Source of the DNA: a virus
DNA: 51,728 nucleotides
Virus record (IMG/VR): IMGVR_UViG_3300042326_001602
Coordinates: 1 to 51,728 of that record
Direction: 5' to 3' (one strand)
Numbering within the stretch: position 1 is the first letter of the stretch; each line of letters begins with the position of its first letter. Positions 1 to 51,728 of this stretch are shown here, one piece after another. The translations under genes were made by a program, and so were the position numbers. The notes under the pieces were generated by a model. That model was given only the letters and a program-made list of their open reading frames with translations. It ran no database searches and was not told where the DNA came from.

Positions 1-273
1 TGCCGCAGGACACCAGCGTCCTCGACGACAAGGGTCGCATGCGCGTTGACATCGAGATGCGCCGCCTGAAGGGCCACCTCCAGACCATCCTCCGCCGTGA
101 CGTCAAGGATATCGGAACCGCTATTGCGGACGCCGATGCCAAGATCAACGGTCAGGACGCAGTTGCCGTCGTCGTGAAGTGCCAGTACGACAACGTCAAC
201 GGAAAGATCTACCGCAAGGACTTCCTCGTGAAGCCCCTCGCCGGCTGATCTGATACACTACCCAGACCCCACC
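1..273. repeat. Left copy of the terminal direct repeat
   Basis: Bases 1-273 match 51456-51728 throughout, with three substitutions: 125 (T here, C there), 161 (A here, G there) and 253 (A here, T there). The repeat covers the 3' part of the SSB-like gene and ends inside a CCCCACCAGC motif. The overlap closes the sequence into a circle of about 51,455 bp. Because the copies differ, this is either real terminal redundancy with drift or an assembly overlap drawn from a mixed population. Confidence 0.93.
3..248 (+). CDS. SSB-like protein, 3' fragment of the gene at 51182-51703
   Basis: The open frame enters from the left edge and ends with TGA at 246-248. Its residues are the C-terminal 81 of the 173-aa protein encoded at 51182-51703; the three base differences in the repeat leave the protein unchanged. 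It is partial only because the window cuts the circular genome inside this gene. See the full-length copy for function. Confidence 0.9.
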   Translation, partial: PQDTSVLDDKGRMRVDIEMRRLKGHLQTILRRDVKDIGTAIADADAKINGQDAVAVVVKCQYDNVNGKIYRKDFLVKPLAG

Positions 274-277
274 AGCC

Positions 278-309
278 GGGGGAGGGTTACCCGCAAGGTG
301 CCCTCCCCC
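278..309 (+). terminator. G/C hairpin after the SSB-like gene
   Basis: GGGGGAGGG (278-286) pairs perfectly with CCCTCCCCC (301-309) around a 14-nt loop, about 30 bp after the SSB-like stop codon. No T-run follows, so it is a weak intrinsic terminator or an mRNA-stabilising hairpin. It is the first of two tandem hairpins. Confidence 0.55.
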
Positions 310-327
310 TCATAGTCCCCCGGATAG

Positions 328-369
328 CCCCCTGGTTGCCCCGAACGACGGAGAGCGACCAGGGGGTTT
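328..369 (+). terminator. Intrinsic terminator-like hairpin
   Basis: CCCCCTGGTTG (328-338) pairs with CGACCAGGGGG (356-366), with one G-U pair in RNA, and TTTC follows. It lies between the SSB-like gene and the next gene at 396, so it probably ends the recombination transcript. Confidence 0.6.
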
Positions 370-379
370 CCGCGGGGGG

Positions 380-395
380 CCCGAAAGGAACACGC
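380..395 (+). promoter_or_regulatory. Conserved CGAAAGGA Shine-Dalgarno leader
   Basis: The leader CCCGAAAGGAACACGC sits directly before the GTG at 396. The same CGAAAGGA(A)CACG core precedes genes at 32306, 32903, 33340, 33536 and, in a looser form, 34751. It fixes the GTG start here. CC-GAAA-GG can form a mini-hairpin with a GNRA loop. Confidence 0.7.
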
Positions 396-833
396 GTGTA
401 CGAGACTCGGTTCGTCTATCAGCTGCCGATTGATGAGGCAGCCAACATCGCAAGCCAGGTAGCCAAGGTGTTGGAGGCAACCGAAGTTCATCCCGTAAGC
501 GTCAGCCTTGCAGTTGACGAAGACCGCGCCATCGCGACGATCATCTACCTCACGACTACGCCTGCCGAGAGCGACGACGTAATCAAGCAATGGCGTCGGA
601 TCAACAAGACCATTCAGGTCGAACGCAACCACAAGATCAACCCGGAGAAGTTCCGCAATATCGCCCTACTCGGGCTCGAGAACGGACAGCTCCGCAACAT
701 GTTTGCCAACGAGGTAGAGCGTCTGTGCCGCAAGGGCGTGGGCAGCAAGGGGATCCTTGACTACCTAACCGAGTGCGAAAGCATTGTGTCCCAGCTCAAG
801 GCGTACGTAGAATCTACACGTGCACCAGTCTGA
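396..833 (+). CDS. Hypothetical protein, 145 aa
   Basis: I do not recognise a family. The GTG at 396 is preferred over the upstream ATG at 336 because the conserved CGAAAGGAACACG leader ends just before it and 336 lies inside the terminator hairpin. The protein is soluble and mixed alpha/beta, with a Lys/Arg-rich middle (RRINKTIQVERNHKINPEKF) and a C-terminal helical part. It overlaps the next gene by 14 bp. On the circular map it follows the SSB-like gene and is the second-last gene of the rightward arm. Confidence 0.7.
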   Translation: MYETRFVYQLPIDEAANIASQVAKVLEATEVHPVSVSLAVDEDRAIATIIYLTTTPAESDDVIKQWRRINKTIQVERNHKINPEKFRNIALLGLENGQLRNMFANEVERLCRKGVGSKGILDYLTECESIVSQLKAYVESTRAPV

Positions 834-1266
834 ACACGGACTCTCTGCCGTCATCTCCCGACACTCCGGTGAACCCCTTTCCATCACCGGACCCTCCCCC
901 TTCACCGACACCACCGAACCCCTCCACGCCTACGCCGGCATCTACCGTGCACCCACAGGCTGGTGGGGCATCGTCGTGCACTGCCCACGAGGCACGCACC
1001 CCCAGCACGCGATCCAGCACTACGAGTCCACCGACACGCCCGTCACCTGGATCACGCCCCGTGCGAGCATCGGCCTCTACCGCATGCCGTCCAACGAGCT
1101 CGTCGTGTCCGCACGCATCCCCGTGCAGGCAATCGACGAGATGAAGGCGATCATCGGCGAGCAGTCAGGCGACGACTTTGCCGACACTCGCTTCGACCGC
1201 AGGCGCGTTCCCGCTGGCGTGCGATACCTACCCGGCAAGCAGATGCAGCTCTGGTTCTCGCTCTAG
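820..1266 (+). CDS. Hypothetical protein, 148 aa, last gene of the rightward arm
   Basis: No family is recognised. The start used is GTG at 820, inside the end of the previous gene; no clear ribosome-binding site is visible, so initiation may depend on coupling. The protein has aromatic-rich beta-like stretches (GIYRAPTGWWGIVVHC) and an acidic/basic C-terminal third. Its TAG stop overlaps the stop of the oppositely oriented 1249-aa gene by 4 bp, so the two arms converge without spacer. A GCTGGTGGGG copy at 959-968 is read here as Gly-Trp-Trp-Gly. Confidence 0.65.
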   Translation: MHQSEHGLSAVISRHSGEPLSITGPSPFTDTTEPLHAYAGIYRAPTGWWGIVVHCPRGTHPQHAIQHYESTDTPVTWITPRASIGLYRMPSNELVVSARIPVQAIDEMKAIIGEQSGDDFADTRFDRRRVPAGVRYLPGKQMQLWFSL

Positions 1267-4200
1267 CGATTGCCCCAGCGGTACATATCGCCCTGCTCCG
1301 TAGGCTGGCCGGGAACCCCACCAGCCATGAGCTGACCAGGTAGCGACTCAGCAATAGCCTGCTGGTACACATCTCGCGCAGTCTTGTCGATGCTCTCAAG
1401 CGTGCGGCCCACGACGCTCTCCTCGCGCAGCTTGATCGCCTGCTTCATCTGCTCCTGCGTCACGGTCAGCGGCAGGCCGAACCGCTTCTCGAAAGACACC
1501 TTGATCTTGCTGGCCGCGCTCATGTTGTTGCCGAGCACGGCGGCAATGTACTGCCGGCGACCCTCGCGGATTGCGTCGCGGTTCTTGAGGAGGAATTGGC
1601 TCAGCTCCTGCGGCTGGCTGAACCGACCCAGGTCCGCACCAAACGACCGAAGCACCACGTCGCTGGTGGGGAACTGCCCCATGAACCTGCCGTCCGCCTT
1701 GTACACGGGCACCATGCCGCTCTCCGCCTGCCGCCAGTCCGCATACGTCCGCTGAAGCCCCACCGCCTGCAGCGTCTCGCTCGGCCCCGCAGTGCCAAGC
1801 AGTCGGCTCACCGCCACGCCACCGGGCAGAACGCGGGGGATCAGATCGCCCAGGATTTCACTGTCCCCAGTACCTACATACTTCAGCGCCTGCCACCCAA
1901 GGTCAACCACGGGCGGTCGGTACAGCTGCGGCTCGTCGCCCTGCAGCGCCTCCTGTCCACCCACCAGGTCGGTGAAGCCAAGTCCAAGACCACGACTGAC
2001 ATCCGCGCCCAGCGTGCTCTTGAACATCTCGTACGCCACGGCGCTCACCGCCATCATGCGAGAGACGTCAATCAGCGTAGTCCCGAGCTTGCCGCTCACT
2101 TCTCGACCGGCAAAGGTGCGGGTCCCGCCCATCATCGCCGGAACCGTAGCCATGTTCGCAAACGACCGAAGGCCGTACTGCGCGAACTGACGGAACAGCG
2201 GCTCCCGTAGAACCGGAGCGTAGAACAGAGCAGGCCGGTTGATCGGGTTCGTTCCGAACTGGAACTGCTGAACCGCGTTAGCAGCGTCCATCTGCGCCCG
2301 CACAATGTCGTCCCCCACCATCCGTCCAGACTTCTGGTACGCGTTCAGCACGGCGTTTGCGGTCACCGTCCGGTTCAGCGTCTCGCTGAGCTGGAACGGC
2401 TTCATCATTGTCTCGAGCAGGCTGAACTTCGGCTTGCCGATGGAGGCGGAGGATCCGTATCCCGCCTTCTCGATCATGCTCCAGGTGCTGCCGATGTCGC
2501 CGATGCGGGTCATGTCGAGTTCGACATTCCCGAACTTGCGGCGGAAGTGCTTCTCCATCGCAGCCTGGATCTGCCCCTGCGTCGCACCCATGCCGAGCCG
2601 AGAGCGCTCAGCCAGGTACCCGCCGATCATGTTCAGGCTCTGGGCGTAGGCCTCGACCGTGTTCTTGAATCCCAGCTGGTGCACGCTCTGAAGCGGCTGC
2701 AGCAGGTTGATGAGCACGGTGCCTACGTTCAGGCCCATGTGGCTGGCGTACAGCTGGCGAGTGATCGACTGGAACGGACTGAACTCAAGGTCGGTCGAGT
2801 CGGTAGCCCACCGCCGCATGTCAGTCACAAACTTGCCCGCGTACCCACCCTTCGCCTCGACCTTCCGCATGAACTTGCTATCTGCAAGAGCCTGAGTCTG
2901 TCGCTTGATCAAGCCGGCAGCAGCAACGTGCGCCGCCCCGTCCACCGGCCGGATGCCGGCAATGGCCGGAAGGATGTGCTTGCGCCACAGCTCCGGGTAG
3001 TACTTGTCCTTCGGATCGGCCCGTGCCTCAACTTCAATGTCCGTATCGATTAGGTCGTACAGGGAGTACCCGCCAGCAGGCCGCTTCTCCGGAGCTACGC
3101 CCGACAGATCCCGGGTGCCGGCAGGGGCGCCCTCCTTGCTTCGGCCGGTGGGGCCAGGCAGACGAACGTCGGTCACGTTCGGGCCGTAGTCCTTCATAGT
3201 CACTCGCACCATCGGATCGCTCTCCGCGTCGTGCGCGAAGAACGCGTAGTCGCGAGAGACCGAGGTGATGTACTTGTCGGCAGCGACATCCGGAGCGACG
3301 CGCATGGTTCGGTAGAACCCCTGCTCGTCAATCGAGGTAAGGATGCGCTGCTTCTGGATCTCGATCAGCTGATCGAGCTCGGCCGTACCGCCGAAGTTGT
3401 CGGAGATGAACTGAAGATCACCCGGATCCCACGGCACCTCGTTCGTGCGCGTGCGCATCATGCCGCGGCCGGTGGGGTTGATCGGCTCCTTACCCGAGTT
3501 GTCCAGCTTGTTGGTGTACGGGTTGAACGCGATGCGCGAACCGTTCTTGTCCCGCGCCTCAAGTGTGTTGCGAGGCAGGTAGTAGGGATCCTCGAACCCG
3601 ACCGTCAGGGTGTCAACGACAATCTTCTCCAGTTCCTCCGCGCTTGCACCCATCTTGAAGTTCGACCCGCGCGAGCGCCTTCGAGCAGCCATCAAGCGCT
3701 CAGCCACCTCGTCCCCCAGCATGGCGCGAACCGCTTCTTCCCCACCAACCTCGAAGTTGCCGCTGCGGTTCAGGTACCCGGAGTTCTGGAGTGACTTGAT
3801 CTGGCTCCTCGCCAGACGCAGCACCTTCTTCTCGTCAATTACGAACCCACGACCGGCCGCATACGCAGCCTCGTCGCCGGCAAGAAGAACGCGCCCCTGC
3901 TCGTACAGCCTGCTCTCCGCAGCCTGAAACGACTTCAACCCAAACTTGCGCTCAACCTCTTCAAGGGAGCCGATGTCCCGAATGTAAGTCGGACGGTTAC
4001 GCCCCTCGAACTGGACGCGGGGTCCGCCCTCCAGCACGGAGTAGGAATCGACGCTGCCGTGTTCCGTAGGCCGATTCGGATCCACGCGCTTGCGGCCAAG
4101 ACCCATCTTCACGCTGATCTGCGTGCGCCCCTCTCGCATCAGGGTGCCGTACAGGTTCTTGTCCTCAGCTCGGCGACCAGGCAGACGGCGAAGAAGATCG

Positions 4201-5012
4201 ACATCCTCATCCTTCGTCACGTCAAGCGTGCGGTAATCGCCCTGCCTCTTCAGGCGCTTGACCTCGAAGAACTCAGCCTCAGGCACCTCAAGGAACTTGA
4301 TCTTGCGCTTGCCCTTCTCGTTCAGTTCCCCCACCAGCCGGATGTAGAACCGCTCGGGAATGACCTCGCCAACGACCTTCTCCGAACGGGGAGCATCAAA
4401 CCCAAGTCGACGGATCAGGTTGGCGCTGCGGATAAGACGCAGGTCTTTGGCCACCGCCGGATTCGGTGCATCATCGGGATCAAGGCTCTTCAGCTTGACG
4501 CCGTGGATCTGCTCGACCCGGCGAAGCAGGGAGTCCACCTCTCCGTCCATGATCTTCACCAGCATCTGCTGGGTGTCAGCCATGCGGGTAGCGCCTACCT
4601 GGGCCAGCGGAGCAGTACGCTTGCCGATCGACTCAGTAGCACCGCTCGTGAAGTGGAGCATCCGCAGCAACGGGAACGTCGCGGACCCAACCTGCCCAGC
4701 CCAGTGGCCCGCTTGGCCGCCCGCAAAGAACCTGCGACCAGCCGCAAGGTTCCGGGCAGCCGTGCCGTTTGCCCCCATCGTAAGCATCCCAAGCCACACA
4801 AACGGATTGGTGAAGACGTCAATGGCGAGATCCGAAACCGGATTACCGCCAAGACGTTCCTTCATCTTGCCGACAAACGACTCACGCTCAATGGGACTGA
4901 GAGATGCCGGATCAAACAGAACGCGACGCACCGAGTCGGTGGTCGCGATTCCGTTTGCCAGCTGCGTCAGGATGACGGCCGGCTTGTCGTAGGAGCGAAC
5001 CGGGTCAAACAC
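1263..5012 (-). CDS. Large internal virion/ejection-type protein, 1249 aa (putative)
   Basis: This is the longest gene and the last in the leftward structural operon. It starts with GTG behind a strong GGAGGTGACGG ribosome-binding site. The protein is largely helical, with a Lys/Arg-rich middle and a C-terminal half rich in amphipathic Ala/Gly/Met stretches (MGLNVGTVLINLLQPLQS; an ANMATVPAMMGG region). I see no transglycosylase or peptidase motif. By size and by its place after the nozzle-like and Gln-rich genes it resembles the T7 gp16-type protein that is ejected into the host envelope; that role is inferred from context only. It could also be another large virion-associated protein. Confidence 0.55.
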   Translation of the reverse strand: MFDPVRSYDKPAVILTQLANGIATTDSVRRVLFDPASLSPIERESFVGKMKERLGGNPVSDLAIDVFTNPFVWLGMLTMGANGTAARNLAAGRRFFAGGQAGHWAGQVGSATFPLLRMLHFTSGATESIGKRTAPLAQVGATRMADTQQMLVKIMDGEVDSLLRRVEQIHGVKLKSLDPDDAPNPAVAKDLRLIRSANLIRRLGFDAPRSEKVVGEVIPERFYIRLVGELNEKGKRKIKFLEVPEAEFFEVKRLKRQGDYRTLDVTKDEDVDLLRRLPGRRAEDKNLYGTLMREGRTQISVKMGLGRKRVDPNRPTEHGSVDSYSVLEGGPRVQFEGRNRPTYIRDIGSLEEVERKFGLKSFQAAESRLYEQGRVLLAGDEAAYAAGRGFVIDEKKVLRLARSQIKSLQNSGYLNRSGNFEVGGEEAVRAMLGDEVAERLMAARRRSRGSNFKMGASAEELEKIVVDTLTVGFEDPYYLPRNTLEARDKNGSRIAFNPYTNKLDNSGKEPINPTGRGMMRTRTNEVPWDPGDLQFISDNFGGTAELDQLIEIQKQRILTSIDEQGFYRTMRVAPDVAADKYITSVSRDYAFFAHDAESDPMVRVTMKDYGPNVTDVRLPGPTGRSKEGAPAGTRDLSGVAPEKRPAGGYSLYDLIDTDIEVEARADPKDKYYPELWRKHILPAIAGIRPVDGAAHVAAAGLIKRQTQALADSKFMRKVEAKGGYAGKFVTDMRRWATDSTDLEFSPFQSITRQLYASHMGLNVGTVLINLLQPLQSVHQLGFKNTVEAYAQSLNMIGGYLAERSRLGMGATQGQIQAAMEKHFRRKFGNVELDMTRIGDIGSTWSMIEKAGYGSSASIGKPKFSLLETMMKPFQLSETLNRTVTANAVLNAYQKSGRMVGDDIVRAQMDAANAVQQFQFGTNPINRPALFYAPVLREPLFRQFAQYGLRSFANMATVPAMMGGTRTFAGREVSGKLGTTLIDVSRMMAVSAVAYEMFKSTLGADVSRGLGLGFTDLVGGQEALQGDEPQLYRPPVVDLGWQALKYVGTGDSEILGDLIPRVLPGGVAVSRLLGTAGPSETLQAVGLQRTYADWRQAESGMVPVYKADGRFMGQFPTSDVVLRSFGADLGRFSQPQELSQFLLKNRDAIREGRRQYIAAVLGNNMSAASKIKVSFEKRFGLPLTVTQEQMKQAIKLREESVVGRTLESIDKTARDVYQQAIAESLPGQLMAGGVPGQPTEQGDMYRWGNR

Positions 5013-5026
5013 CCGTCACCTCCAAG

Positions 5027-5428
5027 TCACTTCAGTCGAGAACGGATGCGAACTGTGACCATTCCACGAAGGCCGCTTACAGTGCCGGTGTAGTCAAGGC
5101 CGAGATGCGTGCCAACGGGCAGGGAGTTCTCGGTGTTCACGATGGTTCCAGCAATCGCGCCGGTTGCAGCAAGAGAAATGGCGTTCGACACCGCGGTGCC
5201 AGTTGCGACGTTTCCTGCAGTCGGAGCAGTACCAGGAGCAATGGCCTTGAGGGTCACGGTAGCGCCGGCCGCTGCGGCCGAGACAGACACGGTGACAGAG
5301 TCAACCACCATGTTGCGGTCGCAGTAGAAGAGAAGTTCGTCAGCCGCGCTGGCGTCGTGGACGAAGTAGTTGATGACGCGGAAGTCGTCGGGGTAGTGCT
5401 CAACGGGAAGAACATTTTCGCCAGGCAT
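5027..5428 (-). CDS. Small beta-rich virion protein, 133 aa (putative)
   Basis: It starts with ATG behind AAGGAG. The first 40 residues contain aromatic/acidic patches (YPDDFRVINYFVHD). The rest is an Ala/Gly/Thr/Val-rich beta sequence typical of small phage surface domains, such as head-decoration or fibre-attached domains. It sits between the 1249-aa protein and a basic 267-aa protein within the leftward operon. No family is assigned. Confidence 0.6.
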   Translation of the reverse strand: MPGENVLPVEHYPDDFRVINYFVHDASAADELLFYCDRNMVVDSVTVSVSAAAAGATVTLKAIAPGTAPTAGNVATGTAVSNAISLAATGAIAGTIVNTENSLPVGTHLGLDYTGTVSGLRGMVTVRIRSRLK

Positions 5429-5452
5429 GAGAGTGCTCCTTGAGTGAACAGT

Positions 5453-6256
5453 TTAGCGGGAGAATCGGCCGTCCGACATGGCTCGACCGAGTTCGTTCAA
5501 CAAATCCTGGCGGGGAGACCCGCCAATGACAATGCCACCTTGCGGCAACCGTCGACCGGCTGCAACGGATGCGTAGAGATCCGGAGCCTGGTTCTGGAGA
5601 TTCATCAGGTTGCGCTGGATGGAGTCCTCGTAGGACGCAGCCTGAGCTTCCTGGGTCAGCCGGTTCATCCGGCCTTCCCGCTCGCTCTGCTCAAGGTCAT
5701 AGATTGCCTTGCGAAGAAGCTCAGTCTCATCTACCCCTGCCGCCTTGTATGCAGCCTTCTTGGCTGCCATTCCCCCAAGCAACCCCAGAGCGGCAACCCC
5801 ACCAGCCCTCAGTACGTTACGGGTAACAGCCTGCCGGCGAAGCGAACCAAACGCCTCGCGAGGCTTCATGCCCTTCTTGTACTTGAGCCCCCGCTTCTTT
5901 GCCAGCTCCTCGAGTTTCTTGGTGTACTGGACATCCCGCTCTTCGTTAGCCGCCTTCATCAAACGCCGCTGCTGCTCAAGCCGCATTCCCGCAAACCCTG
6001 GAGAGCCTTCCGCAGCGGGGCCCATTTCAGGACCTGCCGGCGTAGGACCGACCCGGCTTGAATGCTCGTAAGCCTCCGGAAACGGACCGTGAATCTTCCC
6101 CTTGGGGAACGGACCAACTCGGCGCGGGTGGGGGTAAGCCTTCGGATTTGCGCCAGCGCGAGGGTCAGCCTTCTTGCGGGAAGACGGCTTCTTTGTCGGC
6201 GGCTTCTTGCCGTCAAACAGAGTTGCACCCTTGGGGACAGGCTTTCTCTTAGCCAC
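5453..6256 (-). CDS. Basic virion-associated protein, 267 aa (putative)
   Basis: The start is GTG at 6256, overlapping the end of the upstream gene by 8 bp. The first ~85 residues are Lys/Pro/Arg/Gly-rich and likely disordered. A charged coiled-coil region follows, then a short hydrophobic Ala/Gly/Leu segment (VLRAGGVAALGLLGGMAAKK) and a helical Gln/Asn-rich C-terminal part. That short apolar stretch could insert in a membrane. The position among internal-virion-like genes suggests a minor capsid or ejected protein. Confidence 0.55.
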   Translation of the reverse strand: MAKRKPVPKGATLFDGKKPPTKKPSSRKKADPRAGANPKAYPHPRRVGPFPKGKIHGPFPEAYEHSSRVGPTPAGPEMGPAAEGSPGFAGMRLEQQRRLMKAANEERDVQYTKKLEELAKKRGLKYKKGMKPREAFGSLRRQAVTRNVLRAGGVAALGLLGGMAAKKAAYKAAGVDETELLRKAIYDLEQSEREGRMNRLTQEAQAASYEDSIQRNLMNLQNQAPDLYASVAAGRRLPQGGIVIGGSPRQDLLNELGRAMSDGRFSR

Positions 6257-6701
6257 TGATCATCTCCGCCATCTGAATGACCTCAAGGGGAGACAGCGTC
6301 CGCTGAGACTGAAGAGCCGCAATCCTTGCAGTCTGCCCTGCAAGGATCCGATCAAGTTCCTGATCTCCTACGCTGCGAGCGCGACGCGCACGATCCATCT
6401 TGTACGACACCTTCTCGAGCTCCGAGAGCATGTCGTCCTCGGCAATCAGATCAGTCAGGCTGCGGGGGCGCCCGGACATAAGGCCAGCCATATCGCCAGT
6501 GTCATTGCCCATCCCGCCACGCATCATCTTGCGCTGCTCGAACTCGTCTTGGATCTCGAGCTGCCGGCGCAGTATGCGCTCCTGGTCATCCTCGCTCGGC
6601 TGGCCCGCACCAAAATAAAATGGGACAGAACTAAGAATTCCAAGCCCGCCAAGAATAGATCCGGCAGCAGGACTAGCAAGTGCAGCAAGGAACCCTGGCA
6701 T
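6249..6701 (-). CDS. Small structural-operon protein, 150 aa
   Basis: It starts with ATG at 6701 and shares one base with the upstream gene's stop. The N-terminal 30 residues are hydrophobic and Gly/Ala-rich (ASPAAGSILGGLGILSS), followed by an acidic/basic helical body likely to form a coiled coil. It may be membrane-interacting or a small virion component. No family is recognised. Confidence 0.6.
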   Translation of the reverse strand: MPGFLAALASPAAGSILGGLGILSSVPFYFGAGQPSEDDQERILRRQLEIQDEFEQRKMMRGGMGNDTGDMAGLMSGRPRSLTDLIAEDDMLSELEKVSYKMDRARRARSVGDQELDRILAGQTARIAALQSQRTLSPLEVIQMAEMISG

Positions 6702-7033
6702 TATGCGTTCTCCGTGAACACGATTGCGTCTTCCGCCTCAGGCGAACCGATGCGCCCCACCTTGCCAACCCAGCTGGTGGGGGACTTCCGCTCGACGTAC
6801 ACCAGGACATCCGACTCGCGCCAGATCGGATCGTACCGCACTTCCCACAACCAGCGACGGATTCCCTTGGGCGTCAACTTGCTGAACTCACGGTCCAGCG
6901 CGACCACCGGCAAGAACCCCTTATCCCCCACCAACCCAAAGCCGTTCTCCACCTCGGGGGTGACAAGTCCGACGCCGTACTTGTGCGCCATGTCGCTCAG
7001 GAACCGGCTCATGACCTTCCAGTCCGCGATCAT
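6701..7033 (-). CDS. Hypothetical protein, 110 aa
   Basis: It starts with ATG at 7033, overlapping the upstream stop by one base. It is a compact soluble protein with several Trp residues and the C-terminal motif SPTSWVGKVGRI. A near-identical motif, NPTNWIGKVRESI, occurs in the 55-aa protein at 17342-17509, and both are encoded over the GNTGGTGGGG DNA motif. Function unknown; its operon place suggests a virion or assembly role. Confidence 0.6.
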   Translation of the reverse strand: MIADWKVMSRFLSDMAHKYGVGLVTPEVENGFGLVGDKGFLPVVALDREFSKLTPKGIRRWLWEVRYDPIWRESDVLVYVERKSPTSWVGKVGRIGSPEAEDAIVFTENA

Positions 7034-8664
7034 CAGTCGCCAGCCTCCGCCTTGCGCTCAGCAATCAGGCGAGCAAGCATGTCACCGGTCTCCCTGCTGC
7101 CGCGCCTACGAGCGGCCAGCATGCGAAGCGGACTCGTGCGCTCAGCCATGGCCTCTTCCTCGGCCAGGTCGCCAAGGCCGACCATGTCCTCGATCAGACC
7201 CTGTCGACCACGGGAGCGACGGTTAATCAGGTCCATGAGCTCGCCGCTCTGGTCACCCATGCCGGCAATGCCCATTGCCTCCTGAAGCCCGCTGAGCTGT
7301 CCGGTCTGCTTGAACGCACGAACGGCCTCAAGGCCAGCCTCGTACTCCGACAGGTCCATGCCCGGCAGGACGTTGGCTGCCTTGCGGAGCAGAGAACGCT
7401 GGATGTCAAACGCCTCGATTGCCTTCTTGATGCCGATGCTCTGAAGCGTCTGCTCCGGCTCTTCGGCCTGCATCTGAGTCCTGCGCGCAACAAGCTGGGC
7501 GTACTTCGACCCCTCTCCCCGATTCTCAAACGTCTCCGCCGCAGAGGCAAGGAGCATCTTCAAGGTAGACACGGGGACCTTTGCATCGGCCGCAAGCCTT
7601 GCAATCTCCGCCTTGTCCGCGCTGCCGGAGAGCGCCTTGTTCACGAGGTCGGCAGCACGAGCGGAGTCAAAGTCGCGAATGCCCATCTGCTCCAGCGCCC
7701 GAACGGTGCTGTTGGCGATGCGTCCCTTGAGGACATCGGTCATCTCGACCGCGTTCATCTCCCCACCAACCGCCATTGCAGAGGGAGTCTTGTACCAGGA
7801 GGCAGCCCCGAGCCGGCCGAAGCTGGTGGGGGACAGCTTCAGGAACTCAATGCCCGGTGCCTGTCCCGCATTCACCGCATCGCGGATAGAAGTGAAGTCG
7901 GGCGAGGCGGGGTTGAGGAAGTCAAGGCCACCGATCTGCTCGCCGTAGAACCTCTCGAACGCGCTGATGTTCGACTTGTTGCTCTCGTCGTCAAGCATCG
8001 CGGCGTACTGATTGGCAAACGCACGAGCGCGAGCCTGGCTCTGCTGCTCGACGCTCATCGTCCGGCTGAGGTTCTGCTCCGCACCGTTGATGATCCGCTC
8101 GACACCCTCACGGGTCTGTCCTTCCATTGACTGCTTGAGCGCAAGAGCCATGGAAGTCTTGGACTTTCGTCGGAGAAGATCACGCTCCTCAGCCATAAGA
8201 CCCGAGAGCACGTCAAGCATCCCGGCCTCGCGGGCATTCTCTGCCTGCACCCGGATGTTTTCGATTTCAAGGTCGTACTGCTGAATACGCGCAGCCTGCT
8301 GCTGCGAGAACTTCTGACTCGCCTCGCGCTGGGAATTGGCAAACTCCTGAGCCTTGGTCAGCTGCTCAAGCTCGAGCTCATTGCGGAATCGGTCACGAGC
8401 CATCTCGTGCTCGCGTCCAGCGGCGATGTCCTGCATGCCACGCTCAAACTGATAGCCAGACTGCGCCATGCGAGACTGGTCCATTGCCAGCTGCTGCTGG
8501 CGGTAGGCCTGCTCAGCGTCAAGAGCCTGCTGCTGCATGCCCATCTGCTGCATCTGGTTCATCTGCTGCAGACCCTGAGCACGGTTGAACTGCTCCTGGT
8601 TGATTAGGTCGGAGTAGGCCTGATGGCCTCCGGGGGTGATTGCGCTGCCAATCTGGCTTGCCAT
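7033..8664 (-). CDS. Gln-rich coiled-coil virion protein, 543 aa (putative internal protein)
   Basis: The N-terminal ~190 residues are Gln/Met/Glu/Arg-rich helical sequence with long predicted coiled coil. The rest is a helical domain with a Ser/Arg-rich C-terminus. It overlaps both neighbours by single bases (stop/start TAATG-type joins on the minus strand). Together with the 377-aa and 1249-aa proteins it makes a trio comparable in place and size order to the T7 internal core proteins gp14, gp15 and gp16. This is an inference from synteny, not from sequence similarity. Confidence 0.55.
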   Translation of the reverse strand: MASQIGSAITPGGHQAYSDLINQEQFNRAQGLQQMNQMQQMGMQQQALDAEQAYRQQQLAMDQSRMAQSGYQFERGMQDIAAGREHEMARDRFRNELELEQLTKAQEFANSQREASQKFSQQQAARIQQYDLEIENIRVQAENAREAGMLDVLSGLMAEERDLLRRKSKTSMALALKQSMEGQTREGVERIINGAEQNLSRTMSVEQQSQARARAFANQYAAMLDDESNKSNISAFERFYGEQIGGLDFLNPASPDFTSIRDAVNAGQAPGIEFLKLSPTSFGRLGAASWYKTPSAMAVGGEMNAVEMTDVLKGRIANSTVRALEQMGIRDFDSARAADLVNKALSGSADKAEIARLAADAKVPVSTLKMLLASAAETFENRGEGSKYAQLVARRTQMQAEEPEQTLQSIGIKKAIEAFDIQRSLLRKAANVLPGMDLSEYEAGLEAVRAFKQTGQLSGLQEAMGIAGMGDQSGELMDLINRRSRGRQGLIEDMVGLGDLAEEEAMAERTSPLRMLAARRRGSRETGDMLARLIAERKAEAGD

Positions 8665-9797
8665 TACGCGAGTCTCCCGAAGAGGTTGCTCATGCCAGGC
8701 GACATGTAGTCACGACGGTTTGCGCCAGTCACATCCACCGCACGAACCATCGTCTCAAACAAGGAAAGCGGTCCGAAAGGCTGGCTGTTGATAATGTTTG
8801 CAGCCAGCTGATTGCCGTTCAGGACGTAGTTCAACGCGGTTGCCTGGGCGTTCTGCATCAGGCTGCTGTTGAACTGAGCCATGTTGTTGTAGAAGCTGGA
8901 GATCTGCTGCTCGTTCTGCGCCTGAAGCGCAGCCTGCTGACCGCCGAGCTGTCCGATCATCTGTCCGATGCCGATGCCAAACTGACCCAGCGTCTGGCCA
9001 GCCATGCTCTGCATCTGCGCGATGTTCTGGTCCAGCGCCAGCATCGTGTCGCGAGCGCGCACGCTTGCCTGAGCCGCCAAGCCGGCGCTCTGCTGTCGCA
9101 TGCCCTGCTGGAGCTCGCCGGTCATCATGTCCTTCTGCTCCTGCGTCAGGTCGTCACGCCGAGCAATCTGGTCAAGCTGGTTCTTGTACTGCTGCTGGAC
9201 ACCCATTACCTCAGCCGCAGTGTCGCCCCGGTAGCTGGCATCAAACCCTGCGCGGGCCTGCTGCATGGTGCCGATGCCCTGATCCATGCGCTGGCGAGCT
9301 TCGCCAAGGCCGCTAAGCATCTGGCTCTTTGACTGCTCAAAGAACCTATTGCCCTGGTCGGCAGCCTCGCGCATCTGCTGCGCCTGCCGGTCCATCATGC
9401 CCATGTTCTGCCCAGCCGCACCCCGCGCGTCCTGAACCATCTGGCCAGCGCCCTGCATGCTGCCGAACAGATTTGCAAGAAGTCCCTGATATGCACCGAA
9501 CTCCTGCTGACGAGCAGCCTCGGCACGCTGGTAATCGTTGCCAAGAGCTCCAGCAAGAGCCTGCCCGTAGGTCGGGACAAAACCCCCACCAGGCCCCTGC
9601 TGAGGACCGCGCTGCCAGTAGGAGTTCTCGTTGTAGTTCGTAAAGCCGGGGGCAGACGCGGAGTAGGACGAATCACGGGGAGCGTGCTGCCATCCGCCGT
9701 AGTTAGGAGCACCGAACCCGCCCTGCTGCTGGTTCTGCTGCTGACCAAACAGCCCGGCAAGAGCCTGCATGAAGTTGCCGCCGCCGAACTGACTCAT
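8664..9797 (-). CDS. Gln/Gly-rich structural protein, 377 aa
   Basis: The N-terminus is a low-complexity Gln/Gly/Asn/Tyr-rich stretch (FGQQQNQQQGGFGAPNYGG region, residues ~10-75). A long helical Ala/Gln/Met-rich body follows with coiled-coil character and repeated MQ..AGQ segments. It starts with ATG and overlaps the upstream gene by 4 bp. No enzyme motif is visible. Likely an internal virion or tail-associated protein because of its operon position. Confidence 0.58.
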   Translation of the reverse strand: MSQFGGGNFMQALAGLFGQQQNQQQGGFGAPNYGGWQHAPRDSSYSASAPGFTNYNENSYWQRGPQQGPGGGFVPTYGQALAGALGNDYQRAEAARQQEFGAYQGLLANLFGSMQGAGQMVQDARGAAGQNMGMMDRQAQQMREAADQGNRFFEQSKSQMLSGLGEARQRMDQGIGTMQQARAGFDASYRGDTAAEVMGVQQQYKNQLDQIARRDDLTQEQKDMMTGELQQGMRQQSAGLAAQASVRARDTMLALDQNIAQMQSMAGQTLGQFGIGIGQMIGQLGGQQAALQAQNEQQISSFYNNMAQFNSSLMQNAQATALNYVLNGNQLAANIINSQPFGPLSLFETMVRAVDVTGANRRDYMSPGMSNLFGRLA

Positions 9798-10291
9798 CGG
9801 AATCCTCCAAACCCACGGCTATCACCGAAGCCCTCCGACACCTTCGGCTTCCCGTAGTTCATGCTCGGCTGAAATCCGCCCGCAGTCCCGTTGCGACCGC
9901 GTCCGCCGCTGGCGCGACCGAACTGACCCATTGTTGAGGCCTTGCGCTGCGAGGCATCCCGCATCCGCGTCTCCTGCTCGAGCGGACGATTGCCGCCGGT
10001 ATAGCCGTACCCAGTGACCTGCGGCATTGCTCGAGCCTGAGCCATCCGCTCCGTCGCACCCATCATGGGCTGACGAGCAGCCTGCTGCATCCCCCCGAAC
10101 AGACCGGCCAGCTGGGAGAAGAAATCCCCGCCGGTCGGCATGGGGCCGTAGGTCGGAGCAGGAGCAGGCGGCGTGGCCTGCGGCGCATTCATCGGGTTGT
10201 TGTAGGTAACACCACCCGTCATCGGGTCGATGTACGTCGGCCGGATGTACTGCCGGTCGTTGATGGCATTGAACGTCGGGATAAAGGGCAT
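9794..10291 (-). CDS. Pro/Gly/Arg-rich small structural protein, 165 aa
   Basis: It starts with ATG at 10291 and overlaps the nozzle-like gene's stop by one base. The N-terminus is FIPTFNAINDRQYIRPTYID. The remainder is Pro/Ala/Gly-rich and ends in a Gly/Arg/Phe-rich tail (FGDSRGFGGFR). Mostly disordered by composition. Its place directly behind the 910-aa tail protein suggests a tail or internal-core accessory role. Confidence 0.55.
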   Translation of the reverse strand: MPFIPTFNAINDRQYIRPTYIDPMTGGVTYNNPMNAPQATPPAPAPTYGPMPTGGDFFSQLAGLFGGMQQAARQPMMGATERMAQARAMPQVTGYGYTGGNRPLEQETRMRDASQRKASTMGQFGRASGGRGRNGTAGGFQPSMNYGKPKVSEGFGDSRGFGGFR

Positions 10292-13023
10292 TAGTACGTT
10301 CTCCGGGTGCGGTCCGTTGGGAGGATTCTACCCTTTACCTGGACCCCCACCAGCCTGTATTTCAGGTTCGGGATCCATGTTTCCACGAAGGGAGAGAACC
10401 ACTGACCGAGGATCCCGTGCTTGCCAAAAGCCACCCAGTTCGGGGTATCCCCGCGCTGAATCGACTTCTCAATCAGATTCCCGCTCGTGTCAAGCGGGAC
10501 GTCCTCAAGGATTGGAGCTGACTCGTTTTCCCGGTAGATCCCGGCATACCAGTAACGGTACTGCCCCTCCTTACCGACAGTCACGCTGACATCGGTAAAC
10601 ACCGCTCCGACGCTGGTGGGCTGCTTGACCACGAACTCCTCGTCCTTGCTTTCAGCCAGGCGCATCGGAGCCCCCACCCACCGAACGAACACCGGATCCA
10701 GCACGATCGTGGAATCAACCACGGGAGCATCGGTATTAGTCGCCGGCTGAACGGCACCAAGAACGATCTGGTTGCCATCGGCGTCCAGAATCACGCTCTT
10801 TGCGCCAAAGTTGGACTTGCTGCTTCCGCCGGCCACGTATACGGACGCACCAATCATTCGGACCGCAACAGCAGCGCTGCTTGTAAACGGGTTCTTGGTT
10901 CCGAAGGAACAGGTCCTTGCCTTGTTCGTCCGCGTCTGAAGAGTGCACGTGTTGTCGTAGAACGTGTAGCTGCTCGTCACAATCGAGTCGAGATTCGAGC
11001 TGTGCGTCGCCTCGCAGTCAAGCATGGTGACAATCGGAGTAGTCCCGGCCTCCGGGTAACTTTTGTCGCCATATGTCCGGCAAGGCATATACACCGCCGG
11101 CCTGAATGCCGTGTTCGTCACCACGTCCGGAAGCGGAGCGTTGAAGAGGAACAGAGCGCGTGGCACAAGCTGGCCGTCCGCATCCTCCCACCAGCCCTGC
11201 GTCACCTTTGCGAAGCTCATGTCTTGCAGCTCGCTCACCACGCCCGTCGAGAACCACATCTGCACCGCCTGCTGGCGGGTGGGGTTCAGCACGTACATGC
11301 ACAGAGTAGCGGGATCGAACGCCATGCTGACCTTGCTCAGCTCCTGCGCACCAGTCGTACCCGAGTACCACTGCTCGCTCACAAGCTGGTTAATCGACTG
11401 TACGTCGTCTAGCCGTCCGTCAGGGTAGATCGCCTTCAGGCCCCGGTAGTTCATGAAGTACGTCACAGGGCCCACGGTCGTCGCCGCATACGGACCAGTC
11501 ACGCCGTAGCCCTGGTGCGCCGCAAGCACTCGGACATATCCGTTGTCCTTGCTGAACAGCTGAACTCCGTTACGGGTAAGTCCGGTCATGATCTGACCGG
11601 TTCGCCTGAAGCACGTAACCGCATCGCCGACGTTGCTTGGCTTGTAGATGCCGCTGGCCGTGAACAGCTCCGGACTGTCTGCTCCACCGTAGCTCCACCG
11701 CGTCTCGCCAGTACCCGTCAGGTCGCTCGGGCTATCGCTGATGTTTCCCACCAGCATCGTGCCGTCGAGCAGTGCACCCGCTCCGCCCTTCGGCATCTCG
11801 GTGCTGTAGCTCGGCTTGTCCAGGAACACGTCCTGCATCACCAGCGCGCTGTCAGTCAACTGGTACGCGTACCGGAAGTACTTGATGTTCGACCCGGAAG
11901 GCAGCGATGCGCCGCTCACCGGAAGCGTGGTTGTGATATAGGAGCTCAGCGTGATCTGCGCCTCGAGCTGAAGGATCCCGCTCGTGTACGCACCAGCAGC
12001 ATTTCCCGTCCGAACGCTACGGTAGATGTTCAGCGTGTCGTAGTAGTCGTTGTTGTAGATGCCGTCGATCAGGAAAGCGTTGGAACCGCCAGTGAACGTC
12101 AGCTCGATGTTGGTCGTGAGCTGGCTCTTCCGCCCGCTCCTCGTGTCCTCGAACTGCACCGCAAGGCTGTACGTTCCCGCCAACTGGACCGGCGCAGTCG
12201 CAAAGTTGCTGATCGGTGCGGCACCACTTGCATCATTCGGGTTTGTAGTGGTCCTCGCAAACACGACGCTGCCAAGCGGATTACCGCCAGTCGCCGGGTT
12301 CGGGAACGGAGTGGTCAGAGGAGCGGCGGGCGCAAGGTTGTGCGTTGAGCTGTTGCCAAACGTACCGGAGAACAGCGTTGACTTCGGGATGACACCGGGG
12401 CCCGCGGGAGACACGAGCGTAGCCGGCGTGCTGCTAGTGCTCACAACCTTGAAGTACACCGCAATCGGAGGCACACCGCGGCGGAAGATGTAGACCGCCT
12501 TGCCGGTGGTCTCCACGCTCATCACCGCCTTGCCCTGGTCTGCGAGCAGGCTTGCCGCACCAGGCTGGATGTTTTCCTGCAGCAAAATCGTCCTGAACTG
12601 GGGAGTCGTAGTGCCGTTCGGCGCGTAGAACTCCATTATCAGGTCATAGGCATTGTTGCAGGTAGGTGTCGTCATGTCGTTCGGACGACGCACCAGATAC
12701 ACGTACCCAAACACGCGGGTACTTGCGCCTGCGATTACGCTGAAGGACCAGAAGTCGACAACCCGAGAACGATGCGCAAGGCTTGTATACGGATTGCTTC
12801 CGGTAAACGAGATCCCGCCGTAGGTGCTGTTAACAGACTCCGGTGCAAATCGGTGGATCTCGCGGAAGCCGGGAAACGGCTGGATGCCGCCGTTGTTCGA
12901 GCCGTCGACCCCCACCAGCTCCGCGGCATTTGCAGCAGGAGTGCCGGTGCGTGCGGTTGCCTTGTTCTCGCTGGCGGTCAGGAGAGAATAAGTCCAATTG
13001 ACATCGGTTTCCGGGACCTGCAT
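10291..13023 (-). CDS. Beta-rich tail protein, nozzle (gp12)-like, 910 aa (putative)
   Basis: It is a long Ser/Thr/Gly/Val-rich protein with repeated beta-strand/Gly-Asn turn segments, suggestive of a beta-propeller. Several blocks resemble tail tubular protein B architecture, for example a central region with TGQIMTGLTRNGVQLFSKDNG and a later WWEDADGQLVPRALF. The length (910 aa) is close to podoviral nozzle proteins (about 800 aa in T7). It lies downstream of the adaptor-like 307-aa gene, separated by fibre-like genes, which fits a podovirus tail. It could instead be a large baseplate or fibre protein. Confidence 0.55.
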   Translation of the reverse strand: MQVPETDVNWTYSLLTASENKATARTGTPAANAAELVGVDGSNNGGIQPFPGFREIHRFAPESVNSTYGGISFTGSNPYTSLAHRSRVVDFWSFSVIAGASTRVFGYVYLVRRPNDMTTPTCNNAYDLIMEFYAPNGTTTPQFRTILLQENIQPGAASLLADQGKAVMSVETTGKAVYIFRRGVPPIAVYFKVVSTSSTPATLVSPAGPGVIPKSTLFSGTFGNSSTHNLAPAAPLTTPFPNPATGGNPLGSVVFARTTTNPNDASGAAPISNFATAPVQLAGTYSLAVQFEDTRSGRKSQLTTNIELTFTGGSNAFLIDGIYNNDYYDTLNIYRSVRTGNAAGAYTSGILQLEAQITLSSYITTTLPVSGASLPSGSNIKYFRYAYQLTDSALVMQDVFLDKPSYSTEMPKGGAGALLDGTMLVGNISDSPSDLTGTGETRWSYGGADSPELFTASGIYKPSNVGDAVTCFRRTGQIMTGLTRNGVQLFSKDNGYVRVLAAHQGYGVTGPYAATTVGPVTYFMNYRGLKAIYPDGRLDDVQSINQLVSEQWYSGTTGAQELSKVSMAFDPATLCMYVLNPTRQQAVQMWFSTGVVSELQDMSFAKVTQGWWEDADGQLVPRALFLFNAPLPDVVTNTAFRPAVYMPCRTYGDKSYPEAGTTPIVTMLDCEATHSSNLDSIVTSSYTFYDNTCTLQTRTNKARTCSFGTKNPFTSSAAVAVRMIGASVYVAGGSSKSNFGAKSVILDADGNQIVLGAVQPATNTDAPVVDSTIVLDPVFVRWVGAPMRLAESKDEEFVVKQPTSVGAVFTDVSVTVGKEGQYRYWYAGIYRENESAPILEDVPLDTSGNLIEKSIQRGDTPNWVAFGKHGILGQWFSPFVETWIPNLKYRLVGVQVKGRILPTDRTRRTY

Positions 13024-13025
13024 GG

Positions 13026-13361
13026 CTAGATGTTACCCGTCCATTTCCCCAACGGGCACGTCGCGCCCGGCATTTCCCACTTGACCTGCAACCGGCTTCG
13101 TTCCCACTCGGGGCAACCGCAGCTCTGGCAATACCACTCTGCATCGCCTGCCTTCCTACAGCTCTCGCAGGAATCGCAAGAAGCCTTCCTTGCCTCAAGC
13201 TTCGGCAACGGAACACTCGAAACAACTGCGCTGATCTCGGCTTTTGCGTACTCAAGGACTTTCTTTGCGATGCCTGATTTCTTGACGTCGAGAACCTTGA
13301 GCTCGCCCGTTTCAATGTTCTGGTCAAGCTCGTACATCCAACCCTTGATTTGAATCTTCAT
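13026..13361 (-). CDS. Cys-rich putative zinc-binding protein, 111 aa
   Basis: Cysteines cluster at residues 62, 65, 68, 78, 81, 83 and 102 (CDSCESC, CQSCGC and a late Cys), a pattern typical of metal-binding knuckles. The N-terminal half is an ordinary charged domain. It overlaps the Cys-rich 508-aa gene by the usual ATGA (4 bp). Because its neighbour is also unusually cysteine-rich, it may help fold or attach that protein; this is inference. AT content is higher than in the flanking nozzle-like gene. Confidence 0.6.
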   Translation of the reverse strand: MKIQIKGWMYELDQNIETGELKVLDVKKSGIAKKVLEYAKAEISAVVSSVPLPKLEARKASCDSCESCRKAGDAEWYCQSCGCPEWERSRLQVKWEMPGATCPLGKWTGNI

Positions 13362-14884
13362 TCAAACCTCCAGACCCCGTAAAGAGTCATTGACGTTTCA
13401 AAAGTGACTACCGGAATGTCGGTGATTGTGCTTGACGCATTCCAGCCGTGCCAGCTGATGGTGCCTGGTGGGCAGTCAAAGAATCCGCCGGCTCCGGTAA
13501 GGATATTTGCAGGAGGAAATCCGCATCCTGTAGTGGCTGTATAAGAAAATCCAAAGCACCCAAACATTTGATTTGTGCATTGAGAACAAGCAAGATTCCA
13601 ACTAACAGTCTCGGAAAAAAGTCCTGGAGTGCTATCCAGCGAGTAGTTTCTGATTGAATCACCGGGTGACTCGCTCCAGTAATCCAAGATGTTGTAAGCA
13701 AGCACTGGGAACCCAACATTGCAACCAATAAACAACTGATCATTCGGAAGTTTTGGGTCTACAAGGTAGAAAGGCTGATCAGCAAACCCGCCCGGAAACT
13801 TTGGATATCGCTCGCGAAGAAGCCAAGACTCGTAGGCTTCATGCGTGTCAGCCTCTCCTTGAGAAACAGCTGTTGAATACTGAAGATTTACAGATGAAAC
13901 ACAAGAACCAGATGCAAACGTCTGAAGAAAATGAGACGAAGAGATGTTGGAAGGCGGGACTTTTTCTCCAGCAAGTATGAGCGGAAAACCAATACTGCAG
14001 CTAGCGACATTGATTTGCGAGAACTCGGTCTCTTTAAGGTCGGAGACCAAGGCAACCGAACCAAGAATTCCCGATGGCACGGATGCCAGGAAGAGAGTAG
14101 AACCAGCTGCGGCAGAAATTGCTGTTGCCGCTGCAGACAATGTGCCGCTAAACGTGTACTCGGTCCCCGAGTTGTTACGCAGAATGATTTGTCCTCCGGA
14201 TGCAGATGCTTCCCACGGACCAGAAGCAATGGCTCCAGACCGAAGCTGGATTACTATTCCGTCCTTGTTCGAGCTTGCAACCGGCTTGTAGTAAAAGCTT
14301 ATTGAAGTTGGAACACCAGTTCCGGCTCCACCCCAAGTGGAGCCGGTAGTGCTAAACCAAACTTGCGGTTCTCTTGAAACTGCTTGAAGCGTTGTTTCAA
14401 CAGGACTGCAGCAGTTATCGTAGTTTGAACCCCAATCGAAATACGTGTCAACGCCTGCCGTGTATTCAATCTTGTAGTAACTAGCTGTGTACGAATACCT
14501 CATAACAACTGCATTGAAGTTGTTGCAGATCACCGTGTTGGTGCCAGGTCTCTTGTAGACAGAACCAGTGAAGGAATGAACCAAAGACGATGAGTATGAC
14601 CATTCATACTCCTGGATCCAGTACCCCCCGCTGTTCTGAACGCGGTCGTAAATTACAGCAGTAAGGCTTTCAATCTTTGAGTTATGAACCCGGTAGGGCC
14701 TTCCGGCGATGCAAAAGGGAGCCGGCTGGTTGTTTATGTAGGAGTAGAAGCAAAGATCGGAGTAATCTCCGTTGCATTCAACTCTTGCCCTTCTGACGAT
14801 CTTGCCGAAACCAGCTACGTCAAATTTCGGCAAGTCGTTGCTGCAGACAGCCGGGTCACATGCTGCAATCTGGCGACCGAGCAT
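13358..14884 (-). CDS. Cys-rich fibre-like virion protein, 508 aa
   Basis: No family is recognised. The protein is rich in Tyr, Ser, Asn and Gly, with about 16 cysteines spread along it (for example NLACSQC, FGCFGF, TTGCGFPP), unusual for a phage virion protein. Its base composition is clearly more AT-rich than its neighbours, which suggests recent acquisition. It lies between a beta-rich 243-aa fibre-like protein and the nozzle-like protein, so a receptor-binding role is likely. Disulfides could form once the virion is outside the cell. It overlaps both neighbours. Confidence 0.6.
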   Translation of the reverse strand: MLGRQIAACDPAVCSNDLPKFDVAGFGKIVRRARVECNGDYSDLCFYSYINNQPAPFCIAGRPYRVHNSKIESLTAVIYDRVQNSGGYWIQEYEWSYSSSLVHSFTGSVYKRPGTNTVICNNFNAVVMRYSYTASYYKIEYTAGVDTYFDWGSNYDNCCSPVETTLQAVSREPQVWFSTTGSTWGGAGTGVPTSISFYYKPVASSNKDGIVIQLRSGAIASGPWEASASGGQIILRNNSGTEYTFSGTLSAAATAISAAAGSTLFLASVPSGILGSVALVSDLKETEFSQINVASCSIGFPLILAGEKVPPSNISSSHFLQTFASGSCVSSVNLQYSTAVSQGEADTHEAYESWLLRERYPKFPGGFADQPFYLVDPKLPNDQLFIGCNVGFPVLAYNILDYWSESPGDSIRNYSLDSTPGLFSETVSWNLACSQCTNQMFGCFGFSYTATTGCGFPPANILTGAGGFFDCPPGTISWHGWNASSTITDIPVVTFETSMTLYGVWRFE

Positions 14885-15615
14885 CAGCAGCCTCCGTCAA
14901 TTCTATTTGGAGCGCTGAACCAGTACTCCAACACGCCGCTTACAGCAGACGTTTGCTCAAGTCTGACATACGTGTTTGCAGGAACGCTGCGGATGTAGTA
15001 GCTCGTACCCGTGATCTTGTCGCCAGTTCCGGCATCGACCGTATACCCATACCCCACCGTGCCGGTGTTTGCGCGCTCAAGTAGGTTGTACGCAGTAACA
15101 ACCGAGCCGCCGGAAAGAGTCACGGTGTACGACCAGATTGACTTCGTTGCGTTCTTTGCGCCTACCGAGGTAATTTGCCCGTACAGCAGCCCACCACCGC
15201 CACCTCCGGTGTCCTGATATTCAACAACGGCGATGTTTGAAGTCGCTCCTGGCGCAACTTGCACCAAGCCTGTGCCGGTAAATTGGATTGTGTCAATTCC
15301 CGACAAGCTTGTCGGAACAGACGGATCCTCAACCGTAATCGTCGTAGTTGTTGCCGTTCCGCCAGTACCAGCAGGCTGAATGACAACCGGCGGAAGCGCA
15401 GGGGGAAGCGTGATGCCCGGAAGCGTAAACGTGGGATTCCCGAAGCTCGGAAAGGTAAGAGGCGGAAATCCAGGCTGAGCGTTACTACCGCCGAATGGAG
15501 CAAGCTCTGTCGAAATAAGGGCAGAACCCTCGCCTCCATAGACGAACTGGGGATTGAATCGGCGCTCGTGGCCGAACCCCACCATCCGAGGATCGCCGTC
15601 TTCGCCGAGAGCCAT
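14884..15615 (-). CDS. Fibre/appendage-like protein, 243 aa
   Basis: It starts with ATG at 15615, one base into the upstream stop. The N-terminal ~75 residues contain a Pro/Phe/Gly-rich repetitive linker (FPPLTFPSFGNPTFTLPGI). A Thr/Ser/Gly-rich beta region follows, with a poly-Gly run after EYQDTG, ending in a domain with YYIRSVPANTYVRLEQ. This looks like a virion appendage with an N-terminal anchor, a flexible linker and a C-terminal beta domain. No catalytic motif is seen. Confidence 0.55.
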   Translation of the reverse strand: MALGEDGDPRMVGFGHERRFNPQFVYGGEGSALISTELAPFGGSNAQPGFPPLTFPSFGNPTFTLPGITLPPALPPVVIQPAGTGGTATTTTITVEDPSVPTSLSGIDTIQFTGTGLVQVAPGATSNIAVVEYQDTGGGGGGLLYGQITSVGAKNATKSIWSYTVTLSGGSVVTAYNLLERANTGTVGYGYTVDAGTGDKITGTSYYIRSVPANTYVRLEQTSAVSGVLEYWFSAPNRIDGGC

Positions 15616-16538
15616 TAGATCCTCCAGGCCTGGCCAAGCGGATTGTCAACCGTGTCCTTCTCCCACGCCTTGGGCATACGCATCTGGATGTTGCTGTAGT
15701 GATCCATCGCAGTCTTCATCGCGTCACGGTACGCAGCCTGAATCATGCCAAAGTGCTCGCCGCTCAGCTTCCGGTAGCTCGCAAGCTTCATCGCACTGGC
15801 AGCCGCAATAGCCTCGTACAGCGGTTCGCTGCCCTCTGGCGCGATCTCGAACGCCGGCATGTTTCCGCTGGACGCGTAAGTGAACGGCTTCCTAAGCGTC
15901 GCCTTCCACGTTGTGCCGCTCACGTACTCCCACTTGCTGATGACCCGCTCCTCATGCACGGCAGTCGTGTTCAGGATGCGGAGCATCTGGCCCACATACG
16001 CGCTGGGCCTGCGGTCCCATGCACCCATCGTCGGGTTTGCGGCAGTGCTAATCGTCACCTCGTCCTTCGCCACGTTGAGCGTGAAAGACGAGACACCGCC
16101 GGTGGTATACGCGGCGCTGAAGTCACCGCTGTGGATGTACCACAGTTCCAGGTTCGTGTAGTCGGCATCCGGGTAAGGAAGGAAGCTGAGAAGGTTTCCC
16201 TCGATCTTCCAGTTCTGTCCCCGAAGGTTGTAGAGACCGCGAGGAATAGCCTCCTGCATGACCTGACCGCGCTCGTCTAGCTGGCAGATGCGAAGAATCT
16301 CGCCAACGCACGGGGGGATCTGGTAGTCAGACACGTTCCGAGTGATCGGAAACGAGAGCCGCTGCATGATCGTCCCGGTCGACGAGTTGTTGATGCGGCT
16401 CATCACGCTCGCGAAAGCGGGCTGCATGATGTGGCGAACGATGTAGTCGTCGCTGTACTTGGCCTCCAGGTCGGGGTCATCAAGGAACCCGCGAACCCGT
16501 TCAACCACAGTCTTCAGCATGCTTCCGCTTGAGTCCAC
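15615..16538 (-). CDS. Head-tail adaptor / tail tubular protein A-like, 307 aa (putative)
   Basis: Features suit the podoviral adaptor (T7 gp11-type) group: an N-terminal helical part (VVERVRGFLDDPDLEAKYSD), a beta-rich middle (SFPITRNVSDYQIP; FTLNVAKDEVTI) and a C-terminal helix carrying YEAIAAASAMKLASYR. It is placed before the nozzle-like gene in transcription. The start taken is GTG at 16538, preceded by AAGGCGG; an ATG at 16520 is an alternative that would remove six residues. Exact family is not verified. Confidence 0.55.
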   Translation of the reverse strand: MDSSGSMLKTVVERVRGFLDDPDLEAKYSDDYIVRHIMQPAFASVMSRINNSSTGTIMQRLSFPITRNVSDYQIPPCVGEILRICQLDERGQVMQEAIPRGLYNLRGQNWKIEGNLLSFLPYPDADYTNLELWYIHSGDFSAAYTTGGVSSFTLNVAKDEVTISTAANPTMGAWDRRPSAYVGQMLRILNTTAVHEERVISKWEYVSGTTWKATLRKPFTYASSGNMPAFEIAPEGSEPLYEAIAAASAMKLASYRKLSGEHFGMIQAAYRDAMKTAMDHYSNIQMRMPKAWEKDTVDNPLGQAWRI

Positions 16539-16539
16539 G

Positions 16540-17091
16540 TTACACCGCCTTCGTCATTGACATGAGTTCGCTGACAGTCTCCGCGTACTGCTCGTTGCAC
16601 TCGCTCGGAGCAGTCCAGCCAACCGCACCGGTCTCGAGCATCCGAGCGCCCTGCTCCATGTTGTGCTTCTTCATGTACTTGACCGCGTTCTTCTTGCTCT
16701 GGATGCGCTCGTCCTTCATGGCATTCCGGTGACTGGCTGCGCGACGCAGACGCTCCTTCATCGCAGCAACGGTCTCCTCGACCGGCCTGCACCTGGCGAG
16801 CAGTGCCTCCCCCACCAGCCGACCGCTTCCAGGCATGTCCGGAGGAAGGGGCATTGACTCGAGTTCAAGGGCAACAGGGCTATCGGTAATGGTGGGTGGA
16901 AAGATCCACTTGGCGAGGACCCAGCTCTTCGCGAGTTTGTGGTAGTAGACAAAGAGGTCCTGGATGCCGGTCATACGCCTGGCATACCGAATCCACTCTC
17001 CGTCCGGACATACCTCATGCTCGTCTCCAATTGCGAGTCCGGCAAGGGAAGCCTCGGTCTTAGGGTCGAAGACAATTTCGATCTCGGTCAT
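16540..17091 (-). CDS. Hypothetical protein, 183 aa, structural operon
   Basis: The N-terminal ~80 residues are beta-like with several Trp/Tyr; the C-terminal half is helical and strongly charged (ERLRRAASHRNAMKDERIQ). It overlaps the 85-aa gene upstream by ATGA and ends one base before the GTG start of the adaptor-like gene. It may be a minor head-completion protein given this position. No family is recognised. Confidence 0.6.
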   Translation of the reverse strand: MTEIEIVFDPKTEASLAGLAIGDEHEVCPDGEWIRYARRMTGIQDLFVYYHKLAKSWVLAKWIFPPTITDSPVALELESMPLPPDMPGSGRLVGEALLARCRPVEETVAAMKERLRRAASHRNAMKDERIQSKKNAVKYMKKHNMEQGARMLETGAVGWTAPSECNEQYAETVSELMSMTKAV

Positions 17092-17345
17092 GACATTCCT
17101 CCGCCCCGCCGAAATTTAGCGATGACCTTGTTATATTCCTCTCGAGTCATGCCAGGACGGGGACTAGTTCCTGTGATCCTCTTGTACATGTCTACCTCCG
17201 CCTGTGTCAAGCCCCTTCCGGGACCAGATGCAGGCTTAGGCGCAGGCCGCGGCAACCGCTTGGGCTTTGGCAGCTCAGGAGAAACATCCGGTGCTTCCCT
17301 GATCTTCCGTTGCAGAATCTCTCGCCAGCTCGGTTCGGGCTTCAT
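17088..17345 (-). CDS. Pro/Lys/Arg-rich small protein, 85 aa
   Basis: The sequence has a basic Pro-rich linker (ELPKPKRLPRPAPKPASGPG) between an N-terminal SWREILQRKIREA helix and a C-terminal segment with TREEYNKVIAKFRRGGG. Both ends overlap neighbours by 4 bp (ATGA), so it is translationally coupled. Likely a nucleic-acid- or capsid-binding peptide; function unknown. Confidence 0.55.
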   Translation of the reverse strand: MKPEPSWREILQRKIREAPDVSPELPKPKRLPRPAPKPASGPGRGLTQAEVDMYKRITGTSPRPGMTREEYNKVIAKFRRGGGMS

Positions 17346-17509
17346 CGCTTCTTCGCCATCTTCCTGAAGGTCTCAGCAAGCTTGTGGCGCCTGCTTCCGG
17401 GCGGGCAGGTGGGGCCGCCAAACTTAGGGCCGGTGCAAACGCCAGCCGTGCCCCGCTTCTTGATACTTTCCCTGACCTTGCCGATCCAGTTGGTGGGGTT
17501 CTTCGCCAC
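17342..17509 (-). CDS. Basic 55-aa protein with NPTNWIGKVR motif
   Basis: The GTG start at 17509 is chosen because AAGGAG lies six bases upstream; the nearby ATG is in another frame and gives an unrelated sequence. The protein is Lys/Arg-rich and has two Cys, in TAGVCTGPKFGGPTCPPGSR, then a basic helix ending FRKMAKKR. The motif NPTNWIGKVR recurs as SPTSWVGKVG in the 110-aa protein at 6701-7033. It overlaps the downstream 85-aa gene by ATGA. Probably a small virion or DNA-binding protein. Confidence 0.6.
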   Translation of the reverse strand: MAKNPTNWIGKVRESIKKRGTAGVCTGPKFGGPTCPPGSRRHKLAETFRKMAKKR

Positions 17510-17589
17510 GACATGCTCCTTATCGAAAGTGGGGCCGGCCCTTCGACCGGCCCCTGCGGGAGTCCCTGCCCGCCCACCCCTCAGGTGGT

Positions 17590-17742
17590 TCAGTAGCCCT
17601 TCATCTTGCCGAACGACATGCCCTTGGCACGGCCCTTCAGCTTCAGGCTCTTCTTGAAGCCGCCAGCCGTAGAAAGACCCTTGGGCTTCTTCGGTGAGAT
17701 TGACCTCTTGATCTTGCGCTTGAATGCTGAGAGCGGGTTCAC
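17590..17742 (-). CDS. Lys-rich 50-aa protein
   Basis: The frame starts with GTG at 17742 and encodes VNPLSAFKRKIKRSISPKKP, then a Gly/Lys/Phe-rich tail ending GKMKGY. About a third of the residues are Lys or Arg. It overlaps the preceding 51-aa gene by GTGA, the same coupling seen elsewhere in this operon, which supports it being real despite its size. An 80-bp gap separates it from the 55-aa gene. Confidence 0.55.
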   Translation of the reverse strand: MNPLSAFKRKIKRSISPKKPKGLSTAGGFKKSLKLKGRAKGMSFGKMKGY

Positions 17743-17894
17743 TTACGAGGACTTCCTTCTCCGCCAATGCCACCAGCAGTCATTGACGGCCGGGCAGCTC
17801 CGACTCCACGGGACAGGCGAGGATTGCGGGAGGCAAGAAGCGGGTTGTTACCGCGAATCTTGATCCTCATCTTCTTCTTGGGTGTCTGGTCCAT
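17739..17894 (-). CDS. Basic 51-aa protein
   Basis: It starts with ATG at 17894, which shares a base with the stop of the upstream 25-aa gene. The sequence begins MDQTPKKKMRIKIRGNNPLL and continues with an Arg/Ser/Gly-rich tail ending GGEGSPRK. No family is recognised. It belongs to a coupled run of very small basic genes between the capsid and tail genes. Confidence 0.5.
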   Translation of the reverse strand: MDQTPKKKMRIKIRGNNPLLASRNPRLSRGVGAARPSMTAGGIGGEGSPRK

Positions 17895-17971
17895 TACTTG
17901 CAGCCTCCATTGCAGTTGCACATCATCTTGCCGCAGCTCTTGCAGCCCTTGACCTTGATCTTCTTAGCCAT
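17894..17971 (-). CDS. 25-aa Cys-rich mini-protein
   Basis: It encodes MAKKIKVKGCKSCGKMMCNC followed by NGGCK. The five Cys fall at residues 10, 13, 18, 20 and 24, enough to bind a metal ion. The ATG at 17969-17971 follows AGGAG seven bases upstream. It overlaps the 124-aa gene by 8 bp and the 51-aa gene by one base, so it sits precisely in the coupled series. Function unknown; a zinc-knuckle nucleic-acid-binding peptide is possible. Confidence 0.5.
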   Translation of the reverse strand: MAKKIKVKGCKSCGKMMCNCNGGCK

Positions 17972-18338
17972 TGCCGAGTCTCCTTAGTCGCCGAATAGGC
18001 GACACCTTCTTGCCGAACGCGCCGTGCATACCAACACGGCTCTTCTCCGCCTTCTTCCTTGCCAGCTCCCCCCCACCCATCTCGCCCTTCGTCTTGGGCG
18101 TCTTGCTGCTCACGCGGCGGGTGGGGCGGCAGTACTCATTCGATCCGCCTGCACCGCACGGCTTTCCCGTCTTGGTGTCCTGCCACTTCTCCGCACCCCA
18201 CCGCTTCAGGTTCGCGCCGGCCTGCGTCTTCCGCACGTTGCCGCTGGCTTTCCTGCACTTGGCCGTGGCCTGCGCTGCACGCGCCGACCACTTGCCGTAC
18301 GAGGCCATCACCTTGCGGTAGCACGCGTCCTTCGCCAT
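17964..18338 (-). CDS. Basic protein, DUF5872-like, 124 aa
   Basis: The N-terminal segment, ACYRKVMASYGKWSARAAQA then TAKCRKASGN, resembles the KW(S/P)A..A...VKCRK signature that I associate with DUF5872, a family of small basic proteins seen in phages and large viruses. A family search would settle this. The rest is Lys/Arg/Gly-rich with NEYCRPTRR and a C-terminal SPIRRLRRLGNG. It lies in the small-protein run between capsid and tail genes; a virion or DNA-binding role is inferred. Confidence 0.6.
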   Translation of the reverse strand: MAKDACYRKVMASYGKWSARAAQATAKCRKASGNVRKTQAGANLKRWGAEKWQDTKTGKPCGAGGSNEYCRPTRRVSSKTPKTKGEMGGGELARKKAEKSRVGMHGAFGKKVSPIRRLRRLGNG

Positions 18339-18339
18339 G

Positions 18340-18582
18340 TCAGCACTTCCAAGCTCTGCGCGCCTTGCGCAAACGACTGTTCGGATCCTTTGCAGCCTTC
18401 GGCCACATCTTCATCTGGCCCGCCGATCGGGCACAGAACGAGTCGCGACGAGATCCACCCTCGGGTTGCGGACGCTTGAGGTTTCCGCCCGTAGCGCGGT
18501 TGTAGGCACGCCGCCCGAGCTCAGTAAGCCCGCCAGCGGGATTCTTGTGCTTGGCCTTGAAATCGAAGCGCTTCTTAGCCAT
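18340..18582 (-). CDS. Basic protein, DUF6321-like, 80 aa
   Basis: The blocks NPAGGLTELGRRAYNRATGG and SFCARSAGQMKMWPKAAKDP, ending with SRLRKARRAWKC, match my recollection of DUF6321 proteins (GGL..AGR..YN..TG; SFCARS.GQMK.WP.AA.DP.SRL..AR..W.C). Their function is unknown. It starts with ATG one base into the upstream stop and ends one base before the 124-aa gene's start region. Possibly virion-associated. Confidence 0.65.
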   Translation of the reverse strand: MAKKRFDFKAKHKNPAGGLTELGRRAYNRATGGNLKRPQPEGGSRRDSFCARSAGQMKMWPKAAKDPNSRLRKARRAWKC

Positions 18583-19082
18583 TAGAACGGGTACTCCGTT
18601 TCCCCTCTTTGAAACGCCCTATCAAGATCCTTATTCAAGTCTAGATCGCTTGGCTTTCCACCACGCTTGCTCAAAGCTCTTGCAAGAACCTTAAACATCC
18701 TGTCCCGAGAAGGCTGATCCTTGATCTTTGACTTGATCAAATTCCTAAGAGCTTTAGGAATATAGGAAATTCCATCTATCGGTTCCATCGCAACATCAAT
18801 TTGTCTGCTCCTAGTTCTTTTCTGTGCTCGCTCAAGCCGCGTCTGCTTCCTGTTTGGTTGAAGAATGGCATATCTAGGACCTTTCATCCATTCAACACTA
18901 AGCTCGCCATCATCGCCCTCAACCAACACCTCACCACCTGCACGAGCTTCCTGATCCATGTTTTCTGCAAATTCGCTTTCAGGTCGGCGAGGTCCGATGA
19001 ACTTGCGGCTTCCTTCCTTCACAAGCTCCTTGCGTGTAGAGGAGGGAGCGGTTCTGCCTTTGACCTTGACGCGCTTTGCCAT
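18582..19082 (-). CDS. Basic hypothetical protein, 166 aa
   Basis: First gene after the capsid-gene terminator. N-terminus MAKRVKVKGRTAPSSTRKEL is basic; the middle is acidic (GEVLVEGDDGELSVEW); a second basic patch (RLERAQKRTRSRQ) precedes a helical C-terminus. Base composition is more AT-rich than the capsid gene. No family is recognised. The next gene starts on its last base. Confidence 0.6.
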   Translation of the reverse strand: MAKRVKVKGRTAPSSTRKELVKEGSRKFIGPRRPESEFAENMDQEARAGGEVLVEGDDGELSVEWMKGPRYAILQPNRKQTRLERAQKRTRSRQIDVAMEPIDGISYIPKALRNLIKSKIKDQPSRDRMFKVLARALSKRGGKPSDLDLNKDLDRAFQRGETEYPF

Positions 19083-19103
19083 GTTGGCATTTTAGCAAAG
19101 AAG

Positions 19104-19136
19104 AAGGGGTGTGCCCCGAAGGACACACCCCTTTTT
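19104..19136. terminator. Bidirectional terminator downstream of the capsid gene
   Basis: AAGGGGTGTG (19104-19113) pairs with CACACCCCTT (19124-19133) over a 10-nt loop. T-rich tracts lie on both sides (TTTTT on the plus strand, CTTCTTTGC on the minus strand). For leftward transcription it lies 24 bp after the capsid stop. It probably attenuates expression so that capsid protein is made in excess over the downstream tail genes. Confidence 0.8.
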
Positions 19137-19159
19137 GCCTTGCGTCGATAGGTGGCCTC

Positions 19160-20698
19160 TTACGAGGTCGCACCGTACTGACGGTCTTCGGTCACGCCAT
19201 CAAGACGCATACCGGCCGGCTGATCCGGGACGAGCTGCATGCGCAGCATGCCCGGCATCTGAGCACCTTCCGTCAGCAGGCCAATGCCCGTCGACGTCTG
19301 GGGCTTCGTGATCGGCACCTTGATGCTGGAGTAACCCAGCGCCGGGGCGACGAACTCGAAGGGGATGAAGGACTCTGCCTTGTCGAACTTCTGGGTGCCC
19401 TTCGGCGACGGGGGCACGTACTTCTTCCAGTTCTGGCCACCCTTGCGGAGGCCGTACACGGTGCCAGACTCGATGTAGTTCGAGGTGTAGCCGGTGTACG
19501 TACGACCGTCGAAGGTGAACTTGAAGCCCTCCTGGCTGCCCTCGCTCGTGAGGCTCGAGAGGCGGCTGGTGCGGTCCAGCTGGTACTGGCCGATCTTCTG
19601 CGCCTCGTAGTTGAGCCACACGCCATCGCTGGCGATGAGGCAGTCAATGTACTGACCGTACTTCTCCTTCGCGCGGTGGAAGCCGCGGAGGTACTGACGG
19701 AGCTTGTGCTCGGTCAGGGTGCCGACGCCAGACTTGTAGAACGAACGGAACTCGGGGTGCGTGTTCACGTTGATCTGGTTGTTGCTATCACGATCCGGCC
19801 CGAGGAGGAACGCCGAGTCACCGGTGCCCGCCGCGTACTTCAGCCAGCTGTTGATACCGGCAATGCCGAAGCCTGCCGGCTCGCTAGCCGCGCTGTTGGC
19901 GAAACGGATCGTGTCGCCATTGGCAATCGAACCAGTAAGATCGACGCCAAGAACGGTGACGTACACGCGATTCAGGATCTCGTCGACAGCAGTGACGTAG
20001 GTGCTGATGCGGTTTCCGGAGGCATCCTCGTTCTCACGGGTGGTGCCCGCCGAGTTCCAGATGTCGATGCGCATGCCGACGGCATAGCGGTCGATGTTCA
20101 GGTTGCTCGGGATGAAGTTGAACGTGGTGTTCGTAGCGAACCCAAGTCCGTCGATGGAGGAGATGGTACCAAGGGTGAAGTTGGTGTTGTCCTGCATGTA
20201 CCAGTAGTTGCACAGGGTGTGCGCGATCAGGCGAGCATGGCCCTCAAGCTTGGGGGCAATGACTTCGCCGATGAACGCGGGGGTCGCCTCGGCCTGCATC
20301 TCACCCATGGTGACGAGCAGGTTGGAGACCATCGCCTTCATCTGGACGCCCAGACGGTACGGCTTCGCGAGAGCGCCGTCGGTCGGGTCGGGCCAAGTCT
20401 GGGTCAGCGACTGCTTGCTGAACTTGGCAGCAACGTCGGTGACCGTGTCGCCGAGCATCGTGAAGTTGGCATTTGCGCCACCCTCAAAGATGCCGGCCAT
20501 CGAGCCCATGTAGATCTTGAGGATCTTCATGTCCTTGCCGATGAGATTGGCCGGGCCGACGCCCTGGCTAGTGACCGTGGTGTCCCGCCACGCCGGGTCG
20601 AGGGACGGAAGGAACACCTCGATGTTCTTGTTGAGGATTTCCTGGATGCGGTTGGCCTGATCGCCAAACAGCGTTCCAGTCGTAGAGATGTAAGGCAC
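19160..20698 (-). CDS. Major capsid protein, 512 aa (putative)
   Basis: Position directly after portal and scaffold, a following strong terminator and an even, high-GC codon use identify it as the major capsid protein. The sequence shows an N-terminal helical region, a middle with Ala/Gly/Asp beta segments (YVTVLGVDLTGSIANGDTIR) and a FKFTFDGRTYTGY loop, consistent with an HK97-type fold, though I cannot verify the fold. The start is GTG at 20698 with GGAG upstream. It lies 40 bp from the scaffold gene. Confidence 0.8.
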   Translation of the reverse strand: MPYISTTGTLFGDQANRIQEILNKNIEVFLPSLDPAWRDTTVTSQGVGPANLIGKDMKILKIYMGSMAGIFEGGANANFTMLGDTVTDVAAKFSKQSLTQTWPDPTDGALAKPYRLGVQMKAMVSNLLVTMGEMQAEATPAFIGEVIAPKLEGHARLIAHTLCNYWYMQDNTNFTLGTISSIDGLGFATNTTFNFIPSNLNIDRYAVGMRIDIWNSAGTTRENEDASGNRISTYVTAVDEILNRVYVTVLGVDLTGSIANGDTIRFANSAASEPAGFGIAGINSWLKYAAGTGDSAFLLGPDRDSNNQINVNTHPEFRSFYKSGVGTLTEHKLRQYLRGFHRAKEKYGQYIDCLIASDGVWLNYEAQKIGQYQLDRTSRLSSLTSEGSQEGFKFTFDGRTYTGYTSNYIESGTVYGLRKGGQNWKKYVPPSPKGTQKFDKAESFIPFEFVAPALGYSSIKVPITKPQTSTGIGLLTEGAQMPGMLRMQLVPDQPAGMRLDGVTEDRQYGATS

Positions 20699-20738
20699 TT
20701 TTGAACTCCGTCCTTAGGACGGTTGGAATTGCGTACGG

Positions 20739-21635
20739 TCAGACCTTCGTTTCCCCACCAGCCGAGGAGTCCGCGGCAAGGCGGGAAAGCGCGTCAACGT
20801 TGAACTCGCGAACCGCAGTGTCCACCGACCCTCGGTCCATGCCCTTCTTGAATTCGGGGGGCGTGACCGGAGCCTTGGACTTGAGGAACTCGAGCTCGCC
20901 ATCTGTTTCCGGCGACCGGCCGAGGCCGTTGATGTCGCCGATGACCGTGCGATAATTTCCTGCAACAGCCTTTGCCGCCTTCGCGGCCTCGTCCGCGACC
21001 CAGTCCTCGCTGAACCGTCCGCCCTCGGCATCACGCCGGGAGTAGAGGTTGCGGAGGGTGGTCTCGCGGACCTGCTCCTGCAGAGCTCGCCAGGCACCCG
21101 CCGCATGATCGCGGCCACGGGTCTTGTCGAGCGTTTCCAGCATCTTAACGATCTCCGGGTTCCCGTCAATGGCGGAAACCACGTTCTTGTCCATCTGTTC
21201 CTTGAGCAGGCGCAGTCGCAGCTCGTTGGTCTGCCGCAGGGCAGCCTCGGCACGCTCCTCCGCAGCCCGCGTGGTCTTCTTCAGCATCTGCTCGATCTGG
21301 GCTTCCTCGCTCACGTCGGCCTCCTGATCCCCATCATCCTCGCCATCCACGTACTCCTGCGCGTACTGGCGTGCCTCGTCGTCGCTGAACCCGGCTCCGC
21401 GCAGCACTTCATACGCCGCCTGGACGTCCGGGCTCTCGCCGCGCATCAGCTTCGTCGCATTGCTACGAAAGTTCTCAAGCGAACTGATCCGCTGACGAGC
21501 TTGCTCGACCTCTTCCCGGGCCTGCTGCTGCGCCTGGAGGATCTCGCCGAGGGTTGCGGTAGTGCCATCCTCGAATTCAAGTTCGGTGTCCAGATCGATT
21601 CCTTCGTCTGAACCAGTGTTCTGATCATCAGCCAT
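20739..21635 (-). CDS. Scaffolding protein, 298 aa
   Basis: Highly acidic N-terminus (NTGSDEGIDLDTELEFEDGT), then long Gln/Glu/Arg-rich coiled coil (QAQQQAREEVEQARQRISSL), a second acidic segment around YVDGEDDGDQEADVSEE and a C-terminal helical part. This composition and the place between portal and capsid are typical of podovirus scaffolds, which direct procapsid assembly and leave before maturation. It overlaps the portal gene by 8 bp. A GCTGGTGGGG copy lies in its last codons as Ala-Gly-Gly. Confidence 0.8.
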   Translation of the reverse strand: MADDQNTGSDEGIDLDTELEFEDGTTATLGEILQAQQQAREEVEQARQRISSLENFRSNATKLMRGESPDVQAAYEVLRGAGFSDDEARQYAQEYVDGEDDGDQEADVSEEAQIEQMLKKTTRAAEERAEAALRQTNELRLRLLKEQMDKNVVSAIDGNPEIVKMLETLDKTRGRDHAAGAWRALQEQVRETTLRNLYSRRDAEGGRFSEDWVADEAAKAAKAVAGNYRTVIGDINGLGRSPETDGELEFLKSKAPVTPPEFKKGMDRGSVDTAVREFNVDALSRLAADSSAGGETKV

Positions 21636-23634
21636 TTGCTACTCCTTGAGGGGGTTGTGCTCCGGGACCGATCCGACCTGCGACCCCACCAGCCTGCTGG
21701 GGGTTGACGATTGCGACGTCGTCGGGGTTCGGGACCATTGCGGGTAGGGACTGTCCCATGAACGAGATCAGGGACTCACGGTACGACTTGAACGCGTCCT
21801 GCACGGCAGGGCTCGCCAAAGTCATGATCGGGTTGGACATGAACGCGCTCAGCACGCGCAGCTGAAGGTCGGGACGCGCCGTGTGCGGAGTCACGACGAT
21901 CTGCTGGCTCTGCTGGCCGTCGCCGTAGAGCAGGAGGATGTTGCGGATGATGCTCTCATACGCGCTCTTCTCCTCCTCCATCCACATCGCGAAGTCGATG
22001 CCCTCCTTCATCGCGAACAGCTTCAGGCCCTCCGGATCGGTGACGCCGGCCTGCAACAGGCCCATCGCCTCCTGCTTCCGCACCACCTCGCTGCGGGGGC
22101 TCGTGTCCTTGACCGTGAAGCTGATCTGGCTGAAGTTCGGAATCGGGTTCTTCTTGAAGTTGACCGTGCCCTCCTCGGGATCGATCACCGCACCCGCAAG
22201 GTCCAGAGTCAGCTTGTTGACCGGGATAGCACGGTCGCTGACCAGCATCTCCCTGCTCGCCTTCTGAACCAGGCTCTTGTACATCCCGCCGAACGCAGCC
22301 TGCACGCCGCTGGTGGGGTTCGTCATCGCCTTGCTGATCTGCTCGTCGAGGAACTGCAGGCCGCTCGCGCTGTCCACCCGGCCCTTCTCCGCAAGCAGAT
22401 CCTGCACCGGGCTCAGGCTATCGCTGATTGACTTCGCGAACTGAGCGACCTTGCCGGGGACGTCGCCTGCATTGAACGGCTGGATCACGAGCGGCTTGAA
22501 GTCGTCGCCGAGCAGCGCGTCCTTGCTGTAGCTCATGTACCGCAGGCCCTTGCCGATGTCGCGCATTACCGCGCGCTCGTTGATCGTGCCCTGTGGCATG
22601 ACCAAGACGCCGTACTTGTCGATGTCACGGATGTTGTTGAACAGGCTCTTGAGAAGCCGCTCCATCTCGCGCACGATGCCGAACATCAGGTCAAACAGGC
22701 CCGCACCGTGGAACGTGCCATTGTCCATGAACCGGGCAAAGCCGATCGGGCAATACGACTCAACATCGTCAAGCTCAATGTCCTGAAGAACGATGTCACC
22801 GCTCGAGACGACGTAGCGACTGACGGTTCCGCGAGGGCCGTCAAGCCAGAGTTCCCTGACCTTGACGACTTCCAGGTCGCTGTCGTTCGGGATTCCGTTC
22901 ATGGCTCCGCTGCTTGCGGAACTGAGGATATAGCCGTTGCCGGGACTGTCGGCCGGCTCCTCCATGTCGTGGCCATACTCCCAGCTCCATGCGTCCATGC
23001 GTTCCTTGTTTCGATTGATGACCTTGTCACCGAACCGATCGCGAAGGAACTTCATGGGCACGACTCGCTGGCGAATCATGCCGCGTGCCTTGGTGTGATC
23101 CATCCCGAGGCTCGGGAACGGCAGCAACTCCTTGGGGTGAACAACCTCAAGATCGCTCGTCAGGCCGATGGTGGGGTGATCCACCATGTGCCCAGTGATT
23201 CCGCAAGATCCCATCAATGCAAACACGTAGTTGAAGTCGCGCTTCACCTTCTCCAGCTGCTGGTCGCTCACGACCGCATCTGCCACTAGCTGCGCAACGC
23301 TGCGCTCCCGGATCCCGGCAAGGCTATAACCCTGCCTCAGCGCACGGGGGCGCAGGTCCATCGTGTTCAGTCGCGCCGTCGTCTTGTCGATGATCGACAT
23401 GAGCTCCGTGCTCTGGAACTCCATGTTTCCCTCTTCATCGAGGTAGTGAGGCACAACCCTTGCAGTCCTCGGATCGAACACGTCGAACCGGCGGAAGCCG
23501 TTGAGGTAGTACCACGCCAGGATCCACAGCGTCCTGCGATACGTGAGCTTCGTAAGCTCTCGCTCGCAATGCTGGTCGATGATCCGACCGAGGATGTTCT
23601 TGTCTTTCGGGAGCGTGTAACCGTCAGTTGCCAT
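21628..23634 (-). CDS. Portal protein, 668 aa
   Basis: It lies between large terminase and scaffold, as expected for the dodecameric portal. The N-terminal part begins with helical sequence (RIIDQHCERELTKLTYRRTL) followed by WYYLNGFRRFDVFD, a pattern common in podoviral portals; a long helical/wing region and a Gln/Pro-rich C-terminus follow. The C-terminal 45 residues (PAMVPNPDDVAIVNPQQAGG) look disordered. It overlaps the 82-aa gene upstream by 11 bp. Confidence 0.8.
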   Translation of the reverse strand: MATDGYTLPKDKNILGRIIDQHCERELTKLTYRRTLWILAWYYLNGFRRFDVFDPRTARVVPHYLDEEGNMEFQSTELMSIIDKTTARLNTMDLRPRALRQGYSLAGIRERSVAQLVADAVVSDQQLEKVKRDFNYVFALMGSCGITGHMVDHPTIGLTSDLEVVHPKELLPFPSLGMDHTKARGMIRQRVVPMKFLRDRFGDKVINRNKERMDAWSWEYGHDMEEPADSPGNGYILSSASSGAMNGIPNDSDLEVVKVRELWLDGPRGTVSRYVVSSGDIVLQDIELDDVESYCPIGFARFMDNGTFHGAGLFDLMFGIVREMERLLKSLFNNIRDIDKYGVLVMPQGTINERAVMRDIGKGLRYMSYSKDALLGDDFKPLVIQPFNAGDVPGKVAQFAKSISDSLSPVQDLLAEKGRVDSASGLQFLDEQISKAMTNPTSGVQAAFGGMYKSLVQKASREMLVSDRAIPVNKLTLDLAGAVIDPEEGTVNFKKNPIPNFSQISFTVKDTSPRSEVVRKQEAMGLLQAGVTDPEGLKLFAMKEGIDFAMWMEEEKSAYESIIRNILLLYGDGQQSQQIVVTPHTARPDLQLRVLSAFMSNPIMTLASPAVQDAFKSYRESLISFMGQSLPAMVPNPDDVAIVNPQQAGGVAGRIGPGAQPPQGVANG

Positions 23635-23872
23635 CTTGCTTTCGCTTCCTTAGGGACTTCCATCCGGGCGGCATGTCCTCAAAAAGTTCGACACCCTTGA
23701 GGTTGAACGACGATGCAGGAGTGGGATCAGGCTGCGGGACCTTCTGATCAGAAGGAGTAGCACTCATCCCATCCGGGATCTCTTGCCCATAATAAGCCTG
23801 AGCAAGCATCTGGAAGTATACGAAAGGAATCGTGACGTAAAGAGGGTTAGACCCGCGATCCGCGTTTTGCAT
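23624..23872 (-). CDS. Hypothetical protein between terminase and portal, 82 aa
   Basis: It starts with ATG at 23872 inside the end of the terminase gene (26-bp overlap). The N-terminal half has an aromatic apolar stretch (LYVTIPFVYFQMLAQAYYG); the C-terminal half is Pro/Ser/Lys-rich with ELFEDMPPGWKSLRKRKQ. Function unknown; a head-assembly accessory is possible given its position. Confidence 0.6.
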   Translation of the reverse strand: MQNADRGSNPLYVTIPFVYFQMLAQAYYGQEIPDGMSATPSDQKVPQPDPTPASSFNLKGVELFEDMPPGWKSLRKRKQDGN

Positions 23873-25784
23873 TGTTCTCTCCTGACATGCCCTCGAGAAG
23901 TGTCGTGAGCGGCATGTTATTGAAATTCATGGCTTCCACGGCAGGAATACCCCCACCAATCGAGTCCCCGATGGTTCCGTCCGCAATCATCTTTGAGAAG
24001 TCAAGGCCCTGCTCTTCACCCACAATCTGCCTGTCCAAACGGCCCCTGACCACAAACATGCTCATGGCCACGGTGTCGATGAAGTCGTCGTGCTGGAGGC
24101 CGCCACTTTCCGCGTCCGGGTTGAACTGCTCGATCTGGTCGAACAGGAGACGCCACGGGAGCTGCCCCCTGCGCCACGTGGGGAACTTTATAAGCCCGTG
24201 CTCGAACCGGTAGTGGAGGGCGTTGATCTTGGCCGTCTTGTCCAGCGTGCCCACACGCAGTGGCACGATCCTGGGCGGGATCTCTCCAGTCACCTCGGCT
24301 GCCTTCTGGCGGACCATGGACTCCATCGCGCTGTACAGGCCGAACGACTGACGCACCACCTCCGGATGGATCGCCGGACACCCCCACCTGCCTGACATGG
24401 CGAACGACTGCTCGATCAGCTTCTGCTCCCGGCACTGGGCTCCCCACGTGTCCAACACGAACAGGCACGCGTCCACCGGGTCGTATCCCATGAGCGTACA
24501 GACCTTGAAGTCGCTGTCGCTCGTCGCCGTGTAGCTGGTGTCGACGGTGATGAACATCCGGACCCGGTCCTTCAGGAACTGGGCCAGCGGCATCTTTTCC
24601 AGCAATCCGCTCTTCCCGTTCCAGCAAATCGTCGCTTCGCTGTTCTTGGGATCCGTATCTACGAGGGGGTCTGGGTTCTCCAGCCACCAGCCGTGCTTGG
24701 CCGTGGACACCTCGCCGAAGTGCAGGTCCTCGGCCTCGCCAGGCTGGGCCAGGTACTCGGCCATGTAGTTGTGGCTGCCGATCATCTCCCGGATCTCCTC
24801 CAGGCTGACTAGCCCCTTCAACTTGGGATCCGTATCCTTCGACTTCCGATCCAGCGGCCACATGCCTGGCCAGCAGGACTTCCGCACACCCTCCTCCTCG
24901 TACTCCGCCTTCAGCACCAGGCGCGCCCACTGGTCGAAGCGGGGATCCCTCGCCACCGGGCCGGTGGGGGTCGGCTCCGTCGCCATCGCGTGCCATGCGT
25001 AGTGCCGCCGGCTCACGAAGGTAGCCAACCACCGGACGCTCGTGTCGCGCCGGGTCACCATGGGAATGACCACCTTGAACAGCAGGCGCTCCATGTACGA
25101 GCGCAAGATGCTCATGCTCGTGCTGGCCTTCGGGTCGTACTCCGGGTCGTCAAGCGCGTACACGCGGGGACGTCCGCCACGCTGCCTGCTCTCGGCGCTG
25201 ATCGCCCGGAACCAGCTGCCGTTGTTCAGGTACATCATCTCCACGCCGAACGATCGCTCGCCGCGCTTCGGCGTGATCCGGCCATCCGGGAACTCGGGAC
25301 CCCAATCGTCCGAAAGACGCTGGTTGCCGAGGAACTGGGTCTTCAGGACCTGGCTTGTTTGCTCCGCGTTGTCCCCGCTGCTCGTGGCGTAGATGAAGGA
25401 GTACGCCGGGCGGCTAACCATTTGCAGGAGTGCCGACTTTCGGAAACAGTTGCTCTTCGCGAAACCGCGTGGTGCGATTGCCACGCTCTTGCTTGCGAGC
25501 GCCCACAGCCGGTAGATGGCGAAGTGCCCGAGCGGCGACTCGATTGGATCATCGTCGTAGAAGTATGGGTTGAAGTCCTCGTCCCAGTCCGGGTACAGGT
25601 AGTACCGGTCGAAGAAGTTGATGCACGCGGCAAGCGCATGCGCTCGGTCAGAGGGATCGCCGCCGAGCTGCCACTGCTTGCACGCGTTGACGCGAGCCAG
25701 TCGCTGTCCCTCGGGAGTCAGCGTCAGGTAGTCCGCAGGCAGCGGGTATAGATCATTTCCGTGTCTGTCGATCCTAAGCGTCAA
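23847..25784 (-). CDS. Terminase large subunit, 645 aa
   Basis: The packaging motor ATPase/nuclease. The ATPase Walker A-like motif APRGFAKS is at residues 104-111; Walker B is RVYALDDPE at 207-215, with acidic Asp212/Asp213 and Glu215. The RNase H-like nuclease has FITVDTSY at 411-418 (Asp415) and QHDDFIDTVAMS at 564-575 (Asp566, Asp567, Asp570). The start is TTG at 25784, overlapping the upstream gene's stop as TTGA; no other start exists before residue 122. The GGTGGG just upstream may act as ribosome-binding site. Length fits podoviral terminases. Confidence 0.9.
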   Translation of the reverse strand: MTLRIDRHGNDLYPLPADYLTLTPEGQRLARVNACKQWQLGGDPSDRAHALAACINFFDRYYLYPDWDEDFNPYFYDDDPIESPLGHFAIYRLWALASKSVAIAPRGFAKSNCFRKSALLQMVSRPAYSFIYATSSGDNAEQTSQVLKTQFLGNQRLSDDWGPEFPDGRITPKRGERSFGVEMMYLNNGSWFRAISAESRQRGGRPRVYALDDPEYDPKASTSMSILRSYMERLLFKVVIPMVTRRDTSVRWLATFVSRRHYAWHAMATEPTPTGPVARDPRFDQWARLVLKAEYEEEGVRKSCWPGMWPLDRKSKDTDPKLKGLVSLEEIREMIGSHNYMAEYLAQPGEAEDLHFGEVSTAKHGWWLENPDPLVDTDPKNSEATICWNGKSGLLEKMPLAQFLKDRVRMFITVDTSYTATSDSDFKVCTLMGYDPVDACLFVLDTWGAQCREQKLIEQSFAMSGRWGCPAIHPEVVRQSFGLYSAMESMVRQKAAEVTGEIPPRIVPLRVGTLDKTAKINALHYRFEHGLIKFPTWRRGQLPWRLLFDQIEQFNPDAESGGLQHDDFIDTVAMSMFVVRGRLDRQIVGEEQGLDFSKMIADGTIGDSIGGGIPAVEAMNFNNMPLTTLLEGMSGENNAKRGSRV

Positions 25785-26116
25785 GTACCCACCAGCCTCA
25801 CAGCAGCGATTCGCATGAGCGCGACGGAGAGCATCTTGTGGTCAGTGACGAATCGACCGAGGTCTTCCGCAATTCGGAACCACTCGACAGACGGCTTGAT
25901 CTGAGCCCTGAACATCTCACCGATCTGCTGAGGGTCAGCATCACGAAAAAGAGTCGGCTCTACGACACCCAGGTCCAGAAAGATCGGTGCTCCGATTCGC
26001 CAGCACTCAATCGAATCAAGTCGATTGATGAGCTCGAACACGGGAAGCAGGTGATCAGGAATTGCGGGCGGGGATGAACTGGGCTGCGAAGGGGAGGCTT
26101 TCGGGGACTTGGACAT
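25781..26116 (-). CDS. Small protein upstream of large terminase, 111 aa
   Basis: The N-terminal 20 residues are Ser/Pro/Lys-rich and disordered; the rest is a helical domain (PDHLLPVFELINRLDSIECW ... SVEWFRIAEDLGRFV). It overlaps the 126-aa gene by 62 bp and the terminase gene by 4 bp. Either this or the 126-aa protein may be the small terminase subunit, judged by location only; no HTH is obvious. Confidence 0.55.
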   Translation of the reverse strand: MSKSPKASPSQPSSSPPAIPDHLLPVFELINRLDSIECWRIGAPIFLDLGVVEPTLFRDADPQQIGEMFRAQIKPSVEWFRIAEDLGRFVTDHKMLSVALMRIAAVRLVGT

Positions 26117-26435
26117 GATCCTTGCTCTCTTGGAGGGACTGAACGAGCTTGGACGTCGAGCTGATCTTCACCGTCTGGTTGCCCTCGACGTGCGTGATCT
26201 CGGCGTTCCGGCTCTGAATGATACCGTTGATCTCCGCCGTCTCCCTCACGACGCCGCGCAATTGCTTCATCGCAGCCATCGCCACCTTCGGGTCGGGATC
26301 ACGGCTGAACTCGACCAGCCGCTCGACCTCCTCCCGCACCTCCCACCCGCTCGCCTTCAGCGCGAACGCAACGCCATCAAGCCCGAAGTACGAGCGAATC
26401 GTCTCATCCCCGGACTTTGCTGGAAGCTGCTTCAA
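26055..26435 (-). CDS. Possible small terminase subunit, 126 aa
   Basis: The start is TTG at 26435, joined as TTGA to the stop of the 678-aa gene, with GAGGTGG upstream. The helical sequence includes SYFGLDGVAFALKASGWEVR and VERLVEFSRDPDPKVAMAAM, plausible for a small oligomeric DNA-recognition subunit; a C-terminal linker leads to PESLPFAAQFIPARNS. The 62-bp overlap with the next gene is unusually long. The terminase assignment is inferred from position only. Confidence 0.5.
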   Translation of the reverse strand: MKQLPAKSGDETIRSYFGLDGVAFALKASGWEVREEVERLVEFSRDPDPKVAMAAMKQLRGVVRETAEINGIIQSRNAEITHVEGNQTVKISSTSKLVQSLQESKDHVQVPESLPFAAQFIPARNS

Positions 26436-28468
26436 CGCCCACCTCGCTTCCGAGCCATCCTTGAGAACAGGGTTTCCTTGACGCTAGGTCCCTTGCCTGG
26501 TCGCTTGTAGATTGGCTTTCGGGAAGCCGGACCAACGCTACGAGGCTTAGCCGATTCACTCCGAATTTCGGGGACAGAGGCGCCAGCATTACGGGTCTCA
26601 ACAAGTCTCATACGCCCCGAAGGGCCGTAGTACTCGGTTACGTCAACAGGCAGGTGGGGCCCCATCTCCCTCGGATTCAAGACCGCACCGTGAGAAAGAA
26701 GGATGGAACGAAGTCGATCCATCTTCTCCGCAGGAGAGAACTCGGTTCGGGCCCTGCGCTTTCGGGCAAGAGCGCGGACTTCAGCAGGCGTAATCTCGGG
26801 GCCAGCACCGCGTGGCTCGGGCGAAATCTGCGGCTGCGGCTTCTTTCGACTGGCAGCACCCTTTGCTTCACGTTCCTTCCGCTCGCTCTCCATCAGGTTG
26901 AGAACGGTCTGGCGCAAGGTGTCTCCGCTACCAACACCCTCAGCCTTGGCCTTCTCTACCAGACGGCGCAGCTCGGCAACTCGCTTTGAGGTGAACTTGG
27001 GCTTTCTCCGCCCGACGACTCCGCCAGGCACCTGCTCAAGGCGACCTTCCTTCAGGTCTTCAATGTCCTTACGGGACATCCGCATCTTCGGCCGAGCCTT
27101 CTGCACGGCAAAGGCAAGCTCGGTGGGGGTCTTGCCGAGCGCCTTGGCCTCGCGCCCGGCGCGGCCGCGCTGCTTCTCCTCAACGCTCTTTACCTTCTTC
27201 GACTCAACGCCGGTAACGGGATTGGTTGTACGGCTGGGCTCGAAGGTTCCCTTGGTGCCGAACATCTTGTTCAGCGTGCGCTGAAGGAGGATTGCCGCCT
27301 TGGCGTTTCCTTCCTTCGCCATCTGGTTCAGCCGAAACAGCTTTGACTTCTCGAACGGAGGACGGCTGGCTTCGGGGAAGGCCGAGCGCTCGTTGTACAT
27401 CTTCTCAAGCAAGCTGTTGCTGTAATACCTGATCTTCCCGTCCTTGAACGTCCAATTGAGCGGCTTGCCTCCGCTGTCGGTCTTGCGGTCGTACGGCTTG
27501 GTAAGCACGCGATCGCCGGGCTGCGGAGTCCCCACCATCCGAACCTTGCCGCCAGTGGCACCTGGTCCCTTGTAGGGCTCGTCGGGAGTACTTGCGCGCT
27601 CCTCCCGTTCCTCTGCGCCCTTGGCCTGAACCATCAGGCTCTCAAACATTTCCTTGCGCTTCTCCTTGTTGAGGCGTCCGCGCATGCGCTTCTCGACGGT
27701 AATGAGCTCCTTTGCGACCTTGCGCTTCGCATCCTCGAGCATCTGCTCGACCTGCGGAGGCGTTCGGTTCATCTGCTCCGCAATGTCGTAGATGTTCTGC
27801 TTGTGGCGAATGGAGAGCATCAGCGCCTGTCGCTGCTCTTCCGGCAGCGCGTCGATGATCTTGTTGATTGCGCCACTCTGGAGAAGTTCCGTGACGGGAG
27901 CGCGGGTCACGCCCTTGCGCCTGCCGCTGGGCAGTGGAACTCGGTCTGCCTTGTCCTCGCGCTTGATCACGCGATCGGCAAGCTTGCGACCGGCATCGCT
28001 GTCAAGGGCTTCGATTGCCGCGTCATACAGTCGGGGAGGAAGAGACGTCTCAATTCCCTGACTTGCCTTCTGGTTCTTGCGGAGACCTCGGATCCGCTTC
28101 ATCGCCTCGACTTCTTCACCGGTGCCTGGATCCCGCTCGCCGGCAATTGGGTAGCGCTCGTCGATCTTCTCAAGCGGATCAACAAACTGCTTGACCCGGC
28201 TAGCAGCGTCCTTTCGCTTGATCACGTCCTCGAGGTTGAATAGAACGGCCGCAAGTACAGGAGCCCTGTCCGGCGTGATGTCCTGGTTTTTGACAAGCTT
28301 GTTTACGAGAAGGCGAACCGTGTTCTTTCCGAAGGGATCCTTGGCCTTCGCCATCAGCTCAATAGCCATCTGAATCTCGGCCTTGGAAAACGTATTGGCC
28401 TTGTTCGGGCCAATAGGCTTCTTGTAGCCACCATCAGAAGGAATTGTTTTAGGTTCCCTGCTTGCCAT
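26432..28468 (-). CDS. Basic 678-aa protein with sigma-region-4-like HTH
   Basis: Residues 203-257 (about 27698-27862) read KIIDALPEEQRQALMLSIRH, then KQNIYDIAEQMNRTPPQVEQ and a basic helix MLEDAKRKVAKEL. This closely follows sigma-70 region 4 grammar: LPEEQR.AL.L, an IAE.M....VE.ML helix-turn-helix, then a basic helix. The remaining sequence is extremely Lys/Arg-rich and low in hydrophobics, with motifs such as KTPTELAFAVQKARPKMRMS. No clear region 2 is visible. It could be a late-transcription factor or a DNA-binding virion protein using a sigma-like fold. It lies upstream of the terminase genes. Confidence 0.6.
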   Translation of the reverse strand: MASREPKTIPSDGGYKKPIGPNKANTFSKAEIQMAIELMAKAKDPFGKNTVRLLVNKLVKNQDITPDRAPVLAAVLFNLEDVIKRKDAASRVKQFVDPLEKIDERYPIAGERDPGTGEEVEAMKRIRGLRKNQKASQGIETSLPPRLYDAAIEALDSDAGRKLADRVIKREDKADRVPLPSGRRKGVTRAPVTELLQSGAINKIIDALPEEQRQALMLSIRHKQNIYDIAEQMNRTPPQVEQMLEDAKRKVAKELITVEKRMRGRLNKEKRKEMFESLMVQAKGAEEREERASTPDEPYKGPGATGGKVRMVGTPQPGDRVLTKPYDRKTDSGGKPLNWTFKDGKIRYYSNSLLEKMYNERSAFPEASRPPFEKSKLFRLNQMAKEGNAKAAILLQRTLNKMFGTKGTFEPSRTTNPVTGVESKKVKSVEEKQRGRAGREAKALGKTPTELAFAVQKARPKMRMSRKDIEDLKEGRLEQVPGGVVGRRKPKFTSKRVAELRRLVEKAKAEGVGSGDTLRQTVLNLMESERKEREAKGAASRKKPQPQISPEPRGAGPEITPAEVRALARKRRARTEFSPAEKMDRLRSILLSHGAVLNPREMGPHLPVDVTEYYGPSGRMRLVETRNAGASVPEIRSESAKPRSVGPASRKPIYKRPGKGPSVKETLFSRMARKRGGR

Positions 28469-28943
28469 CTGCCTGCTCCTGTTCGCCGGACGGGATCATT
28501 CTAAGCACAAACCGCGTCAGTTCCTCGGCGGCACTGCGAATTGCCACGCGATCCGCATCGTGGACCGAAAGGCCACGGATGCGCCGGCTGTCGGTGATGG
28601 CTCGGACGACGGAACGCCAGTTCTTGCGGATCTCGGACGGATTGACCTTGGTGCGAAACTTGAACTTGTGGGAGCTCGACGGCTTCATCATCGAGTTCGG
28701 GCCAGAGAAATCCTTGCGGCCTGGCATCGACAGGTTCTTCATGCACACCTGGAAGGTGGCGGGATCGACGAACCCCACCCGCCCGAGCACGATGATCGGG
28801 CAGCAGATGGCGCGGCACAGTGCGCGGAACGAACGGCGCTGCGTGATGCCGAACGGGCGCAGCTCCTTGATGTAGTACTCCTCCGACATGAGGCGAACGC
28901 CCCTGCCGAAGGAGATCACATGCTGCTCGCCCTGCTCGCTCAA
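28449..28943 (-). CDS. Hypothetical protein, 164 aa
   Basis: The start is TTG at 28943, joined as TTGA to the upstream stop; an internal ATG (MSEEYYIKELRPFG, 28889) is an alternative. The middle contains an apolar Cys-containing stretch (FRALCRAICCPIIVLGRVGF), then a basic region (PSSSHKFKFRTKVNPSEIRK) and a helical C-terminus. It overlaps the 678-aa gene by 20 bp. No family is recognised. Confidence 0.55.
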   Translation of the reverse strand: MSEQGEQHVISFGRGVRLMSEEYYIKELRPFGITQRRSFRALCRAICCPIIVLGRVGFVDPATFQVCMKNLSMPGRKDFSGPNSMMKPSSSHKFKFRTKVNPSEIRKNWRSVVRAITDSRRIRGLSVHDADRVAIRSAAEELTRFVLRMIPSGEQEQADGKQGT

Positions 28944-30136
28944 TAGAACTTGCCGGGGAAGTAATACATGCTGCGCGGATCAGAGGCGCCTTCGACCATC
29001 GGCTCAATCAGCTGGTAAAGCGGCTCGAGCGGGTTGCGGGGCGCCGCGCGCATGGTCGGACCCTGCACGGGACGCAGACCGGCCGGGGGAGCAAACCGGT
29101 TGTTGCGCGGGTCAATCAGGAAGTCACCGAAGTTGCGCTCCACGTAGCCGGGGATCTGACCGATGGCATCCGCGGCCTGCCCGGCGACATCGAGGCCGGT
29201 ACGGCGATACTCGCCGAGGGCTTCGTTGGCGCGATCAAAGTCGTACTGGTCGGAGTTGAAGTACGCCGGGCCCTGCGTTGCAAGTCCGGAGATGATGTCG
29301 CCGGCTTCGCTTGCAAGTCGGTTCGGCATCGAAGGCACAAGCGGGTTGTCGCGGTTCATCGCGAACCGCTGCTCCTGGGTCTGTCGAGCGCGCTGCATCT
29401 CCGGGGAGAACTGCATGGAGGGAGCGGGCGCACCGGAGGGCGCGGAGAACGCACTGGAAATCAGGGCATTGCTGCGAGTCTGATCGGGAGAAACACGAGC
29501 CTGCTTAGCCGGCTTGCGACTTGCAAGCTCACGGTCAACGGCGGCACGGGTGTCGGCAACTTCGGCGCGACGCTGGTTGTCGTACCGAGCCTGGCTGACG
29601 GCCGCAGGCACGTACTCGGCCTTGGGTGCGGCGGGCATTCGGGACTCGGCGCGGGCCTCAAGCGCGTTGAGGTACTCGGAGGGAACCTCCGGGGTGGTGG
29701 GGGAATACGCCTGGCTCGGCGTGGACACCGGCTGCTTGAGCAGGTCAAGGGGACTGACGCGGCGCTCGGGCACGGGCTTCTTACGAGCCTCGCCGATCAT
29801 CTCAATCGAACGAGCGGAGGCAGCCTTGTTCTTTGCCTCGCGATCAGCGCGGTCACGGTCAACGATTGCCTTTGCGGCACGGGCCTTGATCTGTTCCTTC
29901 TCGGTTCGGGCTGCGGTTTCCTTTGCCTTGCGCTCCTCCGCCTGCTTGCGTCGCTTGGCATGGAAGGCTTCCATCGAAGCTTCGCGTTCGGAACGGGTTC
30001 TTGCGCGACCGCGCTCACGGGGATCGGTGCCACTGGTGCCGAGCACGCCGAGACGGCCGTGAGCGGGGTGCGCGTAGTCTGCGGAAGGTCGGCGATTTCC
30101 ACCGAAGTCGCTTGACGGAATGAAGAAGATCGACAT
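28940..30136 (-). CDS. Charged, disordered virion-type protein, 398 aa; first gene of leftward arm
   Basis: It starts with ATG at 30136, only 26 bp from the divergent helicase gene. The first 120 residues include an Arg/Lys/Glu-rich helix (FHAKRRKQAEERKAKETAAR) with strong coiled-coil or disorder character; the remainder is Pro/Ala/Ser/Gln-rich with short motifs, ending DPRSMYYFPGKFY. Likely a structural or scaffold-like component or a regulator at the head of the late operon. No domain is recognised. Confidence 0.6.
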   Translation of the reverse strand: MSIFFIPSSDFGGNRRPSADYAHPAHGRLGVLGTSGTDPRERGRARTRSEREASMEAFHAKRRKQAEERKAKETAARTEKEQIKARAAKAIVDRDRADREAKNKAASARSIEMIGEARKKPVPERRVSPLDLLKQPVSTPSQAYSPTTPEVPSEYLNALEARAESRMPAAPKAEYVPAAVSQARYDNQRRAEVADTRAAVDRELASRKPAKQARVSPDQTRSNALISSAFSAPSGAPAPSMQFSPEMQRARQTQEQRFAMNRDNPLVPSMPNRLASEAGDIISGLATQGPAYFNSDQYDFDRANEALGEYRRTGLDVAGQAADAIGQIPGYVERNFGDFLIDPRNNRFAPPAGLRPVQGPTMRAAPRNPLEPLYQLIEPMVEGASDPRSMYYFPGKFY

Positions 30137-30162
30137 AATGGTCGTTCCAACAAGGAGAGAAG
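30137..30162. promoter_or_regulatory. 26-bp divergent junction between the two arms
   Basis: The two transcription arms start back to back here. The spacer holds only a ribosome-binding site (AAGGAGAGAAG) for the plus-strand helicase gene. There is no room for two promoters, so promoters for at least one arm must lie within the coding sequence of the opposite gene or further away. Confidence 0.6.
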
Positions 30163-31578
30163 ATGACAGACTGGTTGCAGCAGCCGTTGCAGTCCCTCGA
30201 GCCCGTGAAGGTCGCGAGGAGAATCCTGCAGAGACAGTTTACAGCACCCGGCGGAATGCGCGGGCTATGGAGATGGAAGAATGACTGGTGGAGCTGGGAG
30301 GGCGGAACGTGGCGCGTCCTCGACGAGGAGCGGATCAGGGACCGTGTGTGGCTCGTGCTCGAGGATGCCGTGTTCGAGCGGCAGACCCAGAACGGGCCAG
30401 TGCTGGTGCGGTACAGCCCAGACAAGCAGAAGGTCGACGGGGTCGTCCGTGCGCTCGAGGCGCTGGTTCGCATCGAGGCTGAGGAGGTTCCGCTCTGGCT
30501 TGCGGAGCCGGATGAGCGGTTCCCCGTGGGGTCGACTGTTGCTTTCCGAGATCGGCTGGTTAATGTAAGGACGCTGGAGACCATGGAGCGACCGGCGAGG
30601 TGGTTTGACACGGCCATTCTGCCGGTGACGTACCAGCCAGATGCCCCCACCAGCCGTTGGTTGCAGGCGGTGTCGGAGTGGGGTGAGGGTGATCCCGTGT
30701 GGGCTGAGCTGCTGGCGCGGTGGATGGGCTATTGCCTCATGGGTAGCCGTCAGTATGCGCGGTGGATGCTCATGTACGGGAAGATCCGTGGGGGTAAGGG
30801 CACGATCAGCAGCGTGATCCGGAAGTTGGTGGGGCGCGATGCGTTCATGGGCGCGAGCCTGGAGGACCTGGCCGGCGGGTTCGGCATGGATGGGCTTGAG
30901 CGCACGAAGGTGCTGAGCATCAACGAGGTGAGTGAGCTGGATGGGAAGAGCGGCGAGCGGGTGTGCCGGGTGGTCAAGAACATCGTTGGCCGGGACCCGA
31001 TGACCGTGGATGCAAAGTACATGAGGCAGCAGCGGAACGTGATCGTGAACGCGGCGGTCATCATGCAGAGCAACGAGATCCCCGTGCTGCCCAATAAGGG
31101 GCGCGGGTTGAGTGGGAAGATGCTGGTTCTGCCTTTTGAGGTCAGCTTTGAGGGCAAGGAGGACCTGGATCTGGAGGGGGAGCTGGATCGGGAGTTGGCG
31201 GGGATTGCGGCGTGGGCCGTGGCTGGAGCGCATCGGCTGGAGAACAGCCGGGCGTCAGAGAGGTGGCCGGTGCCGAAGGCTGCGGAGCGGGCGGTGCACA
31301 TGTACCACCTGCAGAACAACCCGTTCGATGCGTTCCTCGAGGCGCGGTTCGTGCAGCGGAAGGACGGGTTCGTGAGCAATGGAATGGTCCGTGCGCAGTG
31401 GGAGGCGTGGACCAAGGCGAACAAGATCCGGATGCACGTGGCGAATAACATGCTGCCGATGAAGATCGCGCAGGGCAGCAGCTGGGACCTGAGGCAGGTG
31501 CGGCTGGCTGAAAGTCAGGGGCATGAGCGGGGAATTGCTGGGATGAGCCTCCGGAAGGAGTACGATGATGAGCACTAG
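30163..31578 (+). CDS. D5/P4-type superfamily-3 DNA helicase, 471 aa
   Basis: Walker A is GKIRGGKGT at residues 206-214, the Arg-Gly-Gly-Lys-Gly form seen in D5-like helicases. Walker B-like LSINEVSEL lies at 251-259, and the SF3 motif C-like segment MQSNEIPVLP at 301-310, followed by the arginine-finger-like KMLVLPFE. The N-terminal 160 residues carry a D5_N-type region (WRWKNDWWSWEGGTWRVLDE). No archaeo-eukaryotic primase domain or DnaG-like Toprim is visible, so it is probably a helicase that depends on host primase or on the phage polymerase. First gene of the rightward arm. Confidence 0.8.
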   Translation: MTDWLQQPLQSLEPVKVARRILQRQFTAPGGMRGLWRWKNDWWSWEGGTWRVLDEERIRDRVWLVLEDAVFERQTQNGPVLVRYSPDKQKVDGVVRALEALVRIEAEEVPLWLAEPDERFPVGSTVAFRDRLVNVRTLETMERPARWFDTAILPVTYQPDAPTSRWLQAVSEWGEGDPVWAELLARWMGYCLMGSRQYARWMLMYGKIRGGKGTISSVIRKLVGRDAFMGASLEDLAGGFGMDGLERTKVLSINEVSELDGKSGERVCRVVKNIVGRDPMTVDAKYMRQQRNVIVNAAVIMQSNEIPVLPNKGRGLSGKMLVLPFEVSFEGKEDLDLEGELDRELAGIAAWAVAGAHRLENSRASERWPVPKAAERAVHMYHLQNNPFDAFLEARFVQRKDGFVSNGMVRAQWEAWTKANKIRMHVANNMLPMKIAQGSSWDLRQVRLAESQGHERGIAGMSLRKEYDDEH

Positions 31579-31586
31579 GAGGCCCG

Positions 31587-31838
31587 ATGAACCCAGACCA
31601 GAACGAGATGATGGGCTGCGAACAGGTGATGGGGGTGGTGATGGGCGATGTCAGCCAGAGGGCGAATGCCGCATTGAAGTATCTGGACTGGCTCGAGGGG
31701 GTGACTGGGCCACGCTGGATTGGTACCGACAAGGGAGCCGTCAAGCAGGACGGACGGAAGGCAAGCGACGGCGAAATTGAGGTCCGGAAGGCAGCTCTGC
31801 ACTATTTGCGGCTGCACTTCCTGGGCGAGATGGACTAA
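31587..31838 (+). CDS. Hypothetical protein, 83 aa
   Basis: It starts 9 bp after the helicase stop with ATG behind AGGAGGCCCG, a good ribosome-binding site. The N-terminus is Met/Gln-rich; a helical body (ANAALKYLDWLEG; EVRKAALHYLRLHFLGEMD) follows. No family is recognised. It is the last gene before the strong terminator at 31862. Confidence 0.65.
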   Translation: MNPDQNEMMGCEQVMGVVMGDVSQRANAALKYLDWLEGVTGPRWIGTDKGAVKQDGRKASDGEIEVRKAALHYLRLHFLGEMD

Positions 31839-31861
31839 ACTAGGCCTCTTCTCTCCATGCG

Positions 31862-31897
31862 CCCCCTGCCGTTCTCGGACGGTGGGGGGTGTCTTTT
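31862..31897 (+). terminator. Rho-independent terminator after the helicase gene pair
   Basis: CCCCCTGCCG (31862-31871) pairs with CGGTGGGGGG (31880-31889), including two adjacent G-U pairs in RNA. The 8-nt loop is TTCTCGGA and TGTCTTTT follows. Confidence 0.8.
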
Positions 31898-32060
31898 ATG
31901 CAGGGGGTGGGTGCATATGCAGGGATGATACCGGGGGTACCGGACTGACCTGTGCGTTTCTATCCTTTATATATATATGTCTCTACGTAAGAAAGAAGGG
32001 TTGGTATTACTGGTACGGGTTAGGGATTTGGTAGGGAATTTTGAGAGGGATTGACCCTTT
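31898..32060 (+). promoter_or_regulatory. AT-rich island: candidate promoter region or replication origin
   Basis: Inside the 467-bp gene-free gap 31839-32305. It contains the 10-bp palindrome TGCATATGCA (31912-31921), an inverted CCGG repeat around GGGTA (31932-31944) and an alternating (AT)n run at 31966-31978, then A/G-rich direct runs. It is the clearest low-GC patch in the window. Such patches serve as DNA-unwinding elements or strong -10 regions; I cannot distinguish these by eye. Confidence 0.45.
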
Positions 32061-32207
32061 CCCCCACAGGCTGACGCCACGCCGGGGGCCGCGCCCCCCT
32101 CCGCTGCGCACGCCTACACAGCCAGCCTACCGCAGGCCGATAACACACGCCACAGGCACGCAGACCACAGCCGTTGACGCTCACGCTCTTGCGAGTCGGC
32201 AAGGATC

Positions 32208-32243
32208 CTCCCCCCCTGCTGCGAGGGGGGAGATGTCTTTTCT
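32208..32243 (+). terminator. Terminator-like hairpin before the 134-aa gene
   Basis: CTCCCCCC (32208-32215) pairs with GGGGGGAG (32225-32232); ATGTCTTTTCTTT follows. The rest of the gap (32061-32207) is GC-rich with short inverted repeats such as GGGGGCCGCGCCCCC and no convincing gene. Confidence 0.75.
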
Positions 32244-32284
32244 TTCCGCACGTCGCGGATACGGCATCTTCCTCTATACCACAC

Positions 32285-32305
32285 GTTCCGCGAAAGGAAC
32301 ACGCC
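32285..32305 (+). promoter_or_regulatory. Hairpin-embedded Shine-Dalgarno leader
   Basis: GTTCC (32285-32289) can pair with GGAAC (32296-32300), placing the AAGGA ribosome-binding site partly in the stem; the loop is GCGAAA. The ATG at 32306 follows five bases later. The related leader at 32883 has the compensatory version GTCC/GGAC. Confidence 0.6.
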
Positions 32306-32710
32306 ATGAAGCAGTCCGAGTTCGCCGCCATCGTCGCCTCGCTCCAGTCCGAGATCGCCTCGCTCAAGCAGCAGGTCGCCGCCCGCCCCGCGATGGAGCG
32401 CGACACCACGGTCGTCGTCGTCGACCGCCTCGCGCCGTCGGAGTCCGGCAAGCCCCGCGTCCGCGTCCGCATCAGCAACACGGGCGCGAAGCCGATCGTC
32501 GTGCAGCCGGGCACCGAGCACTCGTTCTTCGCCAACGAGTTCGTCCGCGACATCAGCGGCGGCAAGCGCAACGGCTTCTACTGCCGCCCGATGACGGACG
32601 GCGTCAAGCCGATCGGCGAGCAGCAGGGCTCGCCCGCCGCCGCGAACGCGATCGCCGCGGCCACGCCTGCGCCGGCGCCGGTCGCGTCTGACGACGATCA
32701 GAAGTTCTGA
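32306..32710 (+). CDS. Hypothetical protein, 134 aa
   Basis: The ATG at 32306 is set by the CGAAAGGAACACG leader. Residues 1-30 form a helix/coiled coil (IVASLQSEIASLKQQVAARP); 35-110 form a beta-rich domain (TTVVVVDRLAPSESGKPRVR ... GKRNGFYCRPMTDG); the C-terminus is an Ala/Pro linker ending in SDDDQKF. The acidic tail recalls SSB-type tails, but the core does not match an OB fold that I can recognise. Strong codon bias and a private leader suggest high expression. Confidence 0.65.
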   Translation: MKQSEFAAIVASLQSEIASLKQQVAARPAMERDTTVVVVDRLAPSESGKPRVRVRISNTGAKPIVVQPGTEHSFFANEFVRDISGGKRNGFYCRPMTDGVKPIGEQQGSPAAANAIAAATPAPAPVASDDDQKF

Positions 32711-32726
32711 GCCGATGCAGCGGGAG

Positions 32727-32752
32727 GGGGGCTGGAGCAATCCAGCCCCCTT
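32727..32752 (+). terminator. Perfect GNRA-loop hairpin terminator
   Basis: GGGGGCTGGA (32727-32736) and TCCAGCCCCC (32741-32750) enclose a GCAA tetraloop, 15 bp after the stop of the 134-aa gene. Only two T residues follow, so it may mainly protect the mRNA 3' end. Confidence 0.7.
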
Positions 32753-32815
32753 CGCGCCGGCTAGCGCCTGGGCGTCCCTGGGGCGACCTTTCCCACCCCG
32801 CCGTCTCTGCTGTTT

Positions 32816-32850
32816 CCCCCTCTCTCTGGGGAGGGGGTGTTTTCTCTTTC
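32816..32850 (+). terminator. Second terminator before the 127-aa gene
   Basis: CCCCCTC (32816-32822) pairs with GAGGGGG (32831-32837), then TGTTTTCTCTTTCC. A second, perfect 8-bp hairpin follows at 32854-32873 (GACGCAGC, GCGT loop, GCTGCGTC). Together they separate two small expression units. Confidence 0.7.
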
Positions 32851-32882
32851 CCCGACGCAGCGCGTGCTGCGTCCTCACCACA

Positions 32883-32902
32883 GTCCGCGAAAGGACACGA
32901 CC
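32883..32902 (+). promoter_or_regulatory. Hairpin-embedded Shine-Dalgarno leader, second copy
   Basis: GTCC (32883-32886) pairs with GGAC (32893-32896) around GCGAAA; CACGACC leads to the GTG at 32903. The stem differs from that at 32285 by a coordinated change on both sides, which supports pairing. Confidence 0.6.
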
Positions 32903-33286
32903 GTGCACAAGACGAACGAACTCACCGACTTCCTCCACGCCGCAATCACCGCTCAGAAGGTGATCATCGAGCGGCAGGCGGACCTGATCCAGCGCCAGAT
33001 GGAGATGATCCGGACGCTCATGTCCGACCAGCGTCAGATGGTGCAACTCGTCAGGACGCTGAGCCTCGACACCGTCGCCCAGAAGAACGACTACACCGCC
33101 CCGGAGGTCGTCCTCGACGGCAGCGCCGTCAAGTGGGAAGACGACAAATCGGAGGACATGGACCCGGAGCCGCACGGCAGCCGCGACCCCATCGGTCCGC
33201 GTGACCTGATGCCCGAGTGCCAGGCCTGCGGCAACTCCGTCCCGCTCGACGCCGACTGCCGGTGCTCCGGCTGCGGCAACGGCTGA
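32903..33286 (+). CDS. Coiled-coil protein with C-terminal zinc ribbon, 127 aa
   Basis: It starts with GTG at 32903, placed by the conserved leader. Residues 1-55 form a helical, amphipathic coiled coil (IIERQADLIQRQMEMIRTLM). A linker of acidic and Pro residues follows. The C-terminal 24 residues hold a Cys cluster: ECQACG (C106, C109), DCRCSGCG (C119, C121, C124), typical of a small zinc-binding ribbon. First of three consecutive small Cys-rich proteins with the same type of leader. Confidence 0.65.
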   Translation: MHKTNELTDFLHAAITAQKVIIERQADLIQRQMEMIRTLMSDQRQMVQLVRTLSLDTVAQKNDYTAPEVVLDGSAVKWEDDKSEDMDPEPHGSRDPIGPRDLMPECQACGNSVPLDADCRCSGCGNG

Positions 33287-33323
33287 TCCACCGGGGCGAT
33301 GCGACCGCCCCATTCCCCCACCA

Positions 33324-33339
33324 TCCGAAAGGACACGAC
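33324..33339 (+). promoter_or_regulatory. Shine-Dalgarno leader, third copy
   Basis: TCC-GAAA-GGA (33324-33333) forms a minimal GNRA-loop hairpin; CACGAC then leads into the ATG at 33340. Confidence 0.55.
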
Positions 33340-33504
33340 ATGAAGACCTGCCCCAACTGCGGCGGAAACATCATCGGTGACGGCGTCACCACCCCTCTCG
33401 CCTGCGAGAACGTCGACACCGCTCTCGTACCCGAAGAAGTCGACGGCGACATCATCTTCTGCGACCGCTCCGAGGACTACGAAGACCAGGTCCTCCCACG
33501 CTGA
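33340..33504 (+). CDS. Small Cys-containing protein, 54 aa
   Basis: It begins MKTCPNCGGNIIGDGVTTPL, a CxxC zinc-ribbon-like start (C4, C7), with further Cys at ACENVD and IFCDRS. The rest is acidic (DRSEDYEDQVLPR). Start fixed by the conserved leader. Likely a metal-binding mini-protein; function unknown. Confidence 0.6.
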   Translation: MKTCPNCGGNIIGDGVTTPLACENVDTALVPEEVDGDIIFCDRSEDYEDQVLPR

Positions 33505-33521
33505 ACCCACCCACACCCACC

Positions 33522-33535
33522 CCGAAAGGACACGC
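33522..33535 (+). promoter_or_regulatory. Shine-Dalgarno leader, fourth copy
   Basis: CCGAAAGGACACGC immediately precedes the ATG at 33536; CC and GG can close a GAAA loop. Confidence 0.55.
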
Positions 33536-33685
33536 ATGGACAACCCAACCCGGTGCGAGTGCTGCGACAAGGAGTTCACCGACTCCGACGACGCCTGGCC
33601 CTGCACCCACCACGAGCCGGACGGAACCCCCGACACGTACTACCTCTGCCGCAACTGCATGGGCGTCGACCCCAAGGAGACCTGA
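33536..33685 (+). CDS. Small Cys/His protein, 49 aa
   Basis: The sequence holds CECCDKEF, WPCTHHEP and YYLCRNCM, giving CxCC, CxHH and CxxC clusters suited to a zinc-finger-like fold. It ends 1 bp before the next gene. Start placed by the conserved leader. Function unknown; probably nucleic-acid or protein binding. Confidence 0.6.
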   Translation: MDNPTRCECCDKEFTDSDDAWPCTHHEPDGTPDTYYLCRNCMGVDPKET

Positions 33686-33686
33686 C

Positions 33687-33902
33687 ATGGACCCGATCAT
33701 CTACCTCACCATCTCGCAGACCCAGGGACAGGCCGTCATGCAGATCACCGGCCAGCGCATCCAGGACCTCTCGGAACGGCTCACCTACGACCACACCACC
33801 ACGTCCCGCTCCGACCTGCTCTGCCAGATCAAACTCCTCACCGAAATCATCGCCGAGGTCAACCACGCCATCCGCCGTGCCGATGAAGCCAAGACGTTCT
33901 GA
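33687..33902 (+). CDS. Hypothetical protein, 71 aa
   Basis: It starts with ATG 1 bp after the previous stop, behind AAGGAG. A short beta start (MDPIIYLTISQTQGQ) is followed by a helix (TGQRIQDLSERL) and a second helix (LLCQIKLLTEIIAEVNHAIR). No family is recognised. It is co-transcribed with the Cys-rich trio and ends at a terminator. Confidence 0.6.
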   Translation: MDPIIYLTISQTQGQAVMQITGQRIQDLSERLTYDHTTTSRSDLLCQIKLLTEIIAEVNHAIRRADEAKTF

Positions 33903-33913
33903 CTTCCTCCTTT

Positions 33914-33953
33914 CACCCTCTCTCCTGTGGAGAGGGTGTTCTCTTTCTTTCTT
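33914..33953 (+). terminator. Terminator
   Basis: CACCCTCTC (33914-33922) pairs with GAGAGGGTG (33930-33938); TTCTCTTTCTTTCTT follows. A strong intrinsic terminator. Confidence 0.8.
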
Positions 33954-33987
33954 ACCCCTGGGACTACCACTCCCACCTCGTTCTCCT

Positions 33988-34043
33988 CCCGTGCGGGGGG
34001 AGTGCTTGCGCACCCCCCGCACGGGGGTGCAACCGTTTCTTTC
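33988..34043 (+). terminator. Very stable terminator before the second SSB-like gene
   Basis: CCCGTGCGGGGGG (33988-34000) pairs perfectly with CCCCCCGCACGGG (34013-34025), 13 bp, then GTGCAACCGTTTCTTTC. The pyrimidine-rich tract that follows carries the CGGAGA ribosome-binding site for the gene at 34076. Confidence 0.8.
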
Positions 34044-34075
34044 TTCTTACTTCTTTCCTTACTTCGGAGATTGCC

Positions 34076-34678
34076 ATGACTGAGATCAAGTTCGACTCGC
34101 TCGCCAACGCCGACTTCGGCACGTTCGCCAACCCGACGCCGACCGACTACCCGGCCGGCCGCTACTCCGCCACCATCAACCGCGTCGTGCCCCAGACCGC
34201 CGACAAGTCCGGCAAGTTCTGCCTCCGCTTCCAGGTCCAGATCGCCGTCGACAAGTTCGAGGGCAAGCCGCAGCTCCGCCTGAACGACTTCGTCTCCTTC
34301 ACCGGACCGAACGGCTTCATGTGGGCTGGTGCCAACGTCTTCTGCGACCTGGCCGTCATCTCCGGCCTCGACCGCGACGAGGTCTACGCCAGCTGCAAGA
34401 ACCTCGCCAAGGCCCTCGAGTCCGGTGACATCCTCGCCATCCGCGACACCTTCCTCGCCTTGGCCGAGGTCGCCAAGACGTTCGTCGGCTCCCGCATCGC
34501 GCCCAACATCGCTTGGACCGAGGACGGGAAGTTCGCCAACGTCAGGGGCAGCAAGACCGTGCCGTCCTATGTCTCCGCCCGCAACGAGACCGACCCCGGC
34601 GCCTCGTTCACCGGCGACGACTGCGACATGGAGCGACAGCCCAAGCCGAAGCGCAACCTGAAGGCTGTCCGCCGCTGA
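34076..34678 (+). CDS. SSB/DUF669-like protein, 200 aa (putative)
   Basis: The opening half has an OB-fold-like alternation of strands with YPAGRYSATINRV and FCLRFQVQIAVDKFEGKPQL; helices follow (EVYASCKNLAKALE; IRDTFLALAEVAKTFV), and the C-terminus has a basic tail (ERQPKPKRNLKAVRR). The opening pattern parallels the 173-aa SSB-like protein at 51182 (WPAEGQHEVFVSSLNVR ... ISFRYQLI). A single-strand-binding or recombination-mediator role is inferred. It follows a terminator and a pyrimidine-rich leader, the same layout as at 51182. Confidence 0.5.
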   Translation: MTEIKFDSLANADFGTFANPTPTDYPAGRYSATINRVVPQTADKSGKFCLRFQVQIAVDKFEGKPQLRLNDFVSFTGPNGFMWAGANVFCDLAVISGLDRDEVYASCKNLAKALESGDILAIRDTFLALAEVAKTFVGSRIAPNIAWTEDGKFANVRGSKTVPSYVSARNETDPGASFTGDDCDMERQPKPKRNLKAVRR

Positions 34679-34692
34679 TCCATCCGCTCGCT

Positions 34693-34727
34693 CCCCCACC
34701 GGCCTCTGCTCTGCACGCCGGTGGGGG
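34693..34727 (+). terminator. Hairpin after the second SSB-like gene
   Basis: CCCCCACCGGC (34693-34703) pairs with GCCGGTGGGGG (34717-34727), an 11-bp perfect stem with a 13-nt loop. No T-run follows; the next leader (GCGAAAGGAATCCG) begins 9 bp later. Confidence 0.65.
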
Positions 34728-34750
34728 ACGGGCATCGCGAAAGGAATCCG

Positions 34751-35350
34751 ATGTCCACCCACAAGCCAATGCTCCCCTCGCTCGCCGTCTCAGCCCTGCT
34801 CGTCCCGCTTCCATTCTCGTCCTGGGTCGTCCGCCACGCGGAGATCGACGCTCACACCCCGTCCACCCTGCCCAACCTCCCGCTCACCGAGGACCACCGT
34901 CCCTACCTCTCGCCCCCATCCTCCGACGCCATCGAGCCCATCCCGTTCCCGGCCGAGGACGACGGCACCTTCGCCGAGGAGTTCTCGTTCCGCGCCGCAT
35001 GGGAACTGACCCGATCGCTCGAGTCCCTGCCCCCAGCCTGGCGCTCCGCGTACCGTCGCTGGAACCGCACCCTCTCCGAGCAGCACCGACTCTCGATGGC
35101 CGCAGGCGGAGCGCACCGCTTCGCACAGCACGAGCCCATCGTCATCCACACTCCGCCCCGTCCTCCAGCCCCGACCGTCATCCTCTCCGGCCACGCGACC
35201 GATGTCCGGCGCGCCATGCGTTCGCGCCTGTACCGCCGGCTCGGTATCGTCCGCTGCGCCCGCACCAATCGCCTTGCCCGCGACCCCGACTCGTCGTGGA
35301 CATCGCACGCACCACTCGACCGCCGCGTCCTGTGGGCGCAGCCCTCCTGA
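34751..35350 (+). CDS. Hypothetical protein, 199 aa
   Basis: ATG at 34751 follows the AAAGGAATCCG variant of the conserved leader. The N-terminal 27 residues are apolar with Ser/Pro (PSLAVSALLVPLPFSSWVV) and could be a signal or membrane segment. A long Pro-rich, acidic linker follows, then a basic Arg-rich helical C-terminal half (RSAYRRWNRTLSEQHRLSMA; RRAMRSRLYRRLGIVRC). No family is recognised. Confidence 0.55.
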   Translation: MSTHKPMLPSLAVSALLVPLPFSSWVVRHAEIDAHTPSTLPNLPLTEDHRPYLSPPSSDAIEPIPFPAEDDGTFAEEFSFRAAWELTRSLESLPPAWRSAYRRWNRTLSEQHRLSMAAGGAHRFAQHEPIVIHTPPRPPAPTVILSGHATDVRRAMRSRLYRRLGIVRCARTNRLARDPDSSWTSHAPLDRRVLWAQPS

Positions 35351-35489
35351 TCCGTCGACAGCCCTCCGTAACTCGGTGGCGTCCCATAGGGACAATGCCT
35401 TCCCGTAGTGGAAACAACCGATGGCGGGCAACCGTAGCAGCCAAAGTCCCGGCTAGCCGTACGACCCAGGGCAACTGATCCTTTCGCAT
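35351..35489 (+). other. Gene-free stretch with short inverted repeats
   Basis: About 140 bp without a supported gene. It contains GTCCC-ATA-GGGAC (about 35382-35394) and several short GC pairings, so it may be transcribed as a structured 3' region or small RNA. No tRNA cloverleaf fits. It ends in the terminator at 35490. Confidence 0.4.
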
Positions 35490-35545
35490 CCCCCGCGCAG
35501 GGCCGCGTTGCGTCCCCTGCGCGGGGGACTTCTTCTTTTCTTGTC
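35490..35545 (+). terminator. Strong intrinsic terminator
   Basis: CCCCCGCGCAGGG (35490-35502) pairs perfectly with CCCTGCGCGGGGG (35515-35527), 13 bp, followed by ACTTCTTCTTTTCTTG. The next gene starts at 35568. Confidence 0.85.
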
Positions 35546-35567
35546 CGCCTCCGGACCAAGTCATCCC

Positions 35568-35843
35568 ATGTCGACCCCCATCACCGCCAAGTACCAGATC
35601 TTCTGCGCCATCAACACCTACGGCCGCATCATGCAGGTCTGGGGCACACCGTCCGGCGCATTCCCCGAGGTCATCGCCACCGACTTCCCCGACCCAGACA
35701 CCTGCACAACCCACCTCGTCTGCGCAACCAACTCCTTCACCGAAGCCTTCCGCTCGTGGTCCGGCAACGCCCACGTCTGCCGCAACACCTGCCGATACCT
35801 CGCCGTCAGCTGCCACACCATCAACCCCGAACTCGAGGACTGA
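35568..35843 (+). CDS. Hypothetical protein, 91 aa
   Basis: It starts with ATG at 35568, after the terminator tail; no strong ribosome-binding site is visible (GACCAAGTCATCCC). A beta-like start (YQIFCAINTYGRIMQVWGTP) is followed by a Cys-containing helical part (NAHVCRNTCRYLAVSCHTIN). Three bp separate it from the DUF932-like gene, so they are co-expressed. Function unknown. Confidence 0.6.
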   Translation: MSTPITAKYQIFCAINTYGRIMQVWGTPSGAFPEVIATDFPDPDTCTTHLVCATNSFTEAFRSWSGNAHVCRNTCRYLAVSCHTINPELED

Positions 35844-35846
35844 ACC

Positions 35847-36626
35847 ATGCCTGCCCCCACCAACCACCTCTATCTCCACTGCGGCGCGTCCGAGATCGCC
35901 TTCGATGACCTCGCCATGATCGTCCCGCCCGAGCCCACTCCCTCGTGGCACCCCATCCCCCACGCCAGCTACGTCACCGCCATCCGTGACTCCATCTCCA
36001 TGCTCGGCGGTCGCATCACGTCGCAGACCCTCGCCATCAAGCCCGGTCACACCGGCGCCGACAAGCTCTTCGGCCTCATCGAGTTCGAGCATCCGCGCAT
36101 CACACCCCGACCCTCGGGCACCGTGGGCTTCGGGTTCCGCGGATCGTGGGACAAGACCTTCGCCCAGTCCGGCATGCTCTCGTTCCGCACTTTCGTGTGC
36201 GACAACATGGCGATGTCCGGCGGCGATGCCATCTCGTTCCACCGCAAGAACACGCCCGGTCTCGCCGACAACTACGAGACCACCATCGCCACGGCCATGA
36301 TTGACTTCATCGCCCACGCGAACCGCTTCGTCGGCACGCTCAACGACTTCGACATGTACGCCCTGCCCGACACCCGTGAGTTCATCGACACCACTGCCTG
36401 CGCTCTCGCCGACAGAGGCGCAGTCCTGTGGCAGAACGTCCCCCACCTGCGCCGTGAACTCTCCAACCCCGCCGGTCCCGGCGGCCTGTTCCCCGACCGC
36501 TCCGCCGGTCTCACCAAGGGCCTCGTACTTCAGGCCATCACCGAAGTTGAGAAGCGTTCGCTCAACGCCCTCTCCACCGTCGACCGCATGCAGTCCGCCA
36601 CCGCTTACCTCCAAGAGATCTGCTGA
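35847..36626 (+). CDS. DUF932-like phage protein, 259 aa
   Basis: The central part (GFGFRGSWDKTFAQSGMLSF, then RTFVCDNMAMSGGDAISFHR and KNTPGLADN) matches the recurring DUF932/phage-plasmid-like pattern: a shared 'G..S.DKS....GM..FVCDN....G' followed by a His/Lys stretch. Members are common near replication and recombination genes in phages, with no firmly known activity. The C-terminal helix carries ITEVEKRSLNALSTVDR. It lies in a tight cluster with the 91-aa and 203-aa genes (2-3 bp gaps). Confidence 0.7.
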   Translation: MPAPTNHLYLHCGASEIAFDDLAMIVPPEPTPSWHPIPHASYVTAIRDSISMLGGRITSQTLAIKPGHTGADKLFGLIEFEHPRITPRPSGTVGFGFRGSWDKTFAQSGMLSFRTFVCDNMAMSGGDAISFHRKNTPGLADNYETTIATAMIDFIAHANRFVGTLNDFDMYALPDTREFIDTTACALADRGAVLWQNVPHLRRELSNPAGPGGLFPDRSAGLTKGLVLQAITEVEKRSLNALSTVDRMQSATAYLQEIC

Positions 36627-36628
36627 CC

Positions 36629-37240
36629 ATGAACACCACCTTCGCCACCCGCACCCGTCCGTTCACCAGTCCGTACCCCATCGACAACATCCGCTCCGAG
36701 GCTGTCGCAAGCCGCGATCGCCGCAACCGCGAGCGTGACGCACGCATCAAGTCCCTCGTCGCATCCGCTCCTTCCCACAACAAGGACGAGTTCTACTGGA
36801 CCATGATCTACGACCTCGAGGAGGCGCCGACCATGACCGCTCGCTCCATGCTGCTCGAACACGGCATCATCCCCGTTCCGCCCCAGGAACTGGTCACCAC
36901 CGCCGACACCCACGACGAACTGTGGACCGTGATCGAGGCGCTCTCCCGCTGCAGCGTCTATCTCGTCAACACCAACCACCTCTGCGACCGAGACCTGTAC
37001 TCCCGCCTGTACTACCGCATCCTCGATGAGGAATGCCGAGCCATGCCCCCGTCCACCGAGGCAGCCGAGTACGTCGACTGCCTGCACCCGATGGATCTCC
37101 AGTACCCGCTCGGCAAGCAGATGCCGCAGCTCACCTCCGCTCCCTCCTCCCAGTCCACCGGCAGCTACGCCCGTGGCCCTGAGTACAACGTCATCGGCGC
37201 GATCTGCGACCGTGACGATTACCTTCCCCGTCCCTGGTAA
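36629..37240 (+). CDS. Hypothetical protein, 203 aa
   Basis: It starts 2 bp after the DUF932-like stop. The N-terminus is basic (SRDRRNRERDARIKSLVASA); the middle is helical with acidic and Tyr-rich patches (HNKDEFYWTMIYDLEEA; RDLYSRLYYRILDEECR); the C-terminus ends AICDRDDYLPRPW. No family is recognised. Last gene of this segment before the structured gap at 37250. Confidence 0.6.
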   Translation: MNTTFATRTRPFTSPYPIDNIRSEAVASRDRRNRERDARIKSLVASAPSHNKDEFYWTMIYDLEEAPTMTARSMLLEHGIIPVPPQELVTTADTHDELWTVIEALSRCSVYLVNTNHLCDRDLYSRLYYRILDEECRAMPPSTEAAEYVDCLHPMDLQYPLGKQMPQLTSAPSSQSTGSYARGPEYNVIGAICDRDDYLPRPW

Positions 37241-37249
37241 CAACCTCAC

Positions 37250-37319
37250 GGGGGCAGGCCCGATTCTCTGACGAGATGCCCAGGCACGTTGCCTGTCTCA
37301 TGCGTCGGGACCTGCCCCC
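37250..37319 (+). ncRNA. Long structured hairpin, possible small RNA or mRNA 3' structure
   Basis: GGGGGCAGG (37250-37258) pairs with CCTGCCCCC (37311-37319); CCCGA (37259-37263) with TCGGG (37305-37309); GAGA (37273-37276) with TCTC (37296-37299); AGGCA (37282-37286) with TGCCT (37290-37294). These nest into one 70-nt rod. It lies within a 320-bp gene-free gap (37241-37560). The gap ends with GCTGGTGGGG at 37525 and the uracil-glycosylase ribosome-binding site; nothing else is recognisable in it. Confidence 0.45.
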
Positions 37320-37560
37320 ACCAAGCCACCTTGGACCAGCCCGTCGGCCGCGACCTGGTCCGCGTGGGGCGCACCGCAGATCCTCTGCCCGTACAGCGGA
37401 GGGAAGGTGCGTCCGTATCCCACAGCCACCCGTCCTCCTCTGAGCACCGTCGCCTCTGCTACTCCCTGCCGTGATATCCGCGCACAGTACGCACGCACAC
37501 TACGGTCACCACGATAAGGCTCTGGCTGGTGGGGTACATTCATCAACCCCGAGGTCACAC

Positions 37561-38235
37561 ATGCAACTCACGCTGCTCCCGTCCAAGCCGTCATGCACGG
37601 CGTGCGATCTCCACTCCGCCGCCAAGAACGTCGGCATCCCGTCCCGCCATCTCCCCACCAGCCTGCCCCCTGACTCGGCCAACCCCGTGGTCATCGTCAT
37701 CGGCATGAACCCTGGCACACAAGAGGACCGAGCAGGCGAGTGCTGGATCGGACCCTCAGGCCAGCTCCTTGCCGGTCCCTACCTCACCGGCTCGACCGTC
37801 TCGTCCCTCGCCACCGTGTACCTCTGCAACGTCGCCCGTTGCGTCTCGCCGGGCGGCAAGCCCAAGCCGGCGCACTATCGCACGTGCTTCACCAACACGT
37901 TGCTTGACATCACCACGATCCTGGACCATCATCACGCCTCGCCTGCCCGTGCCATCCTGTGCGCCGGCGCAGACCCGGTCACCTACCTCAGCCGCACCTT
38001 CCAGCGCAAGGCCATGTCCCAGCAGGACGCGTTCCGTGCGCAGGGCATGTCCATCCCGACCCTCACCCGCACGCACCTGTTCGCCACATACCACCCGGCC
38101 GCAGTCCTGCGCGAGCCCGGCCTCATCCATCCCGTCGCCGACCACCTCGCCCTGCTCCGGAACTTCCTGACCGGCGACCTGGCCCGGCCCACCGCCCCGC
38201 TCATCCGCACCCCGTTCCTCCCGAGGACCACATGA
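37561..38235 (+). CDS. Uracil-DNA glycosylase superfamily protein (family 4-type), 224 aa
   Basis: It removes uracil from DNA. Motif 1 is GMNPGTQEDRAG (48-59), the counterpart of the usual GEAPG.xED; the late motif is TYHPAAVLREP (176-186). Four Cys (12, 15, 94, 109), in CTAC and NVARC ... YRTC, match the 4Fe-4S ligands of family 4 enzymes. The catalytic-region Glu-Ala of typical members is replaced by Met-Asn in GMNPG, so activity may differ. ATG at 37561 has GAGG six bases upstream. It overlaps the next gene by ATGA. Confidence 0.8.
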   Translation: MQLTLLPSKPSCTACDLHSAAKNVGIPSRHLPTSLPPDSANPVVIVIGMNPGTQEDRAGECWIGPSGQLLAGPYLTGSTVSSLATVYLCNVARCVSPGGKPKPAHYRTCFTNTLLDITTILDHHHASPARAILCAGADPVTYLSRTFQRKAMSQQDAFRAQGMSIPTLTRTHLFATYHPAAVLREPGLIHPVADHLALLRNFLTGDLARPTAPLIRTPFLPRTT

Positions 38236-38519
38236 ACCTCAGCTCCGCCGACCTCGACACCATGCGCAAGGCTCTCGTCCTTCTTCGCTCAGACATCACT
38301 GAGATCGGACCTACCTGCGATCACGCGGTGGGCTTCTGCATCTGCGATCTCAAGAACACCTACGAGAACCTCGGCGAACTGTTCTACCGCATCACCGACA
38401 AGCAGGTCGGCTTCCCCCGCCAGCCTGAGTTCATCGACCTCGTTGAGTTCAGCCGCAGGTTCCTCGATCCCAACGCAGCCAACGCTGCCTTCCGCAACGG
38501 AACCATCAACCACCAATGA
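38232..38519 (+). CDS. Hypothetical protein, 95 aa
   Basis: It overlaps the glycosylase stop by ATGA. Helical, with an invariant-looking Cys cluster CDHAVGFCICDLKN and a C-terminal LVEFSRRFLDPNAANA. The Cys spacing could hold a metal ion. No family is recognised. It is followed by a 4-bp overlap to the first of three paralog-like small genes. Confidence 0.6.
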   Translation: MNLSSADLDTMRKALVLLRSDITEIGPTCDHAVGFCICDLKNTYENLGELFYRITDKQVGFPRQPEFIDLVEFSRRFLDPNAANAAFRNGTINHQ

Positions 38520-38707
38520 GTGACCTCAACCTTGTCATCGAAATGATTCGCAAGCTCAACGCTGAGATCGAAGGCTTGCGTGAAGATCGGGATAAAGCAA
38601 GGCGCATGTACTGCAGCGTCATGGCTGACTGCCTCACCGAATACCGCTCACCGCAAGACATCGCCACTGATCGTGGCTGGGACTGTTACAAGGAGGACGG
38701 CAAGTGA
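38516..38707 (+). CDS. Small coiled-coil protein, 63 aa (paralog 1)
   Basis: Pattern: a coiled-coil helix (IRKLNAEIEGLREDRDKARR) followed by MYC and a C-terminal GWDCYKEDGK. The next gene ends with the related ARRMIC ... GWDCFKQEDGK. It overlaps both neighbours by 4 bp (ATGA, GTGA). Possibly a small oligomeric regulator or adaptor. AT-richer than its surroundings. Confidence 0.6.
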   Translation: MSDLNLVIEMIRKLNAEIEGLREDRDKARRMYCSVMADCLTEYRSPQDIATDRGWDCYKEDGK

Positions 38708-38988
38708 GCAAGAAGAAGCCAAAGACAATTGGTGCTTCCTACCCACTTTCGTTTATGGGGTGCGAAGGAGAAGTGATCGTGGAGATGACTCCGACCGAGG
38801 CAGTTTCAATGATCGAAAAGGCATGGCAGGAAAACAAGCGACTTCGGCAGGAGAACGCAACCCTCACCGCCGAGCGCGACGAGGCGAGGCGGATGATCTG
38901 CCGTTTGCATTTCACTAGTGCTGAATTGCAGCACGACTTCGCCAAAGCCAAGGGTTGGGATTGCTTCAAACAGGAGGACGGCAAGTGA
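38704..38988 (+). CDS. Small coiled-coil protein, 94 aa (paralog 2)
   Basis: It starts with GTG overlapping the previous stop (GTGA). It has an N-terminal Lys-rich tail (MSKKKPKTIG, the first residue GTG-encoded), then a helix with KAWQENKRLRQENATLTAER leading into DEARRMIC and ending GWDCFKQEDGK. The final ~37 residues duplicate the pattern of the 63-aa gene just upstream. Again GTGA-coupled to the next gene. Confidence 0.6.
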   Translation: MSKKKPKTIGASYPLSFMGCEGEVIVEMTPTEAVSMIEKAWQENKRLRQENATLTAERDEARRMICRLHFTSAELQHDFAKAKGWDCFKQEDGK

Positions 38989-39230
38989 ACGACATCGTCA
39001 CCACCCTTCGTGCCCTGGCCAGCGGCCTCGTGCCTGCCGTCGAGGAGAAGGCCATGCGAGACGCAGCCAACGAGATCATCCGACTCGAGGGTTCCGTGCT
39101 GGACCTCACTGCCGAGCGCGACCGGCAGACCGAGATCATCATTACCCTCCGACAGGAATTGAAGGAGGCGAAGGCCCGCAACACCATGTACCTCTCCAAG
39201 ATCCAGGAGTTCGAGGCCCGTGAGTACTAG
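38985..39230 (+). CDS. Small coiled-coil protein, 81 aa (possible paralog 3)
   Basis: GTG start in GTGA overlap. The helix includes LDLTAERDRQTEIIITLRQE, sharing LTAERD with the previous gene. It lacks the GWDC tail; a coiled coil spans most of the rest. It overlaps the polymerase gene by 11 bp. Function unknown. Confidence 0.55.
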   Translation: MNDIVTTLRALASGLVPAVEEKAMRDAANEIIRLEGSVLDLTAERDRQTEIIITLRQELKEAKARNTMYLSKIQEFEAREY

Positions 39231-41292
39231 TCCCCGAGTCATCTCCCTCGACATCGAGACCTATGGAGCGGCTGCTACCAACGGTCGGAGCACGTTGCTC
39301 CCCGTGCAGACCGTCTTCCATCCGGCCCGAGCAATCGCCACGGACGGCGTTGCACGGGAGGATCTGGTCCTCACCTGCGCCATCACCGTCGCCGCTGCCG
39401 AACCCGAAACCCTCAACAGTCTTGAAGGTATAGCGTCGCTGCAGCCCGGTCCCACCTTCACCCTCAACCTGACTGACCCCACCAGCCACGGGATCCTGCT
39501 GGCGTGGCTTCGCCATGCGCACACCATCGTCGGCATGAACCTGCCGTTCGACATCCTCTGGCTGCGCGCATTCACCCCTGCCCTCGCCCTCGCCCTCAAC
39601 GGACGGCACACCCTCATCGACCTGTCCGTCGTCAACTTCCTGCACTCCGAGCTGCGTCCCGAGCGCAGCCTCAAGTCCCTCGGCCCGGTCCTCGGCACGC
39701 ACTCGTACCGTGACGCCGCCACCCTCAAGGACGGTCGCCGGTTCCCATCCCCCACCTGCCCCGACCTCCACGCGTACAACGCGCAGGACACGCACAACAC
39801 CCTGCTCGCAGTCTCGCACCTCGCCAACCGCATCCGCAACGACTACCCCGCAACCGACAAGCTCAGCGCCTACAGCATCCGCCACTTCAGCGACACGCTG
39901 TGGTCCACCATCCGCATGAGCGAGGCCGGCATTCCCTTTTCACTCAGTCGCCTGAGTAATCTGGAAGCCGACCTCATCAAGCAGGCCGACGACGCAACCA
40001 ACTGTGCCGCTGCTGGTGGGGTACTCATCGAGGGCGAGGGCTCCGTCCAATCCCAGCGCGAGTTCATGTCCCGCTGCATCGAGGACATCCTCCCCACCAA
40101 CCCCGACTTCCTCTCGCACCCCCTCCTGACCTACACCGAGAAGGCCCGTGAACTCTCGTGGTCCAGCGAGAACCGCCGCCTGATCGCAAGCCACCTGCCC
40201 GACTCGCACCCAGCCCGCACCATCTTCGAGTGTGCCGATAAGCACAGTACTGCACAGAAGCTGGTCTCGTCGTACACATACCCGCTCCTCCGTCACCGGC
40301 GCACCAAGCCGACCGACCGCTCGTCTGTCCTTCTCAGGCGAACAGATCGCCCCGATATCGGCATCGCGTACCCCACCTGGTACACAGTCCCGTCCGTGCC
40401 CAAGGACTCGGGCTCCGAGGGCGGCACGATCCAGGCCCGCATCACCTGCAAGAACCCCGCAGCGCAGACCTTCCCCGCCGTCATCAAGGACTGCGAGGAG
40501 TCACGCTTCGAGGGCGGCAGCATCGTCTCGTTCGACCTGAGCCAGATCGAGCTGCGCGTGGCGGCCATCCTGTCCGGCGAGCCCACGCTTCTCGCCGCAT
40601 TCAACGACGGGCTCGACCTGCACACCCAGCGCACGCTCGCCATCTTCGGGCAGGACGCCCAGTCCCGCCCCGACTTCAAGAGCCTGCGGCAGATCGGCAA
40701 GACCGTGAACTTCGCCGACCTGTTCGGCGCATCCGCCGCACGCCTGCAGCGCAGCGTCCTCGACATGTCCGGCACGCTGTACCCCATGACGTTCTTCGAG
40801 CAGATCGTCAGCAGCCGCTACGCCCAGCGACCTGGGCTGGTGGGGTGGCAACACTCCCTGTGCAAGCAGGCCGAGACAGCCGGCTACATCGAGCTGCCCT
40901 ACACCGGGCACACCCGCACGTTCACCGGCTTCCGTCTGGACGAGCGGGCATGGCGCAGCAAGCGGGAACTCAAGCAGGTCCTCGCCCGTGGCGGAAAGTC
41001 CATGATCTCCGAGGTCTGCAACTTCCCCGTGCAGGCAACCGCAGGCAACGTCATGCTCGCCATCCAGAACTTCATCCACCGGGCACTCGGACCGATCACG
41101 TCCCCCACCAGCCACCGACAGCCGCTGCTGTTCCTCCAGGTCTACGACGCCCTGTACTTCGACTGCCCCGCAGGCACCGAGGAACACGCCGCAGACCTGA
41201 TGCGGGACGCGGTCGAGTTCGTCGGCACGGCCGGCTACTGGTCAGAGTTGTGCAATCGTTCCGGACATCACGCACCCCTCATCTACGAGTGA
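39220..41292 (+). CDS. Family-A DNA polymerase with 3'-5' exonuclease, 690 aa
   Basis: Replicative polymerase. The exonuclease has Exo I LDIETY (10-15), Exo II NLPFD (107-111) and Exo III YNAQD (186-190). The polymerase motif A is DLSQIELR (439-446); motif B is R490-QIG-K494-TVNFADLFGA (Phe498 at the Pol I Phe762 position); motif C is QVYDALYF (640-647), with Asp643 retained but the usual His-Asp-Glu read as Tyr-Asp-Ala. No 5' nuclease domain is seen. It starts with GTG at 39220 inside the previous gene. Several Chi-like motifs lie in its reading frame. Confidence 0.9.
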   Translation: MSTSPRVISLDIETYGAAATNGRSTLLPVQTVFHPARAIATDGVAREDLVLTCAITVAAAEPETLNSLEGIASLQPGPTFTLNLTDPTSHGILLAWLRHAHTIVGMNLPFDILWLRAFTPALALALNGRHTLIDLSVVNFLHSELRPERSLKSLGPVLGTHSYRDAATLKDGRRFPSPTCPDLHAYNAQDTHNTLLAVSHLANRIRNDYPATDKLSAYSIRHFSDTLWSTIRMSEAGIPFSLSRLSNLEADLIKQADDATNCAAAGGVLIEGEGSVQSQREFMSRCIEDILPTNPDFLSHPLLTYTEKARELSWSSENRRLIASHLPDSHPARTIFECADKHSTAQKLVSSYTYPLLRHRRTKPTDRSSVLLRRTDRPDIGIAYPTWYTVPSVPKDSGSEGGTIQARITCKNPAAQTFPAVIKDCEESRFEGGSIVSFDLSQIELRVAAILSGEPTLLAAFNDGLDLHTQRTLAIFGQDAQSRPDFKSLRQIGKTVNFADLFGASAARLQRSVLDMSGTLYPMTFFEQIVSSRYAQRPGLVGWQHSLCKQAETAGYIELPYTGHTRTFTGFRLDERAWRSKRELKQVLARGGKSMISEVCNFPVQATAGNVMLAIQNFIHRALGPITSPTSHRQPLLFLQVYDALYFDCPAGTEEHAADLMRDAVEFVGTAGYWSELCNRSGHHAPLIYE

Positions 41293-41295
41293 ACC

Positions 41296-41598
41296 ATGGG
41301 TCTACCCAAGCACATCCCGCCTCACACCTTCGATGCCCTGTACCGCTTCTACAAGTTCGGGCACCAGCCCGGCGACTTCCTCGGTGACCTGATCGCCGGC
41401 AACATTTACTTCGCTGCCTGCCGTGCTGACGCACAGAACCACCAGTACTTCGCGGACATCATCATCTTCATCAACCAGTACGCAAGCCAGGTGTCCAAGG
41501 ACAACGACATGTTCAACTTCAAGTGGGAGACCTGGCGATCCCGCTTCAGCCCAGACGCCACCGAGATCAGCTTCCACTACGAGGACCCCGATGATTGA
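41296..41598 (+). CDS. Hypothetical protein, 100 aa
   Basis: It starts 3 bp after the polymerase stop. Helical with aromatic residues (FDALYRFYKFGHQPGDFL; IIIFINQYASQVSKDNDMFN). It overlaps the next gene by 8 bp. First of a five-gene coupled block (41296-43144). No family is recognised. Confidence 0.6.
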   Translation: MGLPKHIPPHTFDALYRFYKFGHQPGDFLGDLIAGNIYFAACRADAQNHQYFADIIIFINQYASQVSKDNDMFNFKWETWRSRFSPDATEISFHYEDPDD

Positions 41599-41908
41599 CA
41601 AGAAGACCACGCACCGCAAGGACATCACCGTCTCGTTCGAGAAAGATGACATCTATCTCGACATCACCTACGACTGCGTGTTCACCGTCACCTCCAGCGA
41701 ATCGCAGCCCGGACTCGTTGACCGCAAGGTCGAGTGGGATCGCATTACTCCAATCCACGTTATGTATGCCTACGACGACGGCGACTACGAAGACGAGATC
41801 GTGTGGACATACGGAGAGACCATGCCCGACAAGATCACCAACGCGCTCGAGACGTTCTCGAGCATCATCCTCGGCAAGCTCGCCGACAGCATCGAAGGAA
41901 TCCGATGA
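41591..41908 (+). CDS. Hypothetical protein, 105 aa
   Basis: ATG at 41591. An N-terminal basic/acidic beta region (KKTTHRKDITVSFEKDDIYL) is followed by YDCVFTVTSSESQPGL and a C-terminal helix (NALETFSSIILGKLADSIEG). It overlaps both neighbours (8 bp and 4 bp). Function unknown. Confidence 0.6.
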   Translation: MIDKKTTHRKDITVSFEKDDIYLDITYDCVFTVTSSESQPGLVDRKVEWDRITPIHVMYAYDDGDYEDEIVWTYGETMPDKITNALETFSSIILGKLADSIEGIR

Positions 41909-42366
41909 CCATCAAGACACCTCTCGCAGACGCCTTCGTCGCCGCCATCCGTGCGGCATTCCCCGGCCAGCCCCTTCATGTCCGCATCGTCTACAACGGA
42001 GCGGGAGACGACGGGTGGTTCGACGACTTCCACGTCCACTTCACCCCGCGAGACCACGACTACGAGAACATCTCCGGCTGGTACGCACGGCACATCACGT
42101 CCGGGGAGTACAAGCCATACGGAGACGAGGACATCCAGAGAATCCAGGTGAAGAAAGCCCAGGCCCGCATCATCAGCGACGTGATGGACAAGCACGACAT
42201 CAACGACGTCTACCGTGAGCTCGGCAACATCCTGTGCAAGCGTCATCCCGGCTGGGAGATCAACGACGGCGGCTCGGGTGCCTTCGTCTTCTACCCTGAC
42301 GGTACCCGGCGTCACGAGCACACCACCAACGTCATGGAAACCATCGACGAGGAGCAGCCCTTCTAA
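41905..42366 (+). CDS. Hypothetical protein, 153 aa
   Basis: ATG at 41905 overlaps the previous stop as ATGA. The N-terminus has AFVAAIRAAFPGQPLHVRIV, YNGAGDDGWFDDFHVHFTPR and a Tyr-rich loop. The Y.G.GD.G.f.d signature recalls phage/plasmid 'YSG.GDSG' proteins of unknown function (possibly DUF6878-like), but I am not certain. A helical middle (KAQARIISDVMDKHDINDVY) and a C-terminus with a CKRHPGWEINDGG loop follow. It shares its last base with the next start. Confidence 0.55.
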   Translation: MTIKTPLADAFVAAIRAAFPGQPLHVRIVYNGAGDDGWFDDFHVHFTPRDHDYENISGWYARHITSGEYKPYGDEDIQRIQVKKAQARIISDVMDKHDINDVYRELGNILCKRHPGWEINDGGSGAFVFYPDGTRRHEHTTNVMETIDEEQPF

Positions 42367-42764
42367 TGCACCCCCACCACCACGCCCTGTCCTCCGCCAA
42401 GAAGTTCGGCGGGAAGGCCGATGACTACGAGTTCATCCACTCCTGGTTCGACGAGACCAAGGCGTTCTTCGGCGACGCCCGTCACCGTGCGCTCCGCCAC
42501 CACACCGCCGGCATCTTCTGGTGCGAGAAGGAGTTCGGCACCACCATCACCAACAGCCTGAACAAGCAGGTCCCCACCCGCCTGATCGCGGAGCAGCACG
42601 TCATGGAGGACATGGGATTCCTGCCCACGCCCGAGTGGTGGCTGAACCAGATGAAGCTGGCGCCCGAGATGAACCACGTGCCCGTCAAGTCCCGAGATCA
42701 CGACACCCCCATCGACACCCTCAAGCGCGCACTCGCAGTCGAGATGTACAAAGGAGAAGGCTGA
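42366..42764 (+). CDS. DUF6915-like protein, 132 aa
   Basis: The N-terminal half HPHHHALSSAKKFGGKADDY, then EFIHSWFDETKAFFGDARHR and ALRHHTAGIFWCEKEFG, shows the conserved His, Arg and Trp-Phe-Asp pattern that I associate with DUF6915, common in phages and bacteria and of unknown activity. Many His residues could bind metal. The C-terminus is helical. It overlaps the previous gene's stop by one base and the next gene by TGATG. Confidence 0.65.
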   Translation: MHPHHHALSSAKKFGGKADDYEFIHSWFDETKAFFGDARHRALRHHTAGIFWCEKEFGTTITNSLNKQVPTRLIAEQHVMEDMGFLPTPEWWLNQMKLAPEMNHVPVKSRDHDTPIDTLKRALAVEMYKGEG

Positions 42765-43144
42765 TGCCCACCGTCCAGTTCAACAACCTTGAAGACCTCG
42801 CCACCATCGTCACCCACTTCGACTCGCACCCCAACGCCAAGCTCTTCCTCGTCCACGACCACGGCGTCTACCTCATGCCCGGCTCCCCCTCCCTGCCCGG
42901 CAAGAGGGAAGGCATGCACTGGGTCACGCACGCGAAGGACTGCAACCCGGACACCGACCCGGAGTGCTGGGAGAACGCACGCGACCTGGTTGGTGGGGAT
43001 GACTTCGGCGAGGACATCACGACCGCCATCCACGTCATCCGAGCATGCGTGAAGGAAGGCAAGGGATTCTCCATCAAGGTCTCCCCCACCAGCTTTGCCT
43101 TCAACATGGGCAGGAAGTTGCCCAAGTCCGCGAAGGTCGGTTGA
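42764..43144 (+). CDS. Hypothetical protein, 126 aa (possibly DUF3085-like)
   Basis: The ATG at 42764 overlaps the previous stop. Key segment: KLFLVHDHGVYLMPGSPSLP then GKREGMHWVTHAKDCNPDTD, resembling the 'F..D.GVYLM' block that I recall from DUF3085. The C-terminus includes VSPTSFAFNMGRKLPKSAK, with a Chi-like motif encoding Pro-Thr-Ser. It ends the five-gene block. Function unknown. Confidence 0.55.
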   Translation: MPTVQFNNLEDLATIVTHFDSHPNAKLFLVHDHGVYLMPGSPSLPGKREGMHWVTHAKDCNPDTDPECWENARDLVGGDDFGEDITTAIHVIRACVKEGKGFSIKVSPTSFAFNMGRKLPKSAKVG

Positions 43145-43156
43145 TACGATGGGGCC

Positions 43157-43879
43157 GTGTCCCAAGTCACGGTCCTGATCGACAGCCGAGAGAAGAAGCC
43201 CCTGACCTTTCCGGCCCACCTCGTGGTGCTGGACAGGGCACGCCTGCCCACCGCCGGTCGGTCCCGCACAGTCACGGTCCGCACGCAGTCTGAGACCATG
43301 AAGACTGGGGACTACCGGTTGGTGGGGGGCAAGGCGGCAATCGAACGCAAAGGCTCATTCGAGGAGATCGCTGGGAACTGCCTAACTACTGACGGCAGAA
43401 GGCGTTTTATTGAATGCTGCCGCAGGCTTCGAGATGACGTGCAACATGCCTGCCTCCTGTTTGAGGGCGCAATCGGGGGGTTTGAAGTACGGGCTGGACT
43501 TCCGCACCCGGGTGTTGCAGCGGATGCTTTATTGGATATCATCGGGGCGTTCGGATTGCCGATTATTCTCATGCCCCTAGCGACGGTCGGCCAACGAAGG
43601 GCTGCAGGGGAATGGGCTCTGAGATGGCTGATCTCGAAGGAACAAGCAAATGACCTCAGTCCAGATCTACACAAACACAAGCTCGGCACACTTTGCGACG
43701 ACGACCGGAGGGCCGGATGGTGCGAAGTTTGTAGCCGCTCTTGTTGCGGCTGCGGACACGCCGGCGTCTCATCTTCCGCAAGCAACGAAGCCGGACGCGA
43801 CAAGCCATCCCAATTCCCTGTTCACTGGCAGCAGCCTGAACTACCTCCGGATCAAGCTTCTGACAACGGGGTCGGCTAA
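43157..43879 (+). CDS. ERCC4/XPF-type nuclease, 240 aa, overlapping the next gene
   Basis: A structure-specific nuclease fold. Motif residues: VLIDSREKKPL (6-16), GDYRLVG (51-57), IERKGSFEEIAGN (62-74), the classical ERCC4 GDY...IERK signature. It starts with GTG at 43157. Residues 165-240 overlap the following structural gene by 230 bp; this tail (HKHKLGTLCDDDRRAGWCEV onward, Cys/Ser-rich) looks like a shadow of that gene rather than evolved protein. A shift of frame just before 43650 would end the protein at an ATGA overlap (...LEGTSK stop). Likely roles: recombination, repair or replication fork processing. Confidence 0.75.
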   Translation: MSQVTVLIDSREKKPLTFPAHLVVLDRARLPTAGRSRTVTVRTQSETMKTGDYRLVGGKAAIERKGSFEEIAGNCLTTDGRRRFIECCRRLRDDVQHACLLFEGAIGGFEVRAGLPHPGVAADALLDIIGAFGLPIILMPLATVGQRRAAGEWALRWLISKEQANDLSPDLHKHKLGTLCDDDRRAGWCEVCSRSCCGCGHAGVSSSASNEAGRDKPSQFPVHWQQPELPPDQASDNGVG

Positions 43880-44234
43880 TCTCACCAACATCCCGCAGTT
43901 CTACGTTTACGGCTGGAGTCGTGAACTCACGACCGGCTGGTGGGAGTCGCGACTTCTCGCATCGCTGAAGCCTGGTGTTGCAACTGTTGGCAGCACAAGC
44001 ACAGTTACCTGGCCGGGGGTTGGAACTGTTCGGGAGATCGTGCTTCTCGGGGACACGACAACCGCTCCTGCAGCTACTCCTCATCGCGGTGATGCCAAGC
44101 TCTATCAGTCGTTTGCAAGCAGTGGTGGAGCACAGTTCCTCGTTGATACGATTGGAACAGAGTTCATCGAGATCCACTTTACTCAGCCAACCCTTTCAAC
44201 CGGAAACTTCTACGCACTCTGCGCAGGTCTCTGA
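43650..44234 (+). CDS. Beta-rich virion protein, 194 aa, partner of the tail spike
   Basis: ATG at 43650 follows AAGGAACAAGCAA, a good ribosome-binding site, inside the nuclease gene. Composition is Thr/Ala/Gly/Ser-rich and beta-like (YVYGWSRELTTGWWESRLLA; STVTWPGVGTVREIVLLGDT). It ends 12 bp before the large tail-spike gene. Likely the head-binding or adaptor piece for the tail spike, or a small appendage protein. No family is recognised. Confidence 0.65.
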   Translation: MTSVQIYTNTSSAHFATTTGGPDGAKFVAALVAAADTPASHLPQATKPDATSHPNSLFTGSSLNYLRIKLLTTGSANLTNIPQFYVYGWSRELTTGWWESRLLASLKPGVATVGSTSTVTWPGVGTVREIVLLGDTTTAPAATPHRGDAKLYQSFASSGGAQFLVDTIGTEFIEIHFTQPTLSTGNFYALCAGL

Positions 44235-44246
44235 TCAGGAAAACAA

Positions 44247-46211
44247 ATGTCAACCGAATACTCCCTTCCGAATCCCGCTGGTGGAGCCGTCATTCGACCC
44301 GTACACGGAAGCTCCCGTGCGGGGCAGTTCCTGAAGGATGTCATTCAGGGAATTGACTCCGTTGACATCGTCGTCTTCGGCGACTCGAATGCCGGAAGCG
44401 ATGCGAGCTACGGTTACACGGGCGGGTGGATGGACTCGCTTGCATCCCTTGGCATCAAGCAGTACGCCACTCCGATCTGGTTTACAAACGCAGAGGCTGG
44501 CAATTCTCGGGTCAATGGCCTTGTCGGCAGGTTTACTTACATGGGCTGGAACGGAGATACTGCGGCTGGCGGTGGGGGTACTAACGCTTACAGCCTCGGA
44601 AATCGGATTGCCGCATCGACTGCGAGCGCGGTCGCCGCGGCTGTAATCTGCAACCGGGGACCGGCAGAGGTTTACTACGTTCGCTGCAACACGGCGACTG
44701 CGTCAACCACCTCTACAGTCACCCTCGATCTCAGTGCCAGCCCCACCGATGATGCCTACAACAACATGTGGCTGGCGATGGGCACGGGGCACTACAGGAT
44801 CCTTGACTACAACGGATCTACAAAGGTTGCCACGATTCCGACCCAGGGCGCTGCTCCTACCGCGACTACGTACACGATTACCACGGGTGGTCTTCGTCCT
44901 GCTGCGTTCCGATACGAGCCGTCGCACGTCTCGGCATCGACCAACTACTACTCTCAAACTAGCGGACCGAGCATCCGGCTGAATCCGTACAACGCACTTG
45001 CTGGAGGAAACGGGGCCGGCGCCCAGGATCTTCAGTACCGAGTTGTTCGTTCCGCAATCGGAAGCGGCGGGCAGTACAAGCTTCGTGCGATGTACGCAGC
45101 GAACACTACCATTGCAGCATCCTCGGCGTTTATCAGTACTGCCGCTGGTAGCAGCACTCTCCCCTACGCAACCGACTACACCAACGATTCACTGAACTTC
45201 ACGACGACCGTGACCGGCGGAGTTCCGGACGAGATCAAGTGTGCGTGGGACGGATACAACGTCTCGCCGGCTAGCGATTCCCAGGTAACCGGCCCGCTCA
45301 CTGTCTTCTGGCATTCCGTGATTGCACGAAACACGAAGGGCTACTCGGTCAGCTGCCTCAACTACAACGGCGGTGCGACCACCGAGAATCTAGCGGACCA
45401 GGTGTACTGGTCTGCGCGATTGATTGAGATGGCGCTGCAGGAACTCAGGCAGCGGCAGATTGCAGCCGGTGGTTCTGGTCGCGTGATCTGGTACCACAAC
45501 AGCGGTATCAACGGAAGCGAGACGCCCGAGAGCTACATCACGAACGTCTCAAGGATCATTGATGAGGTGAGCCGGATCTGGGGCAAGTGCGGATTCCCGC
45601 CGAGCGATCTTTCCTTCATCGTCACGGCAACTCATCCCGTCGTCGAGGGCGATACCGGCGCTGGAACATGGTGGCGTCAGTGCGGACTGGTGAACTCGGG
45701 AGCGAAGCAGTGGGTTGCAAGCACCTCGTATGGTGATCGAGTTACCTTCTGCGACCTCTCGGCACTGATCTCCGCTCAGCAGCTCAAGTCCCGGAATCTG
45801 TATCAGCTTCTAAGCAACAATCTTTTCGCGGCACACCTTCGCAGTCCGATCCTTCTTCAGATTCCGAACGATCCGGTTGCGAAGAGCGTTCCTGCCTGGA
45901 GCGCGGCTCGTACCTACGCGATCGGCGAGGTTGTTTCTCTGAGCGGTACGAACTACTACTGCATCGCGGCAACGACGAACAACACGCCTCCGAATGCAAC
46001 CTACTGGTATGCGCTTCCTGCCGGATCCAGCGGTTACGGATCCTCCGCGGCAAACGGAAACCTGTGGGGGACCAGCGGTACGAATGTCCGCTTTAGCAGC
46101 TACACCGCTGCGAACTACGCAGGAAACTACGGTGTTGATATTCAGGTTGCAAGCAACGGGTACCTCGCGATGGTCCTGAACATGATCAATTCGATCACCG
46201 CATACGTCTAA
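44247..46211 (+). CDS. Tail spike / SGNH-hydrolase-like receptor-binding protein, 654 aa (putative)
   Basis: Residues 39-50 read VDIVVFGDSNAG, the SGNH/GDSL block I motif around the nucleophile Ser47. A later IVTATHPVVEGD region may supply block V His, and YHNSGING may belong to the active site. A long beta-rich Thr/Ser/Gly section lies between. Near the C-terminus, TYAIGEVVSLSGTNYYCIAA followed by NNTPPNATYWYAL resembles a carbohydrate-binding module of the CBM5/12 type. Such enzymes deacetylate surface polysaccharides during adsorption. It stands apart from the other virion genes, next to the lysis genes. Confidence 0.65.
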   Translation: MSTEYSLPNPAGGAVIRPVHGSSRAGQFLKDVIQGIDSVDIVVFGDSNAGSDASYGYTGGWMDSLASLGIKQYATPIWFTNAEAGNSRVNGLVGRFTYMGWNGDTAAGGGGTNAYSLGNRIAASTASAVAAAVICNRGPAEVYYVRCNTATASTTSTVTLDLSASPTDDAYNNMWLAMGTGHYRILDYNGSTKVATIPTQGAAPTATTYTITTGGLRPAAFRYEPSHVSASTNYYSQTSGPSIRLNPYNALAGGNGAGAQDLQYRVVRSAIGSGGQYKLRAMYAANTTIAASSAFISTAAGSSTLPYATDYTNDSLNFTTTVTGGVPDEIKCAWDGYNVSPASDSQVTGPLTVFWHSVIARNTKGYSVSCLNYNGGATTENLADQVYWSARLIEMALQELRQRQIAAGGSGRVIWYHNSGINGSETPESYITNVSRIIDEVSRIWGKCGFPPSDLSFIVTATHPVVEGDTGAGTWWRQCGLVNSGAKQWVASTSYGDRVTFCDLSALISAQQLKSRNLYQLLSNNLFAAHLRSPILLQIPNDPVAKSVPAWSAARTYAIGEVVSLSGTNYYCIAATTNNTPPNATYWYALPAGSSGYGSSAANGNLWGTSGTNVRFSSYTAANYAGNYGVDIQVASNGYLAMVLNMINSITAYV

Positions 46212-46219
46212 GGAACACA

Positions 46220-46420
46220 ATGACTCTTGAGCGAGACAACGTCGTGAAGCTGTCAGTCCGTGACTGGGCAGCCATCATCGGTCTGGTCATTGCGTTTGGT
46301 GGAGGAGTACTTAGCGCCTTCATGCACCACGACAGGCTGCTCATGCGGGTCGTGACTCAGCAGGAATCCATCAATGAACGGCTGGACAAGATCGAGCGCC
46401 AGCTTGAGCCTCGCAACTAG
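46220..46420 (+). CDS. Holin/XhlA-like membrane protein, 66 aa
   Basis: One membrane segment (WAAIIGLVIAFGGGVLSAF, residues 16-34) is followed by a cytosolic or periplasmic coiled coil (QQESINERLDKIERQLEPRN). Small size, single helix and helical tail match hemolysin XhlA/holin-like proteins. It starts 9 bp after the spike gene with AAGGAAC upstream. The next gene starts within it at 46374. Confidence 0.65.
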   Translation: MTLERDNVVKLSVRDWAAIIGLVIAFGGGVLSAFMHHDRLLMRVVTQQESINERLDKIERQLEPRN

Positions 46421-46877
46421 CCTCTGGCTGGTGGGGTGCAGCGAGCTCGCGAAGGTGAGCGAGAACGCGACGGCCATCCAGGTCGAGTCGCAGTCACTTA
46501 TAGATCACGGGCGGATGGTGGGGGACAAGGAGGTGGTGACCCGTGCCGGACGCATCCATGATCTTGCTGCTGACATCCATGGTCGGATACCTCATTTGGA
46601 GGACAAAACCCCCGTTTGGTTATCCACCCTATGGTGGGCTGCGGCGGCAGTGGCACTCATCGCCGTCGCCGTCATCCTCTGGCAGACGGGCTTGGGCACG
46701 GCTGTCCGAGTCGCAATTGGATGGCTACCGCGCCGCAAGATCCAAGACGCGAACCTAGCCGCCGGCATGTTGGATCCCGATAAACCCGAGGATGCCCGCG
46801 AGTACGTCGCTGCGCGGCGGGCATCTGACCCCGAGTTCGACGCTGCGTGGCGACGTGTCCACAAGAAAGGTTCATAG
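46374..46877 (+). CDS. Lipoprotein with internal membrane helix, spanin-like, 167 aa
   Basis: The N-terminus MNGWTRSSASLSLATSLWLV is followed by GC, a lipobox (LVGC, Cys22). Residues 30-75 form a soluble helical periplasmic part; WLSTLWWAAAAVALIAVAVI (82-101) is a membrane helix; about 60 charged residues follow. A lipid anchor plus a membrane helix recalls unimolecular spanins (T1 gp11-type), which fuse inner and outer membranes at lysis. This would imply a Gram-negative host. Unlike T1 gp11 the helix is not at the C-terminus. It overlaps the holin-like gene by 47 bp. GCTGGTGGGG at 46427 encodes the Leu-Val-Gly before the lipid Cys. Confidence 0.55.
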   Translation: MNGWTRSSASLSLATSLWLVGCSELAKVSENATAIQVESQSLIDHGRMVGDKEVVTRAGRIHDLAADIHGRIPHLEDKTPVWLSTLWWAAAAVALIAVAVILWQTGLGTAVRVAIGWLPRRKIQDANLAAGMLDPDKPEDAREYVAARRASDPEFDAAWRRVHKKGS

Positions 46878-46994
46878 ATGATCCTCGCTGATTTCTCCTC
46901 GTTCCTTGGTAGCCTTTGGTTCGCCGCGATGGTTGGTCTGGTCGGCTTCGGTGCCGGCTGGTACCTCTGCAAGAAGCACGGCTCCAAGCTCTGA
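46878..46994 (+). CDS. Single-helix membrane mini-protein, 38 aa
   Basis: It encodes MILADFSSFLGSLWFAAMVG followed by LVGFGAGWYLCKKHGSKL: one hydrophobic helix (about residues 9-29) and a short basic tail. It starts directly after the spanin-like gene's stop (TAGATG) and its TGA overlaps the next ATG as TGATG. Tight coupling supports it being translated. Probably part of the lysis cassette (antiholin or auxiliary holin). Confidence 0.6.
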   Translation: MILADFSSFLGSLWFAAMVGLVGFGAGWYLCKKHGSKL

Positions 46995-47911
46995 TGTCGA
47001 ACGTCCCGTTCCAGGTGAGGGCAGCGTCGAGGAACATCCACCTCGTCGACCTTACGTGCACCTCGCGAACGGACGAGTGGTGGTTCCTCCTGTCCGGGGA
47101 CCGTCACCACGACAACCCTCACGCTGACCATGAACTCGAGCTCACACATCTTGACGAGGCTGTGCGTCGTCGTGCTGGCATCATCGATGTGGGTGACCTA
47201 TTCTGTGCTATGGAAGGCAAGTTCGATCCTCGCCGCAACAAGGCGGGGATTCGAGAAGAGCATGCACTGGCTGCGGACTACCTCGATTCCCTAGTCCGTC
47301 ACGCCTCTGACTTCTACGCGCCCTACTCTGCCAACATGGTGGTCATCGGTCGCGGCAACCACGAATCGGCGATCCTCAAGAACTGCGAGACCGACCTGAC
47401 CGAGCGGCTTTGCGAACGCATGAGCCATCAGTCGGGACACAAGGTTAACCCAGGCGGATACGGCGGGTGGGTGCGCTTCCTTACCGAGACGCCCAGCGGC
47501 GAGCGATACACGCTTAGCCTCAAGTATTTCCACGGCGCAGGCGGTGCAGCCCTGATGTCCTTTGACACCCTCAAGGTCCGCCGCAACGCAGCCGTCATGC
47601 CCGATGCGGACGTGATCGTGCAGGGTCACGTTCACAAGCAGTGGTTCATGCCCCTGTCCCGTGAGCGTCTGGTCTGCGACAAGCAAGGCTGCCGGGTAGT
47701 CAGCGACATCCAGTACCACGTTCGCACCGGTACCTACAAGGACGAGTTCGGCGACGGACACAGCGGCTGGCACATCGAGCAAGGCCGCGGACCAGAAGTG
47801 CAGGGCGCAGTCTGGATGCGACTGTACCTCGCCAAGAAGTCCGGCCGCACGATTGCCGGAGAGGCGAAGACCTACTACCAGCTCATGCCCGAGTTCCACC
47901 TCGCACACTGA
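46994..47911 (+). CDS. Calcineurin-like metallophosphoesterase, 305 aa
   Basis: Metal ligands are visible as GDRHHD (35-40), DVGDLF (65-70), GRGNHE (119-124), FHGAGG (179-184) and GHVHK (211-215), the complete set of calcineurin-like phosphoesterase motifs. A Trp/His-rich C-terminal part is present. It starts with ATG at 46994 in the TGATG join. Substrate unknown: a phage nuclease or cyclic-phosphate hydrolase is plausible, and in phages such genes commonly sit among DNA-metabolism genes. It ends 12 bp before the next gene, with CCCCACCAGCC filling the gap. Confidence 0.85.
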   Translation: MSNVPFQVRAASRNIHLVDLTCTSRTDEWWFLLSGDRHHDNPHADHELELTHLDEAVRRRAGIIDVGDLFCAMEGKFDPRRNKAGIREEHALAADYLDSLVRHASDFYAPYSANMVVIGRGNHESAILKNCETDLTERLCERMSHQSGHKVNPGGYGGWVRFLTETPSGERYTLSLKYFHGAGGAALMSFDTLKVRRNAAVMPDADVIVQGHVHKQWFMPLSRERLVCDKQGCRVVSDIQYHVRTGTYKDEFGDGHSGWHIEQGRGPEVQGAVWMRLYLAKKSGRTIAGEAKTYYQLMPEFHLAH

Positions 47912-47923
47912 ACCCCACCAGCC

Positions 47924-48193
47924 ATGGCGAAGGGCGACCGCATCCTCCGCATCCGTGGCCAGAGATGGCGGCTCAGGTTCGTGACGAACCTAGGCGACGC
48001 CGAGGGGATCTGCAACAAGGAAGAGCGGATCATCCGCATCGCGCTCGGGTACACCGAGGACCGCACGCTGGACTCGATCATCCACGAGATCCTGCACGCC
48101 GCGCTCTGGGACCTGGACGAGGAAGCCGTGCACGACACAGCCAACGCCATCTCAGCCGCCCTCTGGCGTCTCGGCTACCGCCGTGACCCGTAA
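47924..48193 (+). CDS. HExxH metalloprotease-like protein, 89 aa
   Basis: The HEILH motif (54-58), in LDSIIHEILHAALWDLDEEA, is the zinc-protease HExxH signature; Glu66-Glu67 are possible third ligands. An N-terminal beta part (RIRGQRWRLRFVTNLG) precedes it. Small phage-encoded zinc peptidase-like proteins of this size are common; the substrate is unknown. The motif CCCCACCAGCC lies exactly between the previous TGA and this ATG, so any ribosome-binding site must lie in it or in the previous gene. Confidence 0.75.
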   Translation: MAKGDRILRIRGQRWRLRFVTNLGDAEGICNKEERIIRIALGYTEDRTLDSIIHEILHAALWDLDEEAVHDTANAISAALWRLGYRRDP

Positions 48194-48362
48194 GAAACAC
48201 TTACCACTTTTCCTTACCGCTTACGAAACGACCGCTTCGTAAGAGCCCATTTGCTGAGCGGGATTCCCACTACCCGCATTGCCGGTATACCCACGGCATC
48301 TTGTTCTTGGCCCAGCCTAGGCGAGAGATTAGATCATCAGCATGGGTGAAGTACATACTACA
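48194..48362 (+). promoter_or_regulatory. Candidate operator/promoter region before the nuclease gene
   Basis: It contains repeated CTTACC elements (48199, 48213) leading into an inverted repeat CTTACGAA (48220-48227) / TTCGTAAG (48236-48243). The spacing suits an operator for a dimeric regulator or a short transcript hairpin. A less GC-rich stretch (about 48300-48345) follows. No gene fits here. Confidence 0.45.
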
Positions 48363-48363
48363 A

Positions 48364-48416
48364 CGCTCCCCCCTAGAGTCGCGCATGCGGGGGAGCGCTA
48401 CGCGCCCCGCATGCGC
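48364..48416 (+). promoter_or_regulatory. Two mutually exclusive hairpins: possible leader switch
   Basis: Stem A: CGCTCCCCC (48364-48372) with GGGGGAGCG (48389-48397). Stem B: GCGCATGCGGGG (48381-48392) with CCCCGCATGCGC (48405-48416), 12 bp perfect. The two compete for GGGG at 48389-48392. Stem B ends eight bases before AGGAG of the nuclease gene at 48437. This is the layout of an attenuator or translational switch. Confidence 0.5.
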
Positions 48417-48436
48417 TCACCCCAGGAGTCCCACCT

Positions 48437-49672
48437 ATGCCCCCACCGACCCAGACTGTCCATTACCCCACCAGCATCTGCGATCCCAACGTCCGCCCAT
48501 GGCTGGAGGCCCACGGCATCTTTGCCCGCAAGCCCCCCATCCGCTCAAGCGACTACCGGCTCGTCCGCTCGTGCCCCCGCACCTACTACCTGTCCCGCCG
48601 GCTTGGCCTGGTCAAGGCGTTCCAGTACAGCGCAGCCCTGACCCGCGGCAGCTGGGTCCACCTCGCATTCGCCTGCATCCTCGATGACCCCACCGACCGA
48701 GCACTGACCCTCGAGCAGGCCATCGCTGCACGCTGCGAGGAACTGCGCGGAGTGTGCAAGCAGCTCGGCGTGTCCGGCGAGAAGACCCGGGAGATGATCG
48801 CCCGCGAGGACCTGGACGCACGCACCAGCATCGCGTGGTTCAACGCAGCCCTCCAGATCCCGGACGGCAGCGGACGCACCCTGGCCCAGCGCTTCGCGGA
48901 GGACTGGGTCGTGGTAGCGCAGGAGCCCGAGATCCGCCACGGCGACCGACTGATCCAGCCCGACTGCCTGCTCAAGGACAAGGCCGGCAAGCTGTGGATC
49001 GTGGACTTCAAGACCACCGGCATGTCCACCAACGCACGCCTGCAAACCTGCCCCCTCGAGTTCCAGACCCAGCACTACTTCCACACCTTCCTCGACAAGT
49101 CCCGTGACGAGGCTGACTTCGCCGGGCAGTACGGCATCAGCTGGCCCGGAGAGATTGGTGGGGTCCTGCACGTCGCGATCCGCAAGCCGTCCATCGAGTT
49201 CGGCATGAAGGACCGTCCGTTCACGCTGGACGAATCGCCGTTCAAGAGCGGACCCCGCAAGGGCGAGCCGCGCAACGAGCGCATCTACACGGGCGAACCT
49301 GACCCGTACCTGTACGAGCAGCGTTGCGTGGATTGGTACATGGGTCGCGGAGAGTACAGCCACTTCGAGCCCGAGCGTCTGACTGACCCGTGCGTTGCGA
49401 TTTCCACCACATCCGCGGAGCTTTTGCTTGCGGAAGATCTCAAGTCGGAGTACCATGCTCGCCTGTCCTTCATCCGGAAGTACACGAGCCTCCAGTCCTA
49501 TCCCAGCGAATTCGAGATCGGTGATCCGGTAGTCCAGCACGGGACTCCGTCGCCGTACCTCCCGTTCCACATGGTCGAGCCTGGCAAGTGGCCCGAGTTG
49601 ATCCTGGCTGAAGGGTTCCTGCAGAGAGACAGAGACACCCACACGGAGATCGACAATGGAGGAGACGCCTAA
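48437..49672 (+). CDS. PD-(D/E)XK exonuclease, RecB/Cas4-like, 411 aa
   Basis: Motifs: SDYRLVRSCPRTYYLSRRLG (38-57, Cas4/RecB-like start), GSWVHLAF (71-78; His75), IQPDCLLK (173-180; Asp176), IVDFKTTG (188-195; Asp190, Lys192) and EFQTQHYFH (208-216; the QxxxY-like motif). These define the RecB nuclease domain of the PD-(D/E)XK superfamily; a C-terminal extension is present. It probably resects DNA ends for the Sak4-like recombinase downstream. ATG at 48437 has AGGAG nine bases upstream. It overlaps the next gene by 17 bp. Confidence 0.85.
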   Translation: MPPPTQTVHYPTSICDPNVRPWLEAHGIFARKPPIRSSDYRLVRSCPRTYYLSRRLGLVKAFQYSAALTRGSWVHLAFACILDDPTDRALTLEQAIAARCEELRGVCKQLGVSGEKTREMIAREDLDARTSIAWFNAALQIPDGSGRTLAQRFAEDWVVVAQEPEIRHGDRLIQPDCLLKDKAGKLWIVDFKTTGMSTNARLQTCPLEFQTQHYFHTFLDKSRDEADFAGQYGISWPGEIGGVLHVAIRKPSIEFGMKDRPFTLDESPFKSGPRKGEPRNERIYTGEPDPYLYEQRCVDWYMGRGEYSHFEPERLTDPCVAISTTSAELLLAEDLKSEYHARLSFIRKYTSLQSYPSEFEIGDPVVQHGTPSPYLPFHMVEPGKWPELILAEGFLQRDRDTHTEIDNGGDA

Positions 49673-50186
49673 CCCCACCAGCCAGGAAGCAGGGAAGTCC
49701 GTCCTCGGACCCGTTATCTGGCAAGAGGTCCTGCGCAAGGTGATCGCGCCCAAGGTCACGGTCATCGTCACGCAGTACGGCAACGACATCGAGAACCGGC
49801 AGCAGCTGCACCGCAAGTTCTGCGAGGAGTACGGCATCCGTCCGTCCTACTCCACCTTCAGCAGCTGGTGCGAGGATCTGGGCATCAGCTTCCGCAAGAA
49901 GATCGAGGTCCACATCCCGGGCTGGAAGGAAATGCCGCGTCCGACTCCCGACTTTATAGGACCGATGCCGGCATACCCGGCAACAGAGACGAAGAAGGAA
50001 CAGTCGGTAGCGAAGCAGATCGTTCCGGAAATTCTTCAGGAAGAGGAAGATGCACCGATTGTCTGGGACACGAAGGTACCGCCTCAGAAGCCATCGCAGA
50101 AGTTCAATGAAGATGGGATGCCGACCATTCTTCCCGGAGGGATGAGGATGCCCTCGTTCATTGATTCCGGAAACTACGGCAACTAA
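49656..50186 (+). CDS. HTH-like DNA-binding protein, 176 aa (putative)
   Basis: Residues 45-82 (DIENRQQLHRKFCEEYGIRP, then SYSTFSSWCEDLGISFRKK) look like a helix-turn-helix with a basic wing, such as in recombinase or transposase DNA-binding parts. The C-terminal 90 residues are Pro/Gln/Glu-rich and disordered. It begins 17 bp inside the nuclease gene and lies between nuclease and Sak4-like ATPase, so it may guide or regulate recombination. CCCCACCAGCC covers codons 6-9 just after the nuclease stop. Confidence 0.55.
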   Translation: MEETPNPTSQEAGKSVLGPVIWQEVLRKVIAPKVTVIVTQYGNDIENRQQLHRKFCEEYGIRPSYSTFSSWCEDLGISFRKKIEVHIPGWKEMPRPTPDFIGPMPAYPATETKKEQSVAKQIVPEILQEEEDAPIVWDTKVPPQKPSQKFNEDGMPTILPGGMRMPSFIDSGNYGN

Positions 50187-50207
50187 CCCCCACCAACAGG
50201 AGTCATC

Positions 50208-51107
50208 ATGACACACTCCGTCACCCACGGTTCGACTGTCGCATCCAAATACGCAGGGCTCGGCAATGCCGTCACCACTGGTCGCACTACTCCTTCCCGC
50301 ATGCTTGGTCTGGTGGTCGGTGAGGCTGGCTGCGGCAAGTCTTTCCTCCTCCAATCCCACCCTGGCGCGTACATCCTCAACCTTGACGAGACGCCTGCGG
50401 TCTGCGGCACCAGCGAGGCCGTCATGTTCCCCACCCCCGGTCCTGACGGCCGATCGGTGGACGAGAAGGGAAGCCCCATCGTCCTCGACTGGGCCGCGCT
50501 CGAGGCGAAGCAGAAGGTCCTGATCGACCTTGCCAAGAGCAACCAGCCCCGCCCCGAGACCGTCGTTATCGACACGCTCGGTGCTGCGATTCGCCTGCTG
50601 CGTCCGCACATCGCCAAGATCTACGGGCGCGAACGGTTCACCGACGTCGACGGTCGGCTTGGCTGGGAGCGCCTGTTCGACACACTCATTGAGTTCGGCA
50701 CCACGCTGCGCCGACACGGCTACGGCGTGTACTACATCGCCCACCTGTCCCGAAAGCACGTCCCGCTGAGCGAGAACCAGAACGTGGAGGAGTACAAGAT
50801 CCTTATCAGCGACGGTCTGTACGCCCGCATGTTCCCCATGTTCGACATCGTCATCCCCGTCACCGCGCAGTGGGACGTGCGGGAGATCACGCGTGATCAG
50901 GAAGCCAACGTCGGCGGCAAAGTCGTTACCCGCAAGGTCACGACGCAGGAAAAGGTCCGTCGCCACTACTGCTCTTTCGACAACCCAAAGCTGGAAGGCA
51001 TCGCCAAGGTTCGTACCCTGTCGCCGCTGACCACCATTGAGCTCCCGAGGGACAACGCATGGCAGTCGTTCTGCTCTGCGTACGAGAGCGCGAACGCGTC
51101 CCGCTGA
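50208..51107 (+). CDS. Sak4-like RecA-fold ATPase, 299 aa
   Basis: Walker A is GEAGCGKS (38-45); Walker B is ETVVIDTLG (117-125). The rest follows phage Sak4/AAA_24-type ATPases: a LILN-like strand (HPGAYILNLDETPAV) and HGYGVYYIAHL after a long helix. Sak4 proteins promote single-strand annealing together with a phage SSB, and the SSB-like gene lies 75 bp downstream. It begins with ATG at 50208 behind CAGGAG. A strong hairpin covers its final codons. Confidence 0.75.
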   Translation: MTHSVTHGSTVASKYAGLGNAVTTGRTTPSRMLGLVVGEAGCGKSFLLQSHPGAYILNLDETPAVCGTSEAVMFPTPGPDGRSVDEKGSPIVLDWAALEAKQKVLIDLAKSNQPRPETVVIDTLGAAIRLLRPHIAKIYGRERFTDVDGRLGWERLFDTLIEFGTTLRRHGYGVYYIAHLSRKHVPLSENQNVEEYKILISDGLYARMFPMFDIVIPVTAQWDVREITRDQEANVGGKVVTRKVTTQEKVRRHYCSFDNPKLEGIAKVRTLSPLTTIELPRDNAWQSFCSAYESANASR

Positions 51108-51147
51108 CGCGGGGAACGCGTTCGCTGTCCCTCATCGTTTCGTTTGT
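51090..51147 (+). terminator. Terminator/attenuator between Sak4 and SSB genes
   Basis: GCGAACGCGT (51090-51099) pairs with ACGCGTTCGC (51116-51125), extended by CCCGC/GCGGG around a TGAC loop with a two-base bulge; T-rich ATCGTTTCGTTTGTTTTG follows. It includes the Sak4 stop codon. The SSB-like gene beyond it has its own CGGAGA ribosome-binding site in a pyrimidine-rich leader. Confidence 0.75.
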
Positions 51148-51181
51148 TTTGTTTCTTTCACATCTCTATTCGGAGAATCAG

Positions 51182-51703
51182 ATGCCCATTGAGAACAACG
51201 TCAAGGCCATGTTCAACTCGCTCAACACCGCGTTCGCGCAGGCTCAGCCTGACAACGGCATGGGTGCCGGCGGCTGGTGGCCGGCCGAGGGTCAGCACGA
51301 GGTGTTCGTGTCCAGCCTGAACGTGCGCCCGAGCGAGTACAAGCTGCCGGACGGCCAGAAGGTCGCCGGCACGGAGATCAGCTTCCGGTACCAGCTCATC
51401 AACGACACCGACTCCCCCAACGAGCCGCGCTCGTTCGACGGCAGCGCCTTCCGCCTGCCGCAGGACACCAGCGTCCTCGACGACAAGGGTCGCATGCGCG
51501 TTGACATCGAGATGCGCCGCCTGAAGGGCCACCTCCAGACCATCCTCCGCCGTGACGTCAAGGATATCGGAACCGCTATCGCGGACGCCGATGCCAAGAT
51601 CAACGGTCAGGACGCGGTTGCCGTCGTCGTGAAGTGCCAGTACGACAACGTCAACGGAAAGATCTACCGCAAGGACTTCCTCGTGAAGCCCCTCGCCGGC
51701 TGA
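51182..51703 (+). CDS. SSB-like protein, 173 aa
   Basis: Predicted single-strand-binding protein partner of the Sak4-like ATPase, by position and by an OB-like strand pattern: GGWWPAEGQHEVFVSSLNVR, then GTEISFRYQLINDTDSPNEP, and a C-terminal strand VVVKCQYDNVNGKIYRKDFL. A helix (IEMRRLKGHLQTILRR) lies between. The ATG at 51182 (CGGAGAATCAG upstream) is preferred to one at 51059, which lies in the Sak4 gene. The gene runs to the edge of the terminal repeat; its 3' part is repeated at 3-248. Confidence 0.65.
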   Translation: MPIENNVKAMFNSLNTAFAQAQPDNGMGAGGWWPAEGQHEVFVSSLNVRPSEYKLPDGQKVAGTEISFRYQLINDTDSPNEPRSFDGSAFRLPQDTSVLDDKGRMRVDIEMRRLKGHLQTILRRDVKDIGTAIADADAKINGQDAVAVVVKCQYDNVNGKIYRKDFLVKPLAG

Positions 51704-51728
51704 TCTGTTACACTACCCAGACCCCACC
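51456..51728. repeat. Right copy of the terminal direct repeat
   Basis: Corresponds to bases 1-273 with three substitutions (51580, 51616 and 51708). The window stops inside the CCCCACCAGC motif whose complete left copy lies at 267-276. Confidence 0.93.

What the first reader, a model, noticed from the sequence alone, without database searches (positions are those of the whole stretch)
31862..35545. Seven strong hairpins in 3.7 kb separating tiny genes
Hairpins at 31862, 32208, 32727, 32816, 33914, 33988 and 35490, plus one at 34693, cut the region into single- or few-gene units; most are followed by a TGT(C)TTTTCTTTCC-like tail. This is unusual in a compact phage and implies unit-specific promoters or RNA processing and stabilisation in an early, highly expressed region.
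Basis: partly seen in the sequence, partly recalled or inferred. Interest (0 to 1): 0.6.

Follow-up and report, generated by a model that had tools for sequence, protein, structure and literature searches.

The report
Phage gene-end hairpins with swapped genes
In an uncultivated phage family, most small genes in one early block are closed by a strong RNA hairpin just after the stop codon, and evolution keeps the hairpins folded while the genes around them are swapped; this points to transcript-end control, a known kind of device used unusually densely.

Summary
The hairpins are real. Eight strong folds lie at the stated places, and the four most stable 50-nt folds on the + strand of the 51.7-kb window are all in this block (0 of 200 shuffles reach the observed number). 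Relatives from public viral contigs keep hairpins at the same gene junctions, with compensating base changes in the three I could align. Across nine genomes, 45 of 64 genes in the block have a strong hairpin starting 3-25 nt (median 12) after the stop codon, against 9 of 51 genes elsewhere in the window. The hairpins are therefore mainly gene-end elements. They are not uniform: five have an adjacent T-rich tail (terminator-like), one has a T/C tract set off by about 10 nt, two have none. No sigma-70-like promoter lies in any gap, and one junction is too short to hold one, so unit-specific promoters are not supported. I favour partial terminators plus mRNA-end-protecting hairpins, read through from one conserved leader upstream. 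The gaps also mark where gene content and identity change between relatives. Function is inferred; there are no transcript data. A separate, nearly invariant structured element at 37.41-37.54 kb deserves its own study.

The parts
31859..31892 (+). H1: terminator-like hairpin closing the primase operon, 20 nt after the stop at 31838, tail CTTTTATG
   Evidence: stem sequence differs in relatives while pairing is kept by eye
31900..32070 (+). conserved AT-rich leader block with repeated GGTACC/TACC words; only candidate promoter region of the block, or a replication origin
   Evidence: alignment of 15 sequences; GC skew changes sign near 32.0 kb
32208..32232 (+). H2: hairpin with tail ATGTCTTTTCTTTCC in the leader of the first gene; replaced by unrelated hairpins in relatives
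32245..32259 (+). small second hairpin between H2 and the ribosome-binding site; relatives have GYGTT-loop hairpins here
32306..32710 (+). gene, 134 aa, no family match; first unit
32717..32761 (+). H3: very strong hairpin 6 nt after the stop, no T tail
32816..32837 (+). H4: terminator-like hairpin, tail TGTTTTCTCTTTCCCC; its 3' arm could instead pair with the tail
32854..32873 (+). small second hairpin with GCGT loop upstream of the next start
32903..33286 (+). gene, 127 aa, C-terminal two-CxxC (zinc-ribbon-like) motif; family F4
33340..33902 (+). three tiny genes (33340-33504, 33536-33685, 33687-33902) with no strong hairpin between them
33914..33938 (+). H5: terminator-like hairpin, 11 nt after the stop, tail TTCTCTTTCTTTC; absent from some relatives
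33985..34027 (+). H6: 13-pair GC-rich stem upstream of the DUF669-like gene, followed by a conserved TTGCAC..CGTTTCTTT-type tract
34076..34678 (+). gene F1, 200 aa; weak similarity to DUF669 (PF05037, below the curated cut-off)
34691..34728 (+). H7: 12-pair stem with a conserved 3x1 internal loop and an upper stem; no T tail; 22 nt before the next start
34751..35350 (+). gene F2, 199 aa
35351..35479 (+). extra stretch of about 130 nt, found only in the window and its near-identical contig; it moves H8 away from the F2 stop
35489..35528 (+). H8: 14-pair stem with internal loop and 3-pair upper stem, tail CTTCTTCTTTTCTT; stem sequence rewritten in relatives with pairing kept

Best explanation
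The block is a transcript-end punctuation array. Shown: strong hairpins start about 12 nt after stop codons, and at three junctions they are kept by compensating changes. Inferred: RNA polymerase starts at the conserved leader (31.90-32.07 kb) and runs right. Hairpins with adjacent T-rich tails (H1, H2, H4, H5, H8) act as intrinsic terminators of intermediate strength that release part of the polymerases. Hairpins without such tails (H3, H7, and H6 with its displaced T/C tract) mainly cap and protect RNA ends or serve as processing sites. The result would be short, protected mRNAs in graded amounts for the tiny genes and the DUF669-like replication gene. Because the gaps isolate genes transcriptionally, cassettes can be exchanged there, which would account for the mosaic relatives.
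For: 45 of 64 genes in the block over nine genomes have a hairpin at or below -18 kcal/mol starting 3-25 nt after the stop (median 12), against 6 of 29 late genes and 3 of 22 right-hand genes of the window (Fisher p = 2.3e-8). Compensating changes: H8, 8 of 17 pairs changed on both sides, 97.8% of cells paired; H6, 5 of 13, 100%; H7, 3 of 15, 98.0%. Relatives carry further gene-end hairpins with TTTCTC-type tails after other accessory genes. No promoter-like site in the gaps. Only one conserved AT-rich block, upstream. Identity between window and L022 is 88-100% up to 32.05 kb, low or absent to 33.65 kb, 82-88% over 33.7-33.9 kb, about 70% over 34.05-35.35 kb and 90-100% after 35.6 kb, so steps fall in hairpin-bearing gaps.
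Against: No transcript data. T-rich tails are imperfect (C-interrupted), and for H8 they fade in some relatives (2 to 7 T in the first 10 nt). H2 tails are missing in several relatives. H7 and H3 lack tails, so a terminator role fails there. Three tiny genes share a unit without strong hairpins between them. Strong terminators in series without promoters would starve downstream genes unless they leak or are overridden. The identity steps could reflect recombination in any intergenic gap.
Confidence: 0.55

Rival explanations
1. Processing sites: one long early transcript is cut at the hairpins by a host double-strand RNase (RNase III type), as in the T7 early region, giving short mRNAs with hairpin ends.
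For: H6, H7 and H8 have 12-14-pair lower stems topped by internal loops or upper stems that are kept in relatives; H7 has no T tail and no room for a promoter after it; read-through transcription is needed anyway.
Against: Five of eight hairpins have terminator-like tails. Stems of 17-18 pairs are short for classic RNase III sites (recalled). No phage RNase III was found among the proteins scanned with Pfam (not every ORF was scanned), and the host is unknown.
Confidence: 0.2
2. Conditional terminators with antitermination: the conserved leader, or the small GYGT-loop hairpins after H2 and H4, load a factor or act on RNA polymerase so that it ignores the later hairpins.
For: A conserved leader precedes the array; in the first two units a small hairpin with a GCGT/GTGT-type loop lies between the terminator-like hairpin and the start in 7 of 11 genomes tested, with different stem sequences; it would explain several terminators in series without promoters.
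Against: The small hairpin was not found near a start by that rule in 4 of 11 genomes (L007, L030, L014, L016), though a GCGTA-loop hairpin is visible in L016. No antiterminator gene was recognised. The resemblance to HK022 put is only in having two hairpins.
Confidence: 0.12
3. Each unit has its own promoter and terminator (moron-like cassettes).
For: Gene content between 32.1 and 33.65 kb differs even from L022, which is about 94-98% identical in neighbouring stretches; accessory genes are bracketed by hairpins in relatives.
Against: Best -35/-10 match in the six gaps is 7 of 12 or less, none above shuffles; 22 nt between H7 and the next start; no conserved sequence directly upstream of H6 in the alignment. 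A sigma-like region-4 match in the 26432-28468 protein leaves a non-standard promoter open.
Confidence: 0.1
4. DNA-level role: the palindromes are junctions for recombination or mobile repeats, and RNA folding is secondary.
For: Identity steps coincide with hairpin gaps; H6 alleles do not follow F1 similarity (H6 is 95% identical to the more distant L011 but 66% to L006 and L007; F1 identities 59, 73 and 74%).
Against: A degenerate H6 pattern scanned over the viral contigs was found only in four contigs already known as relatives, so it is no dispersed repeat; position just after stops and one-sided T tails point to transcripts.
Confidence: 0.03

Closest known systems
Intrinsic (Rho-independent) terminators of phage and bacterial operons
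   Same: GC-rich hairpin after the stop codon followed by a T-rich tail at H1, H2, H4, H5 and H8
   Different: Tails are C-interrupted, three hairpins lack an adjacent tail, and several stand in series without detectable promoters between them
RNase III sites of the phage T7 early region (PMC9135205, passages read: 10 RNase III cleavage sites in T7, six sharing an intergenic region with a promoter)
   Same: Intergenic hairpins separating small genes and setting transcript levels
   Different: No promoters found in the gaps; stems shorter; cleavage untested
Extended start-associated sequences of Cluster K mycobacteriophages (PMC3203893, passages read)
   Same: Inverted repeats near starts of genes in the non-structural part of the genome
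   Different: There, according to the paper, the arms gave little support for RNA pairing; here they covary, and position follows the upstream stop codon. The 13-bp sequence is absent
HK022 put antitermination RNA (PMC9378689, passages read)
   Same: Two hairpins in an early leader ahead of terminators
   Different: No sequence or structural match was tested; small second hairpins here recur at more than one unit
Mimivirus hairpin rule for transcript ends (PMC4402537, passages read)
   Same: Palindromic hairpins at gene ends, conserved as structure and not as sequence
   Different: Virus of eukaryotes with its own RNase III-like enzyme and poly(A) polymerase; none recognised here

Membership tests
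Intrinsic terminator | GC-rich hairpin of several pairs | tested here: met
   All eight; above shuffles as a set
Intrinsic terminator | T-rich tract directly after the stem | tested here: inconclusive
   Met for H1, H2, H4, H5, H8; not met for H3 and H7; displaced about 10 nt for H6. Orthologues: mean T in first 10 nt 4.75 (H8, 8 sequences), 2.7 (H6, 9), 1.7 (H7, 10)
Intrinsic terminator | RNA 3' ends in the T tract | not testable with these tools
   No transcript data
RNase III processing site | long stem, often with internal loop, kept by evolution | tested here: inconclusive
   12-14-pair lower stems conserved by compensating changes; total length short
RNase III processing site | cleavage in the stem | not testable with these tools
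   Needs RNA from infected cells or purified enzyme
Moron-type cassette | accessory gene absent from close relatives at the same junction | tested here: met
   32.1-33.65 kb, window against L022
Moron-type cassette | own promoter | tested here: not met
   No sigma-70-like site above shuffles in six gaps; other promoter types untested
Cluster K ESAS | 13-bp start-associated sequence GGGATAGGAGCCC | tested here: not met
   0 matches in the window with up to two mismatches
HK022 put | specific two-stem RNA that antiterminates | not tested
   No Rfam family reached its gathering score in the window, but whether Rfam holds put was not checked
REP-like dispersed palindrome | many copies across unrelated loci | tested here: not met
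   Degenerate H6 pattern found in four viral contigs, all relatives

The most novel reading that the evidence does not exclude
A bacterial virus family with a general hairpin rule for its early mRNAs: gene after gene is closed by a hairpin conserved as structure rather than sequence, which a dedicated host or phage activity recognises to make defined short mRNAs, with a leader element deciding read-through. Exchangeable genes plug in between hairpins without disturbing their neighbours.
Probability: 0.12. Interest if true: 0.7.

Novelty: new variant of a known kind. Interest (0 to 1): 0.42.

Why it matters
It shows, by comparative evidence, that most small genes of an early phage block can carry their own structure-conserved end hairpin, and that these gaps are where relatives differ in gene content. 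If the mechanism holds, it explains how phages add and swap tiny genes without breaking an operon, and gives a compact set of natural terminators or mRNA-protecting ends.

Tried and rejected
Host and relatives: no near DNA match in GenBank phages for 28-40 kb; no tblastn match there for the F1 protein or the terminase; only distant DNA polymerase matches. Neither F1 nor the primase has a relative in the bacterial and archaeal genome contigs, so the host stays unknown. Rfam: no family at the gathering score in the window; the weak matches in 31.8-35.6 kb are far below the cut-offs and were ignored. Start-associated repeat: CGAAAGGACACG occurs three times exactly, but its 10 matches with up to two mismatches are within chance (8 of 100 shuffles reach 10); I treat it as a ribosome-binding site. 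Alternative pairing of the H4 3' arm with its own tail is seen in several leaders but is also expected from purine-rich arms beside pyrimidine-rich tails; not pursued. The mobile-repeat idea is weakened. Literature searches turned up no description of this phage group or array; that covers only the held open-access library and those terms.

Limits of the counts. For one search I used nine genomes (window, L022, L006, L007, L010, L011, L030, L014, L016) and left out L024, L012, L013, L008, L009, L015 and L005 as near-duplicates or fragments, and the more distant clade L036-L042. Stops came with hand edits: the window's 32710, 33504, 33686 and 35843 and L011's 5937 were taken or the tblastn match; ORFs that looked spurious (for example L007 6166-6294, L010 6628-7029, L030 7730-7852, window 33936-34079) were dropped. 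The control genes are a hand gene map of the window only. The relatives share ancestry, so the 64 genes are not independent and the Fisher p value is only a guide.
Full report
WHAT IS THERE. The window is a 51,728-base virus record. By the ORF map its genes from about 1.3 to 30.1 kb read leftwards and include a terminase. From 30.16 kb genes read rightwards: a primase (30163-31578), a conserved 83-aa gene, the hairpin block, then genes for a uracil-DNA-glycosylase-like protein, a DNA polymerase, an exonuclease-like protein and a Sak4-like protein. The eight hairpins of the finding fold as described, and as a set they are far above chance: 8 folds at or below -24 kcal/mol in six gaps against 1.49 in shuffles, none of 200 shuffles reaching 8; 4 at or below -32 against 0.055. 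H1 and H2 alone are not exceptional for their gap.

THREE KINDS OF HAIRPIN. H1, H2, H4, H5 and H8 are scored as terminator-like by a simple scan. H3 and H7 have no T tract. H6 has a conserved TTGCAC..CGTTTCTTT-like continuation in which the T/C tract begins about 10 nt after the stem.

RELATIVES. Twelve viral contigs encode the 200-aa F1 protein and 22 the primase; the two sets overlap. Identity to the window ranges from 100% to 55% for F1 and to 65% for the primase. At the same junctions the nearer ones carry hairpins. Counted on alignments: H8, 8 distinct sequences, 8 of 17 pairs changed on both sides, 97.8% of cells paired, 21 doubly changed cells against 5.7 in shuffles. H6, 9 distinct, 5 of 13, 100%, 13 cells against 4.0. 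H7, 10 distinct, 3 of 15, 98.0%, 5 cells against 0.9 (the number of doubly changed pairs alone is reached by 16 of 500 shuffles, so H7 is the weakest). Sliding the partner by one to three columns lowered pairing to between 40 and 81% in all three. H1 varies with pairing kept by eye only. H7 is also conserved in sequence: 89-92% identical to the window in 5 of 7 relatives, while the flanking genes are 69-80%; in L014 and L016, where the upper stem is longer, it is 55-61%. The more distant clade (primase 65-67%) shows fewer strong hairpins after the primase, so the dense array belongs to the nearer relatives.

POSITION. In nine genomes 45 of 64 block genes have a hairpin at or below -18 starting within 30 nt of the stop, offsets 3-25, median 12; late genes 6 of 29, right-hand genes 3 of 22 (p = 2.3e-8, with the genes not independent). 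In the window itself the count is 3 of 10 at this threshold, with H5 (-16.3) just outside it and H8 displaced 138 nt by an extra stretch found otherwise only in the near-identical contig. The gap from hairpin to next start varies widely (for example 22 nt after H7, about 70 nt after H2). The hairpins therefore belong to gene ends rather than gene starts. H6 follows the upstream stop directly in L007, L010, L011 and L030, and comes second after H5 or its counterpart in the window and L006.

PROMOTERS. No gap contains a sigma-70-like site better than shuffles, and one search lists none between 30139 and 37904. Between H7 and the next start lie 22 nt holding the ribosome-binding site, so F2 must be read through H7 or from a start inside F1. 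The one conserved AT-rich block lies at 31.90-32.07 kb, with repeated TACC/GGTACC words and a change of GC-skew sign: candidate early promoter, replication origin, or both. Caveat: the host is unknown, and a phage protein (26432-28468) has a sigma region-4 match.

GENE EXCHANGE. L022 is nearly identical to the window left of 32.05 kb and right of 35.6 kb, but has other genes at 32.1-33.65 kb, 82-88% identity at 33.7-33.9 kb and about 70% over F1 and F2; the steps fall in hairpin-bearing gaps. Gene order is F0-H1-leader-H2-F5-type gene-hairpins-F4 (two CxxC motifs)-variable tiny genes-H6-F1-H7-F2-H8 in the genomes compared, with individual families missing or unrecognised in some (for example L030).

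MECHANISM. Most likely a read-through operon punctuated by partial terminators (T-tailed hairpins) and by end-protecting or processing hairpins (tail-less ones). Shown: position, structure conservation, absence of sigma-70-like promoters, mosaicism. Inferred: where transcription starts, termination strength, stability, the function of H6 and H7. Rivals are listed with their tests. The array is best filed as an unusually dense variant of known transcript-end elements, not as a new class.

LITERATURE SEEN. Passages only, found by term search: PMC3203893, PMC9378689, PMC9135205, PMC4402537. Others appeared in listings only. Statements on RNase III stem length and on moron structure are recalled.

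Noticed in passing
window 37405-37545: Nearly invariant structured element between genes. A 27-nt stretch and a 19-nt stretch are identical across most relatives; a 22-nt core occurs in 15 stretches of viral contigs, one from a contig whose primase is only 66% identical. It folds with a closing helix (96.6% of cells paired over 15 distinct rows, 4 of 31 pairs changed on both sides) and stands before different genes in different phages. No Rfam or GenBank-phage match. Candidate new phage RNA or replication element.
   Followed up: partly
window 31900-32070: Conserved AT-rich block with TACC/GGTACC repeats next to the primase operon; GC skew goes from +0.27 to negative at about 32.0 kb. Possible replication origin or early promoter.
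   Followed up: partly
window 35351-35479: Stretch of about 130 nt present only in the window and its near-identical contig, absent from other relatives, no match in GenBank phages.
   Followed up: partly
window 32903-33286 and 33536-33685; relatives L006, L007, L010-L012, L014, L016: Tiny proteins with two CxxC motifs recur in the block in most relatives; possible zinc-ribbon regulators.
   Followed up: no
window 26432-28468, minus strand: 678-aa protein with a sigma-70 region 4 match above the Pfam cut-off; could direct phage-specific promoters.
   Followed up: no
window 48371-48420 and 277-370: Further very strong intergenic hairpins outside the block.
   Followed up: no
window 43157-43879: ERCC4-type nuclease-like protein (the Pfam match is just below its cut-off).
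   Followed up: no

Follow-up and report, generated by a model that had tools for sequence, protein, structure and literature searches.

Does a ribosome-binding site that lies within a small hairpin belong to an RNA element, or is it only a strong Shine-Dalgarno (SD) sequence with complementary flanks? This question is raised by the leaders of two small early genes in a virus genome. In this study we analysed IMG/VR virus record IMGVR_UViG_3300042326_001602 over positions 1-51,728 (51,728 bases, GC 0.61), a stretch hereafter called the window. The two ends of the record carry a near-identical direct repeat (1 to ~274 and 51455-51728). From 30163 the + strand encodes replication and recombination genes, including a DNA primase-type protein, a family A DNA polymerase, a uracil-DNA glycosylase, exonucleases and a Sak4-like protein, while hardly any database match exists for the large - strand ORFs. 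A nucleotide search of cultured phages with the region examined gave no match, and comparison of the polymerase with those of cultured phages gave distant matches only. The relatives are uncultivated contigs; in about 17 close ones the polymerase is 82-99% identical, and in about 30 distant ones 31-53%. From 20 related phage records, in which overlapping pieces had first been merged, we gathered the SD sites that are followed by an ORF.

Both hairpins that an earlier note had reported from the window are present ahead of two small early genes (C1 and C2, Table 1). That note had also described the ribosome-binding site as partly base-paired, which is correct at two of the five places it named, C1 and C2, where the SD lies within the hairpin. 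In these two and in their orthologues the SD is folded into the hairpin. Pairing takes in GGA or its flanks and usually leaves the A-tract unpaired in the loop, with a stem of weak predicted energy (~ -2 to -8 kcal/mol).

Table 1. Positions of leader hairpins, SD sequences and downstream genes in the window.
Feature	Position	Strand	Description
Plain SD, CGAAAGGA	382..389	+	145-aa ORF; outside the element
Hairpin A1, terminator-like	32208..32232	+	CTCCCCCC-9 nt-GGGGGGAG, then T-rich stretch
Hairpin B1	32245..32259	+	TCCGC-ACGTC-GCGGA; loop NYGTN
Hairpin C1	32285..32300	+	GTTCC-GCGAAA-GGAAC; contains SD GAAAGGA (32292-32298); ATG at 32306
Gene, family 1	32306..32710	+	ATG at 32306; small early protein of 134 aa with a helix and a beta-sheet
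Hairpin A2, terminator-like	32816..32837	+	CCCCCTC-8 nt-GAGGGGG, then TGTTTTCTCTTT
Hairpin B2	32854..32873	+	GACGCAGC-GCGT-GCTGCGTC; loop RYGT
Hairpin C2	32883..32896	+	GTCC-GCGAAA-GGAC; contains SD GAAAGGA (32889-32895); GTG at 32903
Gene, family 2	32903..33286	+	GTG at 32903; 127-aa small early protein
Plain SD, CGAAAGGA	33326..33333	+	54-aa ORF; outside the element
Plain SD, CGAAAGGA	33523..33530	+	49-aa ORF; outside the element
SD, CGAAAGGA	34738..34745	+	199-aa ORF at 34751; orthologues do not support an SD hairpin

The genes behind C1 and C2 both have orthologues in the relatives, and define two orthologous families, 1 and 2. The family 1 protein belongs to no known family and a fold search with it gave no match; the family 2 protein ends in a zinc-ribbon-like CxxC...CxxCG. 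A third orthologous family, S, is found in the distant clade (202-223 aa, 32-50% identical), in relatives whose GC ranges from 37 to 56%. Its modelled structure is an OB-like fold with weak resemblance to the OB-fold ssDNA-binding proteins PrgE and LEF-3, and its structural matches include none below E 0.001. The model weakly suggests that the family S gene is SSB-like; we make no claim of autoregulation.

The leaders share a common order: the gene end is followed by hairpin A, which is terminator-like and in some cases has a T tail, then by hairpin B and, after a spacer of 9-25 nt, by the SD-containing hairpin C and the start codon. Most related leaders have a big GC-rich hairpin at the position of A, and the B-then-C order also precedes the unrelated family S in the distant relatives. 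Inspection of the B-C spacers by eye revealed no promoter. Searches of the window against Rfam gave no match at the gathering score, and E-value searches returned chance-level matches only. In the second window leader the minimum-energy fold consists of B and C (-21.3 kcal/mol). In the first (32243-32311) the predicted minimum-energy fold is not B and C, but a competing long-range helix in which the 3' arm of B pairs with the 5' arm of C. Such a helix could be a switch; it was not seen by eye in other lineages and for this reason is treated as coincidence.

The covariation of both arms put forward in the earlier note was merely suggestive from the two window sequences alone, and it is now backed by relatives in three gene families. 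A search among these recovered the SD hairpin with differing stems in families 1, 2 and S. In families 1 and 2 the hairpin is kept and its stem differs between lineages, with variants such as TTGTCC-CGAAA-GGACAA, TGCTC-GAAAG-GAGCA, GCTC..GAGC, TGCTC-GCGAAAG-GAGCA, GGCCT-GAAAGG-AGGCC and TGGCC-AAAGGA-GGCCA. The family S stems over the SD read TGCATTC..GAATGCA, GCATTC..GAATGC, TTGCGTT..AACGCAA, ATTGTATT..AATACAAT and ATTAC..GTAAT. The hairpin is missing in one family S orthologue (L035) and one family 2 orthologue (G006).

As a control, the 5' flanks of the leaders were exchanged between orthologues, and native and swapped pairing were compared. Native flanks paired better in families 1 and 2 (z -3.3, p 0.0005) and in families 1, 2 and S together (-4.25 vs -2.52 kcal/mol, z -4.7). 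When the window, which supplied the discovery sequences, was removed from the three-family set, z was -4.1 by energy (p ~4e-5) and -4.75 by stem length, in families that had been chosen after the hairpins had been seen. Family 1 alone is not significant (p 0.096, and 0.30 without the window), as the GCTC/GAGC pair is common to many of its members. Since the SD hairpin covaries between orthologues, it is more than SD conservation.

Hairpin B, upstream of C, had escaped the earlier note, and is statistically stronger than the hairpin C which that note reported. It lies 28-44 nt 5' of the A-tract of the SD, and 9-25 nt 5' of C in most leaders. Its stems are unrelated between lineages (for example GCGTGGC-GCGT-GCCACGC, ACCCGGC-GCGTT-GCCGGGT, CTACCGC-GTGTT-GCGGTAG and TCGGGC-ACGTT-GCCCGA), and its loop is RYGT or RYGTN (N-Y-G-T-N), mostly GCGTT, ACGTT, GTGTT or ATGTT, closed by a C-G pair. 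A stem of at least 4 bp with an RYGT loop occurs in 13 of the 17 family 1 and 2 leaders, with a mean of 0.1 in shuffled leaders, and the same scan of these 17 found other loop classes of equal degeneracy in at most one leader each. The stem averages 5.7 bp, compared with 2.0 when arms are swapped. In the pair table 90.8% of cells are paired vs 57.2%, with a covariation score of 0.859 vs 0.197, figures which are biased because the rows were selected for pairing; for a fair comparison the scan with other loop classes should be used.

Hairpin B occurs at the same place in family S, as GGATGGC-ATGTT-GCCATCC (L032), GATCAGAC-ATGTT-GTCTGATC (L036) and CTTGGT-ATGTAT-GCCAAG (L042), the three distant-clade sites that were retained. 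Four other matches in distant genomes (L033, L038, L040 and L044) were discarded as apparently lying within coding sequence. A combined descriptor of B and C found 16 sites, compared with 2-4 in shuffled genomes. A CM search with B alone recovered mainly the training sites, plus weak matches, which indicates that B is not a genome-wide repeat. Thus hairpins B and C, their covariation and their order are apparent from the comparison of leader sequences, and B presents a conserved loop on a variable stem near the SD, as in the T4 gp43 type.

Translation control is the natural reading of a covarying SD hairpin. We lean, with slightly better than even confidence, to the view that the two leaders are cis-acting mRNA elements which set translation initiation of small early genes, and that B is probably bound by a protein. 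Both hairpins would act as RNA, C limiting translation and B serving as the protein site. C would fold over the SD with the A-tract in the loop and GGA in the 3' arm or loop, a few nt before the start, and could present or partly close the SD. With so weak a stem the site would be partly closed, so that initiation would depend on opening by the ribosome or by a factor. A constant loop on a stem that is free to vary is the usual signature of a protein-read loop; a phage or host protein may bind B and shift the balance of C, which would repress or activate the early gene set together. A more speculative extension is that a modular leader (terminator hairpin, YGT-loop hairpin and covarying SD hairpin) has been joined, throughout a broad clade of uncultivated phages, to unrelated early genes, the SSB-like one among them, with one protein reader of the YGT loop coordinating translation of the early set; we propose it only tentatively.

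A protein reader may be dispensable if the weak hairpin C by itself lowers or times translation, with the ribosome itself or ribosomes arriving from upstream opening it and no trans factor involved, and if B serves separately, in stability, processing or termination. We regard this as possible, though doubtful. A hairpin of the stability of C (-2 to -8 kcal/mol) is one whose opening matters. Precedents are found in T4 e, soc, 49 and I-TevI (PMC3014915), and in several leaders C is paired but a clean B is missing. Moreover, TTTTT directly follows B in L036, where B could itself be a terminator. Intrinsic tuning of this kind does not account for the conserved YGT loop on a free stem, which calls for a recognised loop, nor for the constant order and spacing of B and C.

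Simple SD conservation, in which GAAAGGA is a strong SD and the flanking complementarity arises by chance in C-rich leaders, is unlikely as an explanation of the element, and nevertheless describes several sites of the window. The 3' tail of 16S rRNA is ...CCUCCUUUC, to which GAAAGGA is a complementary match, so that enrichment of CGAAAGGA before starts is by itself SD conservation. The window contains nine copies of CGAAAGGA vs 1.8 expected; six are just 5' of + strand ORF starts (382, 32291, 32888, 33326, 33523 and 34738), and only two of these six have a stem of at least 4 bp. The earlier note had listed shorter versions of the hairpin at 33324, 33522 and 380. These are ordinary GAAAGGA SDs with stems of 2 to 3 bp (CC-GAAA-GG, and TCC-GAAA-GGA at 33324), which fold as shuffled sequences do (33508-33541, z +0.16; 372-402, z +0.31; 33315-33345, z -1.1), and we rejected them as members since the pairing signal is absent. 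The leader at 34738 was likewise rejected (orthologue swap p 0.13 and 0.46). The SD-only reading is thus correct for 382, 33326 and 33523, and probably for 34738. Two further statements of the note are affected. The downstream proteins are small as it held, except for the 199-aa product, and its proposal that the same element stands on both sides of the genome junction is weak: the site at 380 is an ordinary SD, though the ends carry the direct repeat.

Chance pairing is also common in such leaders, as ~36-39% of shuffled or swapped C-rich flanks reach -2 kcal/mol by pairing with GG, and a test that pools all 47 starts with AAAGGA shows a weak difference (-2.24 vs -1.84). Among AAAGGA words, a stem of at least 4 bp is found in 12 of 55 before starts vs 1 of 57 elsewhere. 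For families 1, 2 and S combined, SD conservation alone is made unlikely by the within-family swap tests without the window (z -4.1 to -4.75), by orthologue stems of 5-7 bp of unrelated sequence, and by the accompanying hairpin B.

It is very improbable that B is read at the DNA level or in the course of transcription, as a nut/boxB-like antitermination site or an N4-like phage RNA polymerase hairpin promoter after A. In favour of such a reading, the near adjacency of A and B leaves no room for a usual promoter, and boxB and N4 promoters are small hairpins with variable stems. Against it, boxB sites lie upstream, not downstream, of the terminators overcome, inspection by eye identified no boxA, and a covarying C right at the SD points to translation. 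The N4-type promoter was rejected because no RNA polymerase was found among the window proteins tested.

Among known systems, the cluster K mycobacteriophage Start-Associated Sequence (SAS, GGGATAGGAGCCC), with its upstream inverted repeats (ESAS), is the nearest in anatomy (Pope 2011, PMC3203893). In both cases the SD lies in a short element with complementary outer bases, and SAS is found 3-7 bp ahead of the starts of genes for non-structural proteins, in many cases downstream of an inverted repeat (PMC3203893). However, SAS has a fixed sequence, whereas here the stem of C covaries and only the SD is fixed. In five cluster K genomes 64 of 84 SAS sites are GGG/CCC (76%), and 18 of 20 variants break pairing; the ESAS repeats, according to their authors, do not support RNA pairing (PMC3203893). 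The 13-bp GGGATAGGAGCCC with up to two deviations is absent from the window, and with three mismatches it has eight matches vs 17 expected by chance. Pixie and Anaya showed no B-type YGT loop close to their starts. Membership in SAS was rejected, as the window is without SAS and the C stems vary between orthologues.

In mechanism, the nearest systems are the SD-sequestering hairpins of T4 together with the gp43 and gp32 operators (PMC3014915). Hairpins that sequester the SD or AUG are described for T4 genes e, soc, 49 and I-TevI and for Aeh1 mobE (PMC3014915), and as in the leaders studied here the SD or start codon of a phage gene is folded into a hairpin. In T4 gene e a late promoter removes the 5' arm, while no such promoter was seen here, and the present leaders differ from this group by the extra upstream hairpin with a conserved loop. 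The T4 gp43 operator shares with them a conserved-loop hairpin upstream of the SD and the setting of replication genes, but its loop (UAAC) is different, and here the same type of element precedes several unrelated genes. The gp32 operator is a pseudoknot, and the autocontrol of this SSB is a precedent for a leader ahead of the family S gene, whose product weakly resembles an SSB in its predicted fold.

The core of the first observation is real and richer than described, with several of the listed sites excluded, and the leader is probably a variant of an already known type of control. Structured translation signals have so far been known from a few model phages; here covariation supports such signals before several unrelated genes, in a phage group for which no cultured close relative was found. 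Furthermore, the loop of the second hairpin, B, is kept over a large distance in GC and sequence. Being short and testable, the leader is an RNA target with which a factor reading it might be found, and it allows one to ask if SAS of cluster K represents a related solution. Taken from sequence comparison, our work suggests that RNA structure tunes protein synthesis in these phages.

The intergenic region between the small early-protein gene at 34076 and the gene for a 199-aa protein at 34751 contains a conserved hairpin, element D, that is carried by all nine aligned lineages. Its CCTCTG side is invariant in these lineages, and the stem shows compensatory changes (CCAGC/GCTGG, CCGGC/GCCGG, CCGAC/GTCGG), with a second set in which TGC/GCA stands against TGTCC/GGACA. 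The segment 34690-34756, spanning the element, has a fold z of -5.6.

Features of the window and of distant relatives
Feature	Sequence	Position	Strand	Description
Element D	CCCCCACCGGC-CTC-TGC..GCA-C-GCCGGTGGGGG	34693-34727		conserved hairpin, without T tail
23-base sequence	CTGCCGTGATATCCGCGCACAGT	37466-37488, conservation on to about 37545		upstream of uracil-DNA glycosylase gene
678-aa ORF		26432-28468	-	sigma-70 region 4-like helix-turn-helix at 200-250 (Pfam E 3e-7)
Family S		L046 6381-7004; L032 556-1161; plus orthologues		gene family of distant relatives, SD hairpin in leader except in L035

In the leader of the 32306 gene (32245-32295), TCGCGGA, the 3' arm of hairpin B1, is complementary to TCCGCGA of the SD hairpin C1, and RNAfold predicts that this competing pairing is favoured. 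Among the Start-Associated Sequences (SAS) of cluster K mycobacteriophages, two variants in phage Pixie (positions 5523 and 7063) have both outer arms altered together (CGG-ATAGGAG-CCG and TAC-ATAGGAG-GTA), a hint that a hairpin may form at some SAS too; pairing is broken in most other variants.

The 23-base sequence, a single copy in the window, is exactly identical in many related records and is followed by a conserved GGCTCTGGCTGGTGGGGTAC; the region is a candidate promoter or protein site. Most other large minus-strand ORFs of the window had no match in the PHROG and Pfam comparison. Positions 1-274 and 51455-51728, which contain a short ORF, form a near-identical direct repeat with a few differences, suggesting that the genome is circular or terminally redundant and that its assembly includes strain variation.

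The family S proteins gave no match above chance with Pfam or PHROG. Their predicted model is a beta-rich domain, for which Foldseek returned weak matches to PrgE, LEF-3 and SSBs; on these models, family S could possibly be a new phage ssDNA-binding family.

Follow-up and report, generated by a model that had tools for sequence, protein, structure and literature searches.

The window, by which we mean the whole stretch of viral DNA analyzed (51,728 nucleotides), carries near its end an exonuclease gene that shares an operon with a Sak4-like recombinase gene. The product of the intervening gene was matched to the DUF4817 helix-turn-helix domain below the Pfam cut-off (E = 0.0077), which makes it a candidate regulator of the palindrome described below. 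The genes and the ribosome-binding site are as follows.

47924–48193, plus strand: SprT-like metallopeptidase gene, which adjoins an RNA element in two phage groups
48424–48428, plus strand: ribosome-binding site AGGAG, kept in close relatives
48437–49672, plus strand: exonuclease gene (PD-(D/E)XK nuclease, phrog_1218)
49656–50186, plus strand: second operon gene, a candidate regulator with a weak helix-turn-helix match
50208–51107, plus strand: Sak4-like recombinase gene, same operon as the exonuclease

About 50 uncultured viral contigs with exonuclease relatives were fetched, and their upstream regions were used for the conservation tests. Among annotated isolate phages, no protein match to the exonuclease or the terminase was found, nor any DNA match to the control region or the RNA element. 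Between the SprT-like gene and the ribosome-binding site, the following features were delimited on the exonuclease side.

48346–48363, no strand assigned: 18-bp palindrome GTGAAGTACATACTACAA, a candidate operator or activator site at the -35 position
48374–48379, plus strand: -10 hexamer TAGAGT of the putative exonuclease promoter, at a fixed spacing from the palindrome
48385–48387, plus strand: predicted exonuclease transcription start, placed 6–8 nt after the -10
48364–48397, plus strand: stem 1 (48364–48372/48389–48397), 9 bp, unconserved as judged from pairing in relatives and folding
48381–48416, plus strand: stem 2 (48381–48392/48405–48416), a perfect 12-bp hairpin, conserved as judged from pairing in relatives
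48389–48398/48413–48423, plus strand: alternative helix favored in RNA from the predicted start; unconserved, its 3' arm varying in relatives

The palindrome lies upstream of the exonuclease gene in all clades that have an intergenic region, and it is perfect (GTGAAGYANNTRCTTCAC) in several outer clades; in the exonuclease relatives that do not have it (L044 and L046–L049), the gene follows closely behind the upstream gene. There is no second copy in the 51.7-kb window. In every palindrome-bearing clade, the -10 hexamer begins exactly 28 nt from the palindrome start, and the intervening sequence differs between clades. The variants of this hexamer, TAnnnT forms included, are TAGAGT, TAAAGT, TATAGT, TAGATT, TAAGGT, TACGGT, TAGAAT, and GACAAT. 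A consensus promoter scan found no promoter, and the -35 hexamers are poor. From its sequence, we take the control region to be a promoter whose start sites are predicted, the one for the exonuclease falling in the 5' arm of stem 2.

The RNA of this region folds well: the 48340–48440 segment reaches -47.5 kcal/mol, compared with -32.2 (sd 3.8) for shuffled sequences (z = -4.1; 0/200 as good). The earlier note on this DNA had described two hairpins directly upstream of the exonuclease ribosome-binding site and proposed that they compete as a switch. The geometry it gave is accurate. The arms of both the 9-bp and the 12-bp stem are 100% complementary, GGGG at 48389–48392 is common to both, so that the stems are mutually exclusive, and the last base of stem 2 (48416) shortly precedes the AGGAG (from 48424). 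A third overlapping helix that the note did not list (48389–48398/48413–48422, 90% complementary) was also detected.

Conservation is found for stem 2. A perfect stem of 12–15 bp occupies its place in all 26 loci compared. In the 15 close relatives, every one of the 180 cells is Watson-Crick (100%), and 2 of the 12 pairs are doubly changed (C-G to A-U; C-G to U-A or A-U). The arms of the outer clades are very different in sequence (e.g., GAAATGAGCGGGCGG) yet perfectly paired, and both arm and loop length vary between clades. In RNA reading through from the upstream genes, stem 2 forms with a probability of 0.90–1.00 in 24/24 loci, its energy being -27.1 to -30.8 kcal/mol versus -18.7 for stem 1. 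Elsewhere in the window, the stem-2 arm recurs no more often than expected by chance. Of the two stems in the note, the one nearer the exonuclease ribosome-binding site is borne out as conserved and covarying by the comparison of relatives, namely by the 26 perfect loci and the compensatory changes, but the same check gave nothing comparable for stem 1.

Stem 2 might be a hairpin at the 5' end of the exonuclease mRNA that guards it from decay. A hairpin of this kind, in the ompA leader, protects that mRNA. This analogy fits the position of the stem, bracketed in every clade by the -10 and the ribosome-binding site, and the stem would still form in RNA from the predicted start in L021, L025, L028, L029, L039, and L051. 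In five of these (all but L039), most or all of stem 2 comes after the predicted start, and its overlap with the start is thus not universal. In the window and most close relatives, however, at least 4 of the 12 pairs precede the predicted start, stem 2 is mostly lost from the corresponding transcript, and another helix is preferred there. These outer pairs are nonetheless conserved and covarying. Because they covary though missing from the predicted-start transcript, we favor with moderate confidence a role for stem 2 in the read-through RNA (insulation or processing), and regard protection from decay as a somewhat unlikely alternative.

We give about the same modest weight to the idea that stem 2 acts as DNA, either as an operator dyad or a cruciform located at the transcription start, or as a repeat kept perfect by template switching. 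None of the loci compared has a G-U pair in stem 2, compared with 11 G-U cells in the neighboring RNA element, and the stem overlaps the promoter. Template-switch repair of inverted repeats is a described process (PMC7202029, PMC8604942), and the perfect, G-U-free arms could come from such repair or from recognition at the DNA level. On the other hand, the arm sequences differ strongly between clades, so that a sequence-specific protein would need to co-evolve with them, and the variable lengths of arm and loop also speak against this reading.

It is less likely still that stem 2 is an intrinsic terminator of the upstream genes. It is a GC-rich stem of 12–15 bp downstream of the upstream stop codon in all clades, but an intrinsic terminator is a GC-rich hairpin followed by a U-tract, and no U-tract follows stem 2, where the terminator scan gave no terminator-like site, even though the same phage has canonical hairpin and U-tract terminators elsewhere. 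Within 31500–37600, 11 terminator-like sites were found versus 2.4 expected. A cluster of strong hairpin and T-tract terminators lies between small early genes at 31859–35529.

The least probable reading of stem 2, and a very doubtful one, is a riboswitch or attenuator in which exonuclease transcription or translation is governed by exchange between the 9-bp and 12-bp stems. In its favor, the two stems exist and exclude each other, stem 1 would be the earlier to form as the RNA is made and would give way to a completed stem 2, and some relatives retain partial pairing of the C-rich and G-rich arms of stem 1 (84% of cells in 15 close sequences). Against it, perfect pairing of stem 1 is confined to the window and near-identical copies, a particular pair is broken in 11 of those 15 sequences, its own arms pair no better than swapped ones (p = 0.05 for all loci, 0.16 for the close group), its ensemble probability is 0.000 in every fold tried, including the full RNA, and stem 2 has no U-tract behind it. 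The left arm of stem 1 precedes the predicted start, lying in the gap that separates the -10 hexamer from the palindrome; RNA made from the promoter would lack this arm, and read-through RNA would hold it. The locus resembles leader riboswitches and attenuators in having hairpins directly upstream of a ribosome-binding site, but such leaders conserve both of two exclusive structures, whereas only stem 2 is kept here, and there is no known aptamer and no Rfam match.

On the other side of the palindrome, a conserved block with sharp borders extends toward the SprT-like gene, and alignments of it show four helices. Its features, listed 5' to 3' on the minus strand where applicable, are as follows.

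48355–48360, minus strand: -10 hexamer TAGTAT of a putative minus-strand promoter, inside the palindrome and 7 nt before the predicted RNA 5' end
48347–48245, minus strand: cloverleaf RNA element of ~100 nt, predicted 5' end at 48347, supported by covariation
48342–48337/48257–48252, minus strand: helix P1
48334–48331/48301–48298, minus strand: helix P4
48297–48295/48283–48281, minus strand: helix P3
48277–48273/48262–48258, minus strand: helix P2
48326–48322/48269–48265, minus strand: loop-loop pseudoknot
48220–48243, no strand assigned: imperfect 11-bp inverted repeat adjoining the RNA element; relatives have other inverted repeats in its place

Run unguided on the minus strand, RNAalifold returned the same four-helix cloverleaf, with 6 of 18 pairs doubly changed. 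With the pseudoknot included, 94.8% of cells pair and 7 pairs are doubly changed; the covariation score was reached by 0/500 shuffles, and slid versions of the structure pair in at most 48.1% of cells. The strand is indicated by the wobble pairs: the 11 helix cells with a standard but non-Watson-Crick pair all read G-U on the minus strand and A-C on the plus strand, and these cells cover at least 5 separate positions or lineages. A plus-strand cloverleaf was dropped on account of these mismatches. The pseudoknot joins the loop of the first arm to that of the last; 81% of its cells pair, and its variation is mainly G-U exchange, apart from a single compensatory C-G to U-A change in L009. Single-sequence folding z-scores of the minus-strand RNA are modest (-0.3 to -4.2), and no recognizable terminator was found for it. 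The element thus has the covariation-supported structure and defined strand expected of a phage small RNA.

The minus-strand -10 tracks the element. All 12 promoter haplotypes with the RNA element (L019 and L024 counted as carriers) have TAnnAT at this place, all those without it do not, and palindrome-bearing phages without the element have AAnnnn there. On the exonuclease tree, presence of the element changes about 4 times (gains or losses). Joint recombination of the palindrome change and the RNA element, rather than selection for a promoter, could also account for this pattern.

Pattern searches located the RNA element in the window group, in a second phage group (L081 and L083–L088), and in contig L074. 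Known copies score 78–107 bits with the covariance model; L074, which was left out of its building, scores 52.8 bits (E about 1e-13). Each genome that carries the element has a single confident copy, and in the second group a TATACA-like box lies directly upstream of most copies. The element is absent from the fetched contigs L007 (51.0 kb) and L051 (45.5 kb), records that are possibly incomplete. A broader gapped pattern revealed no further groups among viral contigs. A match in L025 (16.9 bits, E = 0.04) was rejected as chance, lying inside an apparent DNA polymerase gene, as were six pattern matches from a search of 85,000 bacterial genomes, each match lacking the remaining conserved parts.

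The orientation of the element relative to the SprT-like gene varies: the two converge in the window group and share a strand elsewhere, with the element upstream of the gene in the second group and downstream of it in L074. These three orientations make a cis-leader unlikely and argue for a stand-alone RNA gene. We consider it unlikely, more broadly, that the minus-strand element is a DNA element (an origin or recombination site) or the leader of a protein gene instead of a small-RNA gene. Its sharp borders, its presence and absence between close relatives, the replication and recombination genes close by, and the RNA-based origins known in actinobacteriophages (PMC7157519) are in keeping with such a reading, but it would leave aside the confinement of G-U pairs to one strand, the -10 hexamer that tracks the presence of the element, and the variable orientation, and in the window no same-strand gene lies directly downstream.

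The surroundings of the element are variable in their own right. The earlier note's further inverted repeat at 48220–48243 was recovered (arms 48220–48230/48233–48243, 91% complementary); this segment, which separates the RNA element from the SprT-like gene, is mosaic among relatives. L002 and L004, near-identical to the window in the exonuclease, have a different inverted repeat (GTGTAGTGCTTTCTACAC), and the distant L030 has the same one as the window (CTTACGAAACGACCGCTTCGTAAG). In L074, a canonical hairpin and T-tract terminator and a TATACT palindrome lie between the SprT-like gene and the element (5560–5808). In L081 and L083–L088, a noncoding stretch of ~500 bases downstream of the element, toward tail-fiber-like genes, holds several inverted repeats (e.g., TATGGTTCTAACCTGACCATA) and may contain further structured RNA.

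No Rfam 15 family matched the window, L008, or L081 forms of the element at the gathering threshold, and a permissive threshold yielded only sub-threshold matches ascribed to chance (FinP, snoZ247, and miRNAs). The resemblance to FinP (RF00107) is that of a GC-rich minus-strand hairpin scoring weakly (21–25 bits), below the 45-bit gathering score, with hairpin shape alone in common. The element is closer in outline to tRNA, having a four-way cloverleaf in tRNA order: a closing stem, a 2-nt joiner, a 4-bp arm, a middle arm, then a short joiner and a 5-bp arm abutting the closing stem, with the loops of the first and last arms in contact as the D-loop and T-loop are (RNAalifold fold; pseudoknot 81% of cells). 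Unlike tRNA, it has a last loop of 10 nt with no T-loop consensus, a middle loop of 3 nt in minimal forms in place of a 7-nt anticodon loop, and no CCA end, and ARAGORN called no tRNA. In the extrachromosomal prophages of mycobacteriophages Alma and LadyBird, a noncoding RNA is found at the replication origin, adjoining parABS, and was shown to be necessary for stable lysogeny (PMC7157519). That RNA is likewise a phage noncoding RNA in reverse direction adjoining an operon (PMC7157519), but the element described here adjoins recombination genes, and the two are likened by description only. From sequence comparison, the minus-strand element probably represents a new, previously undescribed family of phage small RNAs. 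A far more speculative and rather improbable proposal is that it mimics the tRNA fold and would act in trans, perhaps serving as a decoy for, or an inhibitor of, a host tRNA-handling or RNA-based defense factor, its expression coupled to that of the recombination operon by a common operator.

On balance, we think it likely, though far from certain, that the locus is a two-sided control region and not a riboswitch. On the plus strand, the palindrome over the -35 position and the -10 would drive the operon of the exonuclease, helix-turn-helix-like, and Sak4-like genes; on the minus strand, the second -10 within the same palindrome would start a structured small RNA of ~100 nt, and both promoters would answer to a single palindrome-bound regulator. 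Stem 2, a single conserved hairpin straddling the exonuclease start, would take its full form in RNA from the upstream genes, where it probably insulates the operon from read-through RNA or marks that RNA for processing; transcripts from the local promoter would begin inside its 5' arm in most relatives. Behind this model stand the conservation, covariation, spacing, and co-occurrence reported above, from which we infer the start sites, operator function, insulation, the production of the small RNA, and any function it may have.

The covarying RNA with its loop-loop pseudoknot, which lies outside Rfam 15 and has one copy per genome in each of two phage groups, is a new candidate phage RNA family. 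The divergent promoters over one palindrome, with a small-RNA -10 that comes and goes with the RNA itself, would, if true, be a compact way for a phage to wire a small RNA to a recombination operon.
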